64,000 nt of DNA from Roseospira goensis. Its GTDB lineage: Bacteria; Pseudomonadota; Alphaproteobacteria; Rhodospirillales; Rhodospirillaceae. Position 1 is the stretch's first letter, and the number at the start of each line of letters is the position of its first letter. Where the stretch lies: the NCBI RefSeq assembly GCF_014197795.1, contig NZ_JACIGI010000019.1, positions 1 to 64,000 on the forward strand. Reading direction: 5' to 3'. Both the position numbers and the translations under genes were made by a program. The notes beneath the pieces were generated by a model. The model did not search any database. It was not told the origin of the DNA and worked only from the letters and a program-made list of their open reading frames with translations. Shown here piece by piece: positions 1 through 64,000 of the stretch.

Positions 1-95
1 CGCCGGAAACGGCGGTCCTAACCTCACCGACAGCACCGATTTTCGCCGCTGTCGATGGGGAAAGGGGGAAACCACACCGCTTTTTCCGCAGCCTG

Positions 96-965
96 TTAGC
101 GCGGATCGCTCAGCAGCGTTCGCGCCAGCAGGCCGGCGGACAGCAGCGCCCACATCGCCCACAGGCGCCAGCGCGGCACGCCCTCCGGCGCGAATTCGGT
201 CATCAGGTAGCGGCGGAAGCTGCGGATCTTGTGCCGGGTGACGAACAGCCCGGAGACCGGCGACCGGCTTTTCAGGTGGGTGGCGGTCAGGCGCGGCGCG
301 AACAACACCCGCCCGCCGGCGCGCCAGACGGCGCGGCACAGCGCCAGGTCCTCGAAATGCAGGAAGTAGCCGGGGTCGAACCCACCCAGACGGTGGTAGA
401 AGGCCCGGGGCAGCAGCATGAAGGCGCCGGAGACCGCCGGCATCGGCACCGCGTCCGCGTCGGGCAGCGGCTCCCCCTGACGGTTGACCCGCCCCAGCCG
501 CGCCGCGACCGGGCCGCCCAGGGCCTCGCCCAGCCACTGCCCGGGGGTGCCGGCGTTGCGCCGCGCCCCGGCCTGTTCCGAGCCATCCGGGTTCAGCAGC
601 CGCGGCCCGATCAGCCACGCGTCGTCGGGCTGGGTGGCGGCGATCCGCAGCAGCCCGTCCAGGCATCCGGGCGCCGGCCGGCAGTCCGGGTTGAGCAGCA
701 GCACCAGCTCCGCCCGGGCCTCCGCCACGCCCAGGGCGCAGCCGGCGCCGAAGCCCACGTTGCCCTGGCCGTGCACCAACCGCAGGTGCGGCGTGGGGGC
801 CGGCGGCGTCCCCAGCGCCGGGGGCCACGGCGGCGCGGACCGGTTGTTGACCACGATCACCTCGGTCACGGCGGGCTCGGCCCGCACCGCGTCCACCACG
901 GCGCCGATCTCGTCGCCGCCGTACCAGACGATCACCACGGAGACGCCGGCCGCCGCCTCAGGCAT
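96..965 (-). CDS. Family 2 glycosyltransferase
   Basis: This 289-residue protein is a GT-A fold, family 2 (rhamnosyl/galactofuranosyl-like) glycosyltransferase that would transfer a sugar from a nucleotide donor in the cytoplasm. The N-terminal strand [10 protein letters not shown], the segment [12 protein letters not shown] near residue 70-80 and the DxD-type motif in LLLNPDC are visible, followed by [15 protein letters not shown], which supplies the usual acceptor-side Asp/Glu pair. The C-terminus ([12 protein letters not shown]) is hydrophobic and could anchor the protein to the membrane. Its start overlaps the end of the upstream epimerase by 8 bp, so the two are probably co-transcribed. 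The sugar and acceptor cannot be told; a role in exopolysaccharide or O-antigen is inferred from the neighbours. Confidence 0.85.
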
Positions 966-1947
966 CGGCCCCGGCCTCCGCCGCGCCGGTGCAGACCGCC
1001 GCCGCCGGGCCGGCCGTCAGCAGGCGGTCGAAATAGGCAATGGTGCGCGTCAGGCCCTCGTCCAGGGCCACCGACGGCGCCCAGCCCAGGGCCTCGCGGG
1101 CCAGGGTGATGTCCGGGCAGCGCCGGCGCGGGTCGTCGGCCTGGGCCGGGCGCGTCACGATGGTGGACCGCGACCCGGTCAGCCGCAACACCGTCTCGGC
1201 CAGGCCGCGGATGCTGATCTCCGCCGGGTTGCCCAGGTTGACCGGCCCGACAAAGGCATCGGGCGCGGCCATGAAACGGTCGATGCCGTCCAGCAGGTCG
1301 TCCACGTAGCAGAAGGCGCGGGTCTGGGCGCCGTCGCCATACAGCACCAGGGGCTCGCCGCGCAGTGCCGCCAGGACGAAGTTGGAGACGACGCGGCCGT
1401 CGTCCGGGTGCATGCGCGGGCCGTAGGTGTTGAACAGGCGCGCCACCTTGATGCTTACCCGGTGCTGGCGGTGGTAGTCGAAGAACAGCGTCTCGGCGCA
1501 ACGCTTGCCCTCGTCGTAGCAGGCGCGCGGCCCGATCGGGTTGACGTTGCCCCAGTAGGCCTCGGTCTGCGGCGTCTCCGCCGGGTCGCCGTAGACCTCG
1601 GACGTCGAGGCCTGGAACACCCGGGCGCCGGTGCGCTTGGCCAGGCCCAGGATGTTGATGGCGCCGTGCACGCTGGTCTTGGTCGTCTGCACCGGGTCGA
1701 CCTGATAGTGCACCGGCGAGGCGGGGCAGGCGAGGTTGTAGATCTCGTCGACCTCGACGTATAGCGGGAAGGTCACGTCGTGGCGCATGACCTCGAAGAA
1801 CGGATTGCCCATCAGGTGATGGATGGTGGCGCGTCGGCCGGTGAAGTAGTTGTCGACGCACAGCACCTCGTGGCCGCGCGCCAGCAGGCGTTCGCACAGA
1901 TGCGAGCCGATGAAGCCCGCGCCCCCCGTCACCAGACTGCGTTTCAT
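958..1947 (-). CDS. UDP-glucuronate decarboxylase (UDP-xylose synthase) type epimerase
   Basis: An extended short-chain dehydrogenase of 329 residues. The N-terminal GGAGFIGSH is the NAD-binding glycine motif, and the catalytic YxxxK is seen as YDEGK after the STSEVYGDP strand. The segment [12 protein letters not shown] is characteristic of UDP-xylose synthases (UXS), which oxidise and decarboxylate UDP-glucuronate to UDP-xylose, rather than of plain dTDP-glucose dehydratases. The open frame extends further upstream, but the start at MKRSLVTGG places the Rossmann strand at the normal distance from the N-terminus. It lies head-to-head with the GT4 gene and upstream of the GT2 gene, so it probably supplies a pentose donor for a surface glycan. 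An annotation as generic NAD-dependent epimerase would also be defensible. Confidence 0.87.
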
Positions 1948-2100
1948 CCCCGCTCCATCCCTGCCGCCCGGGCGCGCGACCGGCTGCCGGCGCGCCGGTC
2001 GCGACCATACCGCCTCATGCCCGGGCGCGACAGCCGCTTGAAATCCGCCTGCAAGGCCGGGATGCTGCGCCCGCGCCCACCCCCTCGATCCCGCCGGACC

Positions 2101-3333
2101 ATGCGCCTCGTCTTCATCCACCAGAACACGCCGGGCCAGTTCGGCCCGCTCGTCCAGCACCTGGCCGCGACCGGCGGTCACGACATCACCATGATCGGCA
2201 CCCGCCGCGATCGCCGCATTCCCGGCGTGCGGACGGTGGCCTACAGCCTGCACCGCGACCCCAGCCCCGACACCCACCCCTACCTGGTGCGCGCCGAACG
2301 GGCGGTTCTATACGGTCAGGCGGCGGCGCGTGTGCTGGTGGCCTTGCGCGACCGCGGTCATCGTCCGGATCTGATCGTCGCGCACTCGGGCTGGGGCGAG
2401 GCGCTGTTCGTCAAGGACGTGGTCCCGCGCGTGCCGCTGCTGCTCTACAGCGAGTTCTTCTACCACGCCCGTGGCGCCGACGTGGGGTTCGAGTCCGCCC
2501 AGCCGCTTGGCCTCGACGTCGCCGCCCGCACCCGCCTGCGCAATACGCACCTGCTGCACGCGCTGATGGCCTGCGACCACGCCGTGACCGCGACCCTGTG
2601 GCAGAAGAGCCTGCATCCGGCCCTGCTCCAGCCCAAGGTGTCGGTGATCCACGAGGGTGTCGACACCGCCCACATGGCGCCCGACCCGGCGGCGTCCGTG
2701 ACCCTGGACGGCGGGGTGACGCTGCGCGCCGGCGAGGAGATCGTCACCTATGTGGCCCGCAACCTGGAGCCCTACCGTGGCTTCCACATCCTCATGCGGG
2801 CGCTGCCGGACCTGCTGGCGGCGCGGCCGCAGGCCCGTGTCGTTATCGTCGGTGGCGACGACGTCAGCTACGGCGGCCCGCCGCCCGGCGCCCCGGACAG
2901 GACCTGGCGCGCCCACATGCTGGCCGAGGTGGGACCGGAGCGGCTGCCGCCGGAGCGGGTGATCTTCACGGGCCGGTTGCCCTACCAAACCTACCGCCGC
3001 CTGCTCCAGGTCTCGGCCGTGCATGTCTACCTGACCTATCCCTTCGTGCTGTCCTGGTCGATGCTGGAGGCGATGAGCTGCGGCGCCCTGGTGGTGGCCT
3101 CCGACACCGCGCCGGTCACCGAGGTGATCGAGGACGGTGTCAACGGCCTGCTGACGTCGTTCCACGACCCGGCGGCGCTGGCCCGGCGGGTGGCCGAGGC
3201 CCTGACCGAACGGGACGCCCTGGCCCCGCTGCGGGCGGCGGCACGGCGGACGGTGGTCGAGCGGTTTGAGCGCGCCGACTGCCTGCGCCGCCAGGGGGCG
3301 CTGCTGGAGCGGGTGGCCGGGGGGACGGCATGA
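2101..3333 (+). CDS. Family 4 glycosyltransferase
   Basis: A 410-residue GT-B fold glycosyltransferase. The N-terminal half begins [17 protein letters not shown], the acceptor-side Rossmann fold. The C-terminal half carries IHEGVDT and the family 4 E-x7-E signature in [22 protein letters not shown], which binds the nucleotide sugar. The reading frame is open for about 100 codons upstream of 2101, but those codons antisense the epimerase, and the start at MRLVFIHQ fits the family. Its stop overlaps the gmhB start by 4 bp (ATGA), so the two are translationally coupled. The role is probably addition of a sugar in an exopolysaccharide or lipopolysaccharide; the exact linkage is unknown. Confidence 0.88.
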
Positions 3334-3857
3334 TGAGCGCGCGGCGACCGCGCCCGGCGGCCTTCCTGGACCGCGACGGCACGCTCAACGTGGACGTGGA
3401 CTATGCCCACCGCCCCGACCAGATCACATGGCTGCCCGGGGCGGTGGCGGCGCTGCGGCGGCTGAACGCGGCCGGCTGGTGGGTGTTCGTGGTTACCAAC
3501 CAGTCCGGGGTGGCGCGCGGAATGTTCGACGAGGCGACGGTGCGGGCGCTGCACGCCTGGATGGCGGCCGATCTGGCGCGACAGGGGGCGCGGGTGGATG
3601 CGTTCTACTACTGCCCGCACCACGCCACTCAGGGGGTCGGGCGCTACCGGTTGGCCTGCGACTGTCGCAAGCCGGCGCCCGGCCTGCTGCTGCGGGCGAT
3701 GGCCGACTTCCCGGTCGATGCGGGGCGCTCGTTTATGCTGGGCGACCGGCCGCGCGACGTGCAGGCCGGCGCGGCCGCCGGGGTGACCGGCGTGCTGTAC
3801 GAGGGCGGCAACGTCGATGCGCTGGTGGCGCGGCTGCTGGCCGAGCGCGGCGGTTGA
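3330..3857 (+). CDS. gmhB: D-glycero-D-manno-heptose 1,7-bisphosphate 7-phosphatase (HAD-IIIA)
   Basis: A 175-residue HAD-superfamily phosphatase. Motif I is FLDRDGTLN, with DxDGT catalytic aspartates. Motif II is VVTNQSGVARG. A zinc-binding Cys/His loop is seen as CPHH followed by CDCRKP, which is typical of GmhB and the related HisB phosphatase domain, and motif III/IV is MLGDRPRDV. GmhB removes the 7-phosphate of heptose bisphosphate on the way to ADP-heptose for the lipopolysaccharide core. No other heptose gene is in view, so an allied sugar phosphatase serving the adjacent glycan block is possible. The TGA stop at 3855-3857 lies inside the -35 hexamer of the RNase P RNA promoter. Confidence 0.82.
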   Translation: MMSARRPRPAAFLDRDGTLNVDVDYAHRPDQITWLPGAVAALRRLNAAGWWVFVVTNQSGVARGMFDEATVRALHAWMAADLARQGARVDAFYYCPHHATQGVGRYRLACDCRKPAPGLLLRAMADFPVDAGRSFMLGDRPRDVQAGAAAGVTGVLYEGGNVDALVARLLAERGG

Positions 3858-3881
3858 CCTGGCTGGCGCGCGGACTATCCT
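3854..3881 (+). promoter_or_regulatory. Sigma-70 promoter of rnpB
   Basis: TTGACC at 3854-3859 and TATCCT at 3876-3881 are separated by 16 bp and point at the RNA start near 3888. The -35 hexamer includes the stop codon of gmhB. An inverted repeat TGACACC/GGTGTCA (3881-3894) overlaps the expected start site, though its right half is also part of the P1 helix of the RNA. The fit to consensus and position is good; activity is inferred. Confidence 0.6.
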
Positions 3882-3887
3882 GACACC

Positions 3888-4322
3888 GGTGTCAGATGGC
3901 TGGATGGCCGCCCTGGTCCCCTGGGACCGGGGAGGAAAGTCCGGGCTCCACGGAAACACGGTGCCGGATAACGTCCGGCGGGGGCGACCCTAGGGAAAGT
4001 GCCACAGAAAGCAAACCGCCCGTCCGCCTCCCCGCGGGGAGCGCCGGCGGGCAAGGGTGAAAGGGTGCGGCAAGAGCGCACCGCGCCCCCGGCGACGGGG
4101 GCGGCATGGTAAACCCCACCGGGAGCAAGACGGAGTAGGAGCGGCCGGCCCAGCCCCTGGATTTCGGTCCGGGGGTGGGGGCCAGGCGGGTTTTCGCGCC
4201 GCCGCTCGGGTATGTCGCGCGAGGCGTCCGGCGACGGGCGTCCCAGACGAATGGCCATCCATCGCGCCGCCGGTGCGCCGGCGGGGCGGGGACAGAACCC
4301 GGCTTACAGGCCATCTGACACC
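3888..4322 (+). ncRNA. rnpB: RNase P RNA, bacterial type A
   Basis: This is the catalytic RNA of RNase P, which trims the 5' leader from tRNA precursors. The terminal P1 helix is a perfect 13-bp pairing of 3888-3900 (GGTGTCAGATGGC) with 4310-4322. Hallmark conserved segments are present: GAGGAAAGTCCGGGCTCC near 3930-3950 (CR-I), ACAGAAAGCAAACCGCC near 4005-4020, GGTAAACCCCACC near 4110, and ACAGAACCCGGCTTACAGG near 4291-4310 (CR-V). The length of about 435 nt is normal for alphaproteobacteria. Open frames on the opposite strand here are the familiar spurious RNase P antisense proteins. The 5' end agrees with the promoter call just upstream. Confidence 0.97.
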
Positions 4323-4379
4323 GTTTCTGCCCCGCGTGGTCCTCTTCGCGTGCTTCGTTCCGCGTGCTCTGCTCCCGCG

Positions 4380-5963
4380 TCACTCCGCCGAGGCCACCGC
4401 CACCGCGGGCGCGAGGTCGAGCACGCGGGCCAGCTTGTCCAGGCGCCGCTCCACGAACCGCGGATCGAACAGCGGGTCGCCGGCGGGCACCGTCAGGGTC
4501 AGCGTCCCGCCCGGCGTCCGGTCCAGCCGCGTGCGATGCAGCACGCCGGGCGCCCCCCCGCTCAGGGTGTGCGCCAGCCGCAGGGCCGCGCCGATGATGC
4601 GGGTCCGGCGCACGCGCGCGGGATCGTCCAGCAGGGCCTCCGCCTGACCGACCAGGGCCGCGTCCGTATCGCCGGTGTAGCGGTGGTAGATCGCCAGCGC
4701 GAGGCCGGCGCGGTCGCGGTGGTCCAGCCCCATGAACGGCAGCCGCAGCACGCGGTGGAACGCCTGCTCGGCGCGGTAGTCCGGGTGCTCGTTCCAGAAG
4801 ATGTCACCGATGATGCAGGCCGCCAGGCGCAGCCGCGCCAGTTCGGGCGGCTCGGCCGGGAACAGCGGCGCCATCCAGTCCGCGACCTCGTCGCCGTGCT
4901 GGCGGAAGCGGCCGGCCTCGCGCGCCATCACCGTCATGGAGGCGAGCAGCGGGTCCTCGCGCTGCATGTCGGCGGGCAGGCCCTGCATGAACTGGCCCTC
5001 GCGCACGCCATAGACCGAGAACACCACCCGGCGCGGTCGCACTGCGACCATCAGGCGCGCCAGCACCACGGCCGCCAGCGGCAGCATCGGCGCCCGCTTC
5101 TTGCTCAGGCGCGGCACCTGGGCGAGCTGCTTGACGGGTGTCGCGGCCACCCAGTCCAGCAGCGGGCGGGCGTCGGTGTGGCTGAGGGTGTAGTTGTCGA
5201 GGACGTGCAGCGGGTAGCCCATGCGGTGCATGCACACCCGCGCCAGCGCGCGCCAGGCCCCGCCGACGGCATAGACGGTCTGACCGGCCGCCTGGGCGAG
5301 CCACGGCTGCCGGGCCAGGGCCTCGTCCAGGATGCGCTCGGCAAGGTCCGGCTGGCCGCCGTCCGATGCCTCCGCCAGCCGCAGCAGGCCGAGCGGGAAG
5401 CTGGCGAAATCGACGAAACGGTGGTCCGCGATGCGCACCAGATCCAGGCTGCCGCCGCCCAGGTCGGCGACCACGCCCTCGGCGTCGGGCACCGCGCATT
5501 GCACCCCCTGGGCGGCGCGGCCGGCCTCCTCGATGCCGTCCAGCACCTGCACCCGCACGCCGGTGTCGCGCTCCAGCTCCTGGGCGAAGGCGGCGCCGTC
5601 GGCGGCGTCGCGCACCGCGGCGGTGGCCAGCACGTCGAGCCGTGAAACGCCCATGGCCCGGCCCAGGGCGACGAAGCGGCCGACGGCGGCGCGCGCCAGC
5701 GCGCGGCCGTCCGGGTTGAGACGGCCGCTGGCGCCCAAGCCCTGGCCCAGGGCACACACGGCCTTCTCGTTGAACAGCGGCACCGGGATGCGGGCGCCGC
5801 CGCGGTAGACCACGAGGCGGACCGAGTTGGAGCCGATGTCGACGATGCCCACCGGGTCGGCGTCCGGGCCGGCGCCGACCCCCAGGCCGTCGCAGCCGGG
5901 GCGATCGGCGGCGCGGCGGGGCTGGCCGGGGGCTTGAGCGGGGGGGCGGGGGCGGTCGTCCAT
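4380..5963 (-). CDS. ppx: Exopolyphosphatase / Ppx-GppA phosphatase
   Basis: A 527-residue protein of the ASKHA (actin-like ATPase) fold. Phosphate-binding motif 1 is GIVDIGSNSVRL around residue 40 and motif 2 is ADLGGGSLDL about 130 residues later. The C-terminal half (from about residue 340) resembles the helical HD-like domain of Ppx enzymes. It would release phosphate from long-chain polyphosphate or hydrolyse pppGpp to ppGpp. It follows ppk1 on the same strand with a 44-bp gap, so the synthetic and degradative enzymes of polyphosphate are co-transcribed. The start was placed at MDDRPRPP; upstream codons in this frame antisense nothing new but lie inside ppk1. The first 35 residues are low-complexity and the true start may be later. 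Confidence 0.9.
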   Translation of the reverse strand: MDDRPRPPAQAPGQPRRAADRPGCDGLGVGAGPDADPVGIVDIGSNSVRLVVYRGGARIPVPLFNEKAVCALGQGLGASGRLNPDGRALARAAVGRFVALGRAMGVSRLDVLATAAVRDAADGAAFAQELERDTGVRVQVLDGIEEAGRAAQGVQCAVPDAEGVVADLGGGSLDLVRIADHRFVDFASFPLGLLRLAEASDGGQPDLAERILDEALARQPWLAQAAGQTVYAVGGAWRALARVCMHRMGYPLHVLDNYTLSHTDARPLLDWVAATPVKQLAQVPRLSKKRAPMLPLAAVVLARLMVAVRPRRVVFSVYGVREGQFMQGLPADMQREDPLLASMTVMAREAGRFRQHGDEVADWMAPLFPAEPPELARLRLAACIIGDIFWNEHPDYRAEQAFHRVLRLPFMGLDHRDRAGLALAIYHRYTGDTDAALVGQAEALLDDPARVRRTRIIGAALRLAHTLSGGAPGVLHRTRLDRTPGGTLTLTVPAGDPLFDPRFVERRLDKLARVLDLAPAVAVASAE

Positions 5964-6007
5964 GGGGTCCCGTCCGTTGCTGGGGGCCGTGCCGGCGCGG
6001 GTGCGGG

Positions 6008-8218
6008 TCACTGCGGGGCGCGGCGCTTCAGGATGAGTTGGGGGATTTCCTTGCTGGCCTTGTCCAGCGCCCTGCCGCGGCCCGACAGGCTGGGATTGTT
6101 CATGAAGTAGGTATGGGCGTTGAAGGCATCCTCGGCCGAATCGACGCGCTGGAAGGTGCCGTCGGCCATCAGGTACCAGCTCTGCTGTTCGTCGTTCAGG
6201 TTGGCGACCATGATCTGGTTCATGATCTGGGTGCGCACGGTTTCGTTCTCGATCGGCACGCAGGTCTCGACGCGGGACTCGAGATTGCGCGGCATCCAGT
6301 CCGCCGACGAGATGAAGATCCGGGCCTGCGGGGACGGCAGGTCGGCGCCGTTGCCGAAGCAGGCGATGCGGGAGTGTTCCAGGAAGCGCCCGACGATGCT
6401 CTTGACCCGGATGTTGTCCGACAGGCCGGGCACGCCGGGCCGCAGGCAGCAGATGCCACGCACCACCAGGTCGACCTGGACCCCGGCCTGCGAGGCGCGA
6501 TACAGCGCGTCGATGATGGCGCCGTCCACCAGGCTGTTCATCTTGGCCCAGATGGCGCCGGGCCGCCCGGCCGTGACGTGGTCCACCTCGGCCTGGATCA
6601 GCTCCAACAGGCGGTCCTTGAGCGTCAGCGGCGCCAGATCGAGCTTCTCCAGGCCCTTGGGCCGGGCGTAGCCGGTCATGTAGTTGAACGCGGTGGCGGC
6701 GTCGCGGCACAGCGCGGGATCGGCGGTGAAGAACGACAGGTCGGTATAGATCTTGGCCGTGATCGGGTGGTAGTTGCCGGTGCCGAAGTGTACGTAGGAG
6801 CGCAACTGGCCGCTCTCCCGACGCACCACCAGAGAGATCTTGGCGTGCGTCTTCAGGTCCATGAAGCCGTAGACCACGTTCGCGCCCGCTCGCTCCAGGT
6901 CCCGCGCCCAGCGGATGTTGGCCTCCTCGTCGAAGCGGGCCTTCAACTCCACCATGGCGGTGACGGTCTTGCCGCTCTCCGCCGCTTCCACCAGCGCCGC
7001 CACGATGGGTGAGTTGTTCGAGGTGCGGTACAGCGTCTGCTTGATCGACACCACCTGCGGGTCGGCCGCGGCCTGACGCAGGAACTGCACCACCACGTCG
7101 AACGATTCGTAGGGGTGGTGGACGACGATGTCCTTCTCCCGAATCGCCGCCAGGCAGTCGCCGCCGAAGTCGCGGATACGCTCGGGGAAGCGCGCCGTGT
7201 AGGGCACGAACTGAAGGTCGGGGCGGTCGTCGGCGATGAGCTGCTTGAGGTCGGCCATGCCGATCGGGCCGTCGAGGCGGAACAGGTCCTCCTCGGCCAC
7301 CTGCATTTCCTCGCAGATCAGGCGGATCAGCGGTTCCGGCATGTCGGCGTTCAGGGTCAGACGGATGCAGTGGCCGCGCCGGCGCCGCTTGAGGGCCGAT
7401 TCGAAGCTGCGGACCAGATCCTCCGCCTCCTCGTCGATCTCCACTTCCGAATCGCGGATGACCCGGAAGTGGCCGCCCTGGTCGACGTGGAACCCGGGGA
7501 ACAGGCGGCCCATGAACAGGCCCACCAGGTCTTCCAGGAACAGGTAGCGGTGACCGTCGCCCGGCAGGCGGATCAGGCGGTCGACCTGCCCGGGCAGCGG
7601 CACCAGGGCGCGCAGGCTTTCGCCGCCGCCCTCGCGCTTAAGTTGCATCACCAGGGCATGGCCCAGATTCGGGATGAACGGGAAGGGGTGCGCCGGGTCG
7701 ATGGCCAGGGGCGTCAGGATGGGGAAGATCTGCTCGTTGAAATGCCGCTCCAGCCACCGCCGGTCGTCGGCGGTCACCTCGCCCACGCTGAGCACGTGCA
7801 CGCCGCGGGCGCGCAGGTCGGCATGAACCTCGGTCCAGATGGCCTGCTGCTCCTCCAGCAGTTCGCGGGCCATGCGGTTGATCTCCAGGAGTTGCTGGGC
7901 CGGGGTGCGGCCGTCCTGGCTGATCTTGTTGACGCCGGCGTTCACCTGCCCCTTCAGGCCGGCCACGCGCACCATGTAGAACTCGTCGAGGTTCGAGGCC
8001 GAGATGGACAGGAAGCGCACCCGCTCCATCACCGGATGGCGCTGGTTGCGCGCCTCGTCCAGGACCCGGAAGTTGAAGCCCAGCCACGACAGCTCGCGGT
8101 TGATGAACCGTTCCGGCGAGTCGAGCGTGATGGCGCGGGCCGCCGCGGCCGCGGCGATCTCCGCCACGGTGCCGGGGGTTTCGGTGGACGCCAGGGCCTC
8201 GTCCCGCGCGCTGCTCAT
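6008..8218 (-). CDS. ppk1: Polyphosphate kinase 1
   Basis: A 736-residue enzyme that reversibly polymerises the gamma-phosphate of ATP into polyphosphate. The N-terminal domain opens with [20 protein letters not shown], the PPK1 signature. The head domain and the two phospholipase-D-like catalytic domains follow. The histidine that is autophosphorylated in this family lies in [10 protein letters not shown] at about residue 477, and the second conserved histidine lies in [10 protein letters not shown] at about residue 615. Length and motifs are complete. It is the first gene of the ppk1-ppx pair. The 310 bp upstream carries a short tandem repeat and would hold the promoter. Phosphate-starvation control is known in other bacteria, but no clear Pho box was seen. 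Confidence 0.96.
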
Positions 8219-8383
8219 GACCGTCTCCTTTGCCTCTTCCCGGGTCGGCGTGCCTCGAGTCCCAACCGATTGAGGCCGGCCCGCCGGCGCGCGTCAAATG
8301 ACGATTTGTGGCGCCGCGCCGGGGCGCCGGCATGGTCGTGTCCGTCGGGCCGGCGCGCCATCCTTTTCAAGGGCCGCCGCTTT

Positions 8384-8431
8384 GGGCACAAACGGGGGCA
8401 CGAATGGGGTCACGACCGGGGTCTCGACCGG
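8384..8431. repeat. Four tandem 12-bp repeats
   Basis: Four head-to-tail 12-mers lie in the gap between ppk1 and sixA: GGGCACAAACGG, GGGCACGAATGG, GGTCACGACCGG and GGTCTCGACCGG. The rest of the 310-bp gap (8219-8528) holds no recognisable gene. The repeat may be a slippage product; it lies about 100 bp before the sixA start codon. Confidence 0.75.
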
Positions 8432-8528
8432 AGCGGCACGAGGGCGGGCGGCCCGGGTGCGCCCCGGTCCGGCGCGCCGGCCGCACCGCGTCCGGTCCAG
8501 GCCTACCGGGGACCACGGGGGAACACCG

Positions 8529-9047
8529 ATGAGGCGGCTATACCTGCTGCGGCACGCCAAATCCAGTTGGGATCAGCCCAATCTGGAAGATCACGACCGC
8601 CCGCTGGCGCCGCGCGGCGAGCGCGCCGGCCGCGCCATGGCCCCCGCGGTCGCCGCGCTGGATCCGCCGCCGGATCTGGTGCTGTGCTCGACCGCGGTGC
8701 GCGCGCGCCAGACCCTGGAGCTTGTCCGGGCCGGCCTGCCCGACGGTCCGGTCGAGATCGAGTCGGCCGTGTACACCTTCGAGCCGCTGCCCCTGCGCCA
8801 ACGCCTGGAGGCGCTCGACGATGCCGTCGGCGCCGTGCTGGTCGTGGGCCACAACCCGGCCCTGGAACTGCTGGTGCAGGATCTGGCCCGGGACGACGAC
8901 GGTCCCGCCATGGCGCGCCTGCGGCGCAAGCTGCCGACCGCCGCCCTGGTGACCCTGGACCTTCCGGTCGCGCACTGGCGCGACATCGCGGCCGGGGGCG
9001 GTCGTCTCGCCGGCTTCATCCGGCCGGCGGATCTCGACGGCGGCTGA
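8529..9047 (+). CDS. sixA: SixA-type phosphohistidine phosphatase (histidine phosphatase superfamily)
   Basis: A 172-residue member of the small (SixA) branch of the histidine phosphatase family. The catalytic RHG-type motif is LRHAKSSW at residues 6-13 with the nucleophilic His, and the second conserved histidine is in VVGHNPALE. SixA enzymes remove phosphate from phosphohistidine on signalling proteins; in E. coli the known target is NPr of the nitrogen PTS, and an EIIA-Ntr gene lies elsewhere in this window. The start at MRRLYLLRHAK gives the normal N-terminus; the frame is open upstream, but that extension is low-complexity. Its 3' end overlaps the convergent hda gene by 32 bp. Confidence 0.87.
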   Translation: MRRLYLLRHAKSSWDQPNLEDHDRPLAPRGERAGRAMAPAVAALDPPPDLVLCSTAVRARQTLELVRAGLPDGPVEIESAVYTFEPLPLRQRLEALDDAVGAVLVVGHNPALELLVQDLARDDDGPAMARLRRKLPTAALVTLDLPVAHWRDIAAGGGRLAGFIRPADLDGG

Positions 9048-9762
9048 CGTCCGGCCGGCCGAGCAACTCGCGGGCCAGCGGGAGGGTGATGGCCCGGCCG
9101 CGCCCCCAGGCGAGGGCGTCCAGGCGCGCCACGATATCGCGCGCGGCCGCGAACGAGCGGTCGATGCGGCGCGCCAGGAAGCGCATCACGTCGGGCGGGA
9201 CGATCACCTGGCGATCGGCGAACAGCTTGACCAGCACCATCTCCAGCAGGGTCTCGTCCGGCGGCGTGATCTCGGCCACCGGCAGCGCCGCGAGGCGCGA
9301 GTGCAGGTCGGGCAGCGCGACCCGCCAGCGGGCCGGGGGCGCGGTGCTGGTCAGCAGGCAGTGGTCGCCGTGCTCGCGCGCCAGGTTGAGGACGTGCACC
9401 AGCGCCTCCTCGGCGGCGGGGTCGAGGCGGGGCGTACCGGGCGCCAGCTCCACCACCAGGGGCCCGCGCTCGCCGGCGATCAGGGCCGCGTTGAGGGCCT
9501 CCGCGTCCGGCCGGTCGAGCACCCGGGCGCCCGCGCGGGCCGCCAGCACATGCGCCAGGTGGGTCTTGCCGCAGCCCTCGGGGCCGACCAGGGCCAGCGC
9601 CGGGCCGGGCCAGTCCGGCCAGCGGTCGATCCAGGCCACGGCGGCGGCGTTGCACGGCGCCACCAGGAAATCGGCCCGGCCCAGGGCCGGCCGGGCCGGG
9701 AAGTCGAACGCCATCTGGGCGCCGCCGGGGGCAGCGGCCGGATCCTCGCCGGGATCGCTCAT
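9016..9762 (-). CDS. hda: Hda-like DnaA regulatory inactivator (AAA+)
   Basis: A 248-residue DnaA paralogue with a AAA+ domain but no C-terminal helix-turn-helix. It begins with a MAFDFPARPALGRADFLVAPCN segment matching the clamp-binding N-terminus of Hda/HdaA. The Walker A motif is GPEGCGKTHLAH, and a short LLTSTAPPARW sensor I strand is visible. In Caulobacter and E. coli, Hda with the beta clamp stimulates ATP hydrolysis by DnaA to prevent re-initiation of replication. The Walker B region reads PLVVELAP, lacking the usual DD/DE pair, which is common in alphaproteobacterial HdaA. It follows the phosphatidyltransferase gene with a 4-bp ATGA overlap, so it is translationally coupled. Confidence 0.85.
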   Translation of the reverse strand: MSDPGEDPAAAPGGAQMAFDFPARPALGRADFLVAPCNAAAVAWIDRWPDWPGPALALVGPEGCGKTHLAHVLAARAGARVLDRPDAEALNAALIAGERGPLVVELAPGTPRLDPAAEEALVHVLNLAREHGDHCLLTSTAPPARWRVALPDLHSRLAALPVAEITPPDETLLEMVLVKLFADRQVIVPPDVMRFLARRIDRSFAAARDIVARLDALAWGRGRAITLPLARELLGRPDVSRRRDPPAG

Positions 9763-10328
9763 GACCGGCCTCCATCGGCGCGCCGCCGCCGCAGCGGTCC
9801 CCGCGCCGCCGCCCAGGCATAGGCCAGCCCGGAGGTCACCGTGGTGACCGCCACCACCGGCACCAGGACGGCCGCCAGCTGCCGGGTCATGTCCGGGGCC
9901 AGGGCCTCGGTGGCCAGCACCCCAGCCCCCAGCGTCACCTGGGCGACGGTGTTGAACCGCGACAGCCGCGATGGGACCGGGACATAGGCGCCGCCGCACA
10001 GCCGGATGACACCGGCGCCCAGCAGGATGGCGAAATCGCGCGCCACCACCAGCAGCGCCAGCCAGGCCGGCAGCACCTGGACCAGCGCCAGCATGATGTA
10101 GACGCCGGACAACAGGGCCTTGTCGGCGACCGGATCGAGCGTTGCCCCCAGGGCGGTGCGGGCGTTCAGGCGCCGCGCCAACGTGCCATCCAGGGCGTCG
10201 GTCAGGCCGGCGACGACGAACAGCACGAGCGCCACCAGGGTCCGGTCATCGGCGATGCACCACAGCGTGGGGATCACCAGGACGAAGCGGAGCGCGGTCA
10301 GGGCGTTGGGAAGGGCGGCCAGGGTCAC
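9759..10328 (-). CDS. CDP-alcohol phosphatidyltransferase
   Basis: A 189-residue integral membrane enzyme with about five to six hydrophobic segments. The CDP-alcohol phosphatidyltransferase signature D-x2-DG-x2-AR-x8-G-x3-D-x3-D is complete in the segment DALDGTLARRLNARTALGATLDPVADK at residues 43-69. Such enzymes transfer a phosphatidyl group from CDP-diacylglycerol to an alcohol, for example glycerol-3-phosphate (PgsA). The main pgsA of alphaproteobacteria usually lies beside uvrC; this copy sits between hda and a DUF2066 gene, so the acceptor is left open. It overlaps the genes on both sides by 4 bp (10325-10328 and 9759-9762), making a tight three-gene unit. Confidence 0.87.
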   Translation of the reverse strand: MTLAALPNALTALRFVLVIPTLWCIADDRTLVALVLFVVAGLTDALDGTLARRLNARTALGATLDPVADKALLSGVYIMLALVQVLPAWLALLVVARDFAILLGAGVIRLCGGAYVPVPSRLSRFNTVAQVTLGAGVLATEALAPDMTRQLAAVLVPVVAVTTVTSGLAYAWAAARGPLRRRRADGGRS

Positions 10329-11644
10329 TCCGGTCGAGTCCCTCCTGCCGGGCCGAGCGCCCCGCCGAGGCCGGTCGCGCCGACCGTGGCGGACGCCCCC
10401 GCCGTCCCCGCCGTCCCCGGGGTCGCGGCGGCCGGCGCGGCGGTGCGGCGGATCAGCCAGTAGCCATCGCGCACGGACAGGTTGAGGCCCTCCGAGGCCA
10501 GCCCCGCGCCCACGCGCTCGGCATCGCCGAGCACGGTCAGGGTGAGCTGGGCCGTCTGGCGGCTCATGGCCTGCACCGTGTGGTCGCGCACCAGCGGGGA
10601 GCGCTCCAGCGCACGGCGGGTCGCCACCCAGTCGGAGAAGCCGCCCAGGCTCACCAGCGCAGTGACCCGGCGGGCCGCGCCGGTCTGCACCATGGTGGCG
10701 TTGCGCCAGTCCTCTTCCATGCGCCGGGCCAGTTCCCGGGCCGCCCGGGTCAGGAAGGCGGCATCGTCCTCGCCGGCCATGCGGGTGATGCCGCTGCGCG
10801 CCGTTTTCGCCATGGCGCGCGGGCTACCGTAGTTGAGGGAGACCTCCAGGCGGTCCGGGCTGCTCCGCACCGCGTGGGCGACCAGGACCTGGGCGCGGCC
10901 GTAACGATCCAGCAGCCGGGCCAGGGCATCACTGTCGGGCGCCAGCGCCTCCTCGGCGGTAAGGCTGGTGACGTCGCGCAGGTCGCCGGTGGGCACCTCC
11001 AGCGGCATCAGCACGTTGCCGCTGTCCTGTCGGCGCCAGGCCGTCAGCCACGGATTGGTGTCCTCCCACAGGATCGCGGCGGCGTCGGGGCCGGGCTGGT
11101 AGACCGGCACCACCAGGACCGGCTGCGAGGCGCTGGCGGCGTGTCCGATGCCGTGCTGCTGCAACAGCCGGCGCACGGCGGTGCCGTCGTAGCGCACGGT
11201 GATGCGCGCCTTGTAGGTGGTGTCGGTGGTGCGTTCGGCGGACAGGCTGTAGGTCTCCACCATGGCCCGCACCTGCTGGCCCGACGGCTGCGGCAGCCGG
11301 CCATGGTCGGCCGGGTCGGTGATGCGACGCAGCATGGTCTGGAACGCGGCCACCTTGCCCTGGGCGACGGCCTGGTCGCGGGCCTGCGCGGCGTCGGCGG
11401 CGGTGGCCTCGATCGGCACCGCGCGCGCGGTGTAGGCGCCGTCCTCGCCCTGGCCCGGCCCCTGCGCGTCGGCCCGGCCCGGGACCACCCCCAGGACCAT
11501 GACCATCACCACCGCCAGCAGCAGGCGCGCCACGGTCCCGACCACCCCCGGTGCGGCCGGGGCCGCTGTTGCATCGGCGGCCGGTTCGGCTATGGTTCGC
11601 CCGTCCCGATCCGGTCCCTCTGTCAGCGTTCGCGAGGCCGCCAT
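10325..11644 (-). CDS. DUF2066 domain-containing secreted protein
   Basis: A protein of about 439 residues, predicted to be exported: a hydrophobic stretch ([19 protein letters not shown]) ends at ADAQ, a signal peptidase I-like site. The body, from about residue 90, matches the DUF2066 family, conserved near hda and purM in proteobacteria; its function is unknown. The C-terminus ends in an Ala/Gly/Thr-rich tail. With the ATG start at 11644 the signal peptide has a long 38-residue leader, so the GTG at 11545 (giving [13 protein letters not shown]) may be the real start. With the ATG start, the gene overlaps the divergent purM by 53 bp. It is the first gene of the unit with the phosphatidyltransferase and hda. 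Confidence 0.72.
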
Positions 11645-12734
11645 TTCCACTCCCTTCCAAAGCGACGGTCCCCGGGACGGGGGCCTGACGTACAAGGCCG
11701 CCGGCGTCGACATCGCCGCCGGTGACGCGCTGGTGCGGGCCATCGCGCCGTTGGCGCGCGCCACCGCCCGCCCCGGGGCCGAGGCCGCGCTGGGCGGCTT
11801 CGGCGCCGTGTTCGATCCGGCCGGCGCCGGGTTCCGCGACCCCCTGCTGGTCGCCGCCACCGATGGCGTCGGCACCAAGCTGCGGATCGCCATCGAGACC
11901 GGGCGCCATGCGGGCATCGGCCAGGACCTGGTGGCCATGTGCGTCAACGATCTCGTGGTGCAGGGCGCCGAGCCCCTGTTCTTCCTGGACTATTACGCTA
12001 CGGCGCGGCTCGATGTCGAGACCGCGCGCGCGGTGGTGGCGGGCATCGCCGACGGCTGCCGCCAGGCCGGCTGTGCCCTGGTGGGCGGCGAGACGGCGGA
12101 GATGCCGGGCCTGTACGCGGCCGGGGACTACGACCTGGCCGGCTTCGCCGTCGGCGCCGTCGAGCGCGACCAACTCCTGACCGGCGACCGCGTGGCGGCG
12201 GGCGACGTGCTCCTCGGGCTCGCCGCCAGCGGCCTGCACTCCAATGGCTTCTCGCTGGTGCGCCGGGTGGTGGCGGACCGCGGCCTGGCCTGGGACGCGC
12301 CGGCCCCGTTCGAGCCCGGCCGGTCGCTGGGCGAGGCGGTGCTGGCGCCGACCCGGATCTACGTCGCCGCCTGCCTGGACGCGGTGCGCTCCGGGGCGGT
12401 GCACGCGCTGGCGCACATCACCGGTGGCGGCTTCGTGGAGAACATCCCGCGCGTGCTGCCGGCGGGGCTGGCCGCGGCGCTGGACGTGCACGCGCTGCCG
12501 CTGCCGCCGGTGTTCCGCTGGGTGCAGCAGGCCGGCGGCATCGCCCCGACGGAGATGGCGCGGACCTTCAACTGCGGCATCGGCATGGTGGCCGTGGTGG
12601 CGCCGGACCGCGTCGACGAGACCCTGACCCGGCTGGCCGGCCACGGCGAGGCGGCGCGCGTGATCGGACGCGTCGCGGCGCGCGAGGATGGGCCGGCGGT
12701 GCGGCTGGACGGCCTGGACGAGGCCTGGGCATGA
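11592..12734 (+). CDS. purM: Phosphoribosylformylglycinamidine cyclo-ligase (AIR synthetase)
   Basis: The ATP-dependent ring closure of FGAM to aminoimidazole ribonucleotide, step five of purine synthesis. The typical N-terminus [18 protein letters not shown] is present, followed by the ATP-binding region around GGFGAVFDP, the [10 protein letters not shown] motif and GGETAEMPG. As called, it has 380 residues, about 30 more than the family norm, because GLTYK begins only at residue 35. No better in-frame ATG or GTG lies between 11592 and GLTYK, so the start is uncertain. The stop overlaps the purN start (ATGA at 12731). The gene is divergent from the DUF2066 gene, sharing its 5' region. Confidence 0.93.
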
Positions 12735-13405
12735 CCGCGACCGGGCCGAGCCACGACGCGCGCGTGCCGGTGGCGATCCTGATCTCCGGGCGCGGCAGCA
12801 ACATGCAAGCGCTGGCGACCGCCTGCGCCGATCCGACCTTCCCCGCCCGGGTGGCCCTGGTGCTGAGCAACGAGCCCGCCGCCCCCGGCCTGGGCTGGGC
12901 AGCCGATCAGGGACTGCCGACCGCGGTCGTGCACCATCGCCAGTACGACAGCCGCGCGGACTTCGACGCCGCCCTGGACGCCCGCCTGCGCGCCGCCGGG
13001 GTGCGCATCCTGTGTCTGGCCGGGTTCATGCGGTTGCTGACCCCGGCGTTCGTGCAGGGCTGGGGCGACCGGGTGCTGAACATCCATCCGTCGCTGCTGC
13101 CGGCCTTCAAGGGCCTGCACACCCACGAGCGCGCGCTGGAGTCCGGGGTCAAGCTGCACGGCTGCACCGTGCACCTGGTGCGCCCGGAGATGGACTCCGG
13201 CCCCATCGTGGCCCAGGCTGCCGTCCCGGTGCGGGCGGACGACACGCCCGAGACGCTGGGGGCGCGGGTGCTGGCGCAGGAGCACCGCATCTATCCGCTG
13301 GCGCTGCGGCTGCTGGCGCAGGGGCGGTTGCGCGTCTCCGGTGCCGTCTGTCACGTGCGCGACGCGACCGCACCGGAGGCGGCGCTGGTCAACCCGGTGG
13401 GATAA
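12731..13405 (+). CDS. purN: Phosphoribosylglycinamide formyltransferase
   Basis: A 224-residue enzyme that transfers the formyl group of 10-formyltetrahydrofolate to GAR, step three of purine synthesis. The substrate loop [11 protein letters not shown], the strand [11 protein letters not shown] and the catalytic region [21 protein letters not shown], with the catalytic Asn and His, are all visible, followed by [16 protein letters not shown] with the catalytic Asp. It is coupled to purM by a 4-bp overlap, the usual arrangement. It ends 61 bp before the convergent DUF1269 gene; no clear terminator with a T-tract is seen in that gap. Confidence 0.96.
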
Positions 13406-13466
13406 CCGGGGCGCGGCATACGACCCTGGTTCCGACGAGTCGGGACCCGGGCCGGGCCGCATTGCA

Positions 13467-14009
13467 TCAGGCGGCGCGTGCCTCGGCGTCCATGTCGGCC
13501 TTGCTGTCCGCCAGGAAGCGGGCCAGCTTCTCTTCCTGCTCGCGGCTCAGCGAGGTGCGCAGGATCGTGCCCTTGTATCCCTGCATCTCCTCCAGCACGC
13601 GGTCCGGCTTGGCGTCCCGGATCAGCAGGAACAGCGCCGAGCTGTCGGGCGTGATGGTCTCGCCCAGGCGCTTGATGAAGTCGTCGTCGATGCCGTAGTC
13701 GCTGAGCGCGCCGCTGAGCGCTCCCGCGCCGGCCCCGAGCACGCCGCCGGTGAGCAACCCGGCCAGCGGGTTCAGGAACAGCAGGCCGATCAGCGTACCC
13801 CACAGGGCGCCCCAGGTGCCGCCGCCGGCCGCACCGGTGCCGACCAGGTTGACCGTCTGGCGCACCTTGACCCGGCCGTCCGGGCGCCGCACGGCGACGG
13901 CGGCGTCGGCCACGTCGATCAGGTATTCCTTCTCCAGCCGTTCGACGTCCGCCAGCGCGCGGTCCGCGGTCTTGGGGTCGTCGAAGGCCACGCACACCAG
14001 TTCCGTCAT
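13467..14009 (-). CDS. DUF1269 membrane protein
   Basis: A 180-residue protein of the DUF1269 family. The N-terminal region MTELVCVAFDDPKTADRAL resembles a small ferredoxin-like domain. It is followed by a long glycine/alanine-rich hydrophobic stretch (GGGTWGALWGTLIGLLFLN to GALSGALSDYG, about residues 60-105) like those that insert in membranes, and by a conserved soluble tail with SSALFLLIRDAKPDRVLEEM. The function is not established. It sits alone on its strand; the nine-unit palindrome array begins 116 bp upstream of its start codon, so the array lies between dctP and this gene. Confidence 0.8.
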   Translation of the reverse strand: MTELVCVAFDDPKTADRALADVERLEKEYLIDVADAAVAVRRPDGRVKVRQTVNLVGTGAAGGGTWGALWGTLIGLLFLNPLAGLLTGGVLGAGAGALSGALSDYGIDDDFIKRLGETITPDSSALFLLIRDAKPDRVLEEMQGYKGTILRTSLSREQEEKLARFLADSKADMDAEARAA

Positions 14010-14124
14010 GCGAGAGTCTCCCTTGCGGTGAATCCCGGGGTGCCGCCGGCCCGCTCGCGGGGCGGCGGCGCTCTCGGTCTCAACGCATGACGGTCGGCGC
14101 GGGTTTCATGACGGCGGGAGGGAG

Positions 14125-14900
14125 GCGCCCACGCAGGAGCGTGGGCGCGAGACTCCCGTTTTCTCGGTCCCACGCTCCTGCGTGGGGCCGTTCCGGTCCC
14201 TCTCGGGGCGAGGCGCCCTCGCGGGAGCGTGGGCGCGAGAGTTCGCGTCTTTCTCGGTCCCACGCTCCTGCGTGGGACCGTTCCGGTCCCTCTGGCGGCG
14301 AGACGCCCTCGCGGGAGCGTGGGCGCGAGACTCCCGTTTTCTCGGTCCCACGCTCCTGCGTGGGACCGTTCCGGTCCCTCTGGCGGCGAGACGCCCACGC
14401 GGGAGTGTGGGCGCGAGACTCCCGTTTTCTCGGTCCCACGCTCCTGCGTGGGGCCGTTCCGGTCCCTCTGGCGGCGAGACGCCCACGCGGGAGCGTGGGC
14501 GCGAGACTCCCGTTTTCTCGCTCCCACGCTCTTGCGTGGGACCGTTCCGGTCCCTCTCGGGGCGGGGCGCCCACGCGGGAGCGTGGGCGCGAGAGTTCGC
14601 GTCTTTCTCGGTCCCACGCTCCTGCGTGGGACCGTTCCGGTCCCTCTGGCGGCGAGGCGCCCACGCGGGAGCGTGGGCGCGAGACTCCCGTTTTCTCGGT
14701 CCCGCGCTCCTGCGTGGGACCGTTCCGGTCCCTCTGGCGGCGAGGCGCCCTCGCGGGAGCGTGGGCGCGAGAGTTCGCGTCTTTCTCGGTCCCACGCTCC
14801 TGCGTGGGACCGTTCCGGTCCCTCTCGGGGCGAGGCGCCCACGCGGGAGCGTGGGCGCGAGAGTTCGCGTCTTTCTCGGTCCCACGCTCCTGCGTGGGAC
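14125..14900. repeat. Nine-unit tandem array of paired palindromes
   Basis: Nine head-to-tail units, spaced 88 or 90 bp apart, each holding two palindromes. The first is CGCCCACGC with GCGTGGGCG around a four-base centre (some units read CGCCCTCGC). The second is CCCACGC with GCGTGGG around TCCT. The two share the same stem core, so each unit can fold into two hairpins or into one long hairpin. The 88-bp units have GAGACTCCCGTTTTCTC between the palindromes and the 90-bp units have GAGAGTTCGCGTCTTTCTC. Units are joined by a segment reading GACCGTTCCGGTCCCTCT. Both strands stay open in several frames only because of the repeat. It resembles REP/BIME-type intergenic repeats. No unique spacers are present, so it is not a CRISPR array. 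Confidence 0.93.
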
Positions 14901-14926
14901 CGAGTGGGACCCAGGGAACGCCGGGA

Positions 14927-16003
14927 TCAGCCGTATCTGTAGGGCGGACCGGCCTTGCGCATCACCTCGCGGTAGTCCTTGAGGATCTGGACCACACGGG
15001 CGGTGCGGTCGCTCTCGGCCGCGATCTCGTCCCAGAACTTCATCGCCTCGTCCTCGACCTGCTGCCACTCGGACTCGGGGATGGTGGTCAGTTCCAGCTT
15101 CTCGCCCATGACGCGCAGCTTGGCCTCGCCGCCCCAATACCAGTGCTGGCGGTAGTAATGGCTGCTGTCCATGCAGAGCCGGAACAGGGTCTTGAGGTTG
15201 TCGGGCAGCTCTTCCCAACGTTCCGAGTTGGCGAAGTACGAGCCGCACCAGGCCCCGGAGATGTTGTTGGTGAGGAAGTAGTTGGTCACATCGGCCCAGC
15301 CCACCGTGTAGTCCTCGGTGATGCCGGACCAGGCGATCCCGTCCAGCTCGCCGGTCTGCACCGCCACCTCGACGTCTTCCCACGGCAGGGTCACCGGCAC
15401 CACCCCGAAGCGCGACAGGAACCGGCCGGCGGTCGGGAAGGTGAAGACGCGCAGCCCCTTGAGGTCGTCCAGGCTGCGGATCGGGTTGACGGTGGCGAAG
15501 TGGCAGGGGTCCCAGGCGCCGGCGGACAACCAGGTCACCCCCTCGACCTCGCCGTAAGCCTCTTCCCAGATCTCGCGCAGGCCGTACTCGTTGAACAGCA
15601 CCGGCACGTCCAGGCTGTAGCGGGTGGCGAACGGGAAGTAGCCGCCGAACACCGACACGTCGACCGGTGCGGCGATGGAGTCGTCGTCGCTCTGCACCGC
15701 GTCGATGGTGCCGCGCTGCATGGCGCGGAACAGCTCGCCGGTCGGCACGAGCTGGTCGGCGAAGTAGAGTTCGATCTGCATCTGGTCGCCGGCCACCTTA
15801 TTGAAGGCGTCGATGGACGGCTTGATGACGTGCTCGGCCAGGGCCGGGCCGGCGTAGGTCTGCAGCCGCCAGCGGATGGTGGACTGCGCATGCACCGCCG
15901 GAGCCGCCAGGGTGGTGGCGCCGGCCGCGGCCGCGCCCAGGCCGGCGGTCTTGAGGAAGGCGCGGCGGCTGTTGCCGGTGGCGTCGGTGGGGGGTGTCGT
16001 CAT
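14927..16003 (-). CDS. dctP: TRAP transporter substrate-binding protein
   Basis: A 358-residue periplasmic receptor of a TRAP (tripartite ATP-independent periplasmic) transporter. The N-terminus has a twin-arginine signal, SRRAFLKTAG, with a cleavage site near AVHAQ. The mature part has the DctP-type fold; conserved landmarks include the stretch VPTGELFRAMQRGTIDAVQ and, near residue 225, GELDGIAWSGITEDYTVGW, which resembles TakP-like receptors of 2-oxo acids and related carboxylates. The true ligand is unknown. It lies 100 bp downstream of dctM in the order dctQ-dctM-dctP. The repeat array starts 26 bp after its stop. Confidence 0.9.
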   Translation of the reverse strand: MTTPPTDATGNSRRAFLKTAGLGAAAAGATTLAAPAVHAQSTIRWRLQTYAGPALAEHVIKPSIDAFNKVAGDQMQIELYFADQLVPTGELFRAMQRGTIDAVQSDDDSIAAPVDVSVFGGYFPFATRYSLDVPVLFNEYGLREIWEEAYGEVEGVTWLSAGAWDPCHFATVNPIRSLDDLKGLRVFTFPTAGRFLSRFGVVPVTLPWEDVEVAVQTGELDGIAWSGITEDYTVGWADVTNYFLTNNISGAWCGSYFANSERWEELPDNLKTLFRLCMDSSHYYRQHWYWGGEAKLRVMGEKLELTTIPESEWQQVEDEAMKFWDEIAAESDRTARVVQILKDYREVMRKAGPPYRYG

Positions 16004-16103
16004 CCCGGAAGCTCCCTGTCATTGTGATCCGAGCTGTTCGCGGCCGTGGGCCGGCCGCCGGCCATACACCCGCGGCTGCCCTCACGGCCCGGCGCCGGCC
16101 GCG

Positions 16104-17426
16104 TCAGCGGCCGTACACCAGATCGGGCAGCCACAGGGCGATCTGCGGGAAGGCCATGACCAGTGCCAGCCCCACCACCATCACCAGCACGAACGGCACG
16201 ATCGAGCGGTAGATGTCCATCAGGGTGACCTGGGGCGGCGCCATGGCCCGCATCAGGAACAGGTTGTAGCCGAACGGCGGCGTCATGTAGGCGATCTGGC
16301 AGGTGATGGTGTACAGCACGCCGTACCACACCAGATCGAATCCCAGCGCTCCCACCAGCGGCACGTACAACGGGGCCACGATGACCAGCATCGCGGTGTC
16401 GTCCAGGAAGGTGCCCATCAGCAGGAACGAGAGCTGCATCAGGATCAGGATTTCCCACGGCCCCAGGCCGAGGCGGTCGACGAACAGGCTCTCGATGGCG
16501 CGCACCGCGCCCAGGCCGTCGAACACCGCGCCGAAGCACAGCGCGGCCAGGATGATCCACATGAACATGCAGGTCACGCCGAGGGTCTTGCGCAGCACCT
16601 CGCCCATCACCCGCGATGTCAGGCGGCGCCGGATGACCGCCGCCACCGTGGCAGCCAGGGCGCCCACGGCGGAGCTTTCCACCAGCGAGGTGTAGCCCAG
16701 CACGAACAGGCCGATCATCAGGAAGAAGATGATCAGCGGCAGGACCCCGGCGCGCAGCAGCAGCAGCTTCTCGCGCACCGAGACGTCGCGCTCGTCCTTC
16801 GGCAGCGCCGGGCCGAGCGACGGCTGCGCCCAGCAGCGCAGGGCGATGTAGAGGATGAACAGCGCCGCCATCATCAGGCCCGGCGTGATGCCGGCCAGCC
16901 AGAGCTGGCCCACCGGCTGGCGCGCGATCATGCCGTACAGGACCAGGACGACGCTCGGCGGCACCAGGATGCCCAGCGAACTGCCGGCCTGGATGACGCC
17001 GGTGACCATGATCTTGTCGTAGTTGCGGCGCAGCAGCTCCGGCAGGGCGATGGTGGCGCCGATGGCCATGCCGGCGACGCTCAGGCCGTTCATGGCGGAG
17101 ATGGCGACCATGAGACCGATGGTGCCGATCGCCAGGCCGCCCCGGACCGGCCCGAACCAGACGTGGAACATGCGGTAGAGGTCGTCGGCGATGCCCGACT
17201 CCGACAGCATGTAGCCCATGTAGATGAACAGCGGCAGGGTCAGCAGCGGATACCACTTCATCAGCTTCATGGCCGCGCTGAAGCCGATCTCGGCGCCGCC
17301 GTCGCCCCACAGCAGCAGCGCCGAGGCGACCGCGACGAAGCCGATGGCCGCGAACACGCGCTGCCCGGTGAGCAGCATCAGCATCATCGAGGCGAACATC
17401 AGCAGGGCGATGAGCTCGTAGCTCAT
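16104..17426 (-). CDS. dctM: TRAP transporter large permease
   Basis: A 440-residue polytopic inner-membrane protein of the DctM family, with about a dozen hydrophobic segments. Family landmarks include the region GISTIG-like GGLAIGTIGLMVAISAMNGLSVAGMAIG near residue 90-118, GSSLGILVPPSVVLVLYG near residue 150, and a C-terminal YMTPPFGYNLFLM segment. It forms the sodium- or proton-driven transport channel that accepts substrate from DctP. The start overlaps the dctQ stop by 4 bp. An unusual soluble loop near residues 215-230 (ALPKDERDVSVREK) lies between membrane segments, which is common in the long DctM subtype. Confidence 0.94.
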   Translation of the reverse strand: MSYELIALLMFASMMLMLLTGQRVFAAIGFVAVASALLLWGDGGAEIGFSAAMKLMKWYPLLTLPLFIYMGYMLSESGIADDLYRMFHVWFGPVRGGLAIGTIGLMVAISAMNGLSVAGMAIGATIALPELLRRNYDKIMVTGVIQAGSSLGILVPPSVVLVLYGMIARQPVGQLWLAGITPGLMMAALFILYIALRCWAQPSLGPALPKDERDVSVREKLLLLRAGVLPLIIFFLMIGLFVLGYTSLVESSAVGALAATVAAVIRRRLTSRVMGEVLRKTLGVTCMFMWIILAALCFGAVFDGLGAVRAIESLFVDRLGLGPWEILILMQLSFLLMGTFLDDTAMLVIVAPLYVPLVGALGFDLVWYGVLYTITCQIAYMTPPFGYNLFLMRAMAPPQVTLMDIYRSIVPFVLVMVVGLALVMAFPQIALWLPDLVYGR

Positions 17427-17950
17427 GGGGCGGGCTCCCCGAGCCGCTCACCGCGCAGGCGGGCGATGTCCTTGAACAGTTCGGCGAAGGCCTGCAGCAG
17501 CGTCAGGGTGATGCCGAGGCACATGATGATCTTGATGGGCGCCATGTACGGCCGCCAGGCGGAGTAGCTGCGCTCGCCGTACTCCAGCGCATAGCTGGTC
17601 GAGGAAAGGCCGCCGTAGAGCAGAACGCTCAGGTAGAAAATCAGAAAGAAGATGGTGAAGACGTCGACCCAGGTCTTGGTGCGGCGCGACCACATGCCAT
17701 AGAGCAGGTCCATGCGCACGTGGCTCTCGGTCTGCAACGCATAGGCGCCGCCCACCAGGAAGTACGTCACCATCAGGAACTGGGCCACCTCCAGCGTCCA
17801 GATCGACGGCAGCAGCCCGGGGGTGTTCTTCGACACCGCCGACCAGAACAGCACCGCCATCATGGCGAAGATCAACAGCATGGTGAGCCGGCCGGTGATC
17901 CGGCTGGTTGCGTCCATGACCCTGACGTAGTGCCTGATCGCCTTCGGCAT
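17423..17950 (-). CDS. dctQ: TRAP transporter small permease
   Basis: A 175-residue membrane protein of the DctQ family with four predicted hydrophobic helices. The sequence MLLIFAMMAVLFWSAVSKNT forms the first, and FLMVTYFLVGGAYALQTESHVRMDLLYG, with its conserved HVRMD segment, ends the second. It pairs with DctM in the membrane. It is the first gene of the TRAP operon and overlaps dctM by 4 bp. The 280-bp gap upstream towards the VWA gene must hold the promoter; no convincing regulator site was recognised there. Confidence 0.92.
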   Translation of the reverse strand: MPKAIRHYVRVMDATSRITGRLTMLLIFAMMAVLFWSAVSKNTPGLLPSIWTLEVAQFLMVTYFLVGGAYALQTESHVRMDLLYGMWSRRTKTWVDVFTIFFLIFYLSVLLYGGLSSTSYALEYGERSYSAWRPYMAPIKIIMCLGITLTLLQAFAELFKDIARLRGERLGEPAP

Positions 17951-18230
17951 GGCTCCGTCCGTGGCTGCCGGTTGAGGGGCGCCGGACGAACGCGCGCCTT
18001 GGGCGCCGGGCGCGGTCCGGTCACAAGGCGGTAAAGGTCCCCGCCCGGCGCGAGTGTGTCAAGATTCATCGACAAGAACCGGGTGTGCCCAGAAATGAGG
18101 CAGGGGCCCCGGCGGCGTTGTGCTTGAGCGCGCGACACAGTGTCTTGGCGGCGACTGGCGCTCCGGCGGCGCTCGCCTATTAAGGTCTTGGGGTGGCCGC
18201 GTATGCCCAATGGTTGGGGGGTCGTTGTCC

Positions 18231-20279
18231 TCACTGCACCGTGATCGGCCGGGTGGCCAGGACCACGCCGTTGGCGACGTCGACATAGCGCACCTCGTAC
18301 TGGCCCGCGTCGTTGGGCAGTGCGAGCGCCACGCCGTCTCCCTCGTCGGTGCGCACGCCGACCGCCGCCAGCCACTGGAACGGTCCCTGATCGGCGGCGG
18401 CGACGGCGATGCGGTCGCGCGCGCCCCCCGGGCCGGTCCAGCGCACCCGCACCGTCGCGCCCGGGGCGGCTGTCTCGGGGGCGGTCAGCGAGGCCGCCAC
18501 CGCTTTGACGGCCACGTCGACGCTGGCGACAATCGCACCGGTCTCGCCCAGCCGGTAGCGCAGGGTGTAGGCGCCCTCGGCGTCCGGGGCCGTGAAGCGG
18601 GCGCTGTCGCCGCGGTCGGCGCGGGTCTGGGCCAGCGGTTCGGCGTCCGGCGGGGCGCCGGCCGGCACCAGTTCGATGCGGTCCTTGCGCCGGTTCGGTC
18701 CCTCCCAGGACAGGTCCAGGGCCGCCCCCGTCACCACCTCGGCCGGGGCCGTGAGGGTGGCCGAGACCGGCACCACCTCGACCGGCGCGCGGCCCGCGGT
18801 GATGCGGCCCTCCTCCAGCACATAGCGCACCTCGTACAGCCCGGGATCGTTGGGCGCCGTCAGCCGTTGCGGGTCGTCGTCGCGCACCCGGGCATAGGGG
18901 CCCAGCTCGCCCTCTGCGGTGCCCATGGGCACGATGGTCAGATAGTCGGAGCCCTTCACGGTGGCGCTGCGGCGCACATCCAGGGGGCCGCCCGCCGGCA
19001 CGGTCTCCGGCACCGTCAGGGTGACTTCGGCGCCGGTCAGTTCGATGGGGGCGCGGCCCAGGGTGCGGCGGCCTTCCTCCAGCACGTAGCGCACCTCGTA
19101 CAGGCCGGGCTCGGCCGGGGCCTGGAGGTCGAGGGGGTTGTCGTCGCGCACCCGGCTGTAGTTGCCCAGTTCGCCCTCGCGCGTGCCCATGGGCACGATG
19201 GTCAGGTAGTCGGAGCCCTTCACGGTGGCGCTGCGCTCGACCATGAAGCGCGAGCCGGCGGTGGCGGTTTCCGGCACCGTCAGGGTGATTTCGGCGCCGG
19301 TCAGTTCGATGGGGGCGCGGCCCAGGGTGCGGCGGCCTTCCTCCAGCACGTAGCGCACCTCGTACAGGCCGGGCTCGGCCGGGGCCTGGAGGTCGAGGGG
19401 GTTGTCGTCGCGCACCCGGCTGTAGTTGCCCAGTTCGCCCTCGGGCGTGCCCATGGGCACGATGGTCAGATAGTCCGAGCCCTTCACGGTGGCGCTGCGC
19501 TCGACCATGAAGCGCGAGCCGGCGGTGGCGGTCTCCGGTACCGTCAGGGTGATTTCGGGCGGGGCCGGCTCCGGCTCCGGCTCCGGCTCCGGTTCGGGCG
19601 TGGGGGCCGGCGCGGCAGTGACCGCGACCAGCGCGTCCTTCAGAGACGCCGCGTCGGCGGCGGTGCGGAAGGTGCCGCCGGTGTTCTCGGCCAGACACCG
19701 GAGCTGCGCCTGGTCCTCCGGCGCGTTGACGTCGAAGCCGACCACGTGGGCGGTAAACGCGATGCCGGCCGCCTCCAGGTCGTCGGCCACGGCGCAGGGG
19801 TCGCGGTCGCAGGTTTCGCGGCCGTCAGAGATCAGCACCACCGTGGCCGGGTTTTCCTCGTAGCGCAGGGCCTCGGCGGCGCGCCGCACGGCGTCGGACA
19901 GCGGCGTCTTGCCCTTCGGGTTGAGCCCCTCCACGGCCGCGCGGATGGCGTCGCGGTTGCCCGTGCCGGCCGGCACCAGTTCCTCGATGTCGCCGCAGTC
20001 CCCCTTGCGGGTGTGACCGTAGGCCCACAGGCCCAGGGTCTGGTCGGCCGGCATGCTATCGAGCAGGTCGCCGACCACCTGGCGGGCGACAGTGATCTTG
20101 TGGCCGCCCGCGATCTGCTGCCACATCGACCCGGAGGCATCCAGGACCAGCACGGTGCGCGCGGCGTCGTCGCTCTGCGCGCGCGCCGGGGCGGGGGCCG
20201 CGGCGAGCGCAAGGGCAGCGGTCAGGGCGGCGAGGGCGGCGCGCGCGGCGCGACCCGGACAGGCGCGGCGGGGGGACAT
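18231..20279 (-). CDS. Secreted von Willebrand factor A protein with C-terminal repeats
   Basis: A 682-residue exported protein. A signal peptide (AALTAALALAAAPAPARAQS) is followed at about residues 42-220 by a VWA domain with an intact metal-site motif DASGSMW and a downstream threonine/aspartate in LISDGRETC. A PEPEPEP hinge leads to three tandem repeats of 88 residues, the first two almost identical, each containing EITLTVPET, VKGSDYLTIVPMG and PGLYEVRYVLEEGR. Two or more related, diverged beta-rich modules follow to the C-terminus. Such modules look like immunoglobulin-like domains seen in envelope proteins that bind other proteins or divalent cations. The function is unknown. It stands alone between the TRAP operon and the mraZ regulatory region. 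Confidence 0.85.
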   Translation of the reverse strand: MSPRRACPGRAARAALAALTAALALAAAPAPARAQSDDAARTVLVLDASGSMWQQIAGGHKITVARQVVGDLLDSMPADQTLGLWAYGHTRKGDCGDIEELVPAGTGNRDAIRAAVEGLNPKGKTPLSDAVRRAAEALRYEENPATVVLISDGRETCDRDPCAVADDLEAAGIAFTAHVVGFDVNAPEDQAQLRCLAENTGGTFRTAADAASLKDALVAVTAAPAPTPEPEPEPEPEPAPPEITLTVPETATAGSRFMVERSATVKGSDYLTIVPMGTPEGELGNYSRVRDDNPLDLQAPAEPGLYEVRYVLEEGRRTLGRAPIELTGAEITLTVPETATAGSRFMVERSATVKGSDYLTIVPMGTREGELGNYSRVRDDNPLDLQAPAEPGLYEVRYVLEEGRRTLGRAPIELTGAEVTLTVPETVPAGGPLDVRRSATVKGSDYLTIVPMGTAEGELGPYARVRDDDPQRLTAPNDPGLYEVRYVLEEGRITAGRAPVEVVPVSATLTAPAEVVTGAALDLSWEGPNRRKDRIELVPAGAPPDAEPLAQTRADRGDSARFTAPDAEGAYTLRYRLGETGAIVASVDVAVKAVAASLTAPETAAPGATVRVRWTGPGGARDRIAVAAADQGPFQWLAAVGVRTDEGDGVALALPNDAGQYEVRYVDVANGVVLATRPITVQ
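18765..19556 (-). repeat. Three 264-bp in-frame repeats inside the VWA gene
   Basis: Reading along the gene, units run 19556-19293, 19292-19029 and 19028-18765, each 264 bp (88 codons). The first two are almost identical in DNA, which points to a recent duplication or gene conversion. The third is diverged, with changes such as GNYSRV to GPYARV. A six-base GGCTCC-type microsatellite encoding the PEPE hinge lies just before the first unit (near 19566-19595). Confidence 0.9.
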
Positions 20280-20543
20280 CGGACGACCTCCGTGGCGACG
20301 ACAGGAACCCGGGTCCGAAACGGTGCGCGAGGCCGCGGGCGGGTGTCAAGGTGATCGCGACCGTCAGCGTGACCATCCCCCCGTCGGCCGCGAGTCTCGG
20401 GGGTGGTCTCGAGTCTCGTCGCCGGGCCGGCCGTGATGACCCCACGGGATGCCGCCCCTAAAGACCGAGTCCGTGGCCGCCCTGGTGCGGCGCGGCGCGC
20501 GGGGGCGACCAGCGCCGCCGGTCACAACGGTCTGGTCCCGGTG

Positions 20544-20720
20544 ATGGGGGGTGCCCTCGGCGCCATGGTCCTGACCGAAGTCATTGCGCCCACGTCTCTG
20601 ATCGGTCCGGTGGTCATTCTGGGCGGCATCGCGTTCGGTCGACGCGCCCCAGGCACCGCGTCAGGAACCGCGTCAGGATCCGCCCCAGGATCTCCCCAGG
20701 CGCGATTGCGATTATTTTGA
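20544..20720 (+). CDS. Doubtful 58-residue hydrophobic protein
   Basis: A short frame with one hydrophobic stretch (GALGAMVLTEVI followed by GPVVILGGIAF) and a tail of Gly/Ser/Ala-rich repeats encoded by 12-bp tandem repeats. No good Shine-Dalgarno sequence precedes the ATG, and the frame is open for 47 codons upstream. It matches no family I know. It is listed only because the hydrophobic part looks like a membrane segment; it may be chance. Confidence 0.2.
   Translation: MGGALGAMVLTEVIAPTSLIGPVVILGGIAFGRRAPGTASGTASGSAPGSPQARLRLF
20652..20698. repeat. Tandem 12-bp repeats
   Basis: Successive units read GGCACCGCGTCA, GGAACCGCGTCA, GGATCCGCCCCA and then GGATCTCCCCA (one base shorter). This is the same repeat period as the tandem repeats upstream of sixA and inside the LpoA-like gene. 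Confidence 0.7.
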
Positions 20721-20754
20721 CTTATACTGAATCGCCGAACCGCGTCCGTGCGAT

Positions 20755-20800
20755 CGCGTGACTCGGCTCTCAATTAAAGGGGTTGGGGCGGAGTCACGCG
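20755..20800. promoter_or_regulatory. 10-bp inverted repeat with a GANTC site in each arm
   Basis: CGCGTGACTC (20755-20764) and GAGTCACGCG (20791-20800) are perfect reverse complements, 26 bp apart. Each arm contains a GANTC site, the target of the cell-cycle methylase CcrM in alphaproteobacteria. The wide loop argues against a simple terminator; it could be a protein-binding site or an RNA structure. No gene starts within 600 bp in either direction. Confidence 0.45.
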
Positions 20801-21159
20801 TCCCCTGCGAGCCGTTTTGGGGGGCACAGGGGACCGCGATCCGCCGTCGGCCGCCGCGCGGGCGGTTGCGTCATTCGCCTGACCCGCCGCGGACTTGCGG
20901 GCATTTTGACTGCATTCTTTCTTAAGCGGTCCGATTGAGCCCTTGATCCGCGCGCATGGGACCTTCGCGGTAGGGCCGCGCCGCGCCGGCATGGTCCCCG
21001 GACGGCGGGGCATGGGGCGGGGATGGGATGCCATGGTCGGGACCCGCCCCGCGCCTGGGTCGGTGCCGCCCGGGAGGCTGGAGTCCGTTGTGAGTCAATG
21101 ACTTGAGCGAAAACGTGCGACCGGCCGGCGGCCCGGCCGGGGGGCGCGGCCCATGAGTA

Positions 21160-21174
21160 GAACATAAGAAGAAC
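21160..21174. promoter_or_regulatory. SOS-like box GAAC-N7-GAAC
   Basis: GAAC at 21160-21163 and GAAC at 21171-21174 are exactly 7 bp apart, the direct repeat bound by alphaproteobacterial LexA. It lies 143 bp upstream of the mraZ -35 and in a less GC-rich stretch. No SOS gene is recognised next to it. About one such match is expected by chance in a window of this size and composition, so the call is tentative. Confidence 0.35.
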
Positions 21175-21298
21175 AGGGGCTGGGGACGAAACTCTGGAAA
21201 ACCGCGATTCCCACCATAGGGACAGCATCTTGCCATAAATCTTTCAGCTTCTTCATCAATATCTTGATGTGACGGTGCGCACACTTGCTAACCCATGA

Positions 21299-21320
21299 TC
21301 AACGCCTTCCAAGGCGTTGA
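21299..21320. promoter_or_regulatory. 22-bp palindrome abutting the mraZ -35
   Basis: TCAACGCCTT (21299-21308) and AAGGCGTTGA (21311-21320) are perfect reverse complements around CC. The right arm runs into the -35 hexamer TTGACC (21317-21322). It could be an operator for a repressor of the dcw cluster or a transcript hairpin from upstream; no protein is known to bind it. Confidence 0.55.
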
Positions 21321-21356
21321 CCCCCATGTTTTCCCACGTTATACCATACTGACCCA
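21317..21356 (+). promoter_or_regulatory. mraZ/dcw promoter overlapped by four MraZ boxes
   Basis: The promoter is TTGACC (21317-21322), a 17-bp spacer and TATACC (21340-21345). On the opposite strand there are four TGGGN-type boxes with an exact 10-bp period, the known binding pattern of MraZ: TGGGT (21352-21356), TGGTA (21342-21346), TGGGA (21332-21336) and TGGGG (21322-21326). The boxes cover the spacer and -10, as expected for autorepression of mraZ and the genes behind it. The leader to the mraZ start is about 100 nt, with GGAAGG ahead of the ATG. Confidence 0.75.
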
Positions 21357-21451
21357 AATGATCGGGTCGGTGCGCGTGGTGTATCCGGAGCGGGGAGCAC
21401 GACGGCAGGACGAAAAACCGGACAAAACGCGGACATGGAAGGCGAACGGCC

Positions 21452-21928
21452 ATGGGGCTGTTCCTGTCCACATTCATCAACAAGGTGGACAGCAAGGGGC
21501 GGGTGTCGGTCCCGGCCACGTTCCGCGCGGCCCTGAAGGAGCAGGAGTTCCAGGGGGTCGTCCTCTATCCGTCCTTCACCGACCCGTGTGTTGAGGGGTG
21601 TGGGATGGACTTCCTGGAACGCTTGAGCGCCGGACTTGAGACACTGCCCGCCTTCTCGGCGGAGCGGGGCAAGCTCAATCGTCTGGTGTTCGCGCGCAGC
21701 GTCCAGCTTCCCTACGACCAGACCGGCCGCATCGTGCTGCCGGCCAAGCTGATGGAGCGCGCCGGCATCACCACCGAGGCTGCCTTCGTCGGGCTCGGCA
21801 AGACCTTCCAGCTTTGGCAACCGGACCGCCACGCCGCCTATGAAGCCGACCTGGAAGCGGCGGCCCTGGCCGACCCGCCGTCGGCGCCTGCGCTGGCCGA
21901 CGTCGCGCCGCGGGGCGCGTCGTCATGA
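21452..21928 (+). CDS. mraZ: Transcriptional regulator MraZ
   Basis: A 158-residue protein of the AbrB/SpoVT-like fold, first gene of the dcw cluster. Two tandem copies of the MraZ domain are seen: the first near [21 protein letters not shown] and the second near [21 protein letters not shown], each with the DxxGR motif used for DNA binding. It should form a multimeric ring and repress its own promoter through the boxes at 21322-21356. A Shine-Dalgarno-like GGAAGG precedes the ATG. Its stop overlaps rsmH by 4 bp. The last 20 residues are an Ala/Pro-rich tail. Confidence 0.95.
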
Positions 21929-22941
21929 CGTCGGTCGCCCTGTCCCATGCCCCGGTGATGGCCGCCGAGGTGGTCGAGGCGCTCGCGGTGCGCGACGGCG
22001 GCGTCTATGTCGACGGCACCTTCGGCGCCGGCGGCTACAGCCGCGCGATCCTGGCCGCCGCCTCCGGCTGCGTCGTCTGGGCGCTCGACCGCGACCCGGT
22101 GGTCGCGCCCTTTGCCGACGCCGTGGCGGCCGACCATCCGGGCCGCTTCCACCTGGTCCCCGGCCGCTTCGGCGCCATGGACCGCCTGCTTCCCGCGCAC
22201 GGCGTGACGTCAGTGGCCGGCGTCGCGCTTGATCTCGGACTGTCCTCCCTCCAGCTCGACGATCCCGGGCGCGGCTTTTCATTCCAGCACGACGGCCCGC
22301 TCGACATGCGCATGGGGGCCGGCGGCGAGGACGGCGAGACCGCCGCCGACGTGGTCAACGGCCTGGGCGAGGCCGACCTGGCCGACGTCATCCGCCGCCT
22401 GGGCGAGGAGCGCCACGCCCGCCGCGTTGCCCGCGCCATCGTGGCGGCGCGGACGGAGTCCCCCATCACCCGGACCGCCCGGCTGGCCGAGGTGGTGCGC
22501 GCCGCCATCCCCGGCGCCGCCCGCCAGCAGGCGCGCGAGGGCATCGACCCGGCGACCCGCACCTTCCAGGCGCTGCGGCTGCACGTGAACGACGAGGCCG
22601 GCGAGCTGACCGCCGGGCTGGCCGCAGCCGAACGGCTGCTGGCGCCCGGCGGCCGCCTGGTGGTGGTCAGCTTCCATTCGCTTGAGGACCGGGTCGTCAA
22701 GGCGTTCATGCGCGACCGGTCGGGCGATCGGCCCAACCCGTCGCGGCATCAGCCGGCCGCCGCCAACGACGGCTCGGCGCCGGCCCCCACCTTCCGCGCC
22801 GTGGGCCGGCGCGCCCTGCGGCCCGGCGAGGCCGAGGTGATGGCCAATCCGCGCGCCCGCTCGGCCCGCCTGCGGGTGGCCGAGCGCACCGACGCACCGG
22901 CCCCCGGCCCCGCCCGCGCGCTGGCGGGAGGCGGCCCATGA
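21925..22941 (+). CDS. rsmH: 16S rRNA (cytosine1402-N4)-methyltransferase
   Basis: A 338-residue SAM-dependent methyltransferase that modifies C1402 of 16S rRNA. The N-terminal segment [14 protein letters not shown] and the SAM-binding [13 protein letters not shown] are typical; the [18 protein letters not shown] and PLDMRM segments are the family signature, and [13 protein letters not shown] and [13 protein letters not shown] follow. It is always found second in dcw clusters (older name mraW). It is coupled to mraZ and ftsL by ATGA overlaps. The C-terminal 30 residues are Ala/Pro-rich. Confidence 0.97.
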
Positions 22942-23351
22942 AGATGCGGGGGGTTGCCGTGCTCTGGGGCGTTCTGGCGGTGGCCGCGGCCACCGGTCTG
23001 TTCCTGCTGAAGTACGAGGTCATCGCGCTGGAGGACGACCTGGCGGCGCTGGAGCGGGGTATCGCGCGCGACCGGCGCGCCATCCACGTGCTGCGCGCCG
23101 AGTGGAGCTACATGAACGAGCCCGGGCGGCTGAACCGCCTGGCGGCGCGGCATCTGGGCCTGGTGCCAGTGACGCCGGACCGCATGGCCGCGCTGGAGGC
23201 GTTGCCTTTCCGGCCGCCGGCGGACGGCGCCGAGCCGGTGGCGCGGCCGCTGGTGCTGCCGCCGCGCGTGCTCAACCCGGGCCGGGCCGACGCTATTCCG
23301 GTGCCCGGCCGCAAGCCGGCCTTCGTGGCGGACGTGAGGACGGACTCATGA
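22938..23351 (+). CDS. ftsL: Cell division protein FtsL
   Basis: A 137-residue bitopic membrane protein. A single transmembrane segment lies at about residues 6-24 ([19 protein letters not shown]), followed by a short coiled-coil ([30 protein letters not shown]) and the conserved [16 protein letters not shown] motif. FtsL forms a complex with FtsB and FtsQ that activates FtsW-FtsI. Identity rests mainly on position between rsmH and ftsI and on topology, since FtsL sequences are poorly conserved. The proline-rich C-terminal tail is longer than in E. coli. Confidence 0.9.
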
Positions 23352-25123
23352 TCGGTTTGCTGCTCTCCCGCCGCCGTCGCCGCGCCTTCCTGTACCCGGG
23401 CGCCGAGATCCGCGATTTGCCGGGCAGTGGCGCGCGCCGGCCGGCGCACGTCAGCATGGAGGGGCAGGCCAAGGCCGCCGTCGATGTCGGGCGCACCCGG
23501 CTGGCCGTCACGGCCGGAGTGTTTGCGCTCGCCTTCTGCGTCATCGCGCTGCGGCTGGTGGACTTGATGGCACTCAGCGGCGGCGAGGCGGTGCGGCGGG
23601 CGGCGGCCGACCGGCCGGGCGCGGAGGCGGTCGTGCACCGCGGCGACATCCTGGATCGCAACGGTGTGGTGCTCGCCACCAACCTGCCGACCGTGAACCT
23701 GTATGCCGACGCCCGGAAGGTGCTCGACCCCGACGACACCGCCGCCCGGCTGGTGACGGTGCTGCCCGATCTGCCGTTCGAGGAAACGCGCGCCAAGCTG
23801 GCCTCCGGCGGCAGCTTCATCTACCTGCGCCGCAGCCTCACCCCGCTGGAGCAGGCCGAGGTCAACCGTCTGGGGCTGCCCGGCCTGGAGTTCGAGGCCG
23901 CCGAACGCCGGGTCTATCCGCACGGCCGATTGGCGGCACACGTGCTGGGCGCCACCAGCGTGGACAACGACGGTCTGGCCGGCGTGGAGCGCGCGTTTGA
24001 CAGCCGCCTGGGCCAGGACAACCGCCCGCTGGCGCTGTCGCTGGACATCCGGGTGCAGCACGCGGTGCACGAAGTGCTCAGCGAGGCCGTGGCGCGGTTC
24101 GACGCCAAGGGTGGCGTGGGCCTGGTGGCCGACGCGCACACCGGCGAGATCCTGGCGATGGTCAGCCTGCCGGATTACGAGCCGGGGTCCTTCGATCCCA
24201 AGGACCGCGAGGCCCGTCGCAATCAGGCCACATTGAGCGTGTTCGAGATGGGGTCCACGTTCAAGCTGTTCAACACGGCGCTGGGCCTGGAAGTGGGCGG
24301 CTACAGCCTGTCGGACGGCTTCGATGCCAGCCGTCCGCTGCGCGTGGCCCGGTTCACCATCAACGACCTCCACGGCGAGGGACGCTGGCTGACGATTCCC
24401 GAGATCCTGATCCATTCCTCCAACATCGGCTCGGCCAAGATGGCGCTGTCGGTTGGCGGCGCGGCCCAGAAAGCGTTCCTGGACCGCCTCGGGCTCCTGT
24501 CGCCGCTGGGCGTCGAACTGCCGGAGGTCGGCCGGCCGCAGTATCCGGAGCCATGGCGCCCTATCAATACGGTGACCATTTCCTACGGCCATGGCCTGTC
24601 GGTCACGCCGCTGCACATGGTCAATGCCGTGTCCGCGCTGGTGAATGGCGGGGTGCTGCGCACGCCGACGCTGTTGCGGCGGGCGCCCCATGTGCCGGTG
24701 CCGGGGCGGCGCGTGCTCTCCGCGCAGACCTCCGAGGCCATGCGCAGCCTGATGCGTCAGGTCGTGACCGAGGGCACCGGCGGCAAGGCGGACGTGGCGG
24801 GCTACCGCGTCGGCGGCAAGACCGGGACCGCCGAGAAGGCCGGCGGCGGCGGCTACATGCGCAAGAAGCTGCGCTCGTCCTTCGTGGCTGCCTTCCCGAT
24901 GGACGATCCGCAGTACGTCGTTCTGGCGCTGCTGGACGAACCGCAGGGGCTGCCCGAGACCCACGGCTACGCCACCGCCGGCTGGAACGCGGCGCCCACG
25001 GTGGGCGCCATCATCGCCCGCATCGCGCCGCTGCTGGGGGTCCGTCCGGACACCCTGGGTCCGGTCGGCCCGGACGGCGTGCGGCTGGCCGCGGCCGGAG
25101 GCGCCGACCGTGCGGTTCAGTGA
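23348..25123 (+). CDS. ftsI: Peptidoglycan D,D-transpeptidase FtsI (PBP3)
   Basis: The septal transpeptidase, 591 residues. A cytoplasmic basic N-terminus is followed by one membrane helix (LAVTAGVFALAFCVIALRLV, about residues 54-73), the pedestal domain, and the penicillin-binding domain with all three motifs: STFK with nucleophilic Ser303, SSN at 357-359, and KTGT starting at Lys491. The basic cluster SRRRRRAF directly after the start is notable. The start at 23348 overlaps the ftsL stop, and a GTG-started murE begins 14 bp before its end. It acts with FtsW in septal peptidoglycan synthesis. Confidence 0.97.
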   Translation: MIGLLLSRRRRRAFLYPGAEIRDLPGSGARRPAHVSMEGQAKAAVDVGRTRLAVTAGVFALAFCVIALRLVDLMALSGGEAVRRAAADRPGAEAVVHRGDILDRNGVVLATNLPTVNLYADARKVLDPDDTAARLVTVLPDLPFEETRAKLASGGSFIYLRRSLTPLEQAEVNRLGLPGLEFEAAERRVYPHGRLAAHVLGATSVDNDGLAGVERAFDSRLGQDNRPLALSLDIRVQHAVHEVLSEAVARFDAKGGVGLVADAHTGEILAMVSLPDYEPGSFDPKDREARRNQATLSVFEMGSTFKLFNTALGLEVGGYSLSDGFDASRPLRVARFTINDLHGEGRWLTIPEILIHSSNIGSAKMALSVGGAAQKAFLDRLGLLSPLGVELPEVGRPQYPEPWRPINTVTISYGHGLSVTPLHMVNAVSALVNGGVLRTPTLLRRAPHVPVPGRRVLSAQTSEAMRSLMRQVVTEGTGGKADVAGYRVGGKTGTAEKAGGGGYMRKKLRSSFVAAFPMDDPQYVVLALLDEPQGLPETHGYATAGWNAAPTVGAIIARIAPLLGVRPDTLGPVGPDGVRLAAAGGADRAVQ

Positions 25124-26651
25124 CCTGTTGGGCGTGGCCCCGACATCGCAACCCCAAGGAGAGACGGACACCGCCATGGGCCAGGCCCTGCACGTCGCAT
25201 CGGACCGCGTCGATCCGGCCGTGGAGATCACGGGCCTGACGGCCGACTCGCGCCGGGTCGCGCCGGGTGTCCTGTTCGCGGCCTTGCCGGGCACGCGCGC
25301 CGACGGCCGGGCCTTCATCCCGGAGGCGGTGGCGAAGGGCGCCGCGGCGGTGCTGGCGCCGGCCGACACGAGTCTGGACCCGGCGCCCGCCGTCCCCGTG
25401 CTGACGGCGGACAACCCGCGCCGTGCCTTCGCCCTGCTGGCGGCCCGCTTCCACGCCCGCCAGCCGGACACCGTGGTCGCCGTCACCGGCACCAACGGCA
25501 AGACCTCGACGGCTCTGTTCACGCGCCGGATCTGGGCCGCTCTCGGCCATGCGGCCGGCAGTCTCGGTACCCTGGGCGCCTCCGCGCCGGGGTTCGAGCG
25601 ACCGGGGGCGCTGACCACGCCGGACCCGGTGCTGCTGCATCAGGTCCTGGCCGAGATGGCCGCGGCCGGCTGCGATCACCTGGCGATGGAGGCGTCCAGT
25701 CACGGCCTCGACCAGTGCCGCCTGGACGGCGTGCGGCTGGCGGCGGCGGCCTTCACCAACCTGAGCCACGACCACCTCGACTACCACGGCACCATGGACG
25801 CCTACCGGGCCGCCAAGGCGCGGCTGTTCGCCGAGGTGATGCCGGCCGGCGGGGTGGCGGTGCTGAACGCCGACGCACCCGAGACGCCGGCGCTGGCCGA
25901 CCTGTGCCGGGGGCGGGGCCATCGGGTGCTGCGCTACGGCTGCGCCGCCGATGCCGACCTGCGCCTCGACGCCGCCGCGCCGACACCGGACGGCCAGGAC
26001 CTGCGCCTGACCGTGCTCGGGCAGCCCTATGGCGTGCGCCTCGCGCTGGCCGGCGGCTTCCAGGCCCTGAACGCGCTGGCCGCGCTGGGCCTGGTGCTGG
26101 CGACCGGCGCCGCCCCCGACGCCGCCCCCGACGCCGCGGTGGCGGCGCTGGAGACGCTGACCGGCGTGCCCGGCCGAATGCAGAAGGTGGCGACCCTGGA
26201 CCAGGGCGCAGTGGTCTATGTGGATTATGCCCATACGCCCGACTCGCTGGAGACCGTGCTGGCGGCCCTGCGGCCGCACGCCGCCGGGCGGCTGGTGTGC
26301 GTGTTCGGCTGCGGTGGCGACCGCGACCGCACCAAGCGGCCGGTCATGGGCGCCATCGCCGCGCGGTGTGCCGATATCGCGATCTGCACCGACGACAACC
26401 CCCGGACCGAGGACCCGGCCGCGATCCGCGCCGCCGTCCTGGCGGCCTGCCCGGGCGGCCTTGAGATCGGCGACCGCGCCGCCGCCATCCGCGCCGGGGT
26501 AGACATGCTGGGCCCGGGGGACGTGCTGCTGGTGGCCGGCAAGGGGCACGAGCCGGGCCAGATCGTCGGCGACCGGGTGCTGCCGTTTGACGACGCCGAG
26601 CAGGTGCGCGCCGCCGTCGCCGCCCGTGCGGCGGGGGAGGGGGGACCATGA
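25110..26651 (+). CDS. murE: UDP-MurNAc-tripeptide synthetase (meso-DAP adding)
   Basis: A 513-residue Mur ligase that adds meso-diaminopimelate to UDP-MurNAc-L-Ala-D-Glu. The N-terminal uridine-binding region has LTADSRRVAPGVLFAALPG. The ATP-binding P-loop is GTNGKTSTA, and the amino-acid specificity motif reads DDNPR, as in DAP-adding enzymes. The start is a GTG at 25110, inside ftsI; the alternative ATG (MGQALHVASD, 22 codons later) would give a slightly shorter form. An Ala/Pro/Asp duplication (12-bp repeat near 26107-26130) sits in a loop of the central domain. It is coupled to murF by an ATGA overlap. Confidence 0.96.
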   Translation: MRFSDLLGVAPTSQPQGETDTAMGQALHVASDRVDPAVEITGLTADSRRVAPGVLFAALPGTRADGRAFIPEAVAKGAAAVLAPADTSLDPAPAVPVLTADNPRRAFALLAARFHARQPDTVVAVTGTNGKTSTALFTRRIWAALGHAAGSLGTLGASAPGFERPGALTTPDPVLLHQVLAEMAAAGCDHLAMEASSHGLDQCRLDGVRLAAAAFTNLSHDHLDYHGTMDAYRAAKARLFAEVMPAGGVAVLNADAPETPALADLCRGRGHRVLRYGCAADADLRLDAAAPTPDGQDLRLTVLGQPYGVRLALAGGFQALNALAALGLVLATGAAPDAAPDAAVAALETLTGVPGRMQKVATLDQGAVVYVDYAHTPDSLETVLAALRPHAAGRLVCVFGCGGDRDRTKRPVMGAIAARCADIAICTDDNPRTEDPAAIRAAVLAACPGGLEIGDRAAAIRAGVDMLGPGDVLLVAGKGHEPGQIVGDRVLPFDDAEQVRAAVAARAAGEGGP

Positions 26652-28090
26652 CGGCCGCCGCGACTGCCCCCCCCCTGTGGACCGCCGACGAGGCCGTGCG
26701 CGCCACCGGCGGCCGCGCCGCCGGGCGCTGGCGTGCCGGCGGGGTGTCGATCGACAGCCGCAGCCTGCGGCCGGGTGACCTGTTCGTCGCCCTGCGCGGC
26801 CCGCGCTTCGACGGCCACGCCTTCGTCGCCGAGGCGCTGGCGGCCGGCGCCGCCGCCGCGGTCGTGGACCACGCGCCGGCGGGCGTGGACACCGCGCGCC
26901 TGCTGGTCGTCACGGACACCGACGCGGCGCTGTGGGCGCTGGGCCGGTTCGCCCGCAGCCGGGCGACGGGCGTGCGCGTGGTCGGGGTGACGGGCAGCGT
27001 GGGCAAGACCGGCACCAAGGAGATGCTGGCGCTGGCTTGTGCCCGCCTGGGCCCGACCCATGCCACCCAGGGCAATCTCAACAACCACTGGGGCGTGCCG
27101 CTGACGCTGGCGCGCATGCCGGCCGACACCCGCTTCGCCGTCATCGAGATGGGCATGAACCACGCCGGCGAGATCGGGCCGCTGTCGCGCCTGGCCCGCC
27201 CCGACGTGGCCGTCATCACTGCCATTGCCCCGGCCCATATCGAGGCCCTGGGCAGCGAGTCGGCCATCGCCGCCGCCAAGGCCGAAATCTTCGAGGGCCT
27301 GGCCCCCGGCGGCACCGCTGTCCTGCCCCGCGACAGCCGTCACTTCCGCCGCCTGCGGGCGGCCGCGCGGGCCGCCGGGGCCGGCCGCACGGTGGGCTTC
27401 GGCGCCCATATCGAGGCCGACGCCCGCCTGCTCGACGTGGCACTGGATCCGGGCGACGCGCGCGTGTTCATGATCGCCGACGACGCCACGCTGAGCTACC
27501 GCCTGGGCGCGGACGGCCGGCACTGGGCGATCAACAGCCTGGCGGTGGTGGCCGTGGTCAAGGCCCTGGGCGCCGACCCGGCGCGCGTGCTGGCGGCCTT
27601 CGCCGCCGTCGCGGCGCCGCGCGGGCGCGGCCAGCGGCGCGTGGTCGCCCGGGCCGGCGGGTCCGTGACCCTGATCGACGAGAGCTACAACGCCAACCCG
27701 GCCGCGGTCGACGCCGCCGTCGCCACCCTTGCGCTGACGCGGCCCGGTCCCGGCGGCCGGCGGGTGGCCGTGCTGGGTGACATGCTGGAGCTGGGCGACG
27801 CCGCGCCGATGCTGCACGCCGGCCTGGCGGCGCCGCTGGAGCGGCACGGCATCGACCTGGTGTTCACCGCCGGGCCGCTGATGGCGCACCTGCAGGCGGC
27901 CCTTCCGGCCGGCCGACGCGGCGGTCACGCGGCGTCGGCGGCGGCGCTGGCGCCGGTGGTGACCGCGGCGCTGCGGCCGGGGGACGTGATCATGGTCAAG
28001 GGGTCGCTGGGCAGCCGCATGGCGGTGGTGGTCCAGGCGATCCTGGCCCCGGCCGACGCGGACGGCGCCGACGACGAGACGGCGGCCTGA
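26648..28090 (+). CDS. murF: UDP-MurNAc-tripeptide:D-Ala-D-Ala ligase
   Basis: A 480-residue Mur ligase that adds the D-Ala-D-Ala dipeptide to the DAP tripeptide. The N-terminal domain has GVSIDSRSLRPGDLFVAL, the P-loop is GSVGKTGTKEM, and HATQGNLNNHWGVPLTL and EMGMNHAGEIGPL are MurF hallmarks. The C-terminal domain has DESYNANPAAVDAAV. Length and motifs are complete. It is followed by a 72-bp gap before mraY, the widest inside the mur block. Confidence 0.96.
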   Translation: MTAAATAPPLWTADEAVRATGGRAAGRWRAGGVSIDSRSLRPGDLFVALRGPRFDGHAFVAEALAAGAAAAVVDHAPAGVDTARLLVVTDTDAALWALGRFARSRATGVRVVGVTGSVGKTGTKEMLALACARLGPTHATQGNLNNHWGVPLTLARMPADTRFAVIEMGMNHAGEIGPLSRLARPDVAVITAIAPAHIEALGSESAIAAAKAEIFEGLAPGGTAVLPRDSRHFRRLRAAARAAGAGRTVGFGAHIEADARLLDVALDPGDARVFMIADDATLSYRLGADGRHWAINSLAVVAVVKALGADPARVLAAFAAVAAPRGRGQRRVVARAGGSVTLIDESYNANPAAVDAAVATLALTRPGPGGRRVAVLGDMLELGDAAPMLHAGLAAPLERHGIDLVFTAGPLMAHLQAALPAGRRGGHAASAAALAPVVTAALRPGDVIMVKGSLGSRMAVVVQAILAPADADGADDETAA

Positions 28091-28162
28091 CGCCCGGGCC
28101 GGCCAGGGGGATACGCGGATACATCGAAACGAACGGAACGGACAAGCGGGACGCCACCACGC

Positions 28163-29248
28163 ATGCTATACTTGCTGTATCAATTCTCGGACCAGTTGGG
28201 GGCGCTGAACGTCTTCCGCTACCTGACGTTCCGCACCGGCGGCGCGGTCATGACCGCGCTGCTGGTCGCGTTCGTGTTCGGTCCGCGCATCATCCGCTGG
28301 CTGCGCAGCCGCCAGAGCAACGGCCAGCCCATCCGCGCTGACGGGCCGGAAAGCCACCTGCTGACCAAGCAGGGGACGCCGACCATGGGCGGGGTGATGA
28401 TCCTGCTCGGCGTCGCCGTCGCCACCCTGCTGTGGGCCGACCTGTCGAACGGCTACGTCTGGGCCGTGCTGCTGGTGACCCTGGGCTACGGCGGGCTCGG
28501 CTTCGCGGACGACTTCCTCAAGGTTACGCGCCGGCATCATGCCGGCCTGCCGGGGAGCTCCAAGCTGATCGGGCAGTTCGCGATCGCCCTGATCGCCGGG
28601 GTGTGGATCGTCAGCCTGGGCGATCCGGCCGAGAGCACCGGGCTGGCGTTCCCGTTCCTCAAGGACCTGCTGCTGGACCTGGGCTGGTTCTATGTCGCCT
28701 TCGCGGCGCTGGTGATGGTCGGCGCCTCCAACGCCGTCAACCTGACCGACGGCCTGGACGGCCTCGCCATCGTGCCCGTCATCATCGCCGCGGCGGTGTT
28801 CACCCTGATCGCCTATCTGGTCGGCAATGCGGTGTTCTCCAACTACCTCCAGATCCACCACGTGCCCGGCACCGGCGAACTGGCGGTGTTCTGCGGCGCC
28901 CTGATCGGCGCCGGCATCGGATTCCTGTGGTTCAACGCCCCGCCGGCGATGGTGTTCATGGGCGACACCGGCTCGCTCGCCATGGGCGGTGCGCTGGGTG
29001 CGGTGAGCGTGGTCACCAAGCACGAGTTCGTGCTGGCGATCGTCGGCGGCCTGTTCGTGCTGGAGACGGTCTCGGTGATCGTTCAGGTCGCCAGCTTCAA
29101 GCTGACCGGCAAGCGTGTGTTCCGCATGGCGCCGCTGCACCATCATTTCGAGAAAAAGGGATGGGCCGAACCCACCATCGTCATCCGCTTCTGGATCATC
29201 GCCATGATCCTGGCGTTGATCGGCCTGTCGACCCTGAAGCTGCGCTGA
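28163..29248 (+). CDS. mraY: Phospho-N-acetylmuramoyl-pentapeptide transferase
   Basis: A 361-residue polytopic membrane enzyme, with about ten helices, that makes lipid I by transferring phospho-MurNAc-pentapeptide to undecaprenyl phosphate. Catalytic and binding motifs are intact: [19 protein letters not shown] with the DDxxK aspartates, [18 protein letters not shown] and the histidine motif [11 protein letters not shown]. The start [13 protein letters not shown] is family-typical. It precedes murD by 22 bp. Confidence 0.98.
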
Positions 29249-29270
29249 GACCACTCCGGAGGGTGCCGTT

Positions 29271-30740
29271 GTGATTCCCGTCTATGCCTACGCCCTGGAA
29301 CCGGTGGCCGTGATGGGCCTGGGCCGCTCCGGCCTCGCGGCCGCGCGGGCCCTGTTGGCCGCCGGGGCGCGCGTGATGGCCTGGGACGACGATCCGGCCC
29401 GGCGCGCGGCGGCGGCGGCCGAGGACATGCCGGTGGTCGATCTCACCACGGCCGACCTGACCGGGGTGCGCGCCGTGGTCTGGAGCCCCGGTATTGCGCA
29501 CACCCACCCGGCGCCGCATCCGGTCGCCGAGCGCGCCCGCGCCGCCGGCGCCGCCCTGGTCTCGGACGTCGAACTGCTGCTGGGCGCGCAGCCGGCCGCC
29601 TTCGTGGTCGGGGTCACCGGCACCAACGGCAAGTCCACCACCACCAGCCTGATCGGGCATATCCTGCACCACGCCGGTCAGGCCGCCCAGGTGGGCGGCA
29701 ACCTGGGCACACCGGCGCTGGCGCTGGACCCAGTGGGGCCGTTCGGCACCTATGTGCTGGAGCTGTCCAGCTACCAGCTCGACCTGACGCCGTCGTTGGT
29801 GTGCGACGTGGCGGTGCTGCTCAACGTCTCGCCCGACCACCTGGAGCGGCACGGCGGCATGGAGGGCTACATCGCCGCCAAGCGCCGCATCCTCCAGGGG
29901 GTGCTGCCGCCGCGCAAGGTCTGTATCGGGCTCGACGACACCATCTGCCGCAACATCCACGCCGAGCTGACGCGCACCGACAGCCGCGACCTGATCCCAT
30001 TCTCGGCCGCCCGGGCGGTGCCGCGTGGGGTCAGCACCAAGGACGGCGTGCTGGTCGACGACATCGACGGCAAGGGCGCGCGGGTGGCGGACCTGACCGG
30101 CCTGCGCGCGCTGCCGGGCGAGCACAACTGGCAGAACATCGCCGCCGCCTATGCCGCCTGCCGGGCGCGCGGGGTGCCGCCGGCAACCATCGCGGCGGCG
30201 CTGAAGACCTTCCCCGGGCTGCCGCACCGGCACGAGATCGTCGCCACCGTGGACGGCGTGCTGTTCGTCAACGACAGCAAGGCGACCAACGCCGAGGCCG
30301 CCGAGAAGGCGATCCTGTGCCACGACGACATCTACTGGATCGCCGGCGGTCAGGCCAAGGAGGGCGGCATCGACGCTTTGGAGCCGCACCTGGACCGCAT
30401 CGTCCACGCCTACCTGATCGGCGCGGCGGCGGAGGCGTTCGCCGCCGTGCTGGACCGCAACGAGGTGCCGTACTCGCTGTGCGGCACCCTGGAGGCGGCC
30501 GTGGACCTGGCGTTCCAGCATGCCTGCGAGGACGACGAGGAGAACCCGGTCGTGCTGCTGTCGCCGGCCTGCGCCTCGTTCGACCAGTTCGCCAACTTCG
30601 AGGCCCGGGGCGACGCCTTCAAGGCGCTGGTGGCCGACCTCGCCGCCGAGATCGAGGACACCGTGTCGGATGATGCCGACGGCGGGGCGGACGCGCCGAC
30701 TGTCGAACCCATGACCGACGAGGACGAGACCGACCGATGA
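29271..30740 (+). CDS. murD: UDP-MurNAc-L-alanine:D-glutamate ligase
   Basis: A 489-residue Mur ligase that adds D-glutamate. It starts with GTG at 29271, with GGAGGG 13 bp upstream. The N-terminal Rossmann motif is VMGLGRSGLAAA, the P-loop is GTNGKSTTTSLI, and ELSSYQLDL and NVSPDHLERHG follow. The C-terminal domain has NDSKATNAEAAEKAI and LLSPACASFDQF, both MurD hallmarks. The last 30 residues are acidic (DDADGGADAP, DEDETDR), an extension past the usual end. It is coupled to ftsW by an ATGA overlap. Confidence 0.97.
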   Translation: MIPVYAYALEPVAVMGLGRSGLAAARALLAAGARVMAWDDDPARRAAAAAEDMPVVDLTTADLTGVRAVVWSPGIAHTHPAPHPVAERARAAGAALVSDVELLLGAQPAAFVVGVTGTNGKSTTTSLIGHILHHAGQAAQVGGNLGTPALALDPVGPFGTYVLELSSYQLDLTPSLVCDVAVLLNVSPDHLERHGGMEGYIAAKRRILQGVLPPRKVCIGLDDTICRNIHAELTRTDSRDLIPFSAARAVPRGVSTKDGVLVDDIDGKGARVADLTGLRALPGEHNWQNIAAAYAACRARGVPPATIAAALKTFPGLPHRHEIVATVDGVLFVNDSKATNAEAAEKAILCHDDIYWIAGGQAKEGGIDALEPHLDRIVHAYLIGAAAEAFAAVLDRNEVPYSLCGTLEAAVDLAFQHACEDDEENPVVLLSPACASFDQFANFEARGDAFKALVADLAAEIEDTVSDDADGGADAPTVEPMTDEDETDR

Positions 30741-31963
30741 CCCGTCGACCGCCACAGACGCGATCCGTCGCGGCCGGCCCGGGAGGGGGCATGGCGCCGC
30801 CGCCGGCCCCCGCCGCCGGCGCGGTCGGGCCGGCGCGCCGGGTGCGCTTCCGCGCCGGCGACGGCAGCGTCATGGGGCGCTGGTGGTCCTCCATCGACCA
30901 CCTGATGCTGGCGACGGTCACGCTCCTGGTCATCATCGGCATCGTGCTGATCCTGGCCGCGGGGCCGCCGGCGGCCGGACGCATCGACGCCGAGACCTTC
31001 CACTTCGTGCGGCGCCAGATGATGTTCGTGCCGCTCGGGCTGGCGATCATCTTCGCGGTGTCGCTGCTGTCGCCGCGCGGCGTGCGCCGTCTGGGCGTGG
31101 TCGGGTTCGGGATCACGCTCGGGCTGCTGGCGCTGACGCCGCTGATCGGCCCGGAGATCAACGGCGCCACGCGCTGGCTGCCGCTGCCCGGCTTCACGCT
31201 CCAGCCGTCCGAGGTTCTGAAGCCCCTGTTCGCCGTCACCGTGGCCTGGATGCTGGCCGCCGGCACCCAGGCCGAGGAGGTGCCGGGCACCCTGGTCACG
31301 ATCGTCTTGACGGCCGCGGTCGCCGCCCTGCTGCTGGCCCAGCCCGACGTCGGCATGACCCTGGTGGTGGCGGCCATCTGGTGCGCGCAGGTCTTCATGG
31401 CCGGGCTGTCGCTGGTGTGGGTGGTGCTGATCGGCATCCTCGGGCTGGGCGCCCTGGTGGGGGCCTATTTCCTGTTCCCGCACGTGGCCTCGCGCATCGA
31501 CCGCTTCCTGGATCCGGACAGCGGCGACACCTACCAGGTGGTCCAGTCCATGAAGGCGTTCACCGAGGGCGGGCTGTTCGGCCGCGGCCCCGGCGAGGGC
31601 CGGGTCAAGGAGTATCTGCCGGACGCCCATACTGACTTCATCTTCGCCGTCGCCGGCGAGGAATTCGGGCTGTGGCTGTGCCTGCTGGTGGTGGCGCTGT
31701 TCGCGCTCCTGATCCTGCGCGCGCTGATCCGCGCCATGGGCACGCGCGACCTGTTCGTGATGCTGGCCGTGGGCGGGCTGTCGGTGCAGCTTGCCATGCA
31801 GGCGGTCATCAACATGGCCTCCAGCCTGCACCTGATGCCGACCAAGGGCATGACGCTGCCGTTCCTGAGCTACGGCGGCTCGTCGATGGTCGGTGTGGCG
31901 CTGGCGACCGGGATGATCCTGGCGCTGACCCGGCGCCGTGCCCGCACGGAGGGTCGGCCATGA
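30737..31963 (+). CDS. ftsW: Septal peptidoglycan glycosyltransferase FtsW
   Basis: A 408-residue SEDS-family polymerase that polymerises lipid II at the septum together with FtsI. About ten membrane helices begin at residue 55 ([18 protein letters not shown]). Family landmarks include [21 protein letters not shown], the catalytic-Asp-bearing loop after [16 protein letters not shown], and [15 protein letters not shown] near the C-terminus. The first 45 residues are a Pro/Arg/Ala-rich cytoplasmic tail. It is coupled to murD and murG by overlaps. Confidence 0.97.
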
Positions 31964-33114
31964 CCGCGACGTCGGCACCCTTCATCCTGCTGGCGGCCGG
32001 CGGCACCGGCGGCCACGTGTTCCCGGCCGAGGCCCTGGCGGCGGCGCTGGAGGCGCGCGGCTGCCGGCTCGGGTTCGTGACCGATGCCCGCGGGCAGACC
32101 CACGGCGGCGCCCTGGGCCGGTTGCAGACCTGGCGGGTGCAGGCCGGCGGGCTGGCCGGTCGCGGGCTGCGCGGCCGGCTGTCCGGGGCGCTGCGGCTGG
32201 GCTGGGGCCTGCTCCAGGCCTGGCGGCTGGTGGGGCGCCTGCGGCCGGACCTGGTGGTGGGCTTCGGCGGCTATGCGGCGTTCCCGACCATGGTGGCGGC
32301 GAACCTGCGCGGCCGCCCGACCCTGATTCACGAACAGAACGCGGTCCTGGGGCGTGCCAATCGCCTGCTCGCCGGGCGGGTGGACCGCATCGCCACCGCG
32401 CTGCCCGAGGTGGTGCACCTGCCCGCCGGCAAGGGCCGGCACGTTGGCAACCCGGTGCGGCCGGCCACCCTGGCGGCGCGCGATGTGCCCTATGCCGCGC
32501 CGACCGGCGACGGCCCGGTGCGGCTGCTGGTCACCGGCGGCAGCCAGGGCGCCCGCGCCCTCACCGACCTGGTGCCGGCGGCGCTGGCGGCGCTGCCCGA
32601 GCCGCTGCGCGCCCGCCTGCGGGTGGCCCAGCAGTGCCGGCCGGAGGATCTGGCGCGGGCCCGGGATGCCTACGCCGACGCCGGCATCGCCGCCGAGACC
32701 GCGGCCTTCTTCGACGACATTCCGGCGCGGCTGGCCCAGGCGCACCTGGTGATCTGCCGCGCCGGGGCCTCCACGGTGGCGGAGCTGACCTGCGTCGGCC
32801 GGCCGGCGGTACTGATCCCGCTGCCGTCCGCCATCGACGACCACCAGACCGCCAACGCCCGGGTGCTGGCCGAGGCCGGCGCCGGCTGGCTGCTGCCGCA
32901 GTCCCGGCTCGACGCGCTCGGCCTGTCGCGGCGGCTGGCCGACGTGCTGGGCGATCCGGCCGGGCTGGAGAGCGCCGCCGCCCAGGCCCGCACCCTGGGG
33001 CGCCCGGACGCCGCCGCGCGGCTGGCCGATCTGGCGCTGGCGCTGGCCACACCCGCGACGGCCCCGCCCCCCACCGACCTGGACCACGCCAAGCCCCGGG
33101 AGAGTGCCCCGTGA
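31960..33114 (+). CDS. murG: Undecaprenyl-PP-MurNAc-pentapeptide GlcNAc transferase
   Basis: A 384-residue GT-B glycosyltransferase at the inner face of the membrane that converts lipid I to lipid II. The G-loops [12 protein letters not shown] near residue 12 and GGSQGARAL near residue 193 are present, with [11 protein letters not shown] and the UDP-GlcNAc-binding [11 protein letters not shown]. The C-terminal 25 residues ([14 protein letters not shown]) are a low-complexity tail. The start overlaps ftsW and the stop overlaps the GTG of murC. Confidence 0.97.
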
Positions 33115-34549
33115 GAGCCCTGCCCCTCGATATCGGCCCCATCCACTTTGTGGGCATCGGCGGCATCGGCATGAGCGGCATCGCTGAGGTGCTGCACAAC
33201 CTGGGCTATGCGGTGCAGGGCAGCGACATGGCGGCCAACGCCAACGTCGCCCGCCTGCGCGAGCTGGGGGTGCCGATCGCCGTCGGCCACGACGCCGCCA
33301 ACCTGGGCGAGGCGCAGGTGGTGGTCATCTCCTCCGCCGTGAAGGCCGACAACCCGGAGGTCGCCGCCGCCCGCGCCCACCTGATCCCGGTGGTGCGTCG
33401 CGCCGAGATGCTGGGCGAGTTGATGCGCCTGAAGTGGGCCATCGCCATCGGCGGCACCCACGGCAAGACCACCACCACGTCGCTGGTGGCGGCGCTGCTG
33501 GAGGGGGCCGGGCTCGATCCCACGGTCATCAACGGCGGCATCATCAACGCCCGCGGCACCAACGCCTACCTGGGCGAGGGCGACTGGATGGTGGTGGAGG
33601 CCGACGAGAGCGACGGCACCTTCACCAAGCTGCCGGCGACCATCGGCGTGATCACCAACATGGACCCGGAGCACCTGGACTTCTACGGCAGCTTCGAGCG
33701 CATGCGCGAGGCCTACAAGGCGTTCGTTCAGAACCTGCCCTTCTACGGCTTCGCCACCCTGTGCATCGACCACCCCGAGGTGCAGTCGCTGATCCCCGAG
33801 GTGCTGGACCGCAAGATCGTCACCTACGGCTTCAGCCCGCAAGCCGACGTGCGCGCGGTCAACGTCGACCTGGGTCCCGAGGGGGCGCGCTTCGACCTGA
33901 CGCTGACCGACCGCATCAGCGGTCACGTCGAGACCCTGGAGGGGATCCGGCTGCCCATGTTCGGGCGCCACAACGTCCAGAACGCGCTGGCCGCGCTCGC
34001 CATCGGCCGCGAGATGGGGCTGGACAACACCGTCCTGCGCACCGCCCTGGCCCGCTTCGGCGGCGTGCGCCGGCGCTTCACCCGCACCGGCGTGGTGGGC
34101 GGGGTGACGGTCGTCGACGACTACGGTCACCACCCGGTGGAGATCACCGCCGTGCTGGGCGCGGCGCGCGACGTGGTCGGCGACAAGCGGGTCATCGCGG
34201 TGGTGCAGCCGCACCGCTACAGCCGGCTGCGGGACCTGTTCGACGACTTCTGCACCTGCTTCAACGACGCCGACGAGGTCATCGTCGCCGACGTCTACCC
34301 GGCCGGCGAGGCGCCGCTCCCCGGCGTCGACAAGCAGGCGCTGGTGGACGGCCTGCGCAGCCGTGGCCACCGCACCGTGACCGCGCTGCCGGGGCCGGAG
34401 CACCTGGCCGCCCTGGTGGCCCGCCTGGCGCGCCCGGGCGACATGGTCGTGTGCCTGGGGGCGGGCTCCATCTCCGGCTGGGCCAACGCGCTGCCCGGCC
34501 AGCTCCGCGACCTGGCCGCCCAGGCGCCGACAGCCGCCGGGGGCCGCCC

Positions 34550-34553
<4 letters not shown>
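33111..34553 (+). CDS. murC: UDP-N-acetylmuramate:L-alanine ligase
   Basis: A 480-residue Mur ligase, first step of stem-peptide synthesis. Starts with GTG at 33111, overlapping the murG stop. [17 protein letters not shown] is the UDP-binding motif, [13 protein letters not shown] the P-loop, and EADESDGTF and GHHPVEI the substrate and metal sites, all intact. A long open frame continues upstream through murG but is a shadow. Its stop is overlapped by the murB start. Confidence 0.97.
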
Positions 34554-35517
<964 letters not shown>

Positions 35518-35521
<4 letters not shown>

Positions 35522-36444
35522 CCCGCCGTGTTACGGTCCTGATGGGCGGGTTCTCCGCCGAACGCGACGTGTCGCTGAACAGCGGCGCCGCCGCGACGGA
35601 GGCGCTGCGCGCCTCTGGCCACACGGTGACGGTCCACGACGTCACCCGAGACCTGGACGCGCTGCTGCGGGTGCTGCGCGAGAGCCGTCCCGACGTGGTG
35701 TTCAACGCCCTGCACGGCCGCTTCGGTGAGGACGGTCGCATCCAGGGCATCCTGGACATTCTGGGGCTGCCCTACACGCACTCGGGTGCCCTGGCCAGTG
35801 CCATGGCCATGGACAAGCCGACCGCCAAGGCGGTGTTCGCCGACCACGGCATCCCCATCGCCGAGCATGTGGTGGTGGGCGCCGAGGCGTTCGCCGACCC
35901 CGGCGTCGAGCCGATGCCCCGGCCCTACGTCATCAAGCCGTTGAACGAGGGCTCCAGCGTGCATGTTCACGTCATCCTGGAGGGGTCCAACGCCCTGGCG
36001 GCCCTGCGCCAGGACTGGCCGTTCGGCTCCCGCGCGATGGTGGAGCGGTTCATCCCCGGGCGTGAGCTGACGGTGGCGGTGATGGGGCAGGGCGCCGACA
36101 TCCGCCCGCTGGCGGTGACCGAGATCACCACCGCGCGCGGCTTCTACGACTACGACGCCAAGTACGTGGCCGGGGGCTCGGTGCACACCCTGCCGGCCGA
36201 TCTGGCGCCGGACGTGGCCACGGCCAGCCTCGACCTCGCGGTGCGGGCGCACCGGGCGCTCGGCTGCCGGGGCGTGAGCCGGACCGATCTGCGCTACGAC
36301 GGCGAGACCCTGTACGTGCTGGAGGTGAACACCCAGCCGGGGATGACGGCGACCTCGCTGGTGCCGGAGCAGGCCGCCCATGTGGGCATCCCCTTTCCTG
36401 ACCTGTGTGCCTGGATGGTGGAGGCGGCGACATGCGATGGCTAG
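35518..36444 (+). CDS. ddl: D-alanine--D-alanine ligase
   Basis: A 308-residue ATP-grasp enzyme that joins two D-alanines for MurF. It opens with [19 protein letters not shown], and [17 protein letters not shown], the central [16 protein letters not shown]-binding strand, [11 protein letters not shown] and [18 protein letters not shown] with the metal-binding Glu/Asn pair all match. It belongs to the short DdlB type found inside dcw clusters. It overlaps ftsQ by 13 bp. Confidence 0.97.
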
Positions 36445-37505
36445 GTCTCGGTCCGTCCCGTGACGGCCCGGCGGCCCCCTCCCGCGGGCGGTCGACCGGC
36501 GGCGCCGCGGCGCGGGGCGCCAAGGCGGGCCGCACCGGCACCGGCACCAAGGGCACCGGCGCCAAGGGGAGCGGCGCCAAGGGGAGCGGTGCCAAGGCCG
36601 CCCCCAAGACGACCGCCCGGGGTGCCGGGCGCCGGATGCCGGCGCGCCGGACGCGACCGAGCGGGGCCGCGCTGTGGCGCGGTGCGCGTCTGGGGGCCGG
36701 GTTCCTGCTGCTGCTGGCGCTCAGCGGCGGCGCGGCCTGGGTGTGGCAGTCCGGGATCGTCGGCCGTCAGGTCGCCGCCGCCGGCGAGGCCCTGGAGCGG
36801 TTCGCCGCCCGGGGTGGGCTGGTGGTGCGCTCCGTGACCGTGGAGGGGCGGGTGCGGACCGATCCCACCCGCCTGCTGGCGGCGCTGCGGACCGGGCGCG
36901 GCGAGCCCATCCTGGGCTTCGATCCGCACGCCGCCCGAACCCGGGTCGAGGCTCTGCCCTGGGTCGCCGGCGCGCGCGTCGAGCGGCGCCTGCCCGATGC
37001 CATCCACGTCGTGCTGACCGAGCGCGAGCCGCTGGCCCTGTGGCAGCGCGCGCCCGACGGCGACTTCGCGGTGATCGACCGCACCGGCGTGCCGGTGGAG
37101 GTGGACACCCGGCCCTATGCCGATCTGCCGGTGATCGTCGGCCGTGATGCCCCGGCGGCGGTGCCGGCGCTGATGGCGCTGCTGGCGACCGAACCCGATC
37201 TGGCCCGCCGGGTGCGCGCGGCCACCCGGGTGGCGGGGCGGCGCTGGACCCTGCGCCTGGACGATATCGAGACCGGCATTGACGTGCGCCTGCCGGAGGG
37301 CGACCCGGCCGCCGCCTGGCGCCGGCTGGCACAGTTGGAGCGCGATGCGCGCCTGCTGGCGCGTGACATCGAGGTGGTGGATCTGCGTCTGCCCGACCGT
37401 CTGGTGGTGCGGCCCCGCACCGCCCCGGAGCCGGGACCGGGCGCGCCATCGACCGCCACCGGCACGCGCCGCGTGCCGGTGTCCGGACCCGGACAGGAGA
37501 CCTGA
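36432..37505 (+). CDS. ftsQ: Cell division protein FtsQ
   Basis: A 357-residue bitopic protein: a long basic cytoplasmic tail (about 80 residues), one membrane helix (GAGFLLLLALSGGAAWVW), the POTRA domain (VVRSVTVEGRVRTDPTRLLAAL with PWVAGARVERRLPDAIHV) and the beta domain. It links FtsL-FtsB to the divisome. The cytoplasmic tail contains five-residue KGSGA repeats, encoded by a 15-bp tandem repeat near 36549-36598, making it much longer than in E. coli. An in-frame ATG at 36405 would add nine residues; 36432 is preferred since it lies nearer the ddl stop. Confidence 0.94.
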   Translation: MRWLGLGPSRDGPAAPSRGRSTGGAAARGAKAGRTGTGTKGTGAKGSGAKGSGAKAAPKTTARGAGRRMPARRTRPSGAALWRGARLGAGFLLLLALSGGAAWVWQSGIVGRQVAAAGEALERFAARGGLVVRSVTVEGRVRTDPTRLLAALRTGRGEPILGFDPHAARTRVEALPWVAGARVERRLPDAIHVVLTEREPLALWQRAPDGDFAVIDRTGVPVEVDTRPYADLPVIVGRDAPAAVPALMALLATEPDLARRVRAATRVAGRRWTLRLDDIETGIDVRLPEGDPAAAWRRLAQLERDARLLARDIEVVDLRLPDRLVVRPRTAPEPGPGAPSTATGTRRVPVSGPGQET

Positions 37506-37510
37506 GGCCC

Positions 37511-38815
37511 ATGCTGCTGTTCAGCCGCACCGATCGGGATCGGCCGCGTGAGAGCGCGCCTTCGCCGCTGCGCCGCCGCGGCGGGCTGATCTGCGCGCTC
37601 GACGTGGGCACCACCAAGGTGGCCTGCTTCATCGCGCGCGCCGGCGAGGAGGACCGCACCCTGCGGGTGCTGGGCATCGGGCATCACCGCTCCATGGGGG
37701 TGCGCGGCGGCCGGGTGGCGAACCTCGACGAGGTCGAGGCCGCGATCCGCACCGCGGTGGACTCCGCCGAAGAGATGGCCGAAGAGCGCATCGACGGGGT
37801 GGTGGTCGCGGTCTCCGGCGGCGCGCCGGAAAGCCAGCGCATCGACGTCGAGATGATGGTCGCCGGCCACGAGATCCGCGACGCCGACGTGCGCCGTATC
37901 CTGGCCTGCGGGCGTCAACAGCCGAGCGACCCGGACCGCGAACTGCTGCACTGCATCCCGGTCGGCTACACCATCGACGGCACCGACGGCGTGCTGGACC
38001 CGCGCGGCATGTACGGCGAGCGCCTGGGCGCGCGCATGCACCTGGTCTCGGCCGCGGCCGGCCCGCTGCGCAACCTGTCCACCGTCATCGAGCGCTGTCA
38101 CCTGGACGTCGACAGCCGCGTCGCCGCGCCCTATGCCGCCGGCCTCGCCAGCCTGGTCGAGGACGAGCGCGAGCTGGGCGCCACCGTCATCGACATGGGC
38201 GGCGGCACCACTTCGGTGGGCGTGTTCCTGGGCGGACACGTGATCCACGTCGGTGTCATCCCCATCGGCGGCGGCCACATCACCAACGACATCGCCCAGG
38301 GCCTGTCGACGCCGCTGGCCAACGCCGAGCGGCTCAAGACCATGTATGGCAGCACCCTGGCCTCGCCCGCCGACACCCGCGAGACCCTGAAGGTCCCCCT
38401 GGTGGGCGAGGACGAGGAGCAGCCGTCGCTCGATATTCCGCGCTCCTACCTGGTCCAGATCATCCGCCCGCGGGTGGAGGAGACCCTTGAACTGGTGCGC
38501 GCCCACCTGGAGGCCGCCGGCGTCGATCGCGTCGCCGGCCGACGCGCCGTCCTCACCGGCGGCGCCAGCCAGTTGCCCGGGGTGCGGGAACTGGCCGAGC
38601 AGATCCTGGACAAGCAGGTGCGGCCAGGACGGCCGCTGCGGTTGCGCGGACTGGCCGAGGGCGTGGCCGGTCCGGCGTTCGCGACCTGTGCCGGCCTGTT
38701 GCGCCACGCCGTCCAGGACCACGTCGAACGGCCCATGCTCGCGGACCCGCCCCGCCCGGGCGGCCTGTTCGGTCCGGTCGAGCGCATCGGCCGCTGGCTC
38801 AAGGAGAACTTCTGA
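37511..38815 (+). CDS. ftsA: Cell division protein FtsA
   Basis: A 434-residue actin-like ATPase that tethers FtsZ to the membrane. The phosphate-1 motif is [15 protein letters not shown] near residue 32; the second is [17 protein letters not shown], about residue 225. The SHS2-type 1C domain lies between them. The C-terminus ends in the amphipathic membrane-targeting helix [13 protein letters not shown]. The stop codon overlaps an ATG (TGATG at 38813-38817) that is in frame with ftsZ. Confidence 0.97.
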
Positions 38816-39036
38816 TGACCCGTCACGGCGACGACGACCCGTTCCCCGCCGCCGGAGCGCCGCCGGCGGGCGATGGGTCCATCCCGTCCACAATCCGCCC
38901 CAGAGGCCAAGAGTCGGACCACCGACCGGCGACCCCCGCGGGGTCGCACCCCCCACTGCACGACGACGACCCGCACGGTGAAGGGCCCGCCGCGGCGCGC
39001 CCGTCACGGGACCAGACAAGGACGGAGGCAACTGCG

Positions 39037-41022
39037 ATGAGCATCAATCTTGGCGTGCCCGACGACATTGAACCCCAGATGAAGCCCCGGATCACCGTCA
39101 TCGGGGTCGGTGGCGCCGGCGGCAACGCGGTGAACAACATGATCGAGGCCCGCCTGGAGGGCGTCGACTTCGTGGTCGCGAACACCGATGCCCAGGCCCT
39201 GGCCCAGGCCCGCACCGACCGGCGCATTCAACTGGGCAGCGAGACCACCCACGGGCTCGGCTCCGGCGCGCGCCCCGACATCGGCCGGGCGGCGGCCGAG
39301 GAGAGCTACGAGGCCATCTCCAGCGAGATGAAGGGCAGCCACATGTGCTTCATCACCGCCGGCATGGGCGGCGGCACGGGCACCGGCGCCGCGCCGGTGG
39401 TGGCGCGCTGCGCCCGCGACATGGGCATCCTGACGGTCGGGGTGGTGACCAAGCCGTTCCAGTTCGAGGGCACCCACCGCATGCGGCTGGCCGACGGCGG
39501 CATCGAGGAACTGGCCCAGTACGTCGACACCCTGATCATCATCCCGAACCAGAACCTGTTCCGCGTCGCCAACGAGAAGACCACCTTCGCCGATGCCTTC
39601 AAGATGGCGGACAACGTGCTCTACGCCGGTGTCCGCTCGGTCACCGACCTGATGATCATGCCGGGTCTCATCAACCTGGACTTCGCCGACGTGCGCACGG
39701 TCATGATGGACATGGGCCGCGCCATGATGGGCACCGGCGAGGCCGGCGGCGACAACCGCGCCATCGAGGCTGCCGAGGCGGCGATCGCCAACCCGCTGTT
39801 GGAAGAGACCTCCATGCGCGGGGCGCGGGGGGTGCTCATCAACATCACCGGCGGCAACGACCTGACGCTGTACGAGGTGGACGAGGCGGCCAACCGCATC
39901 CGCGAGGAGATCAAGTGCGAGGATGCCAATGTCATCTTCGGGTCCTGCCTGGACGCCTCGCTGGACGGCACCATGCGGGTCTCGGTGGTGGCCAGCGGCA
40001 TCGACGCCGTCAGTCAGGCGCGTCCGCACGACAGCCAGGAGGCTCAGGGCAGCGGCTTCGGGCTCGGCCTGGCGGCCGCCCGCAAGGTCGCCACGGGCGG
40101 CGCCGAGCGCACCGCCCCGCCCGCCGCGCGCGAGGCAAGCGCCGCCACGGCCCGCGCTGCCGACGACGGGGTGCTCGACGACACCGCGGCCGACCTGACC
40201 CACGACGGTCTGGTCGCGCCGGCCGCGGCGCTGGACGAGGACCCCCGCGCCGAGACGGGTGCCCCCCGCCCGGCGGCCCAGGCCGGTGGCGCCGCGGCAC
40301 CGCGGCCCACGCCCGGTCGGCCGGCCGGGCCGACAGCCGGGTCGCGGCAGCCGTCCGGACACCCGGCGGGGTCGTCGTCGTTTCAGGCCCGGCCCGGGAC
40401 CTCGCTGCCGCCGCTGCAGGGCGGGGCCGAGGGCAACCGCTTCATCCCGCAGCGCCCGGCCCAGCCCCCGGCGGCCGCCACCGCGCGTCTGGATCCGCCC
40501 CCGGCGGCCCCCACCGCCCCGGCGCACCCCGGCGCAGGTGGGGCGCCCGTCGATCCCGGGGCCGGCGGCCGGCCGCACACCCTGGGTCACGCCGAGGCGG
40601 CCCCCCCGGTGCGCGGTCAGACCGCGCTGGATCCGCGCTATCATGGTCATGAGCACGCGGCCCACCAGGGCCATGAGACGCGCCGGCCGACGCTTCAGCC
40701 GGGTGTCCGGGTGGCCAGCCATAGCCCGCATCCGGCCCATGGTGATCCCGGCGGCCGCCGCGGCGAGGCGCCGCACGGTCCGCGCGGCGAGGAGGAGCGC
40801 CGGGACCGGCCGTCGCTGTTCCAGCGCATGACCGGATTCGGTCGCGCGCGCGGCGGCGAGGAGGAGCGCGAGCCGCCGCGGCGCGCCGAGCCGGGCCGCG
40901 CGACCGAGGAGCCGGGGGGCGCGCCGCGCGCCATGACGGTCAATCCGGAGGACCGCCCGGCGTCGTCGCACCGCGAGGATCAGCTTGAGATCCCGGCCTT
41001 CCTGCGCCGGCAAGCGAATTGA
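39037..41022 (+). CDS. ftsZ: Cell division GTPase FtsZ with a very long C-terminal linker
   Basis: The tubulin-like GTPase that forms the division ring. The GTPase core occupies about residues 1-327, with [12 protein letters not shown], the tubulin signature [10 protein letters not shown] and the T7-loop segment [13 protein letters not shown]. It is followed by a low-complexity linker of about 320 residues, rich in Ala, Pro, Gly, Arg and His, and by the C-terminal conserved peptide [12 protein letters not shown] that binds FtsA. Total 661 residues. The ATG at 39037 is preferred for its GGAGG 8-9 nt upstream and its [10 protein letters not shown]-terminus. The frame is also open back to an ATG at 38815 that overlaps the ftsA stop and has its own AAGGAG, so a form 74 residues longer is possible. 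Confidence 0.96.
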
Positions 41023-41183
41023 CGGCGTCGGGCCGGCGGGTGACCGCCGGTCCCAGAGCCGCACACTCTGCCATCGCGCCGGACCGTCCGTCCCGTCCTC
41101 CCGTCCGGTCCCTCCGGGGTCCGGTGCGGGAGGCGGGCGGACCGGGCGCCGGTCGCCGCCGCGGGTTGGTCGGCTGGGTCGCG

Positions 41184-41201
41184 GATAAAATATTTTTTAT
41201 C
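41184..41201. promoter_or_regulatory. AT-rich palindrome between ftsZ and lpxC
   Basis: GATAAAA (41184-41190) and TTTTATC (41195-41201) are perfect reverse complements around TATT. It stands out in a GC-rich gap. It could be an operator, a DNA-bending site, or part of a weak transcription terminator for ftsZ, though it lacks a GC-rich stem. The rest of the gap 41023-41578 holds no recognisable gene. Confidence 0.45.
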
Positions 41202-41353
41202 AAAGGGTTGCGCGGTCGTGTTGGGGTGCGGGCCGGGCGAGAGACCGGTTGGTGGCCGGACCCCGGCAAGCCCTGGATGACGCCGCGCAAGGGATTGCAG
41301 GAGCGGCATAATTCCGGACAGAGCAGTCGCAACATTCTGAAACAATGATTGAT

Positions 41354-41382
41354 TTGCACGGTCCCCGCTGCGCCGCTAAGTC
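41354..41382 (+). promoter_or_regulatory. Putative lpxC promoter
   Basis: TTGCAC (41354-41359) and TAAGTC (41377-41382) are separated by 17 bp, within the least GC-rich part of the gap, and point at lpxC. The fit to -10 is moderate. It would give lpxC its own leader of about 190 nt, independent of the dcw operon. Confidence 0.4.
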
Positions 41383-41578
41383 TGGATCAAGCAAATAGTC
41401 GAGCCGCGGGTGGGGTTGGACGGAGACCCCGAGACCGTGTGGCGGTGTCCGGTCCCGGGCCGGGTCCACCGGCCGCCGGGACCACCCCGGATCGACCGCT
41501 TCAGCCATCACGGGTCTCGCGCCCCCCCGCCTGTGGGGTTCGCGCCGGACCGGCCCAGACTGACGGGGACGCTTGATC

Positions 41579-42598
41579 ATGAAGGACGCCAGCCTGGACG
41601 AAGCCGAAGCCCTCGCCGCCGCATCGGACGTGGCGCCCGCCGGCATCAGCGCCGGTCCCGGCCTGTGGCCGCTGACCGCGGCCGCGCAACGCACCCTGGC
41701 CGGGCCGGCCACCGTGACCGGCATCGGGCTGCATTCCGGCGTCGACGTTACCCTGACGCTGCGCCCCGCCGCCGCCGACAGCGGGATCTGGATCCGCCGC
41801 GCCGACGTGACCGACCGCGACCCCATGATCCCGGCGCGCTGGGACCACGTGGTGGACACCCGGCTGTGCACCACCCTGGGCAACGCGGCCGGCGTCACCG
41901 TCGCCACCGTCGAGCACCTGATGGCCGCCCTGGCCGGGCTCGGCGTGGACAACGCGGAACTCGTCGTCGACGGGCCGGAACTGCCGGTGATGGATGGCTC
42001 TTCGGCCGCCTTCGTGGCCCTGGTCGAGACCGCCGGCACGATCGCCCAGGGCGCCCCGCGCCATGCCGTGCGCCTGGTCGATACCGTGACCGTGGAGGAT
42101 GGCGAGAGCGTGGCGAGTCTGCGGCCGGCGCCGCGCGGCCTGAGCATCGACGCCACCATCGACTTCGACAGCGCCGCCATCGGCCGCCAGCACCGCGTGG
42201 TCTCGGTCACCCCCGACAGTTTCCGCCGTGACCTGGCGGACGCGCGCACCTTCGGCTTCCGCCACGAGGTGGAGGGGCTGCGCGCCATGGGGCTGGCCCG
42301 CGGCGGCTCGCTCGACAACGCCGTGGTGGTCGATGGCGACGCCATCCTCAACCCCGAGGGCCTGCGTCACGACGACGAGTTCGTCCGTCACAAGGCGCTC
42401 GACGTGCTGGGCGACCTGGCGCTGGCCGGGCATCCGGTGATCGGTGCCTACAGCGGTCACCGACCCAGCCACCGCCTCAACAACCTGCTGCTGCGGGCGC
42501 TGTTCGCGCAGCCCCAGGCGTGGCGGTTTGAACCGGCGCTGAGCACCGCCGGCGCCGGTGACGCCGCGCGCCACGCCGGCGACCGCCGCCGCGCCTGA
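41579..42598 (+). CDS. lpxC: UDP-3-O-acyl-GlcNAc deacetylase
   Basis: The zinc-dependent committed step of lipid A synthesis, 339 residues. Zinc ligands and catalytic residues are in place: VATVEHLMAAL (catalytic Glu and first His) and VRHKALDVLGDLAL (second His and Asp), plus the general acid His in YSGHRPSH. GIGLHSGVDVTLTLRPA is the opening signature. The start could also be a TTG two codons upstream. The N-terminus has a 30-residue extension before TAAAQRTLAGP. Position after ftsZ and before bamD is conserved in alphaproteobacteria. Confidence 0.97.
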   Translation: MKDASLDEAEALAAASDVAPAGISAGPGLWPLTAAAQRTLAGPATVTGIGLHSGVDVTLTLRPAAADSGIWIRRADVTDRDPMIPARWDHVVDTRLCTTLGNAAGVTVATVEHLMAALAGLGVDNAELVVDGPELPVMDGSSAAFVALVETAGTIAQGAPRHAVRLVDTVTVEDGESVASLRPAPRGLSIDATIDFDSAAIGRQHRVVSVTPDSFRRDLADARTFGFRHEVEGLRAMGLARGGSLDNAVVVDGDAILNPEGLRHDDEFVRHKALDVLGDLALAGHPVIGAYSGHRPSHRLNNLLLRALFAQPQAWRFEPALSTAGAGDAARHAGDRRRA

Positions 42599-42753
42599 GC
42601 TCGGCCCGGCCCGGCAGCGGCCGGTCAGCCGGGCAGGTGACACATCCGGGTGCCATGGTATAGTGCGAGGCTTCGGGGCCGGCGCGCGGGCGGCTGTCTG
42701 CCGCGCGCCCCCGGACTCGTCCCCCACGGACCGTCAGGATCGTCGCCCGTACC

Positions 42754-43608
42754 ATGAAGAGCCCGCTTCCCGTTCCGCCGTCGCCGTGCGCCCCGCGTGC
42801 CCGCCGTGCGACCGCGGCCGCCGTCGCCCTGGCGGCGGTGCTCGCCCTCGCGGCCTGCGGCACCGGCTCCGACGAACCGGCCTACCAGGAACGCCCGGTC
42901 GAACAACTCTACAACGAGGCGGTCAGCCTGCTGGAGGAGGGGGACTACGACGGCGCGGCCGAGGCCTTCAACGAGGTCGAGCGCCAGCACCCCTATTCGG
43001 TGTGGGCGACCAAGGCCCAGCTCATGGCGGCCTACAGCCACTACGAGGACAACGACTACGACGAGGCGATCATCGCCCTGGACCGCTTCATCCAGCTCCA
43101 CCCGGGCAACCGCGATATCGCCTATGCGTACTATCTCAAGGGCCTGAGCTACTACGAGCAGATCGCCGACGTGCGCCGCGACCAGGAGATCACACGCCTG
43201 GCGATGGAGGGCCTGCGCGAGGTCATCAACCGCTTTCCGGACACCAAGTACGCCCGCGACGCCCGCTTCAAGATCGACCTGGCGCGCGACCACATGGCCG
43301 GCAAGGAAATGAGCGTCGGCCGCTTCTACCTGCGGGAGAAGCATTACCTGGCCGCCCTGAACCGCTTCAAGCGCGTGGTGGAGGAGTACGAGCAGACCAC
43401 CCACGTGCCGGAGGCGCTGTACCGCATCGTTGAAATCAACAGCATCCTGGGCCTGGAGGGCGAGGCCCGCAAGGTGGCCGCCGTCCTCGGCCACAACTAC
43501 CCGGGCAGCGACTGGTACGTGGACGCCTATCAACTCGTGACCGGCGAACAGATCCGCGACCCGGACGCCGACACCGCCTGGTACGACGGTCTGTTCGACT
43601 GGATCTAG
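42754..43608 (+). CDS. bamD: Outer membrane assembly lipoprotein BamD
   Basis: A 284-residue lipoprotein of the BAM complex, which inserts beta-barrel proteins in the outer membrane. The lipobox is LALAAC with the lipidated Cys at residue 35. The mature part is a row of TPR repeats beginning YNEAVSLLEEGDYDGAAEAFNEVERQHPYS, with AYYLKGLSYYEQ and RFPDTKYARDARFKIDLARDHMAGKEMSVGRFYL as conserved BamD segments. Position between lpxC and recN is standard for the group. Confidence 0.96.
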   Translation: MKSPLPVPPSPCAPRARRATAAAVALAAVLALAACGTGSDEPAYQERPVEQLYNEAVSLLEEGDYDGAAEAFNEVERQHPYSVWATKAQLMAAYSHYEDNDYDEAIIALDRFIQLHPGNRDIAYAYYLKGLSYYEQIADVRRDQEITRLAMEGLREVINRFPDTKYARDARFKIDLARDHMAGKEMSVGRFYLREKHYLAALNRFKRVVEEYEQTTHVPEALYRIVEINSILGLEGEARKVAAVLGHNYPGSDWYVDAYQLVTGEQIRDPDADTAWYDGLFDWI

Positions 43609-43658
43609 TGGCACCGCCCTGACCGGGGTGCCTTTCGTCTTCCGCCGGACCCGCTGGC

Positions 43659-47518
<3,860 letters not shown>

Positions 47519-47567
47519 CGGCCCCGAGGCCCGGCCGGCCCTGGTCGCCGCGCTCGGGTCGCCCCCC

Positions 47568-48296
47568 TCATCCCGCGCCCGCGCCCGCGCTCGCCCCCGC
47601 GCCCGCGTCGGCCGACAGGCGCCGGGCGCCGGGCAGCGCGTCCAGCCGGTCGGCCAGGTTTTCCGCCGTGATGATGCCGCCGGGCGCGATCGCCAGACCG
47701 GCCCGGCCGAGCTGGCGCGCCACCCAGGTGTTGCAGGTGTTGAACAGGTGGAACCGGCCGTGGGCGGGGTAGAAGCGTCCGGCCGGCGTCAGGCCGGGCG
47801 CGACCGGCGCTACCCGGCCGCCGCCGGGTGGACGCTCCACGGTGTCGTGGATCGCCCGCACCAGCCGCGCCAGGCCCGGCGCCGCGATCGGCACCCGCCA
47901 GACCGCGCGGTCGGCCGTGGGCGCGGGCAGGGCGGCGAGACCGGCCAGGTGCAGGATCGACGGTCCCGGCACCAGCCCCGCGGCCAGCGCGTCGGCCAGC
48001 GAGGCGCGCGGGTTGGGGTAATAGGCCCGGTCCCCCCAGCCCGCCTCCAGGTAGCGCGCATCGGGGAAATCCGCGGCCTCGGGCAACAGCCCGGCCGGCA
48101 CGGCCGCGCGCGGGATCACGAGGCCGCTGTGCCAGCCGGTGGCGATCACGTGGATCGGCTGGGTCTCGGCGCGCGCCGGTCCCGCCGGACCGGGGGCGGC
48201 GGGCGCCCCCTTGGGGCCGGGCGGCGCGCAGCCGGAGGCCGCCGCCGCCAGCAGCACGGCGCCGACTCCGGTCAGCAGGCGGCGGCGGTCGATCAT
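47568..48296 (-). CDS. DUF2459 (TIGR02117) lipoprotein
   Basis: A 242-residue protein with an N-terminal RRRLLTGVGAVLLAAAASGCAPP signal that combines a twin arginine with a lipobox (Cys23). The mature part matches the DUF2459 family: HVIATGWHSGLVIP near residue 60, GWGDRAYYPN, and FHLFNTCNTWVARQL with a conserved Asn-Thr-Cys-Asn. A cysteine-peptidase-like fold is suspected for this family but not shown. The reading frame is open upstream, but the start at MIDRRRLL places the signal peptide correctly. It converges on ligA, with 49 bp between the stop codons. Confidence 0.78.
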   Translation of the reverse strand: MIDRRRLLTGVGAVLLAAAASGCAPPGPKGAPAAPGPAGPARAETQPIHVIATGWHSGLVIPRAAVPAGLLPEAADFPDARYLEAGWGDRAYYPNPRASLADALAAGLVPGPSILHLAGLAALPAPTADRAVWRVPIAAPGLARLVRAIHDTVERPPGGGRVAPVAPGLTPAGRFYPAHGRFHLFNTCNTWVARQLGRAGLAIAPGGIITAENLADRLDALPGARRLSADAGAGASAGAGAG

Positions 48297-48894
48297 GCAA
48301 CGCTCCCGCTTCAGGGGTCCGACCGCAGATGTGGGCGGGCACCGGCCGGCCGTCCAGCGGGCGGGCGCCACCCCCTGGAGCCGCGCCCGGGCCGCGACCG
48401 CAGGGAACGCAGTGCAGCATCGCGGCGTTTTTCGCTTGCGCCGAAGACGGGGCGGTCGCAGTGTGGATCCAGGCTTCTCCTGGTGTCCGGTGCCCGGTGT
48501 GCCGTGGCGTGGGAGGCCTGGGAGCATCCGCATCCGTGCGCCGGCCGCCGGATCGCGTTGGCGGCGGGTTCCGCGAGAGGCGGACGCCCCCGGGATGGTG
48601 CCGGATCCCGCCCGGGACCGCGCGGCCCCGGACCTTCCGGATCAATCCACGTCCGGAGGAGGTCGCCGTGCCCGGTCTCCAGTCGTGTGACCCGGTTACC
48701 GTCGGGTCCCTATCGTGTGAATCGAGGATCATCCGCGACGACAGCCCGCAGGACCGCGAACCGGGGGCCGCCAGGAGGCTTGACGGGTGCCGTCGGCCGC
48801 GCTTTGGTGCCGTCCCTCCGGATCCGTCAAGCCCCCTGGGTGGCGCCACGGCGCGTCGCGGGCGGCGTCGCGTGTCTGTTCCGAAAGGCCAGTG
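48297..48894. other. 600-bp gap upstream of ptsN
   Basis: No credible coding region. The octamer TCGTGTGA occurs twice 30 bp apart (48683-48690 and 48713-48720), with GACCCG/CGGGTC arms between them. The expected partners of ptsN (rpoN and hpf) are not here. Promoters for both the DUF2459 gene and ptsN must lie in this stretch, but none could be identified with confidence. Confidence 0.5.
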
Positions 48895-49359
48895 ATGGAC
48901 ATTGCCGATCTGATCACGCCCGACAGCGTGATGGTTCCCCTCAAGGTCACCAGCAAGAAGCAGGCGCTGCAGGCCCTGGCCCGGCGCGCCGCCCAGATCA
49001 CGGGGCTGAACGAGCGAACCATCTTCGACGTGTTGCTGGAGCGCGAGCGGCTGGGCACCACCGGTGTCGGCAACGGCATCGCCATCCCGCATGGCCGGCT
49101 GCCGGGCCTGACCGGCATGCACGGCCTGTTCGCGCGGCTGGCGCGCCCGATCAACTTCGATGCCATCGACGACCAGCCGGTCGACCTGATCTTCCTCTTG
49201 CTGGCCCCCGAGTCCGCCGGGGCCGACCACCTCAAGGCCCTGGCCCGGGTCTCGCGCCTGCTGCGCGACCGGTCGATGTGCGAAAAGCTGCGCGGCACCG
49301 ATACCCCGGAGGCGCTGTACGGCCTGCTGATCTCCCACCGCGCCAGCCAGGCCGCCTGA
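48895..49359 (+). CDS. ptsN: Nitrogen PTS EIIA component
   Basis: A 154-residue EIIA-Ntr protein of the regulatory phosphotransferase system. The phospho-accepting histidine lies in GNGIAIPHGRLPG near residue 66. The N-terminus MDIADLITPDSVMVPLKVTSKKQALQALA is typical. It receives phosphate from NPr and signals to nitrogen, potassium and envelope functions. It usually follows hpf downstream of rpoN; here it stands alone. A Shine-Dalgarno GAAAGG precedes the ATG. SixA, a phosphohistidine phosphatase known to act on NPr in E. coli, is encoded 40 kb away. Confidence 0.94.
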   Translation: MDIADLITPDSVMVPLKVTSKKQALQALARRAAQITGLNERTIFDVLLERERLGTTGVGNGIAIPHGRLPGLTGMHGLFARLARPINFDAIDDQPVDLIFLLLAPESAGADHLKALARVSRLLRDRSMCEKLRGTDTPEALYGLLISHRASQAA

Positions 49360-49437
49360 GCCGCCCCGCCCATGCCACAATCACCCCGTTCACTGACCGG
49401 TGGGGCGGCGCGACGCCCCGACCGATGTGGAGGCGGC

Positions 49438-49668
49438 ATGGACACCGTCCCGACCGTGCGTTTCCGCCCCTGGTGCCGCCGTGCCGGCGCGACCCTTGCG
49501 TCGGCGCTGCTGCTGGCCGGGCTCGCCGCCTGCCAGCCGTCGGTGAAGGTGCAGGCGCCCGACAAACCCATCGTCATCAACCTGAACGTGAAAATCGAAC
49601 AGGATGTGCGGGTGCGCCTGGAAAAGGGCGTCGAGGAGGTCCTGGAGGGCAATCCGGACATCTTCTGA
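49438..49668 (+). CDS. ynbE: YnbE-family lipoprotein
   Basis: A 76-residue lipoprotein with lipobox LAGLAACQPS (lipidated Cys at residue 32). The mature part, SVKVQAPDKPIVINLNVKI plus EQDVRVRLEKGVEEVLEGNPDIF, matches YnbE. In E. coli YnbE docks in the outer membrane and completes the bridge formed by the AsmA-like protein YdbH for phospholipid transport between membranes. The ydbL homologue follows 90 bp downstream, but no ydbH is adjacent. The first 15 residues before the signal are unusually long. Confidence 0.88.
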   Translation: MDTVPTVRFRPWCRRAGATLASALLLAGLAACQPSVKVQAPDKPIVINLNVKIEQDVRVRLEKGVEEVLEGNPDIF

Positions 49669-49758
49669 GTGTGACCGCCGCCGGGTCCGCAGGCCCGAGG
49701 CCGGCCGATCCGCACGCCGCCGCAGGGATGTCGCGAAAGGGATGAGGGAAGACGGGTC

Positions 49759-50124
49759 ATGACAGGGCAAGCGCGCGGGGCCGACGGCTCCGCTCCCCCC
49801 TCCGCCGGACGCCGCCGCCGGACCGCCGTGCGCCGCGCGGGCGCGGCGGTGCTGGCGCTGGCCACTCTGGTCGCGCTCGGCACGCCCCCGGCGGCGGCGC
49901 AGAGCCTCGACCAGCTCCGCGCCAGCGGCGCCGTGTGTGAGCGGCCGGACGGCCTGTTGCGGGCGCTCAGCGGCGACGCCGCCGTGCGCCAGCAGGTGGA
50001 CACCATCAACCGCGAGCGCCTGGCGGCCTACGAACGTCTGGCGCGCGAGACCAACACCACCATCGAGCAGGTCCGCGTGGTTTCGGGCGAGAAGCTCCAG
50101 GCCAAGTACGGGGGCTGTCCGTAG
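49759..50124 (+). CDS. ydbL: YdbL-family periplasmic protein (DUF1318)
   Basis: A 121-residue protein of the DUF1318 family. The signal peptide (AVLALATLVALGTPPAAAQS) follows a long basic leader. The mature protein SLDQLRASGAVCERPDGLLRAL with NRERLAAYERLARETNTTIEQVRVVSGEKL is the YdbL signature. It is thought to modulate the YdbH-YnbE phospholipid bridge. It follows ynbE. The first hairpin of the downstream repeat family begins 25 bp after its stop. Confidence 0.88.
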   Translation: MTGQARGADGSAPPSAGRRRRTAVRRAGAAVLALATLVALGTPPAAAQSLDQLRASGAVCERPDGLLRALSGDAAVRQQVDTINRERLAAYERLARETNTTIEQVRVVSGEKLQAKYGGCP

Positions 50125-50148
50125 CCGTCCGTCGCGGCGCGGAATCCT

Positions 50149-50417
50149 GCACCACCTCGTGATCAAAGACAGGACCAACACGATCAAGAGGTGGTGCGAT
50201 CCGCCCGAGAGCAGATCGCACCAAAATGGAATCGCGCCGTGATCCCATTTTGGTGCGTGAATCTGCTCTCGAATCAATACAGCCGATTGCGACAAACCGG
50301 AACCGCGGCGCGACGTCGGTTTGTCGCGATAATCGGCTGTAAAATCAATAATGTAGAGCCGATTCACGTTTGAAATCGGAACGCAGTTCCGGTTCCGATT
50401 TCAAACGATCGGCTCTA
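50149..50417. repeat. Four consecutive large hairpins downstream of the LpoA-like gene
   Basis: Hairpin 1 (50149-50197): GCACCACCTC with GAGGTGGTGC, loop 29 bp. Hairpin 2 (50206-50271): outer CGAGAGCAGAT/ATCTGCTCTCG and inner CGCACCAAAATGG/CCATTTTGGTGCG, with TGA bulged on the right. Hairpin 3 (50279-50340): outer ACAGCCGATT/AATCGGCTGT and inner GCGACAAACCG/CGGTTTGTCGC, with GAT bulged on the right. Hairpin 4 (50354-50417): outer TAGAGCCGAT/ATCGGCTCTA and inner GTTTGAAATCGGAAC/GTTCCGATTTCAAAC, with bulges on both sides. Three share the outer-bulge-inner plan. The last covers the TAG stop of the LpoA-like gene. They may terminate convergent transcripts. Confidence 0.9.
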
Positions 50418-52220
50418 GGACGCCGGCGGGCAGACCCGCGTCGTCCGGCACGACCCGCCGGAACACTCCCGCACCCAGCGACAGCCGTCGTCGGCCGGCG
50501 CCGCCGGAGCGCCCGGCGTCGCGGCCGGGATGGCCTCCGGCGTCCCGTCCGGCCCGGGCGCCGGGCCGTCCACCGGCGCCGCCACCGGCCCGACCGGGGC
50601 CGCGGGGGAGGCCGGCGAGTCCGGGGGGGACCGCCCCGCAGGCGCGTCCACACCGTATTCACGCGCGAGCCACGGGAAGCGGGCGAAGTCGTCGGGGCCG
50701 ACCAGCCGGGTCGCGGCCTGGCCGGGGGCGAAGGCTTCGGGGGCCGGCCGGATCAGGCGCGGGCCTTGCGCCGTGACCTCCAGGACATGCATGGCGCGCT
50801 CGTTCAGGCCCGACGGCAGCAGCCGGAACAGGCCCGCGTAGCCCTGGAAGCCGGCCGGGTCGGTCAGGAACGCGGTGACATCGGCCCTATCGTCGGCTCC
50901 CTCTTCGGCCCCCTCTTCGGCCCCCTCTTCGGACCGGCCCTCGGCCGCCCAGGCGGCGGCCAGCGCCACGGCGTCCATCGCCAGCCGCTCCAGCTTGCCG
51001 GGGCCGGCCGCAGTCCGCACGGCCGGCTCGGGTCCGGGGGCGGGGCGGTCCGGGGCCTCCGGCTTGCGGGCGGCGCGCGGCGGCGGTCCGCTCGGCGCGG
51101 CCCCGGCCGCGTCGGCCGCCCCCCCGTTCGTCCCCTCGTTCGTCCCCTCGTTCGGTGCTGCGGCATCCGTCGCGGCGGTCTCCCTCTCTGGCTCCGTCTC
51201 ACGCGGTTCCGGCATGCCGGGCCGCTGGTCCGGCGGCAGGCTGGTGCTGACGTACCAGGCCCCGCGCAGCGACCCCTCCGCGAAGGTGCCCGGCCATTCC
51301 CACAGGTCGGTGCCCAGCAGGCGCACCCGGGGCAGCGTGGCGTCGTAGTACTCGAACAGCGCCGACAGGCCGACCAGCGTCATGCCGGTGGTGGGGATCA
51401 CCGCACCGGTGAGGTCGAGGCGGGCCAACGCGCGCACGATCTCGACCTGACTGTTGTAGGGGGTGTCCGGCGCGAACAGGCGGCTGGCCAGGACCTGGAC
51501 CGTGCCGGTCTGGGCGGCCGAGGCGGCGGCACTGGCGACCAGGCGGGCGTAGGCGGTATCGGGCCCGACCACCACCACCCGGCCGTGCCCCTCGGCGGCG
51601 GCGTGGGCGAGCAGGGCCGTCGTTTGCGGCCCGGGCCGGTGACCCAGCACGAACAACCCCTCGCCGGCCACCGCGCGGTTGTTGGAGAACGTCAGCACCG
51701 GCACACCGGCCGCCGCGGCCACCGGTTTGACCGCCTGGGCCCCGACCGAGAACAGCGGCCCAAGCAGCAGGGCCGCCCCGTTCGCGACCGCGGTGTCGGC
51801 GGCGGCCCGCGCCCCCTCCGGTGTGCCCTGGGTGTCGTGGACGCTCAGGCGCAGGACCTCGGCCCGCCCTGGGGCACGCGCCGGCCCCAGCGCCTGGCGC
51901 GCGGCCGCCTCCAGGGCGCGCCCGGTGTCGGCCTCGGGCCCCGACAGGGGCACCAGCAGGGCGACGGACAGCGGTCCGCGCGGCGTTTCTGGGACCGGGG
52001 CGGCCGCCTCGGGGGCGGGGGGCGGTGGCGGGTCCGGGATCGGGGCGGTGGCCGTGCCGGGACCGCCCGGCGCGGCCGCGCACCCCGCCAGCAGGGCCGT
52101 GGCCAAGCCCAGGGCCGGCAGCCGGAGGCGGTCCGCCCACCGGCGCCGGGTCGGCCCGCGCGGCCGTGCCGGCGGCGGGCGGGACCCGGTCAGGTCCGGT
52201 GTCTGCGCGTGCTGGAGCAT
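50415..52220 (-). CDS. LpoA-like penicillin-binding protein activator lipoprotein
   Basis: A 601-residue lipoprotein (lipobox ATALLAGC, Cys47) with a periplasmic-binding-protein type I fold like LpoA, the outer-membrane activator of PBP1A. Visible are VALLVPLSGPEADTGRALEAAARQAL, the sequence AALLLGPLFSVGAQAV and GVPVLTFSNN, typical of the family. A low-complexity insert of about 70 residues (with NEGTNEGTNGG) divides the last third, and an acidic GAEEGAEEGAEEG stretch is encoded by 12-bp repeats. The C-terminus has a Pro/Ala-rich tail and four cysteines (CRWVRECSGGSC). No rsmI or yraN gene is next to it, unlike the usual setting. It lies between two groups of large hairpins. Confidence 0.8.
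   Translation of the reverse strand: MLQHAQTPDLTGSRPPPARPRGPTRRRWADRLRLPALGLATALLAGCAAAPGGPGTATAPIPDPPPPPAPEAAAPVPETPRGPLSVALLVPLSGPEADTGRALEAAARQALGPARAPGRAEVLRLSVHDTQGTPEGARAAADTAVANGAALLLGPLFSVGAQAVKPVAAAAGVPVLTFSNNRAVAGEGLFVLGHRPGPQTTALLAHAAAEGHGRVVVVGPDTAYARLVASAAASAAQTGTVQVLASRLFAPDTPYNSQVEIVRALARLDLTGAVIPTTGMTLVGLSALFEYYDATLPRVRLLGTDLWEWPGTFAEGSLRGAWYVSTSLPPDQRPGMPEPRETEPERETAATDAAAPNEGTNEGTNGGAADAAGAAPSGPPPRAARKPEAPDRPAPGPEPAVRTAAGPGKLERLAMDAVALAAAWAAEGRSEEGAEEGAEEGADDRADVTAFLTDPAGFQGYAGLFRLLPSGLNERAMHVLEVTAQGPRLIRPAPEAFAPGQAATRLVGPDDFARFPWLAREYGVDAPAGRSPPDSPASPAAPVGPVAAPVDGPAPGPDGTPEAIPAATPGAPAAPADDGCRWVRECSGGSCRTTRVCPPAS
50901..50932. repeat. 12-bp tandem repeat inside the LpoA-like gene
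   Basis: CTCTTCGGCCCC occurs at 50901-50912 and 50913-50924, followed by CTCTTCGG. Read on the minus strand it gives the acidic GAEE repeat. A second 12-bp repeat in the same gene, CGTTCGTCCCCT, lies at 51125-51136 and 51137-51148, followed by CGTTCG, and gives NEGT repeats. Confidence 0.85.
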
Positions 52221-52258
52221 GCCGCCGTCTCCCTTCTCTTGGGTCGGGTCGTGGCCTA

Positions 52259-52391
52259 GCGCCGATCGCTCGAAATCGGAACCACCGGGGTGGGCCAATT
52301 TCGAGCGTGACTCGGCGCGATCAGTTGGTTTCAGAGCGGAACGCCCGAATTCGAAATCACCATGCGAGTCCGTATTCGGGCGTTCCGCTCT
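52259..52391. repeat. Two large hairpins upstream of the LpoA-like gene
   Basis: Hairpin 5 (52259-52318): outer GCGCCGA/TCGGCGC and inner CGCTCGAAAT/ATTTCGAGCG, with TGAC bulged on the right, the same plan as hairpins 2 and 3 on the far side of the gene. Hairpin 6 (52333-52391): AGAGCGGAACGCCCGAAT with its exact 18-bp complement, loop 23 bp. Hairpins 4 and 5 share GAAATCGGAAC, and hairpin 6 has CGAAATC in its loop, so they form one family. Confidence 0.88.
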
Positions 52392-52561
52392 AACCGGAGC
52401 CGTTGACGCCGATCGCCGAGGCAGGATACCGACGGCGGCGCGGCCCGGCCAGCGCCCGCCCCGGGGCGGGGCGCTGTCCCGGCATCTTTCTCGGCATCGT
52501 GTGATCGTCGCCACAGGCCGGCGCCCAGGGGTGGGGATCGGGGCCGGACTCCGGGCGGGGG

Positions 52562-53596
52562 TCAGGCCGCGGCGGCCACCCCGGCGGCGGCCTCGACCGC
52601 GGCGAGCGCGGTCAGGATCACGTCGGGGCCGGCGCCCGGGCGATGGGCGTGGTCGCTCAGGTGGCGGCGCCAGGCGCGCGCCCCGGGCCGGCCGTGGAAC
52701 AGCGGCAGGATGTGGCGGGTGATGGCCTGGAGGGGCACACCCTCGGCCAGCCGGCGGGTGGCATAGTCGGCCATGGCGCGGGCCACGGCGGCCCGCTCCG
52801 GGGGCGGCGCGGCGGCATCGCCGAACACGACCCGGTCGGCCCCGGCCAGCATCCAGGGTGTCTCGTAGGCGGCGCGGCCGATCATCACGCCGTCAAGGGC
52901 GTTCGGCCCCGCCATCAGGGCCGCCGCCGCCGCCAGATCGCGCACGCCGCCGTTGTAGACCACGCTCACCCCGGGAAACGCCGCCTTCAGGCGCCGCACC
53001 CGCTCCGGCTGCAGGGGCGGGACCTCCCGGTTCTGTTTCGGGCTCAGGCCGGACAGCCAAGCCTTGCGGGCGTGCACGATCACGGTGCGGCAGCCGGCGG
53101 CGGCGAGGTGGTCGACGAATCGGTGCAGGTGATCGTCGCTGTCCAGGTCGTCGATCCCCAGGCGGTGCTTGACGGTCACCGGCCGGTCGGTGGCGGCGAT
53201 CACGGCCGCCACACAGTCCGCCACCAGCGCGGGTTCGGCCATCAGGCAGGCCCCGAAGCGACCGCTGGAAACCCGGTCCGACGGACAGCCGACGTTGAGG
53301 TTGATCTCGTCGTAGCCCCATTGGGTGCCCAGCCGGGCACAGGCTGCCAGCGCGTCCGGATCGCTGCCGCCGAGTTGGAGGGCCAGCGGGTGCTCGGACG
53401 CATCGAAATCCAGGTGGCGGGCGGCATCGCCGTGCAGCAGCGCCCCGGTCGTCACCATCTCGGTGTAGAGCAGCGTGCGCCGGGTGATGCGGCGCAGGAA
53501 GTAGCGGTCGTGCCGATCGGTCCAATCCATCATCGGGGCGACGGACAGGCGGCGATCGAGCGGCGCGGGCGTATGGGCGGCGGCGGGTCCGGTCAT
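52562..53596 (-). CDS. dusA: tRNA-dihydrouridine(20/20a) synthase
   Basis: A 344-residue flavoenzyme that reduces uridine 20/20a in the D-loop of tRNA. It opens with LSVAPMMDWTDRHDRYFLRRI, continues to GYDEINLNVGCPSDRVSSGRFGACLM with the catalytic Cys, then VKHRLGIDD, HARKAWLSGLSPKQNREVPPL and GVMIGRAAYETPW. These match the DusA subfamily. The start at 53596 (MTGPAAAHTPAP) is preferred to one 17 codons upstream. It is divergent from the small SOS-boxed gene. Confidence 0.95.
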   Translation of the reverse strand: MTGPAAAHTPAPLDRRLSVAPMMDWTDRHDRYFLRRITRRTLLYTEMVTTGALLHGDAARHLDFDASEHPLALQLGGSDPDALAACARLGTQWGYDEINLNVGCPSDRVSSGRFGACLMAEPALVADCVAAVIAATDRPVTVKHRLGIDDLDSDDHLHRFVDHLAAAGCRTVIVHARKAWLSGLSPKQNREVPPLQPERVRRLKAAFPGVSVVYNGGVRDLAAAAALMAGPNALDGVMIGRAAYETPWMLAGADRVVFGDAAAPPPERAAVARAMADYATRRLAEGVPLQAITRHILPLFHGRPGARAWRRHLSDHAHRPGAGPDVILTALAAVEAAAGVAAAA

Positions 53597-53680
53597 GCCG
53601 GAAGGATAGGGCGCCCGGCGCCGCGATGCATCCCCGAACCGCTGCACCGTCCCGCCCCGTCATTGCAGTGGCGTTGCGGG

Positions 53681-53709
53681 TTGACCGTGCGTTCTTTCTA
53701 TGTTCTCAT
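53681..53709 (+). promoter_or_regulatory. Promoter with an SOS (LexA) box in the spacer
   Basis: TTGACC (53681-53686), a 17-bp spacer and TCTCAT (53704-53709, four of six -10 bases). Within and overlapping the spacer is GTTC (53691-53694), 7 bp, then GTTC (53702-53705), the alphaproteobacterial LexA direct repeat. A bound LexA would cover the -10. The transcript would run into the short membrane-protein gene starting at 53783, giving a leader of about 65 nt. This box stands in a locally less GC-rich stretch. Confidence 0.6.
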
Positions 53710-53782
53710 TCCTGGCATGGGACCAAAACGGGAACGCGCGCCCGGTCCGGCGCCCGGCTCCCGGTTCACGGAGGCTCCTGCC

Positions 53783-53881
53783 ATGACCGTCGCCGTCCTG
53801 CTGCGCGAGGGGGCTGCCCTCTCCACCCTGTTCCTGACGCTCATTCTGTGGTCGATCGTCGGCCACGCCCTGGTCGGCTGA
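53783..53881 (+). CDS. Small single-span membrane protein, putatively SOS-induced
   Basis: A 32-residue frame beginning MTVAVLLREGAAL and continuing STLFLTLILWSIVGHALVG, with one uncharged hydrophobic segment long enough to span the membrane. GGAGG at 53770-53774 lies 8 nt before the ATG, a strong ribosome site. It is preceded by a promoter with a GTTC-N7-GTTC box. Size, topology and control resemble SidA of Caulobacter (29 residues), an SOS-induced inner-membrane inhibitor of FtsW/FtsN; sequence homology to SidA is not claimed. An in-frame ATG at 53717, without a ribosome site, would give a 54-residue form with a basic tail. The 3' end overlaps the convergent AraC gene by 41 bp. Function is unproven. 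Confidence 0.55.
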   Translation: MTVAVLLREGAALSTLFLTLILWSIVGHALVG

Positions 53882-54779
53882 GGTCGGCTGCGCCAGCCCC
53901 ACCAGCCAACGCCCGCCAGCGCCCCGGCGGCAGCCCGTAGGTGCGCGTGAACTGGCGGGTCATGTGGCTTTGATCGGCGAACCCCGCGCCGCAGGCGGCG
54001 TCCGCCAAAGGCGCGCCACGCCACAGGGCCGCCCGCGCCCGGTCCAGACGCCGCAGCGTCAGGTACCGATAGGGACTGGTGCCGAGGCGGGCGCGGAACT
54101 GGCGGGCCAGGGTGTAGCGGTCGAGTCCGGTCACGGCTTCCAGGTCCGTGGCGTCGACACGGCGCGTGCAGTGCGCCTCCAGGAACGCCCGGGCCTGCTC
54201 CACGGCGCGGGGGCAGGTCGGCGCGGTGCGGCCGCCGCGCGCCGCCGAGGGGTCGAGGGCCAGCAGCGCCTCGGCCAGGGTCATGACCACCTGATCGCGT
54301 GCCAGCGGCTCCAGCGGGTGATCGAGGTCCGCCACCGCCGCCCCGACGGCGAGGGCGAGGCGGGGATCGCCGCTCACCGGCACGCGAACGAATGGCAGGC
54401 CGCGCGCCCGCGCGCCCAGCGCCGCCGCGACGCGGTGCGGCGCCAGGTACACCATGCGGTAGCGGAAGCCGCCTGCCGTGCCGGCCTCGCCGTCATGAAC
54501 CTCGTCCGGATGCAGCACCATCAGACGGCCGGGCGTGCTGGCGGTCCAGGCGCCCCGATACCGGAAGCCCTGGACCCCGGCCAGAGTCACGCCAAGGGCA
54601 TAGCTGTCATGGCGGTGCGGGCCGTAGGCGCGGCCCGAGAAGGCCCCCTCCAGGCGGGGCAGGCCGTCGCCGGGCGGGGCCAGGGTCAGCCGGTCGCCGC
54701 CGCAGGATCGTTCAAGACCCGGCGGCAGCGCGCGGCGTATGGGCTCGGGCTGCGATCCCGAAGCGACAGGTGTTCCCAT
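53841..54779 (-). CDS. AraC-family transcriptional regulator
   Basis: A 312-residue regulator. The N-terminal cupin sensor is seen in SGRAYGPHRHDSYALGVTLAG, with its His-x-His pair, and in PGRLMVLHPDEVHDGEAG. The C-terminal AraC domain has two helix-turn-helix units: VDATDLEAVTGLDRYTLARQFRARLGTSPYRYLTLRRLDRA and LADAACGAGFADQSHMTRQFTRTYG. It is divergent from the DUF2000 gene; the two start codons overlap at 54777-54780 if this ATG is used, so a later start in this gene is possible. AraC-DUF2000 pairs are common in proteobacteria, so it likely controls its neighbour. The inducer is unknown. Confidence 0.88.
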   Translation of the reverse strand: MGTPVASGSQPEPIRRALPPGLERSCGGDRLTLAPPGDGLPRLEGAFSGRAYGPHRHDSYALGVTLAGVQGFRYRGAWTASTPGRLMVLHPDEVHDGEAGTAGGFRYRMVYLAPHRVAAALGARARGLPFVRVPVSGDPRLALAVGAAVADLDHPLEPLARDQVVMTLAEALLALDPSAARGGRTAPTCPRAVEQARAFLEAHCTRRVDATDLEAVTGLDRYTLARQFRARLGTSPYRYLTLRRLDRARAALWRGAPLADAACGAGFADQSHMTRQFTRTYGLPPGRWRALAGGAGAADLSRPGRGRRSTTE

Positions 54780-55191
54780 GCGACACGAGACCAAGATTGC
54801 CGTCGTCGTCCGCGACGACCTCAGGGTGTGGCAGAAGCTCAACGTCGTCGGCTTCCTGGCCGGCGGCCTGGTCGGATCCTATCCGGATCTGGCCGGCGCG
54901 CGCTACAGCGATGCCTCGGGCGGCCTGTACGGCCCGCTGATCCGCCAGCCCGTGCTCGTCTTCGCCGCCGCCGATGCCGCCGCTCTGGCCACCGCGCTGG
55001 CCCGGGCGGTGCGGCGCGGCCTGACGCCGTCGATCTACACGGCGGATCTGTTCGCGACCGGGGCCGACGACGCCAACAGGGCGGCGGTCGCCGCGGTGCC
55101 GACCCCGGCGCTCGACCTCGTGGGTCTGGCGGTCCACGGCCCCCGGGCCGATGTCGACAAGACGGTCAAGGGGCTGGCGCTGCACGGCTAG
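54778..55191 (+). CDS. DUF2000 family protein
   Basis: A 137-residue protein of the DUF2000 family (a peptidyl-tRNA hydrolase-like fold without known catalytic function). MRHETKIAVVVRDDLRVWQKLNVVGFLAGGL, GLYGPLIRQPVLVFAA, and LTPSIYTADLFATGADDANRAAVAAV are family landmarks. The start overlaps the start codon of the AraC gene on the other strand. It probably is the target of that regulator. The Ala-rich middle (AAADAAALATALARAV) is more extreme than usual. Confidence 0.83.
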   Translation: MRHETKIAVVVRDDLRVWQKLNVVGFLAGGLVGSYPDLAGARYSDASGGLYGPLIRQPVLVFAAADAAALATALARAVRRGLTPSIYTADLFATGADDANRAAVAAVPTPALDLVGLAVHGPRADVDKTVKGLALHG

Positions 55192-55390
55192 GCCCGATCG
55201 CGCCCCCGCTCCGTCACGCACCGGCTCCGTCACGCGCCGGCTCGGCCGCGCGCCGGGTCCAGCGTGCGCGTGGGTAGCACGCGTGGACGGGCGCGCGCGC
55301 TTCCGTTACGCTAGCCGTTCGGGGTGGGGAGCGTGCGGCCGGATTGCGCCGTCCGCCGGCCGGCCCCACATCCACCGGGATGGCGCGGTG

Positions 55391-56119
55391 ATGGCGAACG
55401 GAAGAGGGACCGCGGTGCGCGGGAAATCAATCGAGGCGGCGTGGCGGGGTCAGGCGGAATGCCACGCCTGCGGGGTGCGCGAAACGGCTCTGTTCTCCGC
55501 GTTGCGCGAGGCGGACTTCGCGCTGATTCATCTTCCGATCGACGAGATCCAGTTCGAGCCCGGCGCGGCCCTGTACCACGTCGGCGACCCCGGGCAGGCC
55601 GTGTTCACCGTCCGCACCGGCCTGGTGAAACTCGTGCGCTATCTGGCGGACGGCAGCCAGCGCATCGTGCGCCTGTTGCGGCCCGGCGACACCGCCGGCC
55701 TGGAGGCGGTGCTGGGCCAGGAGTACGAGCACACCGCCATCGCCCTGCGTCCCACCCTGACGTGCCGGATTCCGCGCGAGGTGGTCAACCGGCTGGCCGA
55801 GGGGACGCCGCGCATGCACGCCCAGCTCATGCAGCGGTGGCAGCGGTCGGTGCAGCAGGCCGACGCGTGGCTGACCAGCCTGTCCACCGGCGGCGCCAAG
55901 GCCCGGGTGGCGCGCCTGCTCCTGCTGCTGATGGACGAGGGCGCCGCCACCGAGTGCGAGTTGTTCGGGCGCGAGGACATGGGCGCCATGCTGGGGGTGA
56001 CGACCGAGACCGCCAGCCGCATCGTGGCCGAGTTCCGCCGCGAGGGCATCCTCACCGAGCTGGGGCCGAACCGCTATGCCTGCGACGTGGCCGCCCTGGG
56101 CCGGATCGCCGGGACCTGA
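55391..56119 (+). CDS. Crp/Fnr-family transcriptional regulator
   Basis: A 242-residue regulator. A cyclic-nucleotide-binding-like beta barrel (VGDPGQAVFTVRTGLVKLVRYLADGSQRIVRLLRPGD) is followed by a dimerisation helix and a winged helix with REDMGAMLGVTTETASRIVAEFRREGIL. The TETASR recognition helix resembles Fnr-type rather than Crp-type proteins. An N-terminal CHACGVRETALF has only one Cys-x2-Cys pair, so the four-Cys iron-sulfur cluster of true Fnr is lacking. The signal is unknown. It precedes tRNA-Asp by 130 bp. Confidence 0.92.
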   Translation: MANGRGTAVRGKSIEAAWRGQAECHACGVRETALFSALREADFALIHLPIDEIQFEPGAALYHVGDPGQAVFTVRTGLVKLVRYLADGSQRIVRLLRPGDTAGLEAVLGQEYEHTAIALRPTLTCRIPREVVNRLAEGTPRMHAQLMQRWQRSVQQADAWLTSLSTGGAKARVARLLLLLMDEGAATECELFGREDMGAMLGVTTETASRIVAEFRREGILTELGPNRYACDVAALGRIAGT

Positions 56120-56249
56120 CACGGGGTCCGGGTGCGCCGGGGCGGGCATCACGGGTGCCGGGAAATCGGTGCCGGCCGGCGAAAAAGCCCTTGCGCCCCT
56201 CCGCCCGCCCTGATACATACCCGGCCTCCGCTGATGGCGGACACACCGA

Positions 56250-56326
56250 GCGGGTGTAGCTCAGTTGGTTAGAGCGCTGGCCTGTCACGCCAGAGGTCGC
56301 GGGTTCAAGTCCCGTCACTCGCGCCA
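56250..56326 (+). tRNA. tRNA-Asp(GTC)
   Basis: A 77-nt tRNA. The acceptor stem pairs GCGGGTG (56250-56256) with CACTCGC (56316-56322); the anticodon stem CTGGC/GCCAG holds the loop CTGTCAC with anticodon GTC; the T arm is CGCGGGTTCAAGTCCCG; CCA is encoded (56324-56326). All arms fold. A TTGCGC with a GATACAT about 15 bp later, 30-60 bp upstream, could be its promoter. Confidence 0.97.
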
Positions 56327-56364
56327 GATCGGCACACTGGACCCACCGCCAGATGTGCCCTGTT

Positions 56365-56398
56365 GAAACGGCCCCCTCGCGGGGCCGTTTCGCGTTTT
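56365..56398 (+). terminator. Rho-independent terminator after tRNA-Asp
   Basis: GAAACGGCCCC pairs with GGGGCCGTTTC around CTCGC (56365-56391), followed by GCGTTTTGG. The stem is long and strong; the T-tract is short. It lies 38 bp after the tRNA and also shields the convergent gamma-glutamyltransferase gene. Confidence 0.75.
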
Positions 56399-56413
56399 GG
56401 GCAACGGCGGCGC

Positions 56414-58006
56414 CTATCCGGCCAGCCGGGCCGCCCCGCCGCGGCGGGCGTCGCCGACCGCCTCGAAGGCCCCCGCGGGATCGCGAGCGACCGCGTGCAC
56501 CCCGCCGAAGAACATGGAGCGGTCGGGCCAGACCCGATGGTCGGCGAAGGCTGCCGCCAGCGCCGCCACGGTGGCGTCGTCCCAGCCGGCCTCGATGTCC
56601 AGGTGGCCGCGCTCCATGTGCAGCCGGGGCGCCTGCACGGCCGCCGCCAGCGGGCGGTCGTGGGCCAGCACCCCGCACAGCACCTGCAACAGCGCCGTGC
56701 GGATGCGGTTCGACCCGCCCGAGCCCAGCGCCAGCAGGGTCCCGTCCGGGCGCTCGGCCAGGGTCGGCGCCATCATGGACGAGACCCGCGTATCCGGCCG
56801 CCAGCGGAAAAAGCCGCCCGGGTTGAGGTCCTCCTCGCCCAGCATGTTGTTCAGCATGAAGCCCGCGCCCGGCACGATGTGGCCGCAGCCCTCGCCGTTG
56901 GACACCGTGCAGGCGGCCGCGTTGCCGGCGGCGTCGAGCACCGAGACGTGGGTGGTCCCGCCGGCCTTGCGGGCGCGCGGGGCGTCCAGGGTCGCCGCCC
57001 AGCGCCGCAGGGCGGGGTCGTCCAGCAGGCGGGCGACGCGGGCCTCGTCCACCCCCTCCGCCAGCCCGACGGCGTCGCGGGCCGCGCCGGTGGCCTGCAT
57101 GAGGGCCGCCAGCCGCACCGGATCGGGCGGCGGCCCGTCCTCCGCCAGGGCCAGCCCGAAGGCGATCAGTGCGCCCCCCGACGACGGCGGCGGGTTGGTC
57201 AGCACGCGCGCACCCCGGAAGCGTCGGTCCAGCGGCCGGTGACGCAGCACCCGGTAGCGCGCCAGGTCCGCGGCCGTCAGCAGGCCGCCGTCGGCGCACA
57301 GCGTTACCATGGCCTGACCCACCGGGCCGTCGCGGAACAGGCGCTCGCCCTCGCGGCCCAGGGCCTCCAGGGTGTCGGCCAGGGCCGGCATGGCTTGGCC
57401 CGTGCCCGCCGGCACCGGGCGCCGCGGGTCCGCCGGGTCGCCGAACAGCGCGCGGGCCTCGGGCGTCAGCAGCAGGATGGGGGCGATGACCCCGATGATG
57501 TGGGCCTGCAACGGCGCCACCGGCACCCCGGCCCGCGCCAGCCGCACCGCTGGCGCCAGCAGGCGCGCCAGCGGCAGCCGGCACAGCGCGGCGTGGATGG
57601 CGCACAGGCCCGGGACCATGCCCGGCACCGCGGCGGCGGCGCGGCCGACGTGGAACTCCTGGGTGGTGGCGCCGAAGTCCGCGTCCACCGGCAGGAAGTC
57701 GAGTGCGGCGCGGTCGGCCGGGGCGGCGCGACCCGGGGTCTGGGCGAAGAAGTCGAGCACCAGCGGATCGGCCCCGGCGGGATGCGCCAGCAGGAAGCCG
57801 CCGCCGCCGGGGGAACTGAGCGCCGGCTCCACGACGAACGAGGCCGCCAGCGCCGCCACCACGGCGTCGAAGGCGGAGCCGCCGTCCTCCAGGATCTCGA
57901 CCGCCGCCGCCGCCGTCTCCGGGTGGCCCGCCGCCACCGCGCCGCGTCCGCCCGCCCCGTGTCCGCACGCCGCGTGTCCGCCCGCGCCCGTCGTCTGTCC
58001 CGTCAT
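56414..58006 (-). CDS. ggt: Gamma-glutamyltransferase family protein
   Basis: A 530-residue N-terminal nucleophile hydrolase. The self-cleavage and catalytic threonine is in GGTTHVSVLDAAGNAAACT, after residue 340, and the substrate loop is GSGGSNRIRTALLQVLCGVL. The N-terminal VAAGHPETAAAAVEILEDGGSAFDAVVAALAASFVVEPALSSPGGGGFLL is typical. It cleaves gamma-glutamyl bonds of glutathione or similar compounds, or acts as an acylase. No clear signal peptide is seen, as in cytoplasmic members of the family, though the N-terminus has an unusual Gly/His/Ala-rich leader. Start at 58006 is uncertain (33 bp longer possible). Confidence 0.9.
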   Translation of the reverse strand: MTGQTTGAGGHAACGHGAGGRGAVAAGHPETAAAAVEILEDGGSAFDAVVAALAASFVVEPALSSPGGGGFLLAHPAGADPLVLDFFAQTPGRAAPADRAALDFLPVDADFGATTQEFHVGRAAAAVPGMVPGLCAIHAALCRLPLARLLAPAVRLARAGVPVAPLQAHIIGVIAPILLLTPEARALFGDPADPRRPVPAGTGQAMPALADTLEALGREGERLFRDGPVGQAMVTLCADGGLLTAADLARYRVLRHRPLDRRFRGARVLTNPPPSSGGALIAFGLALAEDGPPPDPVRLAALMQATGAARDAVGLAEGVDEARVARLLDDPALRRWAATLDAPRARKAGGTTHVSVLDAAGNAAACTVSNGEGCGHIVPGAGFMLNNMLGEEDLNPGGFFRWRPDTRVSSMMAPTLAERPDGTLLALGSGGSNRIRTALLQVLCGVLAHDRPLAAAVQAPRLHMERGHLDIEAGWDDATVAALAAAFADHRVWPDRSMFFGGVHAVARDPAGAFEAVGDARRGGAARLAG

Positions 58007-58102
58007 GCCGCGCCGCACTCCCCCCTCGGTCGGGTGCACCCTGGGTGCCTCGCGGCAGCATCGCCCAGGCGGGCGCCGGCTGGCAACCGGGACGGGCGGT
58101 CG

Positions 58103-58690
58103 CTAACCCTCCGAACCGGCGGACGGCGCCGCCACCGGCAGGGCCGGGCCGGTGTAGAACTCGGGCCACTCGCGCGCCACCACGGGGCCGTCGGAGCGCA
58201 GGGCGTAACAGGTATCGAGGATGCGCGGCCGCTCGCCGGTGTTGCCGGCCTTGCGCTTCTCTTCGCGGCGGGCGTGCAGGGTCTGGTAAGCCGTCGCCGC
58301 CAGCGGCTTCAGCAGGTCAACCAGATGGGTGCAGCCCTCGGCCCGGCCCAGGGCCTGCTTGACCTTGCCGGAGAAGCCGGCGCCGATGGTCAGGCCCACC
58401 AGGCGCTGGAAGTTGGGGGTGACCCGGCCGCAGATGCCGAAGGGCGAGGCGTCGGTGACCGCCTCGACGGCGCGGATCACCAGGTCATCGTCGACCGTGA
58501 CCCGCAACGCCATGTCGTGCAGCGGTTCGCCGGCGGCGATGCGGCCGCGATCGTGGTTGGCGAAGGTGTAGGTCTTGGTGTCGACGATGCGGGCCTCGAT
58601 GTCCCATAGGCCATCCTCGCGGCGGTAGCCCTGGCAGTCGATCCGGCGGGTGTGGATGTGCTGGCGCGGTTCGGGCGGAGACAGCGGCAT
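58103..58690 (-). CDS. DUF2889 domain-containing protein
   Basis: A 195-residue protein of the DUF2889 family. Landmarks are HTRRIDCQGYRREDGLWDIEARIVDTKTY near the N-terminus, PLHDMALRVTVDDDLVIR, and a middle segment with CGRVTPNFQRLVGLTIGAGFSGKVKQALG and GCTHLVDLLKPLAATAYQT. The conserved Cys-Thr-His suggests a metal or redox site, but the function is unknown. It lies 114 bp downstream of hpnN on the same strand and may be co-transcribed with the hopanoid genes. Confidence 0.83.
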   Translation of the reverse strand: MPLSPPEPRQHIHTRRIDCQGYRREDGLWDIEARIVDTKTYTFANHDRGRIAAGEPLHDMALRVTVDDDLVIRAVEAVTDASPFGICGRVTPNFQRLVGLTIGAGFSGKVKQALGRAEGCTHLVDLLKPLAATAYQTLHARREEKRKAGNTGERPRILDTCYALRSDGPVVAREWPEFYTGPALPVAAPSAGSEG

Positions 58691-58804
58691 AGGCGGACCT
58701 TTCGGAGAAACGATCCCCACGGACGGTGGGGCGGGCACCAGCCTCGATGTATACGCCGGCGTATGGTCGGCGTCCAGAGCCCGGCGGCGATCCGACTGTC
58801 TCCC

Positions 58805-61435
58805 CTATCTGGGGGGCCGCCCACGGCTCGGCCACAGCGCCAGCAGGGCCGGCAACACCCCCAGGGTGCAGAGCAGCGTCAGGCCGATGGCGATGGTGAG
58901 CAGGATCCCCATGCTGGCGGTGCCGGGGTGGCTGGAGGCGGCAATGGAGCCGAACGAGCCGATGGTGGTGAGCGCGCTGAACACCACCGCCCGGGGCGTG
59001 CTGCTGGTCATGGTGTGGGCGACGTCGCCCTCGTCGCGGTCGCGTTGCACCAGGTGGATGGCGCTGGCCACCCCCAGACCGAACAGCAGCGGCAGCACGA
59101 TGACATTGGCGAAGTTGAACGCCAGCCCGGCCAGCGCCGCCGTCGCCACCGTCAGCAGGCCGGCCAGGGTCAGCGGGGCGTAGACCAGCAGGATATCGCG
59201 TGTCCGCCGCAGGGTGACGGCCAGCAGCACCGTGATGCCCAGCAGCGCCAGCGCCGCCGCCTCGGCGAAGGCGCGCATCACCGTGCGCCCCGACTCGCGG
59301 ATCAGCACGGGGGAGCCGGTGGCGGTGGGGACCTCCGCGCGCACCGCGTCGACGAAGCGGGCGAGCTGGTCGGGATCGCGCGGATCCAGGGCCGGGCGCA
59401 CCTCCACCCGGGCGCGGCCGTCCGGCGCGAGGTAGCGCCCCAACAGGGCGTCCGGCAGGTCCTCCAGGGCGACCGGGGCCGCCTGCAGGGAGTCGCGCAG
59501 CCGCTCCAGCATGGGCGGCAGGTCGGCGGTCAGCGCGCTTGCGACGGCGGCCAGGGCGGCGTCGTCCGGCACCCGCGCCAGGACCGCCGCCAGCCGCTGT
59601 GCCGCCGCCTGGGTCTCGGCATCCGCGCCGGGGGCCGTCGCCAGCCGGTCCAGGGCCGCCACCAGGGCGTCGCGGGCGGCGCGGCGTTCGGCTGCGTCGG
59701 GCGGCGGGGCCGGTGCGCGCGACAGGGCCGGGGCCAGGAACAGGGCCATGTCCTGGATCACGAACAGCTTCTCGTCCTGGGCGTCGGGCACCAGGTCGCG
59801 GGCCGTGATCGCGCTGTCCACCTCGGGCAGGGTGGCGACCCGCTCGGCCAGCACCTCGGCCGCGTCCAGGTCGGGCGCCAGGATGTCCATGGTGTAGGGC
59901 GTGACCCGCGGATCCGCCAGCAGGTCGAACAGGGTGGCGACGGACTCGGTGTCGGGGTCGCGCAGGTTCAGCGGGTCGAAGTCGAAGCGCGCGGTCGGGG
60001 CCAGCGCCGCCGCGCCCACCGCCAGCGCCAGCGCCGCCAGGGCCACCGCCCGGGCATGCCGGCGCAGGCCGTCGTCCAACCGCATCGCCAGCCGCGACAG
60101 GCCGGCGCCGCCGGCGCGGCCGGGCCGCACCGGCAACAGGCTCAGGAGCGCCGGCGGCAGCGTCAGGTTGGCCACGAAGGCCACCCCCATGCCCAGGCCC
60201 GAGATCAACCCGAGTTGCGCCAGCCCGCGGTAGTCGGTGGGCAGGAACGACAGGAAGGCGATGGCCGCCGCCGCCGCGCACAGGGCCAGCGCCGGCCCCA
60301 CCCCGCGCGCCGCCGCGTCCAGGGCGGTCGCACTGTCGGCGCCGGTGTCGCGGGCCTCCTTGTAGCGCAGGGCGAAATGGATGCCGAAATCCACCGACAG
60401 GCCGATGAACAGCACCGCGAAGGCCACCGAGATCATGTTCAGCGTGCCCACGGTCACCGCCGCCAGCCCGGCGGTCCAGCACAGCCCGGCAAACAGGGTG
60501 ACCACGGTCGCCAGGATCAGGCGGGGCGCGCGCAACCCCACGATCAGCAGCGTGACCACCGCCACCAGCGTGATGGCGCCGGCGATGTCCATGCCGGTCT
60601 GCACGCTCTTGAGTTCCTCGGTCTCCATGGCGGCGGCGCCGGTCAGGCGCACGGTCACGCCCCGGTCCGGGGTCAGGCCCAGGTCGCGCGCCGTGGTGCG
60701 GATCAGCCGCATGGCGTCGCCGGCCGGGGTCAGGCTGGCGAAGCGGCGCTCGGGTTTGGCCAGGATCAGGCGGCGGGCGCCGCCCATCTCCGCCATCGGG
60801 CCGTCGTCGCCCTGGATCAGCGCCTGCCAGTCCAGGCGCGCGGGCGCCCCGGCCAGCCGCGCCGCCGTGGTCTCGGCCATGCGGGTCAGCACGTCGGCCA
60901 GCGGCAACGGCCCGCCGCCCGCGTCGGCGTTGGCGTCGGCGAGGCCGTCGGCGGCGGTGTCCATCAAGTCGGCCAGGCCGCGCAGCGACGGGTCCGCGGC
61001 CAGTGTGCCCAGGAACGGCTGGGCCTCGGCCAGGGTGTCGGACAGCGCGTACAACTCGTCCAGCGACAGGAACAGCAGCCCGTTGCGGCGGAAGAAGGGG
61101 TCGCCGGCGAGGTCGGAGACGAAGGCCAGCAGATCGTCCCGCGCCCGCAGTGCCGCGGTCAGGCGGCGGGCGGCGTCGTCGGCCAGGGCGGCGGTGTCGG
61201 CATCGAGGACGATCACCAGTTCGCCGCCGAACTGCGGGAAGGCGTCCTTCAGCGCCCGGTTCTGCTGTTGGAACGGCAGGTCGGGGTCCAGCATCGCCGA
61301 GGTATCGGTAGAGACCCCGATGCGCGTGGCCGCCGCCCACAGCGACAGCGCGGTGAGCACCAGGGCCACGGCCAGCACCGTCCAGCGGCGGCGGCGGGCG
61401 CCCTCGACCCAGGCGGCGATCAGGCGGGCGATCAT
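58805..61435 (-). CDS. hpnN: Hopanoid transporter HpnN (MMPL/RND family)
   Basis: An 876-residue RND-type inner-membrane transporter with two repeats of a membrane domain and large periplasmic loops. Each repeat has the helix bundle, for example [27 protein letters not shown] and [29 protein letters not shown]. HpnN moves hopanoids to the outer membrane in hopanoid producers. It starts at 61435 with an ATGA overlap with hpnA. Long Ala-rich periplasmic loops (about residues 480-690) match the family. The very long open frame upstream through hpnA is a shadow. Confidence 0.92.
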
Positions 61436-62421
61436 GTCAGGTACCCGTTGGCGTCGAACCAGGCGACGGCGTCGGCGATGGCGTCGGCCGCCGGCCGGGC
61501 GTGGTAGCCCAGGGCGCGCTCGGCCTTGGCGCTGGTGAAGAACATGCGCTTGCGGGCCATGCGCAGGCCGTCGACGGTGGCGAACGGCTCCCGGCCGGTG
61601 CGCCGGGCGATGGCCTCGGCGACATGGGCGAACGGCAGGATCAGGCCGTGCGGCAGTCTGACCCGGGGCGGCCGGCGGCCGCGCAGGCGGGCCACCTCGG
61701 CCAGGATGTCGGCCAGGGTCAGGTTCTCGCCGCCCAGGATATAGCGCGCCCCCACGGTCCCGTGATCGAAGGCCAGCAGGTGCCCGGCGGCCACGTCGTC
61801 GACGTGCACCACGTTCAGGCCGGTATCCACATAGGCCGGCATGCGCCCGGCGGCGGCCTCGACGATCACGCGGCCGGTGGGCGTGGGCTTGATGTCGCGC
61901 GGGCCAATGGGGGTGGACGGGTTGACGATCACCACCGGCGCGCCCTCGGTCTCGACCAGCGCCCGGACGGCCCTCTCGGCGCGGAACTTGCTGCCCTTGT
62001 AGGCGCCGATCATGTCGGTCTCGGTGGTGGGCGTGTCCTCGTCCGCCGGGGTGCCGTCGGCGTTCGGCTTCAGCACCGCGACGGAACTGGTGTAGACCGC
62101 CCGGCGCGCGCCGGCCTCCAGGGCGGCGCGGATCACGGCCCGGGAGCCCTCGACGTTGACCGCCTCCATGGCCGCCGGATCGGGGATCCACAGCCGATAG
62201 TCGGCGGCGACGTGATAGAGGGCGTCGACCCCGCGCGCCGCCGCCTTCAGCGAGGCCGGGTTGGTCAGGTCGCCGGCGACGATCTCCACGTCCAGGCCGG
62301 CCAGGTTGCGCCGGTCGCCGCCCGGGCGCGCCAGGCAGCGCACCGCCGCGCCGCGCGCGAGCAGGGCGCGGACCACGGCCGCGCCGACGAAGCCGGTGCC
62401 GCCGGTGACGAGCGTGGGCAT
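61432..62421 (-). CDS. hpnA: Hopanoid-associated sugar epimerase HpnA
   Basis: A 329-residue extended SDR. The NAD-binding motif is [25 protein letters not shown] is the HpnA hallmark, and [12 protein letters not shown] holds the catalytic [23 protein letters not shown] follows. HpnA family members are encoded with hopanoid genes and are thought to act on a sugar in side-chain modification, though the substrate is unproven. Coupled to hpnN by overlap and divergent from ispH. Confidence 0.94.
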
Positions 62422-62640
62422 GGGCGGGTCTCCCTGACGGGCGGAGAGGCTGCGGACGCGGAGGATGAGGGCTCATCCCTACCGCTCCCCCGTCGGGCGG
62501 GCAAGGGGCCGTTGCTGTTGCGATTCGGTCGCAGGCCGGAACCCCTGGACCGATTGGGGGGACCGCAACCTTGCATCGGACCGGGCCGAAGCTCTAGATA
62601 TGGCGGAGTTTTTCCAGCCCTCAGCCCGAGGATCGCGCCC

Positions 62641-63711
62641 GTGGACGACACGCCCGCCACTCCCGCCGCCCCTGGTGCCGCATCCGAGCGCACCGCGCCC
62701 GATGCCATGCCCACCCACCTGCGCGTCATCCTGGCCAGCCCGCGCGGCTTCTGCGCCGGCGTCGAACGGGCCATTGAGATCGTCGAGCGCGCCCTGGAGA
62801 TTTACGGCCCGCCGGTCTACGTGCGCCACGAAATCGTGCACAACAAGCATGTGGTCGAGACCCTGCGCAATCAGGGCGCGGTGTTCGTCGAGGAACTGAC
62901 CGAGGTGCCCGACGGCGCCGTCACGGTGTTCAGCGCCCACGGGGTGCCGCAGGCCGTGGTCAAGGAGGCCGACCGGCGCGCGCTGCCGGTGATCGACGCC
63001 ACCTGCCCGCTGGTGTCCAAGGTACACCGCGAGGGCCAGAACCTGGCCCGCAAGGGCCGCGAGGTCATCATGATCGGCCACGAGGGCCACCCCGAGGTCG
63101 AGGGCACGCGCGGCCAGGTGCCGGGCGGCGTGCATCTGGTCAGCCAGGTGGAGGACGTGGAGCGGCTCCAGATCCGCGATCCCGACATGGTCGGCTACGT
63201 CACCCAGACCACGCTGTCGGTGGACGACACCAAGGACGTCATCGAGGCGCTCAAGCGCCGCTTCCCCAAGATCCAGGGGCCGGACGTCAAGGACATCTGC
63301 TACGCCACCCAGAACCGCCAGACCGCGGTCCGGGAACTGGCGAGCCAGGTGGACCTGCTGCTCGTGGTGGGGGCGCGCAACTCGTCCAACTCCAACCGCC
63401 TGGCCGAGATCGGGACCACCATGGGGGTGCCGAGCTATCTCATCGACGATGCCACCATGATCGAGGATGCCTGGTTCCGCGGCGTCTCGGTGGTGGGCGT
63501 GACCGCCGGTGCCTCAGCGCCCGAGCGGCTGGTGCGCGATCTGGTGGCCCGCATCGACAAGGTCGCGCCGGCCCGGGCCGAGCAGCTTCAGGGGATCGAG
63601 GAGCACATGCAGTTCAAGTTGCCGCGCGTGCTGTCGGATGCCATGCGCGAGCGCGGCATCGACCCCGAAGGCCCGCGCGATCGTGACCGCCACGACCTGC
63701 ACGTGGCCTGA
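62641..63711 (+). CDS. ispH: 4-hydroxy-3-methylbut-2-enyl diphosphate reductase
   Basis: The iron-sulfur enzyme ending the MEP pathway, making IPP and DMAPP. The three cluster cysteines are in [24 protein letters not shown] and [10 protein letters not shown]; the catalytic Glu is in the [10 protein letters not shown] region and the substrate motif is [10 protein letters not shown]. Start: GTG at 62641 with GAGG 7 bp upstream gives 356 residues; ATG at 62707 ([14 protein letters not shown]) gives the more usual 334. It lies just before hpnH, so isoprenoid supply and hopanoid side-chain synthesis are adjacent. Confidence 0.96.
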
Positions 63712-63788
63712 GCCGCCCCCCGATCCACCGCCCCGATCCGCCTCGCCCGCCCGGCCGCGAACCGTCCCGACCCAGGAGTGATGATACC

Positions 63789-64000
63789 GTGGGCGTTCCC
63801 CTGATCCAGCAAGTCCGCGTCGGCTCCTATCTGATGAAGCAGCGCCTGCGCGGCACCAAGCGCTATCCGCTGGTGCTGATGCTGGAGCCGCTGTTCCGCT
63901 GCAACCTGGCCTGCGCCGGTTGCGGGAAGATCGACTACCCGGACAGCATCCTGAACAAGCGCCTCAGCGTCGAGGAGTGCGTGGGAGCCGCCGAGGAATG
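63789..64000 (+). CDS. hpnH: Adenosyl-hopene transferase HpnH (5' part)
   Basis: The beginning of a radical SAM enzyme that joins the adenosyl group of SAM to diploptene, the first step of hopanoid side-chain elongation. The start is GTG at 63789 with AGGAG 11 nt upstream. The translated part reads VPLIQQVRVGSYLMKQ and then YPLVLMLEPLFRC with the CxxxCxxC cluster motif CNLACAGC followed by GKIDYPD, characteristic of HpnH. The gene is cut by the window end after about 70 codons. Confidence 0.93.
   Translation, partial: MGVPLIQQVRVGSYLMKQRLRGTKRYPLVLMLEPLFRCNLACAGCGKIDYPDSILNKRLSVEECVGAAEE

Follow-up and report, generated by a model that had tools for sequence, protein, structure and literature searches.

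Judged from its sequence, the 32-codon gene considered here, which lies in a stretch of 64,000 nucleotides of Roseospira goensis DNA (contig NZ_JACIGI010000019.1, positions 1 to 64,000; hereafter the window), belongs to a widespread family of membrane micropeptides under LexA repression. That this family is real, repressed by LexA and presumably translated seems to us hardly open to doubt, and it is apparently undescribed: none of the best-ranked matches in the open literature described the peptide, as judged by the title and the start of the abstract. By analogy with known systems, the peptide probably serves to restrain cell division once DNA is damaged, a role so far overlooked.

Table 1. 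Features of the peptide locus and of the mraZ region, in window coordinates.
Feature	Position	Strand	Basis
-35 element TTGACC	53681..53686	+	read from sequence
LexA operator 1, exact GTTC-N7-GTTC, GTTCTTTCTATGTTC, between -35 and -10	53691..53705	+	pattern match
-10-like element TCTCAT, 17-bp spacer to -35	53704..53709	+	by eye
LexA operator 2, opposed, GACCAAAACGGGAAC, GACC-N7-GAAC on the + strand, one mismatch	53721..53735	-	sequence comparison
GGAGG ribosome site, 8 nt before ATG	53770..53774	+	read from sequence
32-codon gene, predicted single-span membrane micropeptide MTVAVLLREGAALSTLFLTLILWSIVGHALVG, ATG 53783, TGA 53879-53881	53783..53881	+	ORF translation, protein searches, codon analysis
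dusA-type tRNA-dihydrouridine synthase, divergent neighbour; start codon as listed, possibly further in	52562..53647	-	Pfam Dus 2.2e-82
AraC-type regulator, convergent; start codon as listed	53841..54842	-	context, mostly not conserved
Exact LexA box upstream of mraZ	21160-21174	-	pattern match
mraZ, head of an apparent division/cell-wall cluster	21452-21928		Pfam; rsmH-like frame next to it by eye

The original prediction had described a box between -35 and -10 elements, followed by a ribosome site and a 32-codon frame, and all of these were recovered in place (Table 1). Operator 2 lies 30 bp 3' of operator 1 and is degenerate at this locus (one mismatch), and the 3' end of the peptide gene shares 41 nt with the convergent araC-type gene. 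The long frame at 52643-53881 was rejected as a real gene: it lies antisense to dusA, running through it, and resembles a GC artefact. The box had been called the alphaproteobacterial LexA site, and it does match GTTC-N7-GTTC, the LexA motif of Alphaproteobacteria in the available text of two publications (PMC8565304; PMC7987155). LexA is encoded in this genome, and exact boxes also precede its recA and lexA frames, both confirmed by Pfam among the 16 own-genome regions around other boxes that were inspected; a frame from an own-genome box region (L269), scanned over its first 160 residues, gave no Pfam family. Exact boxes number 80 genome-wide, against 28 for the reversed pattern, and three in the window, against 0.65 expected, a count reached in two of 100 shuffles. 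With an exact box in its promoter, the peptide gene is by its operator a predicted member of the LexA (SOS) regulon. A single 15-bp box is weak evidence alone, and it is conservation that renders it solid.

The peptide was detected in six of the seven genomes of the genus, the window's own included, at E ≤ 4.6e-7, the sole genome without a match (G006) being an assembly 88% complete and split into about 750 contigs. A plain protein search against 61 relatives returned matches in 23 of them at E ≤ 10, and a profile of 19 members (A1), run on 298 genomes of the order, matched 162 at E ≤ 1, where many of the weak matches sit inside long frames and have the look of chance. Within the taxonomic family of the window (f1), 42 genomes matched A1 at E ≤ 1.2e-5 and three more weakly (E 0.08-0.96), while at least ten of the genomes listed had no A1 match. 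The peptide is thus not present everywhere: 13 of the 37 f1 genomes in the plain-search set gave no match at E < 1e-3 in the plain or the A1 search, some of them possibly lying outside the A1 sample. Weaker matches, mostly in short frames, extend to other families of the order (f8, f9, f13, f15, f17, f19, f25 and f27) and to f81, outside the order but within the class. A further profile (A2) added f94, f46 and f34, whose scores are weak (E 0.001-0.1), so that their membership rests on the box. When six members were scanned against each of Pfam and NCBIfam no model scored above its cut-off, which fits the earlier remark that no annotation pipeline would call so short a gene; YnaM was the one sub-threshold Pfam match (E 0.072, 13.2 bits against a cut-off of 27 bits). 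No PHROG match at E ≤ 0.01 was obtained for the member P0001 or for one prophage copy, the plasmid records searched gave no match, and the phage records searched gave two Vibrio phage matches at E 6, which are not significant. One copy in a genome of a different family (L213, in G686), near a contig end, closely resembles those of f1; contamination or recent transfer is possible, and this copy was excluded from all counts.

Because the protein searches made no use of boxes, the boxes upstream of the homologues provide an independent test. The 200 bp upstream of 70 distinct matches with upstream DNA were scanned in both orientations, with 9996 stretches from the same loci as background. An exact GTTC-N7-GTTC in either orientation was found upstream of 55 of the 70 matches (0.76% of the background), a site with at most one mismatch upstream of 68 (13%), and exact sites in both orientations upstream of 43 (none of the 9996 background stretches). 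In 42 of the 70 matches a TTGAC stops 4-6 nt short of the box, so that promoter and operator form one unit. Two matches (L138 and L146) were kept in this set though chosen after their boxes were known, and without them the counts become 53/68 for an exact box, 42/68 for both orientations and 41/68 for TTGAC. The set left out five prophage copies, L213, L157 (whose exact box lies on the opposite strand), several matches without upstream DNA, and weak matches, many of them in long frames. For L103 and L104, the latter at a contig edge, the best upstream site had two mismatches. Among the 43 loci of f1, operator 1 is exact in 40 and operator 2 in 39, with both exact in 36 and 26-31 bp apart, so that the layout of promoter and paired operators hardly varies in f1; f81 and f17 differ from f1 in having the opposed site on the upstream side of operator 1. 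The matches in f19, f25 and f9 (L090-L102) have one-mismatch sites only and, since such a site occurs in 13% of the background, the box alone is weak evidence for each of them. The f19 members (L090-L098) share the variant operator TTGTTGCTATTTTGTTC or one near it (GTTG-N7-GTTC, one mismatch), which suggests a LexA with a shifted half-site preference.

The DNA is GC-rich and contains many spurious frames, and the frame might be suspected to have arisen by chance, or to be an RNA element, downstream of a box that is itself either real or fortuitous; the codons and the boxes together make this exceedingly improbable. Over 31 codons in six genomes of the genus, mean pS was 0.48 against a pN of 0.21, and divergence at codon positions 1, 2 and 3 was 0.32, 0.08 and 0.46, values that show purifying selection on the peptide codons. 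Protein searches blind to the boxes, moreover, recovered boxed loci, and on the codon evidence and this association the reading as a chance frame or as RNA only was rejected. In the same-genus alignment a promoter block and a coding block are conserved, with a variable leader between them. The original prediction had named loss of the frame, the ribosome site or the box in close relatives as grounds for abandoning it, and it was not refuted on this count: six of the seven genomes of the genus keep the peptide, each with an exact upstream box, and pN stays well below pS. The SOS-controlled single-span micropeptide that it had proposed is in this way supported at the sequence level, with the peptide under selection.

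The anatomy of the peptide was compared in 27 diverse members of 27-36 residues, the span being judged by eye. E or D holds the column near residue 9 in all 27; by script the first acid falls at residue 9 in 26, one of these being the 36-residue start form, in which the script picked an earlier D, and the aligned E stands at residue 13 in that start form and in the one remaining row. R or K precedes the first acid in 23 of the 27 members, beyond the acidic residue 26 of the 27 rows are free of charge (R, K, D or E), the odd row out being an artefact of the script in the longest start form, and A, L and W columns, including L13 and W23, recur among members. The charge pattern and the recurring columns suggest N-in/C-out insertion with a specific helix partner.

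These features also bear on a different function, that of a SOS-induced, membrane-active toxin which would lower membrane potential and growth and not act on division specifically. TisB of Escherichia coli is a SOS-controlled membrane peptide of this kind, and the window peptide resembles it in its tiny size, single span and predicted LexA control but differs in charge pattern. The resemblance and the difference in charge both extend to DinQ of E. coli, a SOS-controlled membrane peptide according to the available text of PMC3567139. The helix without charges, the acid near position 9 and the column at W23 suggest a specific partner and not a basic amphipathic pore former. No antisense RNA family was found either, the interval 52500-55000 having two Rfam matches at E ≤ 1, both far below the gathering scores, in a search that covered known families only. 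We give a toxin a small chance of being the right answer.

In f1 the divergent upstream neighbour of the peptide gene is dusA in 33 of the 43 loci. The araC-type gene was rejected as a conserved partner, that place being held by dusA; a close match (62%) to the window araC occurs in one further genome of the genus (L057), and a distant one (38%) beside L111, which was also recognized by Pfam. At the checked loci outside f1 the neighbours vary (thioesterase, acyl-CoA dehydrogenase, TRAP transporter, DUF2270, and several without a Pfam family) and the window dusA has no tblastn match, so that the peptide gene together with its LexA operator gives the impression of an SOS unit complete in itself. 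Many peptides of fewer than 50 residues act as small regulatory subunits of membrane complexes, and the adjacency to dusA in f1 could hint at other biology, with the peptide tuning a respiratory, transport, protease or lipid-enzyme complex after DNA damage. We consider such a subunit unlikely, since the varying neighbours outside f1 reveal no partner operon, the LexA box travels with the gene, and the prophage copies agree less well with this function.

Those prophage copies are five in number (L123, L124, L125, L126 and L127), are distributed over three genomes of the genus, and have no exact LexA box within 200 bp upstream. A phage primase (phrog_1139, 3e-278), integrases, a repressor, an anti-repressor and a Sak4-like gene lie around them, not all in each case, together with phage families of unknown function, and the L123 and L127 copies sit between primase and integrase. 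In four of the five, the start codon shares an ATGA with the stop codon of a preceding open frame longer than 100 codons, an arrangement like that of a coupled early operon. The five box-less copies belong to the early modules of temperate prophages, and their presence there is a new observation. In IMG/VR, three contigs (L261-L263) carry such a peptide; one of them and contig G001:C52 are both 10,676 bases long. A division or membrane target fits copies in early modules, as with prophage division inhibitors. Lambda Kil, a small prophage protein that inhibits division, offers a likeness to the five homologues in prophage early regions, with no sequence relation claimed. The same likeness, again with no claim of sequence relation, holds for DicB, a small prophage division inhibitor in the accessible part of PMC10448788.

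From the likeness to SidA, YneA, ChiZ and SosA and from the phage copies, we think it rather probable that the gene encodes a LexA-repressed, 32-residue inner-membrane peptide that inhibits division at the septal wall complex. A LysM domain, such as ChiZ possesses, is absent from the window peptide, which ends at residue 32 and has no Pfam family. As far as the available portions of two publications go, it is an established strategy to act on FtsW or the septal wall complex through SOS-induced single-span proteins: SidA of Caulobacter crescentus, a 29-residue SOS-induced inner-membrane protein, acts through FtsW, with FtsW/FtsN as its target (PMC4211646), YneA acts on FtsW or the septal wall complex, and ChiZ and SosA do so by prediction (PMC13396833). 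The predicted damage-induced single span of the window peptide is common to YneA, ChiZ and SosA, which act or are predicted to act at FtsW; YneA, however, bears an extracellular LysM domain and SosA an extended helix (in the same portion of PMC13396833), whereas the window peptide stops a few residues past its helix.

SidA is resembled in size, single span and predicted LexA control, yet no sequence relation was detected when a profile of 33 rows (A3) was run on four Caulobacter genomes located via RsaA, a comparison that did not involve the letters of SidA themselves. Three of the four gave no match, and the fourth gave two chance-level matches in long frames (best E 1.04), an outcome that fits the suggestion of a peptide independent of, or highly diverged from, SidA. 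With the box as guide, a SidA-like frame was sought at 28 loci of Caulobacter sp. Root343 (135 box places, 100 of them listed) and at 50 loci of G306, G441 and G422; neither set yielded a family-like peptide. The order of G306, selected for a holdfast gene and represented by 96 genomes, yielded 13 genomes with a match at E ≤ 0.5: that of L213 was strong, and the others reached E 0.003 at best and fell almost entirely within long frames. At one locus of Caulobacter sp. Root343 (L246, 165-484) a LexA-type box is succeeded first by a membrane-protein frame some 75-87 residues long, of uncertain start, and then by a 31-residue hydrophobic frame.

RecA-driven self-cleavage of LexA is established SOS logic. 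In undamaged cells, LexA would occupy one operator or both, which span the promoter of the peptide gene and the region where it starts; upon DNA damage its self-cleavage, for which recA and lexA are present with boxes of their own, would free the promoter. The peptide would then insert N-in/C-out, given a basic residue (R or K) ahead of the acid near position 9 and an uncharged helix behind it, and L13 and W23 may contact a membrane-embedded target. The septal cell-wall complex FtsW/FtsI/FtsN appears to be the most likely target, in which case division would be stalled until repair; nothing in the sequence indicates FtsW specifically.

A further exact LexA box of the window lies upstream of mraZ. 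Such a box is found 287-292 bp upstream of mraZ in all six genomes of the genus in which it could be sought, with diverged DNA around it; the seventh assembly stands outside this count, its contig starting inside mraZ. Neither a conserved small membrane frame nor a clear TTGAC promoter was seen at these same-genus loci. The conserved box upstream of mraZ in the window's genus is a new observation, and it could place SOS control near division genes.

A broader picture, which we hold possible and put forward tentatively, is that of an ancient SOS checkpoint peptide that reaches beyond its own order within the class, has been missed by gene finders and is distinct from SidA; temperate phages would carry unboxed early-gene copies of it to hold host division during lytic growth, and in the window's genus it would be paired with the LexA site upstream of the mraZ division cluster. 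To our knowledge, a DNA-damage division checkpoint at the peptide level is known in this class mainly from Caulobacter. The short sequence with its few conserved positions would make mutational mapping easy, and the phage copies would offer a natural second view of the surface used by the peptide. If the proposed function is true, the Caulobacter-type checkpoint would have a widespread and readily testable counterpart, and many genomes would carry a SOS effector of about 30 codons that is absent from the family models scanned.
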